Source: Spirogloea muscicola (lineage: Eukaryota; Streptophyta; Zygnematophyceae; Spirogloeales; Spirogloeaceae). Taken from it: a stretch of DNA of 22,448 nt. The translations under genes and the position numbers were made by a program. Of this stretch, positions 1 through 22,448 are shown one piece after another. Within the stretch, counting starts at the first letter, position 1. Each line of letters starts with the position of its first letter. The notes below the pieces were generated by a model. The model worked only from the letters and a program-made list of their open reading frames with translations. It ran no database searches and was not told where the DNA came from. Where the stretch lies: positions 1,610,935-1,633,382 of the forward strand of contig WELB01000003.1 of NCBI GenBank assembly GCA_009602725.1, given 5' to 3'.

Positions 1-6
1 CGGGGC

Positions 7-3000
7 ATGGCGCTGCCGCTCGGCGGCGGGGCGGTGCTGCGGGGCCCGGCCGCCCCCGCCGCGGCGGGCTCCCACGAGCCCTGCACCTCGGGGCGGGCGG
101 CGGCGCTGTCGTCGCCGCGCGTCCTTCTGCAGCGCTCGGCAGGCCGATGGAGCAGCCGGTCGGCCGGCTTCTGTCAGACCACGCGGCTGCTCCAGAGGTC
201 GTCGGCGAGGCATGGCCGGCGCCAGCCGGGGCTGCGCATCGCAGCGGCGGCAGCTCCGACGCAGATGGTGGAGGAGGCCCTGGCGACCGTCACGGACGAG
301 ATCGCCAGATCCTCGGCCGTGGAGAGGCTGCTGCACTCTGCCGGCCACCTCGGGGCTCGCATCAGCGGCCTGGCGACCGCCGCGGTGGCTGACACTGTCC
401 AGTCCGTCGACGATATCGAAGAGGCCGGGTGGAGACTTGATCGGGAGGTCGTGAGAGCTGCCAGGCCGGTCTACCAGGCCCTGGCGAACCAGGAGCCCGT
501 CGCGGTCGCCGCTGCCGTGGCCGTCGGCTCGGGACTGCTCGCCGTTGCGGCAATGCAAAGCAAACGCCGACTAGCTCGTCAGAAGCTACCGCTGCGGTAC
601 AATTACGAGCAGATAGCGGCTTACTTCCGCAGCCGGCCCTGGGAAGTCTTCTTCCGGTCAGCCAAGATCCTGCTCGATTGCAGTGTTCTGACGTCTTCCA
701 TTCTCATCGATCGCTGGCAAGGCGTGGAGGCACGAAATGAGCCACTTCGGGCCCGCCAGCTCGTCCAGCTCATCACGAGGCTGGGCCCCACCGCTATCAA
801 GGTGAGTGCACATCAGCTGCAAAGTGTACACTGAAGGACTCGCAGATAGCTTTGCAGTGTTGCTCTTGTTATATCTTAGCACGAATGTGATCGTCGACCG
901 CAATCAGGGTGCGGGTATCTTCCAGCTCAACCTTACGTCGGGCACCTCTGGACAGGTTTTCCCCTCATGAATCAGGGAGAGCAATGGGCTTTCTGCTTTG
1001 TGCAACAGCAGCAGTGAATGTTATCTTTGCTACTTCTGCAGCTAGGGCAGGCCCTGAGCATCCGCCCGGACTTGCTGTCGCCGACGTACCTGGAGGCGCT
1101 GCAAACGCTGCAGGACCGTGTGCAAGCCTTCTCCTCAGACGAAGCCCGGCGGTTGATGGAGGAGGAGCTCGGATGTCCATTGGAGGATGTGTTTCTGAAC
1201 ATCTCACTTGAGCCTGTTGCAGCTGCGTCATTGGGACAGGTTTGTATCTTCATTTGAGCCACAATCAGCAAAGCTCCTTGTCTTACATTGATCTTCTAAG
1301 ACATGCAGTGCTGTGACTAGGTTTGGGCTTAGTCAGGCTGGAATGTGCACCAAACATTGTGCCTGGAGTTTTTGAAGTCCTGGTGCTCCAGCCCTTGATG
1401 GACGTACAGCTGAGCATACTTACTAAGCTGTGCATTCTGCTTCTTAGCCAGGTGTATAAAGCAAAGCTAGTTCAGAATGGGGAGACCGTAGCTGTGAAGG
1501 TGCAGAGGCCTGGCGTCCTTGAGGGCATTGCGAGGGACCTGTATGTACTTAGAATAGCGGCTGATTGGTTGCGCTACCTGCCAAACAACCACTCGGACTT
1601 AGTGGCTGTCCTCGACAACTGGGCACTGCGATTCTTTGACGAACTCGACTACGTGCAGGAGGTATGTGTTCAGCAGGGTGACTAGCACTGCTATCTCCAA
1701 GTCAAGAGCTTCTGGAGACGATGTTCGATGAAGCTGTCATCTGTGTCATCTTCAGATTTTTTTGCAAGGCTTTTTTGACAGGGAATCCTTCTTACACCTT
1801 CTACTATGTTGTCTTTGTCACCAGGGCAAGAATCAGATGCGCTTCATTGAGGATATGAAATCTCTTGCCAACATCACAGTACCCACGGTGTACCCAAATT
1901 TGACAACCCGGCGGGTGAGCTTCAGCTTCACGACCGCTGTTCTCTGGACTTCTTGCATGGTGTCAATTGTGCTTGCTGTTGGCTCAAGAGTAAAGTGTCA
2001 CAAGAGTAGCCCTGGAAATGTAGCTACAAGATAGCACCAAATCAGCAGGTTGGGCGACAAAGTATGCTCATGCTTGGCGTGCTCTGCATGCAGGTGCTCA
2101 CAACTGGGTGGGTGGAAGGGGAGAAGCTGTCTGAGAGCAAGGCTGAGGACCTCACACAGCTGGTCACCACAGCGCTGAACTGCTACTTGATACAGCTGCT
2201 AGAGTCAGGCTTCCTCCACGCTGATCCGCACCCTGGCAATCTACTGCGTACGCCTGAAGGCAAGCTCTGTGTGCTGGACTTCGGGCTCATGACAGAGGTA
2301 TGATTACGCCATTTGACTAGTGCATTAAGCAACTCATGGGCTGCTTGTTATGGGCTTGCCCTTTCCACTGTGAATGACGTAGATACTGTCACCTTGTCAA
2401 CAGGTGACAGAGGATCAGAGATATGCCCTGATCACATACATTTCTCACCTGGTGAACTCGGACTTCGCGCGTGTTGCTGAGGACCTCGTCATACTGGGAT
2501 TTGTACCTCCTGAGCTCGTAGATCCAAACAAAACGGCAGCCGTTGTGCCAGCATTGAGCAAGGTCTTGGGGCAACTGATCCAGGGGGGCGGGGCTAAGAA
2601 TGTCAATATTGCTCAGGTTGGCCGATGCACATGTGACTCGTGGTGAAGTCTGCTTGAGAAAGTCACAAGCAGGGCTCATCTGCTGTGCTATATTCTGGAG
2701 ACTTAGTCTCTGTTGTCATATAATTTGGAAACGCATACACGTTGATAAGGCCGTGCGCGTCTGCAGTTGGAGTCCTTGCACTGTGCTGTACTGAGGTACT
2801 TGTTGGCAATTTCTTTCATGATATTGCAGATTTCAGATGACCTTGCCAAGATGGCTGGAGAGTATGTATTTGTCATACCCCCCTACTTTGCCCTTATTCT
2901 GAGGGCCTTTGGGGTGCTGGAGGGCATTGGACTTGACAACGATCCCAACTATGCTATTGTGAACGAGTGCTACCCATACATGAGCAAGAGGCTTCTCACT

Positions 3001-4483
3001 GATGACAAGTGAGCTCTCACGGGCACCCTTGCTCCATGGGATCAGCAGTCCAGGGCTCTATTGAGAGCATGTATCAAAGGGCAAGCTTCCATGCAGTTAT
3101 CTTCCTTTTTCATCTGATCATGTCTAACCAGCTGCAAAACTGCTAAGCTGATCTACTTTCACACTTGCAGTCCGAAGGCAAGGGAAGCCCTGCGGTACTT
3201 CTTGTACGGCCCAAACAATCAGCTCGATGTGAAGAGGGTAGAGAGCCTTGCGGCAGGCTTCCAGACGTTTCGACAGCTGATGACACCAGTCGCTCCTTCT
3301 CCAGCCTCACCCACACTTTCCAAGAATATAGACAGGGCTTATAGGCCTGCAAAGGCCCTCCCTCCGTCAAGGAAGAGCTTGGATCCCACTGCACAACAGG
3401 CACTCCTCCTGGTGTTTGCTCCTGAGGGCAGCTATCTGCAGGAGCTGCTGCTTACTGAGGTTGGTAACATATCCATGTCATCAACCAGCAGATCCTGATG
3501 CTGCACGTCGAGTAAGGGCAGTAACACTTGTTTCACCGAGCTTATATAAGTTCTTGTGGTCTGTGCTTTTGTGCGTCAGCTTGTGCGTGCAGTTGATGCA
3601 CTGTCAAGGGAGGCCATGGCGGAGCTTTGGAGCTACTTTGCTTCTAGAAGCATCATTCCGCTGTCCACTCTGCCCGGATCCTGGCCCGTTCCGCTCCCAG
3701 GAATGATGTTTGGAATGGCCCGTGGAACATGGCCAGTGGCCAGGCTCTCTGACGATGACCAGCGTGCTCTTGGCATTGTGAGGAGCATCTGGAACTTGTT
3801 GGAGCCTCACCTTAATCAGTCGGGCGGCACGCAGGGTGGTATGCAGCCTCATTACTCGTTACCATCTCTTATTTGCACAAGCACATGGGAAATTATCGTT
3901 GTGCATATATCCGTCCTTCACTTAGACATTGTGCCATGCAAGCCAGATATTGACGTGAACCCTCCCATACTGAACAACTCCTCTGTTCATGTTGGTTGCA
4001 GGCGTAGGCAGTATTGCAGGGGAGATGTTCCCACTGCTGAGAGACATCCTGCCAGGAGCTACAACATTTGCACAAAGATTTGCACTCATGCTGCTGCAGG
4101 TGCTGAAGCGTTGATCTTCCTGAAGTAGCTCACATTCTGCACATACCTTTGTTGCTCTTGAATGGATGGTAGTTGGCCTACTCATTCACCTATTACAAGC
4201 TTCTATACAAGCTTTCCAGATTTAAGGCCGTCATCATCAACATGGGAAGTCTCATACATGGACAATACTGTTGCTAATATGTTTTGTCTTGCTGTTGTGC
4301 CAGCGCCAAGCGCTCCGCTTTGCTGACGATCTCGATGGGAGGCGATCAGTGGCAGAGTGGGAGAAGGATCCAGCTGCCTCAGCGCGGCTTATCAAACCCT
4401 CTCCACTCCTCAGACGAGGGCGACCAGAAAGAAGGCCAGTTGGAAGTCAAAGATTGCTCCCAGCAAACTACCAGAAGCCATAG
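7..4483 (+). CDS. Chloroplast ABC1K (UbiB/ADCK-family) atypical protein kinase, 11 exons
   Basis: Spliced model: 7-801, 1042-1239, 1452-1661, 1825-1914, 2094-2297, 2404-2616, 2830-3008, 3171-3459, 3580-3838, 4002-4099, 4304-4483. All introns are GT-AG and the phases agree, giving 904 aa. Seen: an Arg/Ser/Ala-rich, acid-poor N terminus resembling a chloroplast transit peptide; KLGQ at 265-268; the ABC1 Ala-rich loop AAASLGQV across the exon 2/3 junction (325-332); VAVK with Lys347; an E-L-D-x-x-x-E stretch at the end of exon 3; catalytic HADPHPGN at 473-480; DFG at 493-495. Known: ABC1K proteins of plastoglobules and thylakoids regulate prenylquinone and carotenoid metabolism, and the Ala-rich loop replaces the usual Gly-rich loop. 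The long region after the kinase core (about 500-840) fits the plant ABC1K1/ABC1K3-like group (inferred). The last exon adds a basic Arg/Pro-rich tail. The ATG at 7 has a fair context, but an upstream start outside the window cannot be excluded. Exon 9 could instead end at 3835, also in phase. Confidence 0.93.
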
Positions 4484-4880
4484 CTCCCAAGAGCTGGCCT
4501 CTCAAGGCAAGAGCTCAATGTTGAGCTGCCATTTACTCAAATGTGAAGGAATACCCTCTTCAAGCATGGCTGCCTTCTTAGGCGTATTGATGTACCCGGT
4601 CGACCTGCGATATGCTTGTCCATGCACTACAAGTTGTGTTGCAGTAACCAAAACCGTCGAAGGCTCACAGATGCTGGTCGACTGCATTTGTCAAGGCGTG
4701 GCTTCCTTTGACCTTCCTATTTGCCTAGTCAGCCCCATGCCTGCATGACATTATTCCCCTACATTCATTGACTGGCAACATAGGAGATATATACAGATGA
4801 AATATAGAAGACAAATCTTGAATACAACTACCTGTGCATAAGCTTGGTCATGATGTTGGTTTCTAAGTGAAAGCAGCACA

Positions 4881-4885
4881 TGTAA
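4881..4885 (+). promoter_or_regulatory. TGTAA poly(A) signal, candidate for the ABC1K gene
   Basis: TGTAA, the canonical chlorophyte poly(A) signal, lies about 400 bp after the ABC1K stop codon. It is the first such motif on the plus strand after that stop that I noticed. A 5-base motif is weak evidence on its own. Confidence 0.4.
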
Positions 4886-5464
4886 CCAACACAATATTTG
4901 GACTGGCAGCGTCATAGGTAGTCATTGGTGGTGATTTATGAGCTTGCATTGTACTTGTCAGTGTGAGACTGCCGCGATTGCTAGACTGTGGACTTCAGGT
5001 CGACGTTGCTGGCTTGAAAATTAGGATAGCAACTCTGAATACTTGCCAATCAAAGCGCATGTCTGAAGGGACAAGAATTGGTGAGAGAGGTCACTTAAAT
5101 GAGAATAAAACGGTGAGTGAGAAAGAGCTAAACAAGCCCACACCTTTAGGTGCTAGTTTGGGCGCTGATTGACTGTTCAATATTTGATGCACATGTTCAC
5201 TTTGAGCTTAACAGCGCATTGACTCGGGTAGCTGATGTTGTGCTGCTTGAAAAAGGTTTGCGGTACAGTTGGGACAGGACAGCAGGAAAAGATGGCTACT
5301 TCATAACAGAAAGCTACGTACAGTCAGCATGGTCAGCCCAACCTTGCCATCGCTCTATGACCGTCGCTGGTGTTGCTCCCCCAAGTGTCTTACTTGATAC
5401 TGACAACTTCCTTAAGAGAGACAGCTTTTCCAAATTGACGGCAGTGGCTGTGAGAGTCTTCTCT

Positions 5465-5567
5465 ATGGGCGAGCACTTCTTTCTGTGAGGCCAGCCGAAA
5501 GGAATGGACGTCGTCTGAAAGAAGAAAGGGCTCGCCCATTGAGGATAGGGGCTGGACAAGCCAGCCC
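5465..5567. repeat. Inverted repeats and hairpin in the intergenic region
   Basis: A 10-bp perfect inverted repeat, ATGGGCGAGC at 5465-5474 and its complement at 5530-5539, has partly matching pyrimidine/purine arms inside it (CTTCTTT-like against AAAGAAG-like). Just downstream, GGGCTGG (5549-5555) pairs with CCAGCCC (5561-5567) around a 5-base loop, followed by a run of A. It could be a small non-autonomous element relic or an RNA fold; no target-site duplication was identified. Confidence 0.5.
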
Positions 5568-5783
5568 AAAAAAGAATGAACAAAGAACGAGAAAGGGCTG
5601 GATGGCGCAAAAAGCAGCTTCGTTAAGTCCTCCTTTCCTAGCGACCTCTATGAGCTGACTCGTGGTGACTGAGCGGGTCAGCTGAGCAGCAGGTGATGTA
5701 CATCTGCCAATGTGCTTGCCCTTCCACTCAGACCCTCCATGACTACATTCACGCACCAGCCTTCCACGGGCACGGGAGCCAGC

Positions 5784-5831
5784 GGGCCAGCGCCTGCATC
5801 ACCTCCTGGGCCAGCGCCTGCATCACCTCCT
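5784..5831 (+). repeat. 24-bp perfect tandem repeat, two copies
   Basis: The 24-bp unit starting GGGCCAGCGCCTGCATCACC occurs at 5784-5807 and again, unchanged, at 5808-5831. It lies 65 bp before the carboxypeptidase start codon, probably in its 5' UTR or core promoter. Confidence 0.9.
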
Positions 5832-5895
5832 CCGCCAACCAGGCGCCGCGGCGCCAGCCCCGGCGGGCGCGTCGCGGGGGCAGCCGGGGCTCGCG

Positions 5896-8800
5896 ATGGC
5901 GGAGGCCGTCGAGCCCCTCTTGGCCAGCCGAGCGGGAGACGAGGCTGCCCTTCCTTTGGTGGAGCGCGCCGACCGGGAGCAAGCGGCGGGACGGCTGTGC
6001 ACCGCCGCCACGGCCGCCGTCGCCGCCGTCTCGGTCCTTGTAGTGGTCTGCGGCGTCGCCGGCATGCTTGCAGGCATGCACCCGTGGAAGGTAGAGAGGC
6101 AGCACGCCTTCCACGCGCGCTTCTCAGGCTTCCTCTCGTGAGAACGACTCCTTCTTGTGTACTCTGTCACAGTTCTTGCTTGCATTGCATCGACGATTGA
6201 TGAAGATCTCCAGCGTTGGTCCGACCTCCATTGTAGTCCAGATATTGTGTAGTAGTAGTAGTAAAGCTGCACCCCTAGGCTAGTGAAGGAGCTCATTGTG
6301 TCGGCGGCTTATAAAGAACCCCAGCGCTGGTCAATCTCCAGCAAACATCAATCTTCTGTGTAGTAGTAGAGCTGCGCCTCCAGGCCAGTGAAGGAGCCCT
6401 AGTGCACACAGGGCTGCGGCTTGTCATAAAACAATCCTTATGCTCCTGTGCTTGTACGCAGCAACGATTCCTGTGCGCAAAATCTGAGGGAGTTGACGAA
6501 GGTGCCTCACCTGGCGGGCACAGAGTCAAACATGCTCGCTGCTGACTACGTTGTCAATCAGCTCGAGAAGTATGGTCTGACAACACATACTCGAGATTAC
6601 GACGTGCTGTTGAGCTACCCTGTGTCTCACGAGCTCACAGTAATATCCAGTGACGGGTCAGAGAATGAGCTGAAGCTCAAGGAAGGCACCGTGCCAGAGG
6701 ATCCATTCAGCTCAGCCGAAAACGTGGCGGAGACTTTCCATTCCTACTCACCCTCCGGCCACGTCAGAGGCGAGGTTGTCTATGCTAATTATGGCAGGAC
6801 AGAAGACTTTGAGACGCTCATTGAGCTCGATGTTGACGTCCAAGATGCCATTGTTGTTACTCGCTATGGCAAGATTTTCCGAGGTGACAAGGTATGCTTG
6901 GACTACTGCATAAGAACTGCTGGCAGAGAACATTCTATACAGGCGGGCTGATGTCTTGAACAATTGAGCGTGTTTATTAGTCTGCCACTTCTATCCGGCA
7001 ACACGGCAACTTATCTTCATTGCTCCATTGGTTGGACAACCAGGTCGCAAATGCTGCCAAGTATGGGGCAGCTGCTGTGCTTATCTATTCTGATCCAGAG
7101 AATTATAGTGCCAATGGTACAGAAGGCTACTACCCAGAGAGCAGGTACAATGAACCTTCGCTTGCTGCAGGATATTCAAGTGCGAAGAGTTTTTGAGCTC
7201 GGTCATCTTCACTGCAGCAGAACACTTGCACCTCTTTGCTGCTGTTTTTTCGTGGTCACTGTTAATGTCTGCTGGTCAGCGAAAGTTGACCTGTCTTGAT
7301 AAGTCCCGCTTGATTACCATCATATAGTTTCATGGTGTGCACTGCTCAGGTGGCTGCCTGCCAGTGGGGTGCAGAGAGGTTCTGTCTTTGAATTTAAAGG
7401 TGACCCAATGACACCTGGCTGGCCATCAACAGTGGGCTGTGAGCGACTTTCCACTACTGATCCCAACATACATTTGCCTTCCATTCCTTCACTTCCCATC
7501 TCCTTCGGAGATGCAAGACCAATCCTTGCCCAGCTCAGGGGAGAGTTGGCACCCCATGAGTGGAGAGGGGCTCTTGACTTACCTCACCATAGACTGGGGA
7601 AAGGGCCCGTTAAAGTGGACCTGCAATTAGAGGTCTGACAGTCTCCCTGGGTGATTATATGTGGACAAGATGTTCAGACTCTGCTCTCAACTTCAGACGT
7701 CGATTGCTCCTTGACGTTCGTGGCTGCCTTTGGCCTCCAATCCACACTTCTTACGTCCATGGAAGCAAATGGTTGGAAGCTACTTCTTACCTTTTGCCTT
7801 GTGACTTGTGCAGCTGAATCTCACAATAGCACCAATAAGGAATGTCTTTGCAGTCATAAAAGGAGCTGTAGAGCCTGACAGGTACAAAGCAGTGCAGTAA
7901 CCAGCACGCTGTGAAGCAATGCTGTGGCTTCTAGTTATCAATGTCAGTACAATGTTCTTCCTCCTTCTATGTGCTTTGTGGTCACAAACTATTTACTGGA
8001 CATTGTCAGATATGTCCTGCTGGGCAATCATCGAGATGCTTGGACATTTGGAGCTGTTGACCCAAACAGTGGGACCGCGGCACTCTTGGAGGTGCACAAC
8101 TCTCGTGCACCTTAGGCAGATAGCAATTTATTTTTCACCTATTTTCACTGTTTACGAACGACGGTGTCGGAATATGCAAGTTCTTGAGACCGACTGCCCT
8201 CAAAAGACAGTGCTCCTAATGCAAAGTGCTGGCTTCATTGCCACAGTGTTTGCTGATGACTAAATGCAACTCTTTTGATGACCAGATCGGGAAAGCCTTA
8301 GGAAAGCTTCTGGAGGTTGGATGGAAGCCGCGGAGGACCCTTGTACTGTGCAACTGGGATGCGGAAGAATACGCGCTGGCAAGTTACTAGAGTTGGCACT
8401 TGTGACTTTTGACTATGCTAATCCATTGTTCTTGATGTGAGTTGCACAGGGAGCTAACAGCTAGCTTCTGACAATTGACTTCACAGATTGATGACCTCGC
8501 GTCCCTGTACCTCATAACCTTGTCAAGGAGGTCAAGATCTTATGAGCCTCTTGCTTATATTGGCCACGTCTCTTTTGCTCTTATAGATTGGATCAACTGA
8601 ATGGGCAGAGGAGAACCTCAACCTTCTGCGTGAGAGGGCTGTCGCGTACCTGAATGTTGACTGCGGTGTGAAAGGACCTGGGGGCTTGCTGGCAGCAGCT
8701 ACACCCCAGCTAGATCACATCATCAAGCACGCCGCCTCCCTTGTAAGAATCCATTTCTATAAACAAAGCGTTAAAATTTTCTCGGCAAGCATTGTCGTTC

Positions 8801-11207
8801 AGTTGCGAAGTGTTGGCAGCCACGAGAATTTTTCTTTGTGTTGTTGTTTGTCGCATGCTAACAAAGTGGCATGTATTCAGTATGTGTGGAGGGTTCCGAT
8901 ATTGTCAGTGGATGGCATACTTGCAAGAAGGAGTTGCATTCCTCTGTGAGTAAAGGTTACTGTGACTCATTTGACAGGATTTCATCACGTGACAGGTGAA
9001 AGACCCAGACCATGCAGGGAAGACTCTTTTGGACACCTGGCAGGAAATGAGTCCTAACAAGAGCACGCCTAAAGTACTTCTCTCCTTAGCTCATCTATCT
9101 TTCCTATAGAGGCTTAGAAGAGGACATGACCCTTCTGCAGTCGTGTTCCTTGATATGTCATATAGGTTCTGTACTAAAACTCTAATCGTAGATGCTGTAG
9201 ATGATTTTTCGTACGTAGCTTTGGGCAAGCTGTGCAGTATGCACCAAGTTTGCAGTAGCTGTATATATTTCTTACTCCATTATGTATTCGCTACTTTTTC
9301 TAGATAGGCAGAATGGGAGGTGGAGGAACAGACTATGCCGCTTTCTTGCAGCATGTTGGCGTTTCATCCATTGACCTCAGCTTTGGCCCAGGTCGGCCTC
9401 AATCCAAGCAGAACCTGATCGGCAGGCCAGTGGCACCACTCTTTGAAATAATAGTGGGCCAGCTATGTTACCATGATGAACAGTAGGTCATATACTGTGT
9501 GCCTGCTTCTAGCACGTTATAAGTCTCTGTGCCTACACCAGCTTTCCCATATGCAACATCTGAAGTGCTTATGGCACAGCATGGCTCGACCTAACGTGTA
9601 CGTGCTTTGGCACAGCTTCTGGTGACTATCCTGTGTACCACTCTGTGTATGACAACTTCCACTGGATGTCCAACTTTGGAGATCCAGGCTTTCATCGCCA
9701 CGTTGCAGGTGACTCATCTCCCCAGATAGAGGAAAGAGCACATGGAAAGAGCACATGGTTCGTCGCTGGGACAAAATGGAGCTGATGTAGCAAGTCATTC
9801 TGCTATCTGCTTGTGATGTAACTGGGCATCGAGGCTTGGAGGAGTTAGCGAGCTGCATTTACTGAGGAGAGCCATTCTAGCATCTTGGTGGTGCTTCTTT
9901 TGTAAACAGCTGTGCTGGTTGTGCAGTTGCTTCTCTTTGGGGTCTGTTGGCCCTTAGGCTGGCGGACGCAGACCTGTTACCTTTCGAGTACAGTGACTAT
10001 GCAGCAGACCTCAAGGTATATTTTGCCCACACTTGCGCAGCGCCTGACTTGCGCATGGAGATGGTTTCTCATCCGAGACATCTTCTTGACAATCTGAGGC
10101 TCAGAATCATCTGACCCAACATCCATCATGCTCTGGCAGATCCATGTCGTCAAGCTGGATGAGTTGCTTATGACTGTCGAAGCCCCAACAAATCTGACAA
10201 CAAAACCACTCCATCGTGCTGTTAGCGACTTGGCAAAATCAGCAGGAAGAATATCTACTGAGATTATGGTCAGTCCTGCAACGACTGCATACATCAAAAT
10301 TCTCACTTACTGCTATGTTTCGTGTAGTGCGTTGCACTGGCTTCACGGCTTCTTGTTCACCAAATATTGTCTTAGCATCTGCTGGTGATTGCAGCCGTCT
10401 CAGGGTTTTTGAGACTGGCGTGCATGTATGCCAGTCAACATGCTGGAAAGCATGACTCAAGTGATTGATCTGGATGTCTCCCACGCATGCAGCAACTTAA
10501 GACCCCAGGAGGACGTGGACTCAAGAGGTTGCGCCGAAGCCCTGTTGCAGCAGGGCTGACGGCTGGTGAGGTAGCTCTACACAACAGGCTGAGGACTCTA
10601 AATGACCGCCTCCTCTCCACAGAGAGGGCGTTCTTGGGGGATGGCATTCCTGGCCGACCATGGTTTAAGCATCTAGTAAGTCCAACTTGCCCTGACTTCA
10701 TCCCATCATCATGTTTATAAACACGGTATTCCTGCTCTTCCACTTCTACGCCCACCCACCCCCCCCCCCCTTCCCACCCTCCGCCGCCTAGAAGAAGGCT
10801 AAGAGGGACCTGCAGGGACTATTAAGGAATCATACAACTTACAGCTATGGCTTGCTTGAAAAGTGCCTTTCTCTCTTTCTTTCTTAGGCACCATCTCAAG
10901 TTCGTGAGCTCAAGAGCATAACTCAATTAGATCTTGCCTTACCTTGACATAGGCTTTGTGAAATTAATGCTGATGCATGCATTGCTGGTGTGGCGCTGAG
11001 ATGCTCGATGGAATGCTCGAGTGACAGGTTTATGGGCCCCCTAAGGATGACGGGTATGGGTCAGCACCATTCCCGTCCCTGGTCGACGCTCTGAGCAATG
11101 TCATGGCCGGCGGTCGGGGTGGATGGCCAGCCGTCCAGCACGAGATTCACCGCGCCTCACGAGCAGTGGCTCGTGCTGCCCGTGCCCTAGAAGGCAATCT
11201 GTTCTGA
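5896..11207 (+). CDS. M28 glutamate carboxypeptidase II / AMP1-like membrane peptidase, 15 exons
   Basis: Model: 5896-6137, 6462-6891, 7044-7144, 7350-7632, 7814-7881, 8010-8091, 8286-8378, 8587-8742, 8996-9073, 9304-9391, 9616-9708, 9927-10015, 10140-10268, 10493-10675, 11028-11207; 764 aa with consistent phases. Seen: one N-terminal membrane helix (about 34-58) giving a type II topology; a PA-domain region (about 110-350); the M28 zinc ligands and catalytic residues of the GCPII family as H382, D392, E429/E430 (WDAEEY), D458 and H549 (YHSVYD); a C-terminal dimerisation-like region ending in the family's V-Q-H-E-I motif. Length matches the family (about 700-760). Known: animal GCPII removes C-terminal glutamate; plant AMP1 is an ER protein affecting development, substrate uncertain. 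Arg221 of the FRG motif is kept, but two other glutamate-pocket positions differ (W259 for Asn, G714 for Lys), so a different specificity is inferred. Intron 7 is GC-AG. The start has a good GCGATGGCG context. Confidence 0.94.
6202..6429 (+). repeat. Imperfect tandem duplication (about 110 bp) inside intron 1 of the carboxypeptidase gene
   Basis: Two diverged units follow each other at about 6202-6313 and 6314-6429. Shared in order: CAGCGtTGGTC / CAGCGcTGGTC (6211, 6322), TGTGTAGTAGTAG, AGCTGC.CC, CCAGTGAAGGAGC-like (6281, 6386), and GCGGCTT followed by ATAAA. Small indels separate them. They fill most of the 324-bp intron and match no gene I know. Confidence 0.8.
8379..8586 (+). other. Non-canonical GC-AG intron (intron 7 of the carboxypeptidase gene)
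   Basis: The exon encoding the WDAEEYAL active-site stretch ends in CTG followed by GCAAGT, the typical GC donor; the next exon starts after TATAG with codons for I-G-S-T-E-W, which continues the family motif exactly. No GT donor nearby keeps both the frame and the motif. Every other intron modelled in the window uses GT. Confidence 0.85.
10748..10790. repeat. C-rich tract with 12-C run (G-quadruplex/i-motif potential) in intron 14
   Basis: CCCACCC, a run of 12 C (10759-10770), TTCCCACCC and a CCGCCGCC block lie in the last carboxypeptidase intron. The complementary strand carries at least four G-runs of 3 or more with short spacers, meeting the usual G-quadruplex pattern. A possible slippage or sequencing-error spot. 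Confidence 0.7.
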
Positions 11208-11402
11208 GGAAGCCAGCTGAAAGGGTGTCTTTCAAATTGGACCTGGCTGGCTGCACAGCCACTGCATTATTGCCCATTGGGGGCCACAACAGCTGCATGC
11301 TTGTCAACGTTACCCTTGAGCACACAGTCCCCTCAAGCATGCAATGTAGCTGAGTTCAGACTACTTTTGTGGTGCTGTCTCCTAGTGCTCGCCCGTTCCA
11401 GC

Positions 11403-12548
11403 ATGCCAGATGTTCGTGCTTTGATGGATCTGACACTCTGCAGCTCCTGTGGTAGGCAGTCAGCAGCCTGGTGAGAGGAGCAATTGTGAGACTTTTGACT
11501 AAGGCGCTCTTACTTGACTTCCACAGGTGCTCTTGCCTGAATTGCTTCTGGCACCCCCATTGTCTGCTACCTGTCCTGCAAAATCAAGCCGGCAAGCGCT
11601 CAGTACACCCTAGTTAAAGTTCCTTTGTCTACTCTTGTGTCTCTTGTGCCTCACCATCAGCAGCAGCAAGGCTATAGGACGGCATTCTTCTTGTTGACCA
11701 CCAGGCCAGCTTGACCTACACGCCTCTGTGCATCCACGACAAGGACATTGAGGCAGGAAATGTGCTAGTGTTCTGAAAGCGTGCGAGTGACAGCTACCCC
11801 GATGCATCGACATATGCTTGTAGGCCTTCTTCCAGTCCTGTAAGCCAGATCTGGTGCTATCACACTTGTCTAGGGTTGACATACCCGAATAGCTAGAGGT
11901 GACTGTAAACTTCATCCACACCATGGTAGACTGGGTAACACGCAAAGCTTGAAGTTCGTCGACAACCCGCTTGTAAGTGTTCAGATGATTGGCTCATTCA
12001 CTCCCCTCCTCCATCCTCAAAATAAGGAGTTGTGGCTGCGTGATGACCCCCCTCTGCGGACCAGCCGGCTCACAGTAGGCCACCAGTGTCCCCCGCGGTT
12101 CCGCAGGGCTTGCGGACTGCGAGATCTATGTCAGGTGGTGCTGGTCCAGGCTGTTCATGTAAGTACGCCAAGACCAGCGTCCAGCACTTCACATACATTC
12201 GGACACGCCTAGTCCTGTCGATAGTTGCCGCTGCCTCAGTCACAGCCACTGCCGCCGCCGCTGTTGTTGCCATGGCATGAGCCTTCGCAACCTATGGGAC
12301 AAGGATCAGCTGCCGGTAGCTGCTTGCTCCCTCTACTCAGAAAATGCGATACTTATCTCAGTTGGCTGAGTATACTGCGCATTGCTCAAGGCGCCTGCTC
12401 TTTCAAAGGAGCAAAATCCAGTGTGGACACAGCGGGGGCAGCAAGTTTCTTTGCAGTGATTATCTTTGCCTCTACGACCATGCTACTCCTTAGCTGCGGA
12501 GGCAGTAACACGCTTTTGACACAGGCAGAGCGGGATGGCAAGGCCTAG
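11403..12548 (+). CDS. Uncharacterised gene with Cys/His-rich N terminus and hydrophobic C terminus (exon model incomplete)
   Basis: Family not recognised. Supported pieces: an ATG exon 11403-11470 that splices in phase to an exon starting at 11527, together giving a Cys/His cluster C13-x2-C16-x7-C24-x-C26-x2-C29-x2-H32-x-H34-C35, possibly a zinc-binding finger; an open stretch at about 11678-11790 (reading D-G-I-L-L-V-D-H-Q) whose joins I could not settle; an exon ending at 11972 with a consensus GTAAGT donor; exon 12027-12158, open, phase 0 on both sides, again with a GTAAGT donor; and a last exon 12240-12548 encoding a Pro-rich start, a hydrophobic segment of about 20 residues and a short polar tail, in the same phase. 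A TGTAA lies 48 bp after the stop. The opposite strand is also open over parts of it (e.g. 12070-12273), so the strand is likely but not proven. The gene follows the carboxypeptidase by about 200 bp on the same strand. Confidence 0.35.
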
Positions 12549-12595
12549 AAGTCCCTCACTTGACAGCAACTGCAAGCTTGTTGCCAGGGATTCGG

Positions 12596-12600
12596 TGTAA
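12596..12600 (+). promoter_or_regulatory. TGTAA poly(A) signal, candidate for the 11.4-12.5 kb gene
   Basis: TGTAA 48 bp downstream of the TAG at 12546-12548. Its position fits a short 3' UTR and supports a plus-strand gene ending there. Confidence 0.45.
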
Positions 12601-13354
12601 TGCACTGTCATCATTTTAGGATGACTTGTCATTGTCATCACATACGAGTCCTATAGATGTGTAGTCACCAAAAATTGATTCAGACGCAGGTCATAGCCTA
12701 ATTTGGTCAGGCGCAATTGGAGCCTCAAGGCTCGCTGAAGGTGCAAAATGTTGAGAGGCACAGTCCTGCCACAGTCTGGCAAGTTCCGCCCCTGCTCATC
12801 AACTTTCTTAGACTGCTGCAAGAAGGCCAACAACAGCCCACCAAGCCACCATATGCCCACCAGACCATCTGCTCGGATCAAAGAAGCCTGCTCCTGCTGT
12901 GAAGAACAACTTCCGCCTGCAACAAGGGCCAGCAGTGCCACTTCCAGCTTTTGCGACTCCCATGAAGGCCAGGCTTCGACGTTGTCTCTCTAAGCGCCGT
13001 TCTACGCAAGAGAGGAGTCCGTGTCACCAGCTCCTTGCTTGATCTCCTTCGCTTTCGCCATGTCCGCCTTGGTCTTCGCGCTGGCCCCCTGGTTGGCTTG
13101 CTGAGGATTCTGTGCTTCTGCAGTGGCGGCAAGCGACCAGATGTCAGCAGAAGGGTCAGCAGGCGCCAGAAGGAGCAATCTTTGAGAAGGTGTCAAAATG
13201 TCCTCCTGCGTGGGCTAAGCGTCCTACTGCGTGGCCTGTACCAAAGCCATCTGCTGGCTCCTGGTTTAGAGACCGTCGTCAGCCACAGGTCGTCAAGTGT
13301 ACGAAAGAGGTGCAGCAAGCCTAACCCACTCTCAGCTCCGGGGGGGAGCACAGC
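12601..13354. other. Stretch without a confident gene
   Basis: Several minus-strand frames are open. One ends at 13002 with a Lys/Ala-rich, then acidic C-terminal-like stretch; one spans about 13160-13264 after a possible CTAAAC...CCAG acceptor and reads Gly/His-rich; one spans 12651-12941. They may be further exons or the 3' UTR of the minus gene starting at 13664, but I could not join them in a single consistent model. Confidence 0.4.
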
Positions 13355-13664
13355 TTAAAGAAAGCCCCCAATAGAGCCTCCAACAGTGGCGCCAGCGAGG
13401 CGACCGAGGGTATGAGCGCGACGAGCTGAGCAGCGGTAGCACGGGCACTACAGAAGCTCCCAGCACGACGGTGTGACGCGACGTCAGCCGCATTGGGGAG
13501 GAGAGTGATGGGGTTGGGGTTCTGGCACCTTGGCCCGTGGAGCCTTTGGTGTAGAGCCCGACGCGCTCGTTGAGCGTGAGGCCGCCGTGCGGCTGCTCCA
13601 CCGTCACGCCCTCCTTCTCCACGATCCGCTGGAACGCCTGCTCGACCTTGTTGGCGCCCGCCAT
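13355..13664 (-). CDS. Possible small two-exon gene, product unknown (68 aa)
   Basis: Minus-strand ATG at 13664-13662 sits in an excellent context (GCCGCCATGGCG). Exon 13664-13529 encodes a charged, probably helical start (M-A-G-A-N-K-V-E-Q-A-F) and an L-T-L-N-E-R-V-G-L-Y motif; a CAAG|GTGCCA donor joins in phase to an acceptor before 13425, giving exon 13425-13355 with a Gly-rich hydrophobic end (L-A-G-A-T-V-G-G-S-I-G-G-F-L) and TAA. The second exon is also open in another frame as a hydrophobic stretch (L-V-A-L-I-P-S-V-A-S-L), so a longer product using exons further down is possible. Divergent from the wax synthase, with a shared GC-rich upstream region. Not recognised. Confidence 0.35.
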
Positions 13665-13727
13665 GGCGGCTCTCGCCCGCCCGCGCCGCGGGCTGGCCCG
13701 AGCCTGGCAGCCGCTGGGCGCCCGCGA

Positions 13728-13768
13728 GGCGGCGGCGGCGGCGGCGGCGGCGGAGGCGGCGGCGGCGG
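13728..13768 (+). repeat. GGC/CGG trinucleotide repeat
   Basis: Interrupted (GGC)n: GAGGC, a run of CGG units, one GGA interruption, then further GGC units. It lies between the divergent small gene and the wax synthase and is repeated unchanged at 17113-17153. Confidence 0.9.
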
Positions 13769-13957
13769 GGCTCTGCGAGCTCGATGAAGTGCCAGGGGGG
13801 CAGTGTGACACGTGTCGGCGCCTGCGGGGGAGGTTAAGGCGGTGACGGCGGCAGGGACCGCGGTGACGGCGACCGAAGGGCGCCCGGTGACGGCTGACGA
13901 GCCCTCCGCTGCGCCCCGACTGACGCTGCCTGACGGTCGGCGGAAGCGGCAGGGAGG

Positions 13958-14410
13958 ATGAGCCGACCAAAGTGCCCTTTCAGTCCTCGATCGTTCCTTC
14001 CCCTGCAGCGCCGACGCTGCCCCCGCCCCGCGACCATCAGCTGGTCGGGCAACCCGACGCCCGTTGCGACCGCTGCCGCCGTCCCACAGAGATTAAGCGC
14101 CACGAGCTCGGTTCGGCGGCCCCGCGCTCTGCGCTTCCGCAGTGCCCGCCTGCGCCGCCTCGCTGCGCTCGTCGCGGCGGTCCCGCGCCCGCACTGCAAC
14201 CATTGCACGGCCGCTCGCTGCTCGGCACTTGGCGTCCAAGCGAGCAGAGGAGGGGAGGGCCTGCTGGCCTCAACTCAACGATTTGCGTCGCATCCTGGCT
14301 TAAGCCCTTCCCAGCGGCGGCAGCCCTCGCCTGCTGAGCTCTTGTGGATGTTTGGCGGTGGCTTGCGCATGCTCTATGCCAGGCAGGCCATGGCGGCCAT
14401 TGTCGCCTGA
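13958..14410 (+). other. Upstream in-frame ORF of the wax synthase
   Basis: ATG at 13958, 150 codons, TGA at 14408-14410, then 12 bp to the wax synthase ATG in the same frame. The start is Arg/Ser/Pro/Ala-rich with almost no acidic residues, as in organelle transit peptides, but GC-rich leader DNA also gives this composition. Wax synthase homology begins right after the downstream ATG, so I treat this as leader or uORF, not part of the enzyme. Repeated at 17343-17795. Confidence 0.4.
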
Positions 14411-14422
14411 GGGGCTGCCGTC

Positions 14423-15814
14423 ATGCAGCACCTGAAGCTGCCGCTCGGCCTGAGCTACGGCACCGGTTGGCTGGTGGCCATCGCGGCCGTGGCAGCAGCT
14501 TCGTCATACGTGCACGCAGTCGTCCTGCGGCGGCCCGTCGGCCTACGCCGTCTGGCGGCCGCGGCGCCGGTGCTGGCCGCCTACGCCCTGTTGCCATGGG
14601 TCTTCGACCCCATGGGCGGCCGCATGCTCGGCACCGCCATTCTCTTCTGCGTCGTCACTTGGGTTGCCTCCTTCCGCCTGCTGGCAGCCTGCTGGGGCCG
14701 CGGCCCACTCGTCGACCCCGCCATTGCCCGCAGCGCTCTGCGCACCGCTGCTGCGTTGAGCCTGCCACTTAATATCATCCCCAAGCGACGGCGCAACAGC
14801 AGCACGAGTGCAATGCAGCCGAAGAGCTGGGTCCTCCTCGCGGGGTGCTGCGCAGCGAAGACAGCGGCCATGGTGCCAATAGTGCTCGTTGCGCACCGCT
14901 GGCACAACCACATATCACCTCCCATCCTGGACGCCATCTTCTCTGTCAACCTCTACCTCTTCGCCACCGCCGTCTGCGAGGGCCTTGCCGCACCCGCCGT
15001 GGCCCTGCTAGGTGCACACGCCCAGCCACTAACGCTCGCTCGCCCAGCGATGTCGAGACGACGTGCTGGCCCTGTCAGAGCCTGGCAGGCTGACATTCCT
15101 GCTCTTGGCTGTGGTCGGACAGGCATTGTGGTGGCATCGCCATTTGAGCACCCGTACCTTGCAACATCTCTCGAGGACTTCTGGGCTCGACGCTGGAACC
15201 TGGTCGTCAGCGGTGTGCTGCGTGATACTGTCTACCAGCCTCTCCTCGATCTACTTTGCTGCCATGGCAGCCAGCAACCAAGCCAGCAAGTGACCACCAT
15301 TGACGGTGAGGGCAGGGCGCCCGATACATCTGCAGACGGTGTCAAGAAGGAGCCTCTCACTGGCGACGCGGTGTGCTCAAACGGGCAGCTCGATAATGGC
15401 CATGCCCACAACCAGGATTCTTCTGGCCTCCGTCGACGAGTGCAAGGACAAGACCTGAAAACGCATAGCGCACTGTCCACCCCCCTGCCGCTCTGGGCAC
15501 GGCTGGTGGCTATGCAGGCGGCGTTCGTCGTGTCCGGCGTGATGCACGAGCTTGCCGTATTCTACCTCACCTTCTCCATGACTGGCGACATGCTGGCCTT
15601 CTTCACGCTGCACGGCGTGGCCACAGTTGCCGAGCTCGCGCTGCGCAAGCTGGTGCAGCTGCACGGCCGCCCATTTCCACGGACACTGGGTAGAGTGCTC
15701 ACGCTCAGCTTTGCCTTTGTCACCGGGCACCTCCTCTTCTTCCGGGCCCTGCGCCGCTCGGGGGCCCACTTGAGGGCCTTGGGCGAGCTCCGAGCCATTT
15801 TCATGCCGCTCTAG
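14423..15814 (+). CDS. Wax synthase-like MBOAT acyltransferase (long-chain-alcohol O-fatty-acyltransferase), left copy
   Basis: 463 aa as one open frame. Seen: several hydrophobic segments (about 14-36, 43-62, 68-90, 135-158, 168-196, 361-383, 390-405, 425-441), the family motif A-T-S-L-E-D-F-W-A-R-R-W-N-L at 247-260, and SGVMHE at 371-376 with the presumed catalytic His375. Known: plant wax synthases are ER membrane enzymes joining fatty acyl-CoA and fatty alcohol into wax esters; relatives of this fold use other acceptors, so the substrate here is inferred. Two oddities: a low-complexity Arg/Pro/Ala insert at about 198-234 that may be an in-frame intron (15012-15122, GT...AG, 111 bp), which would make a 426-aa enzyme, and a hydrophilic linker at about 281-352 between the two motifs. 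Converges on VIM; the stops are 381 bp apart. Identical to 17808-19199. Confidence 0.88.
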   Translation: MQHLKLPLGLSYGTGWLVAIAAVAAASSYVHAVVLRRPVGLRRLAAAAPVLAAYALLPWVFDPMGGRMLGTAILFCVVTWVASFRLLAACWGRGPLVDPAIARSALRTAAALSLPLNIIPKRRRNSSTSAMQPKSWVLLAGCCAAKTAAMVPIVLVAHRWHNHISPPILDAIFSVNLYLFATAVCEGLAAPAVALLGAHAQPLTLARPAMSRRRAGPVRAWQADIPALGCGRTGIVVASPFEHPYLATSLEDFWARRWNLVVSGVLRDTVYQPLLDLLCCHGSQQPSQQVTTIDGEGRAPDTSADGVKKEPLTGDAVCSNGQLDNGHAHNQDSSGLRRRVQGQDLKTHSALSTPLPLWARLVAMQAAFVVSGVMHELAVFYLTFSMTGDMLAFFTLHGVATVAELALRKLVQLHGRPFPRTLGRVLTLSFAFVTGHLLFFRALRRSGAHLRALGELRAIFMPL

Positions 15815-16195
15815 ACCACCCAAAAAATCGTGACGCTGCTTGGAGTGTGGAGGCGAAGTCCATGGTCGTCTTGCTACGGCCGACCTGCAATTGCAGACGG
15901 ATTGCCACCAAAGTGGCCTCGGCTGGCACATTCAGTCTTCCCGGGCGGTCACAAGCCCCTCAATGCCACAGCTCAACGCCTGTGGAGGAACTTCTCTCCT
16001 GCCGCACTCCTGCTTCCGCATCTTAGCCAGCAGCGCCGCGAGCTCGAGCATGTCGCCGGCCTGGTCCTCCTGCCGCCCCAGACGCAAGGAAGGGTTTGAG
16101 CGACAGTTAGCAGGCTCGTGCTTGCTGCACCTGACAAGCGAGTGGATGCAACTGGCTGCGGATCTCCAGGCAATGCAGACCATGGCAATGATTCT
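15815..16195. other. Convergent intergenic region between wax synthase and VIM
   Basis: 381 bp between the two stop codons must hold both 3' UTRs. I found no TGTAA on either strand, so transcript ends may overlap or use another signal. The same sequence lies at 19200-19580. Confidence 0.6.
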
Positions 16196-17086
16196 TCATG
16201 GTTTGGCAAGCGGACGTGTCAGAAGGAAGACAACTGCATGCTGCAGAGTGCTTGCGGCCAGGGCTGGCTGCCGGCAGCCGAAGGCCAGGATGTGCACCAG
16301 GAGGGCTTCCAGAAGCTCCTGACTGTACTCAGGGTACTTGGCACAGATTGCGCCAAAAGCTGTCGCCACCAGGACCTGCCGCTGCGGCCTTGGCTGCGGC
16401 AGACTGCCGGCGGGAGGCAAGTGGAGCTCGCCGTGGGCCACAGGTGAACTGGGTACAGCCTGCTGGGGTGGCCGGACGAAAGGGGCTGCATCTTCGTCCT
16501 TCCCAGAGCCCTCGCTGTCCTCGACAATCTCGTCATTGCCATGCTCGTTCTGCGGCAGCGGCGTTGCAGAGTCAGGGGCTGGTCCAGCTCCGCACTCGGC
16601 GCCAACCTGGAGCCGCTTGCTCCGCTTGGCGCGGGGGTGCGCTGGCGAGCCCTGGCTGCTGCCGTCACCATCGACACTCCTCCCAGCAGTGTGGCTGTTG
16701 CTCGCCGCTACTGGTTCGGCTGCACCGCTGGCCAAGAGTTCTGCTCCGTTGGCAGGCTCGCTGTTATCGTTCTCGTTGGCAAGCTCCTCCTGGCGCCGCT
16801 TCTCCTTGAGCATCTCAATCACGTCCACCATCTCCCTGTTCACCTGCAGCTTCAGCATGCAGCTACTCTTAATTAGCAGTGCCAAAACTTCGCATCTGCA
16901 TGTTCGTTTAGGAAAGCTTTACCTTAACATTGAGAGATGCAGAGAAGGTTGGGGGGGAGGGAAGAGCCTTGGCTGAGGTGAGAGGGAGTAAGGAGGACAA
17001 CCTGCGGGTTGCTGACGCACTCTGCAATGTCAGCTCTGCACGACTTCACAGGGCACGGCCGCACGACCCGCTGCATGCGCAAAGCG
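16196..17086 (-). pseudogene. Truncated 3' fragment of the VIM/ORTHRUS gene (left repeat copy)
   Basis: Contains the complete last exon (16843-16196) and only 85 bp (17086-17002) of the RING2 exon, which breaks off at the N. The zinc-binding first half of RING2 and everything upstream are missing on this side; beyond the N lies unrelated leader DNA. Identical to 19581-20471. Probably an assembly artefact, not a true pseudogene: joining 17086 to 20472 restores the exon. Confidence 0.9.
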
Positions 17087-17087
17087 N
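17087..17087. other. Single ambiguous base (N) at the repeat junction
   Basis: The only N in the window, lying exactly between the two 3384-bp copies. A one-base gap at such a place marks a scaffold join. Confidence 0.95.
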
Positions 17088-17342
17088 CCTGGCAGCCGCT
17101 GGGCGCCCGCGAGGCGGCGGCGGCGGCGGCGGCGGCGGAGGCGGCGGCGGCGGGGCTCTGCGAGCTCGATGAAGTGCCAGGGGGGCAGTGTGACACGTGT
17201 CGGCGCCTGCGGGGGAGGTTAAGGCGGTGACGGCGGCAGGGACCGCGGTGACGGCGACCGAAGGGCGCCCGGTGACGGCTGACGAGCCCTCCGCTGCGCC
17301 CCGACTGACGCTGCCTGACGGTCGGCGGAAGCGGCAGGGAGG

Positions 17343-17795
17343 ATGAGCCGACCAAAGTGCCCTTTCAGTCCTCGATCGTTCCTTCCCCTGCAGCGCCGAC
17401 GCTGCCCCCGCCCCGCGACCATCAGCTGGTCGGGCAACCCGACGCCCGTTGCGACCGCTGCCGCCGTCCCACAGAGATTAAGCGCCACGAGCTCGGTTCG
17501 GCGGCCCCGCGCTCTGCGCTTCCGCAGTGCCCGCCTGCGCCGCCTCGCTGCGCTCGTCGCGGCGGTCCCGCGCCCGCACTGCAACCATTGCACGGCCGCT
17601 CGCTGCTCGGCACTTGGCGTCCAAGCGAGCAGAGGAGGGGAGGGCCTGCTGGCCTCAACTCAACGATTTGCGTCGCATCCTGGCTTAAGCCCTTCCCAGC
17701 GGCGGCAGCCCTCGCCTGCTGAGCTCTTGTGGATGTTTGGCGGTGGCTTGCGCATGCTCTATGCCAGGCAGGCCATGGCGGCCATTGTCGCCTGA
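17343..17795 (+). other. Upstream in-frame ORF of the wax synthase, right copy
   Basis: Same as 13958-14410: 150 codons ending in TGA 12 bp before the wax synthase ATG, in the same frame. Confidence 0.4.
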
Positions 17796-17807
17796 GGGGC
17801 TGCCGTC

Positions 17808-19199
17808 ATGCAGCACCTGAAGCTGCCGCTCGGCCTGAGCTACGGCACCGGTTGGCTGGTGGCCATCGCGGCCGTGGCAGCAGCTTCGTCATACGTGCAC
17901 GCAGTCGTCCTGCGGCGGCCCGTCGGCCTACGCCGTCTGGCGGCCGCGGCGCCGGTGCTGGCCGCCTACGCCCTGTTGCCATGGGTCTTCGACCCCATGG
18001 GCGGCCGCATGCTCGGCACCGCCATTCTCTTCTGCGTCGTCACTTGGGTTGCCTCCTTCCGCCTGCTGGCAGCCTGCTGGGGCCGCGGCCCACTCGTCGA
18101 CCCCGCCATTGCCCGCAGCGCTCTGCGCACCGCTGCTGCGTTGAGCCTGCCACTTAATATCATCCCCAAGCGACGGCGCAACAGCAGCACGAGTGCAATG
18201 CAGCCGAAGAGCTGGGTCCTCCTCGCGGGGTGCTGCGCAGCGAAGACAGCGGCCATGGTGCCAATAGTGCTCGTTGCGCACCGCTGGCACAACCACATAT
18301 CACCTCCCATCCTGGACGCCATCTTCTCTGTCAACCTCTACCTCTTCGCCACCGCCGTCTGCGAGGGCCTTGCCGCACCCGCCGTGGCCCTGCTAGGTGC
18401 ACACGCCCAGCCACTAACGCTCGCTCGCCCAGCGATGTCGAGACGACGTGCTGGCCCTGTCAGAGCCTGGCAGGCTGACATTCCTGCTCTTGGCTGTGGT
18501 CGGACAGGCATTGTGGTGGCATCGCCATTTGAGCACCCGTACCTTGCAACATCTCTCGAGGACTTCTGGGCTCGACGCTGGAACCTGGTCGTCAGCGGTG
18601 TGCTGCGTGATACTGTCTACCAGCCTCTCCTCGATCTACTTTGCTGCCATGGCAGCCAGCAACCAAGCCAGCAAGTGACCACCATTGACGGTGAGGGCAG
18701 GGCGCCCGATACATCTGCAGACGGTGTCAAGAAGGAGCCTCTCACTGGCGACGCGGTGTGCTCAAACGGGCAGCTCGATAATGGCCATGCCCACAACCAG
18801 GATTCTTCTGGCCTCCGTCGACGAGTGCAAGGACAAGACCTGAAAACGCATAGCGCACTGTCCACCCCCCTGCCGCTCTGGGCACGGCTGGTGGCTATGC
18901 AGGCGGCGTTCGTCGTGTCCGGCGTGATGCACGAGCTTGCCGTATTCTACCTCACCTTCTCCATGACTGGCGACATGCTGGCCTTCTTCACGCTGCACGG
19001 CGTGGCCACAGTTGCCGAGCTCGCGCTGCGCAAGCTGGTGCAGCTGCACGGCCGCCCATTTCCACGGACACTGGGTAGAGTGCTCACGCTCAGCTTTGCC
19101 TTTGTCACCGGGCACCTCCTCTTCTTCCGGGCCCTGCGCCGCTCGGGGGCCCACTTGAGGGCCTTGGGCGAGCTCCGAGCCATTTTCATGCCGCTCTAG
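17808..19199 (+). CDS. Wax synthase-like MBOAT acyltransferase, right copy (duplicate of 14423-15814)
   Basis: 463 aa, identical in every residue to the left copy, including the D-F-W-x-R-R-W-N motif, SGVMHE with His375, the possible in-frame intron (here 18397-18507) and the hydrophilic linker. Because it lies inside the perfect repeat next to the N, it is probably the same gene present twice in the assembly and should not be counted as a paralogue without read support. Faces the intact VIM gene, 381 bp stop to stop, which is the natural arrangement after merging. Confidence 0.85.
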   Translation: MQHLKLPLGLSYGTGWLVAIAAVAAASSYVHAVVLRRPVGLRRLAAAAPVLAAYALLPWVFDPMGGRMLGTAILFCVVTWVASFRLLAACWGRGPLVDPAIARSALRTAAALSLPLNIIPKRRRNSSTSAMQPKSWVLLAGCCAAKTAAMVPIVLVAHRWHNHISPPILDAIFSVNLYLFATAVCEGLAAPAVALLGAHAQPLTLARPAMSRRRAGPVRAWQADIPALGCGRTGIVVASPFEHPYLATSLEDFWARRWNLVVSGVLRDTVYQPLLDLLCCHGSQQPSQQVTTIDGEGRAPDTSADGVKKEPLTGDAVCSNGQLDNGHAHNQDSSGLRRRVQGQDLKTHSALSTPLPLWARLVAMQAAFVVSGVMHELAVFYLTFSMTGDMLAFFTLHGVATVAELALRKLVQLHGRPFPRTLGRVLTLSFAFVTGHLLFFRALRRSGAHLRALGELRAIFMPL

Positions 19200-19580
19200 A
19201 CCACCCAAAAAATCGTGACGCTGCTTGGAGTGTGGAGGCGAAGTCCATGGTCGTCTTGCTACGGCCGACCTGCAATTGCAGACGGATTGCCACCAAAGTG
19301 GCCTCGGCTGGCACATTCAGTCTTCCCGGGCGGTCACAAGCCCCTCAATGCCACAGCTCAACGCCTGTGGAGGAACTTCTCTCCTGCCGCACTCCTGCTT
19401 CCGCATCTTAGCCAGCAGCGCCGCGAGCTCGAGCATGTCGCCGGCCTGGTCCTCCTGCCGCCCCAGACGCAAGGAAGGGTTTGAGCGACAGTTAGCAGGC
19501 TCGTGCTTGCTGCACCTGACAAGCGAGTGGATGCAACTGGCTGCGGATCTCCAGGCAATGCAGACCATGGCAATGATTCT

Positions 19581-22448
19581 TCATGGTTTGGCAAGCGGAC
19601 GTGTCAGAAGGAAGACAACTGCATGCTGCAGAGTGCTTGCGGCCAGGGCTGGCTGCCGGCAGCCGAAGGCCAGGATGTGCACCAGGAGGGCTTCCAGAAG
19701 CTCCTGACTGTACTCAGGGTACTTGGCACAGATTGCGCCAAAAGCTGTCGCCACCAGGACCTGCCGCTGCGGCCTTGGCTGCGGCAGACTGCCGGCGGGA
19801 GGCAAGTGGAGCTCGCCGTGGGCCACAGGTGAACTGGGTACAGCCTGCTGGGGTGGCCGGACGAAAGGGGCTGCATCTTCGTCCTTCCCAGAGCCCTCGC
19901 TGTCCTCGACAATCTCGTCATTGCCATGCTCGTTCTGCGGCAGCGGCGTTGCAGAGTCAGGGGCTGGTCCAGCTCCGCACTCGGCGCCAACCTGGAGCCG
20001 CTTGCTCCGCTTGGCGCGGGGGTGCGCTGGCGAGCCCTGGCTGCTGCCGTCACCATCGACACTCCTCCCAGCAGTGTGGCTGTTGCTCGCCGCTACTGGT
20101 TCGGCTGCACCGCTGGCCAAGAGTTCTGCTCCGTTGGCAGGCTCGCTGTTATCGTTCTCGTTGGCAAGCTCCTCCTGGCGCCGCTTCTCCTTGAGCATCT
20201 CAATCACGTCCACCATCTCCCTGTTCACCTGCAGCTTCAGCATGCAGCTACTCTTAATTAGCAGTGCCAAAACTTCGCATCTGCATGTTCGTTTAGGAAA
20301 GCTTTACCTTAACATTGAGAGATGCAGAGAAGGTTGGGGGGGAGGGAAGAGCCTTGGCTGAGGTGAGAGGGAGTAAGGAGGACAACCTGCGGGTTGCTGA
20401 CGCACTCTGCAATGTCAGCTCTGCACGACTTCACAGGGCACGGCCGCACGACCCGCTGCATGCGCAAAGCGCGGCCAGCGGCCGCAGTGCGATCCCGAGT
20501 GGCCTCCTCGCCGGCAAAGCGGCCCAAGAGGCATCCGCGGCAGAAGGTGTGGCCGCAAGGGGCAGACACGGGGCCATCCAGCACTTGACCGCACAGGGCG
20601 CAGGAAAATTCTGTGACGCACGGGCAGACTTCGTGCCCTCAGGTAAGTGTGCATACGCCAATGTGGCTGGGCTGCCCAAGGTCCACAGCTGCACTCGACC
20701 TCAGCATCGCCACCACTTGCCCAGAAGCCATCCCCAAGTGAAATGTCGATGCAGAGTGTGTCGTGGGGGCAAAGTGCAGTGACAGACCTCGGAGCAGGCG
20801 CTCCTGGATGCTGCGTCGCTGCCGCCGCACGCCGGGGCTGCCATCGCGTGCAGCCTGCGGCAGATCTGGCACCGGCCGAGACCAGCCCCACCGATCCTCC
20901 TCATGCTGCAGCTGGGAACCAGGTGGCCACGTCAGGACCAGCCGACATGCTCCACCCTCGACGGGGACGCCAGTGACCTCGACGGCAGCCAGTTGTGACA
21001 ACGGCGAGCTCCATTGGCACCTTCCAGTCCCACGCGGCTCGGCCGCTGCGCTCGCACACGTCTCGAGCTCCGCCAGAGCGCCGCAGCTCCGTAACATCCG
21101 GCAGCGCCCGTGGCCGGTCGCCCTGCTCGCCTCTGCCGCCCCCAAGACAGTTGGTCAGCTCCTGGGCCAGCGGCAAGAGCTGCAATGTGACGTCTGCTGC
21201 TAACCAATGTACGCTTGTCGCCTGCGAGAGCCCTGCTTTCATTACGCTGCGGAGCTAAGGAGGTGACGGAAAGCTCACGCCTCCCACGGCGCGGGGCTGT
21301 TGTCGCAGCGCACGAATAGGTACCGGCATACCAGGAAGCCCTGTCACATAGTACAGGCGCCGCGGCTGTGCACCTTCAGCAACGCCAACAGTAAGTGCAA
21401 TGCAAGGCTTGCCGAGCAAGTTGGTCTGCGGCGAGGTGAAGCCTGTCATGCCGGCAGCAGCGAAGCGGAGCGAGGCTCACGCCGGCCCCGGGCTTGCGCC
21501 AGCACTTCTCGATGCGGTAGATGCCGTCGTAGCGCACGCCCTCCTCCGGCGCATAGCTCGACCGCTTCTCCTTGTGCGACCTGAATCCGCATATAGAGAT
21601 GTAAGATTAGTATTAGGATGAAGGCACACCTACAGTCGTTGCAGCAGCCCTGCAGGTCTCGAAGGTGCGGGGCCGCACCGGACGACTCGGACGGGGTAGC
21701 CATTGCGGCAGCTGACGCGAAGCGCCTCATTGCACAGCGTGAATGCTTGGTCCGACGAGTGCTCCTTGTTCGTGCGCTTGTTGCCGCTCAAGTCCCGGCC
21801 GCCGCTCCCCGTGTAGAGGAACCACTCGCCGTGGTCCTCGTCGTCCTCGTACCCGCCGGAGAGCGCCACGGACTGGGCGCCTGTGGCGGCGCGCCCGGCG
21901 ATGCCCGCGACGTGCGGCAGGTGCGCACCCCACTGCCGGCACTCGAGCCGGTCCTCCCAGGCCGTGCCGACCGCCACGCCGGCGCCGCCCACGGGGTTGT
22001 GCTCTGGCCCGATGGGCCCAAAGTGGCCAGGCGGAGCCGTGACGAAGATGCGGCCGCTGCACGCGTTGGCTTTGCCGGCGCGTACGGCGCGCGCAGTCGT
22101 GAAGGCCCGGTCCGGCCGCGCCGCATTCGCCATCGCATGCGCGCCACCGGCGGCCGCCGCTGATGATGGGCTGCAAAGCGGCCACCCTGCCACAACGTCA
22201 GCTTTCGACGCTGCTGGTATCATAGTCGTTGCCGACACTGCCCCTGTCGTAAGGAGCGCCGGGCCTGCTCACCTGGACCCCGCCGCGGCCGCCACCTTGG
22301 CCCAGCGGATGGCCGTGACGAGGGCGGCGTTAATGCGGGGCTGCGACGCCATGCGCGGAGGGATGGCGGCGCGGCACTTGCCGCAGCTCCGCTTCCCCTG
22401 CGCCACCCACTTCTGGAAGCACCGCAGGCAGAAGTTGTGCCCGCACGG
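19581..22448 (-). CDS. VIM: ORTHRUS/VIM (UHRF-type) E3 ubiquitin ligase and methyl-CpG reader, 5' part missing
   Basis: Exons in coding order: 22448-22273, 22170-21679, 21580-21481, 21340-21279, 21132-21021, 20911-20788, 20610-20387, 20228-19581; phases agree and 645 residues are visible. Seen: second half of RING1 (CGHNFC...C, then C-x2-C, followed by a family-typical M-A-S-Q-P-R-I-N); an SRA/YDG domain (about 98-275) with G-G-Y-E-D-D at 164-169, Y178 and the base-displacing NKR finger at 189-191; G-D-R-P-R-A-L-P after it; RING2 with C359/C362, C374-x-H376-x2-C379-x2-C382 and C413/C418; then V-N-R-E-M. Known: VIM proteins bind hemimethylated CG through SRA, ubiquitinate through the RINGs, and are needed for MET1-type CG methylation. 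The PHD finger expected upstream lies outside the window. The 215-residue tail after RING2 is longer than usual. The exon at 20911 could start at 20905. Confidence 0.93.

Follow-up and report, generated by a model that had tools for sequence, protein, structure and literature searches.

A 3384-bp exact tandem duplication around a single N in Spirogloea muscicola is probably an unmerged contig overlap

A window of 22,448 bases, the whole stretch of DNA analyzed here, contains the same 3384-bp sequence twice in tandem, at positions 13703 to 17086 (copy 1) and 17088 to 20471 (copy 2), with a single N in between. This duplication is very probably an assembly artefact, in which two contigs overlapping by 3384 bp were set one after the other and left unmerged. 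A previous reading, made from the letters alone (here called the sequence-only reading), had proposed a probable unmerged contig overlap, and we retain that wording on the basis of the exact identity of the copies, the N at their junction, single-n joins documented for a scaffolder, and the presumed start of the right-hand contig at a peak of G+C content. On this reading the second set of genes is probably spurious, because overlapping pieces were most likely written one after the other unmerged. Without the surplus, the real locus would probably lose 3385 bases and carry a single MBOAT_2-like gene and a single SRA/RING gene.

Identity of the copies and the N at their junction

The sequence-only reading held that 13703-17086 and 17088-20471 are identical at a constant offset of 3385, and it suggested a self-alignment as a check. 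We ran this comparison directly and found 0 mismatches in 3384 bases, so that the coordinates hold to the base. The repeat listing gave just the first 300 bases of the duplication, and its full length comes from the base-by-base comparison at this offset. The maximal exact match spans 13703 to 17086 and can be extended on neither side: at the same offset, 82/300 positions match in the 300-base flank left of copy 1 and 101/300 in the 300 bases from 17087 (N included), both near the per-base match of 0.26 expected by chance. In random sequence of the same composition, a run of 3384 bases would have a probability of ~10^-1993.

The duplication includes a triplet repeat, as had been stated previously. 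This GGC tract of 13.7 units begins 25 bases into copy 1 (13728-13768) and recurs unchanged in copy 2 (17113-17153). The other reported repeats are a 24-base tandem array and a 13-base tandem array; like the GGC tract, they are short and local. When words occurring just twice at offset 3385 were dropped, 13 repeated 16-base words were left, and these sit in the 24-base array and the GGC tract.

The sole N of the window is at position 17087, exactly between the copies, where the sequence-only reading had placed it. It presumably marks a scaffold join, with copy 1 as the right end of the left-hand contig and copy 2 as the left end of the right-hand contig; we infer that the contigs end at the N and that the true copy number is one. 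An N at the only position where two such contigs, joined without trimming, would abut argues for an artefact; the chance of a lone N landing on the junction base is about 1 in 22,448, a value computed after the fact. The joins between left flank and copy 1 and between copy 2 and right flank are seamless, and the N stands solely between copy 1 and copy 2. One base is common to the left flank and the repeat end, and one to the repeat start and the right flank, which speaks neither for nor against end joining.

In the mechanism that we propose, one contig ending at 17086 and another beginning at 17088 would both hold the same 3384-bp genomic segment. Linking data would set the two contigs side by side, and the scaffolder would compute a negative gap (an overlap), skip the alignment and merging of the ends, and write one N. 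The real chromosome would then read left flank, a single copy of the segment, and right flank.

Genes and base composition at the boundaries

Copy 1 contains a whole MBOAT_2-like reading frame on the plus strand (14423-15814; 463 amino acids from the first ATG, plus the stop, with the start codon and a lack of introns assumed). The frame from 14411 to 15811 matches Pfam MBOAT_2 with an E value of 2.3e-10. An identical frame occurs in copy 2 (17808-19199, plus strand).

At the right boundary, an open frame on the minus strand (20309-20638; best RING family E value, 2.1e-9) crosses the end of copy 2 at 20471 unbroken. Because this frame is open across 20471/20472, the right boundary of copy 2 looks native. 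Nine Cys/His residues of the frame lie right of 20471, in the flank, and three Cys lie inside the repeat; by our own reading of the sequence, six of the nine in the flank fit the beginning of a C3HC4 pattern. Copy 1 retains just the tail of this frame (17002-17086, minus strand), recognized by CVSNPQ at 17002-17019 and by the identity of the copies, and it is cut off at the N. The left copy does indeed break off within an exon, as had been claimed, if the RING frame is, as it appears to be, an exon of an SRA-domain gene. The SRA-domain open frame itself lies outside the duplication (21630-22268, minus strand; Pfam SAD_SRA, E value of 4e-33), and its best solved-chain match is UHRF1 (E value of 8.6e-31). 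The order of SRA and then RING on the minus strand is one that we take to fit the UHRF1/VIM family, and the gene is consistent with a UHRF1/VIM-like assignment, in which VIM is a tentative name. Speaking against the domain order as proof of this assignment, there is no UHRF protein among the 37 solved-structure matches of the RING frame; the best is TRIM72 (E value of 4.4e-9).

At the left boundary, a reading frame starting MAGANKVEQAF occupies 13332 to 13664 on the minus strand, with its ATG at 13664, and its upstream DNA runs on into copy 1. No Pfam match was found for 13332-13979 (minus strand) at an E value of 0.01. Just 38 bases of the upstream DNA lie outside the repeat; the remaining G+C-rich upstream region, GGC tract included, is inside copy 1, and copy 2 carries this upstream DNA but lacks the gene itself. 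Copy 2 thus starts in DNA that corresponds to the region before the ATG at 13664, in agreement with the description of the right copy as starting in a GC-rich leader. Gene anatomy alone is indecisive between the readings considered below, because a real tandem duplication would leave identical remnants. Separately, the frame at 13332-13664, which begins MAGANKVEQAFQRIVEKEGVTVEQ, and the MBOAT_2-like gene may have a G+C-rich divergent promoter region in common.

Contigs commonly end at G+C-rich places. Over 100 bases at 13703, which is equivalent to the start of copy 2, the G+C content is 0.90, a value exceeded in 14 of 18,964 windows of this size; the maximum, 0.92, is reached in the 100-base windows starting at 13672 and 13674. 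Around 13703, G+C is higher in 143/18,864 windows of 200 bases and in 143/18,764 windows of 300 bases. This peak plausibly made the right-hand contig end near 13703, a point that is also 25 bases from the GGC tract. Counting against an artefact, the other presumed contig end, at 17086, is just moderately G+C rich (0.72 over 100 bases, with 1,616/18,964 windows higher). We also asked whether a DNA hairpin of unusual stability at the left boundary had caused the break; 150 of 200 shuffled sequences folded equally well or better (z of 0.74), and a special hairpin is not indicated, since folding there is ordinary for its composition.

Precedents and alternative explanations

"Duplicated overlapping contigs" are described as a recognized class of assembly error by Kelley and Salzberg (2010; PMC2864568), in whose four assemblies 5,698/5,947, 13,159/13,571, 1,094/1,366, and 8/22 such cases were judged mis-assembled by mate pairs. 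Given the span from 13,159/13,571 to 8/22, the rate of mis-assembly varies. Our locus resembles the cases described there in that neighboring contig ends repeat the same sequence and both copies are kept in the scaffold; those cases, however, were judged by mate pairs and mainly involve haplotype differences, whereas here the copies are identical and are judged from the sequence. Two marks of this class are found in the window: the last bases of one contig match the first bases of its neighbor at 3384/3384 positions, where the contig ends are those deduced from the N, and an assembly gap, the single N at 17087, separates the copies. According to PMC9516828, false duplications typically have a gap between the copies, which is partly a matter of definition, because a gap was also one of the filters described in that paper.

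Individual scaffolding programs offer further parallels. According to its description in PMC4524009, the LINKS scaffolder writes a single n between contigs calculated to overlap, much like the one N between overlapping contigs here, but LINKS writes a lower-case n, while the window has a capital N in an all-capital record and may come from other software. The absence of the lower-case n counts against an artefact of this kind, although storage of the record may have removed such differences. With a capital N and no lower-case letter anywhere in the window, letter case is uninformative on the software. SSPACE and ABySS likewise write a single n, which plays no part in our argument. In Bionano hybrid scaffolding, as recounted in the BiSCoT paper (PMC7649008), the shared region, often of several kilobases, is also written twice, but around a fixed gap of 13 Ns and not one N. 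It is stated in PMC5368935 that SOAPdenovo2 often puts gaps between overlapping contigs, which bears only indirectly on this case. Counting against an unmerged overlap, the Meraculous paper (PMC3158087) reports closure of 938 of 985 estimated negative gaps. An exact overlap of 3.4 kb is also long, and an assembler would be expected to merge one normally.

A lone N could, alternatively, mark a real junction. On this account, which we consider improbable, the window holds a real and very recent tandem duplication of 3384-3385 bp, and the N marks a junction left open by the assembler or gap closer. As noted above, the outer boundaries are both seamless, and one of them is 25 bases from the GGC tract, a type of tract at which breaks can occur. 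Zero differences in 3384 bases correspond to a 95% upper bound on divergence of 0.088%, which leaves room for a young event. Because identity bounds divergence at this value, a very young real duplication would look alike; 0/3384 yields an upper bound alone and makes dating by divergence indecisive, and the count of copy-private differences, also 0/3384, is what a very young event would show as well. The position of the N is harder to accommodate. Either the only N of the window fell by chance on one diagnostic base (the value of about 1 in 22,448 given above) or the assembly resolved the joins of left flank to copy 1 and of copy 2 to right flank yet not that of copy 1 to copy 2. For a duplication longer than the reads, all three joins would be branch points of the assembly graph, yet the middle one alone failed. 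The GGC tract, too, is unchanged between the copies, and where a real duplication would have a determined sequence leading out of copy 1 and into copy 2, the junction here is an N. Were the duplication real, the MBOAT_2-like gene would be doubled and a 5'-truncated SRA/RING tail would stand beside a second copy of the G+C-rich promoter region, so that a change in copy number would have been captured just as it arose next to a GGC tract.

Contigs from two haplotypes, or from two nearly identical sources, of one locus placed in series would be a particular form of this artefact, and such splitting is given as the usual cause of such duplications in PMC2864568 and PMC7649008, but we regard this as the least likely explanation, since the copies are identical at all 3384 bases, noncoding DNA and triplet tract included, and no heterozygosity is visible.

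Consequences and other contents of the window

The duplication is most likely an ordinary assembly artefact with an already known mechanism and of low biological interest. If it is left in place, annotation would count two MBOAT_2-like genes and an SRA/RING fragment although each gene probably exists once, and mapped reads would be expected to show a false half-depth over 6.8 kb. The locus is a warning against copy-number claims, and further one-N joins of the same assembly merit identical scrutiny.

We also searched for comparable loci. In a prokaryote collection, 45 stretches matched the pattern for the SRA frame and 5 of them, at five loci (L001-L005), encoded a relative; all are in Pseudomonas records, share 26-29% identity with the SRA frame of the window, and are useless for synteny. 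In viral contigs, the MBOAT frame had no match and an exact 29-base pattern spanning the left boundary had 0 matches. The two collections together yielded no one-copy comparable locus of a relative, which says little because neither consists of eukaryote genomes.

The gene content of the window appears eukaryotic, with genes divided among several frames. No RNA family matched the window at gathering scores. Of four frames compared with NCBIfam, the MBOAT frame and one ABC1 piece matched only below the curated cutoffs (best scores of 23.9 of 375 bits and 42.8 of 487.55 bits, respectively), and the other two had no match. Outside the duplication, the plus strand carries pieces of an ABC1 atypical kinase (1018-1257, 1317-1685, and 2010-2303) and two glutamate carboxypeptidase II/III-like pieces, one at 6430-6951 (best match, glutamate carboxypeptidase III; E value of 2.1e-25) and one at 7915-8115 (best match, an N-acetylated-alpha-linked acidic dipeptidase-like protein; E value of 6.5e-9). 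A 24-base unit is repeated 2.0 to 2.2 times at 5784-5837, upstream of the first recognized glutamate carboxypeptidase-like piece.
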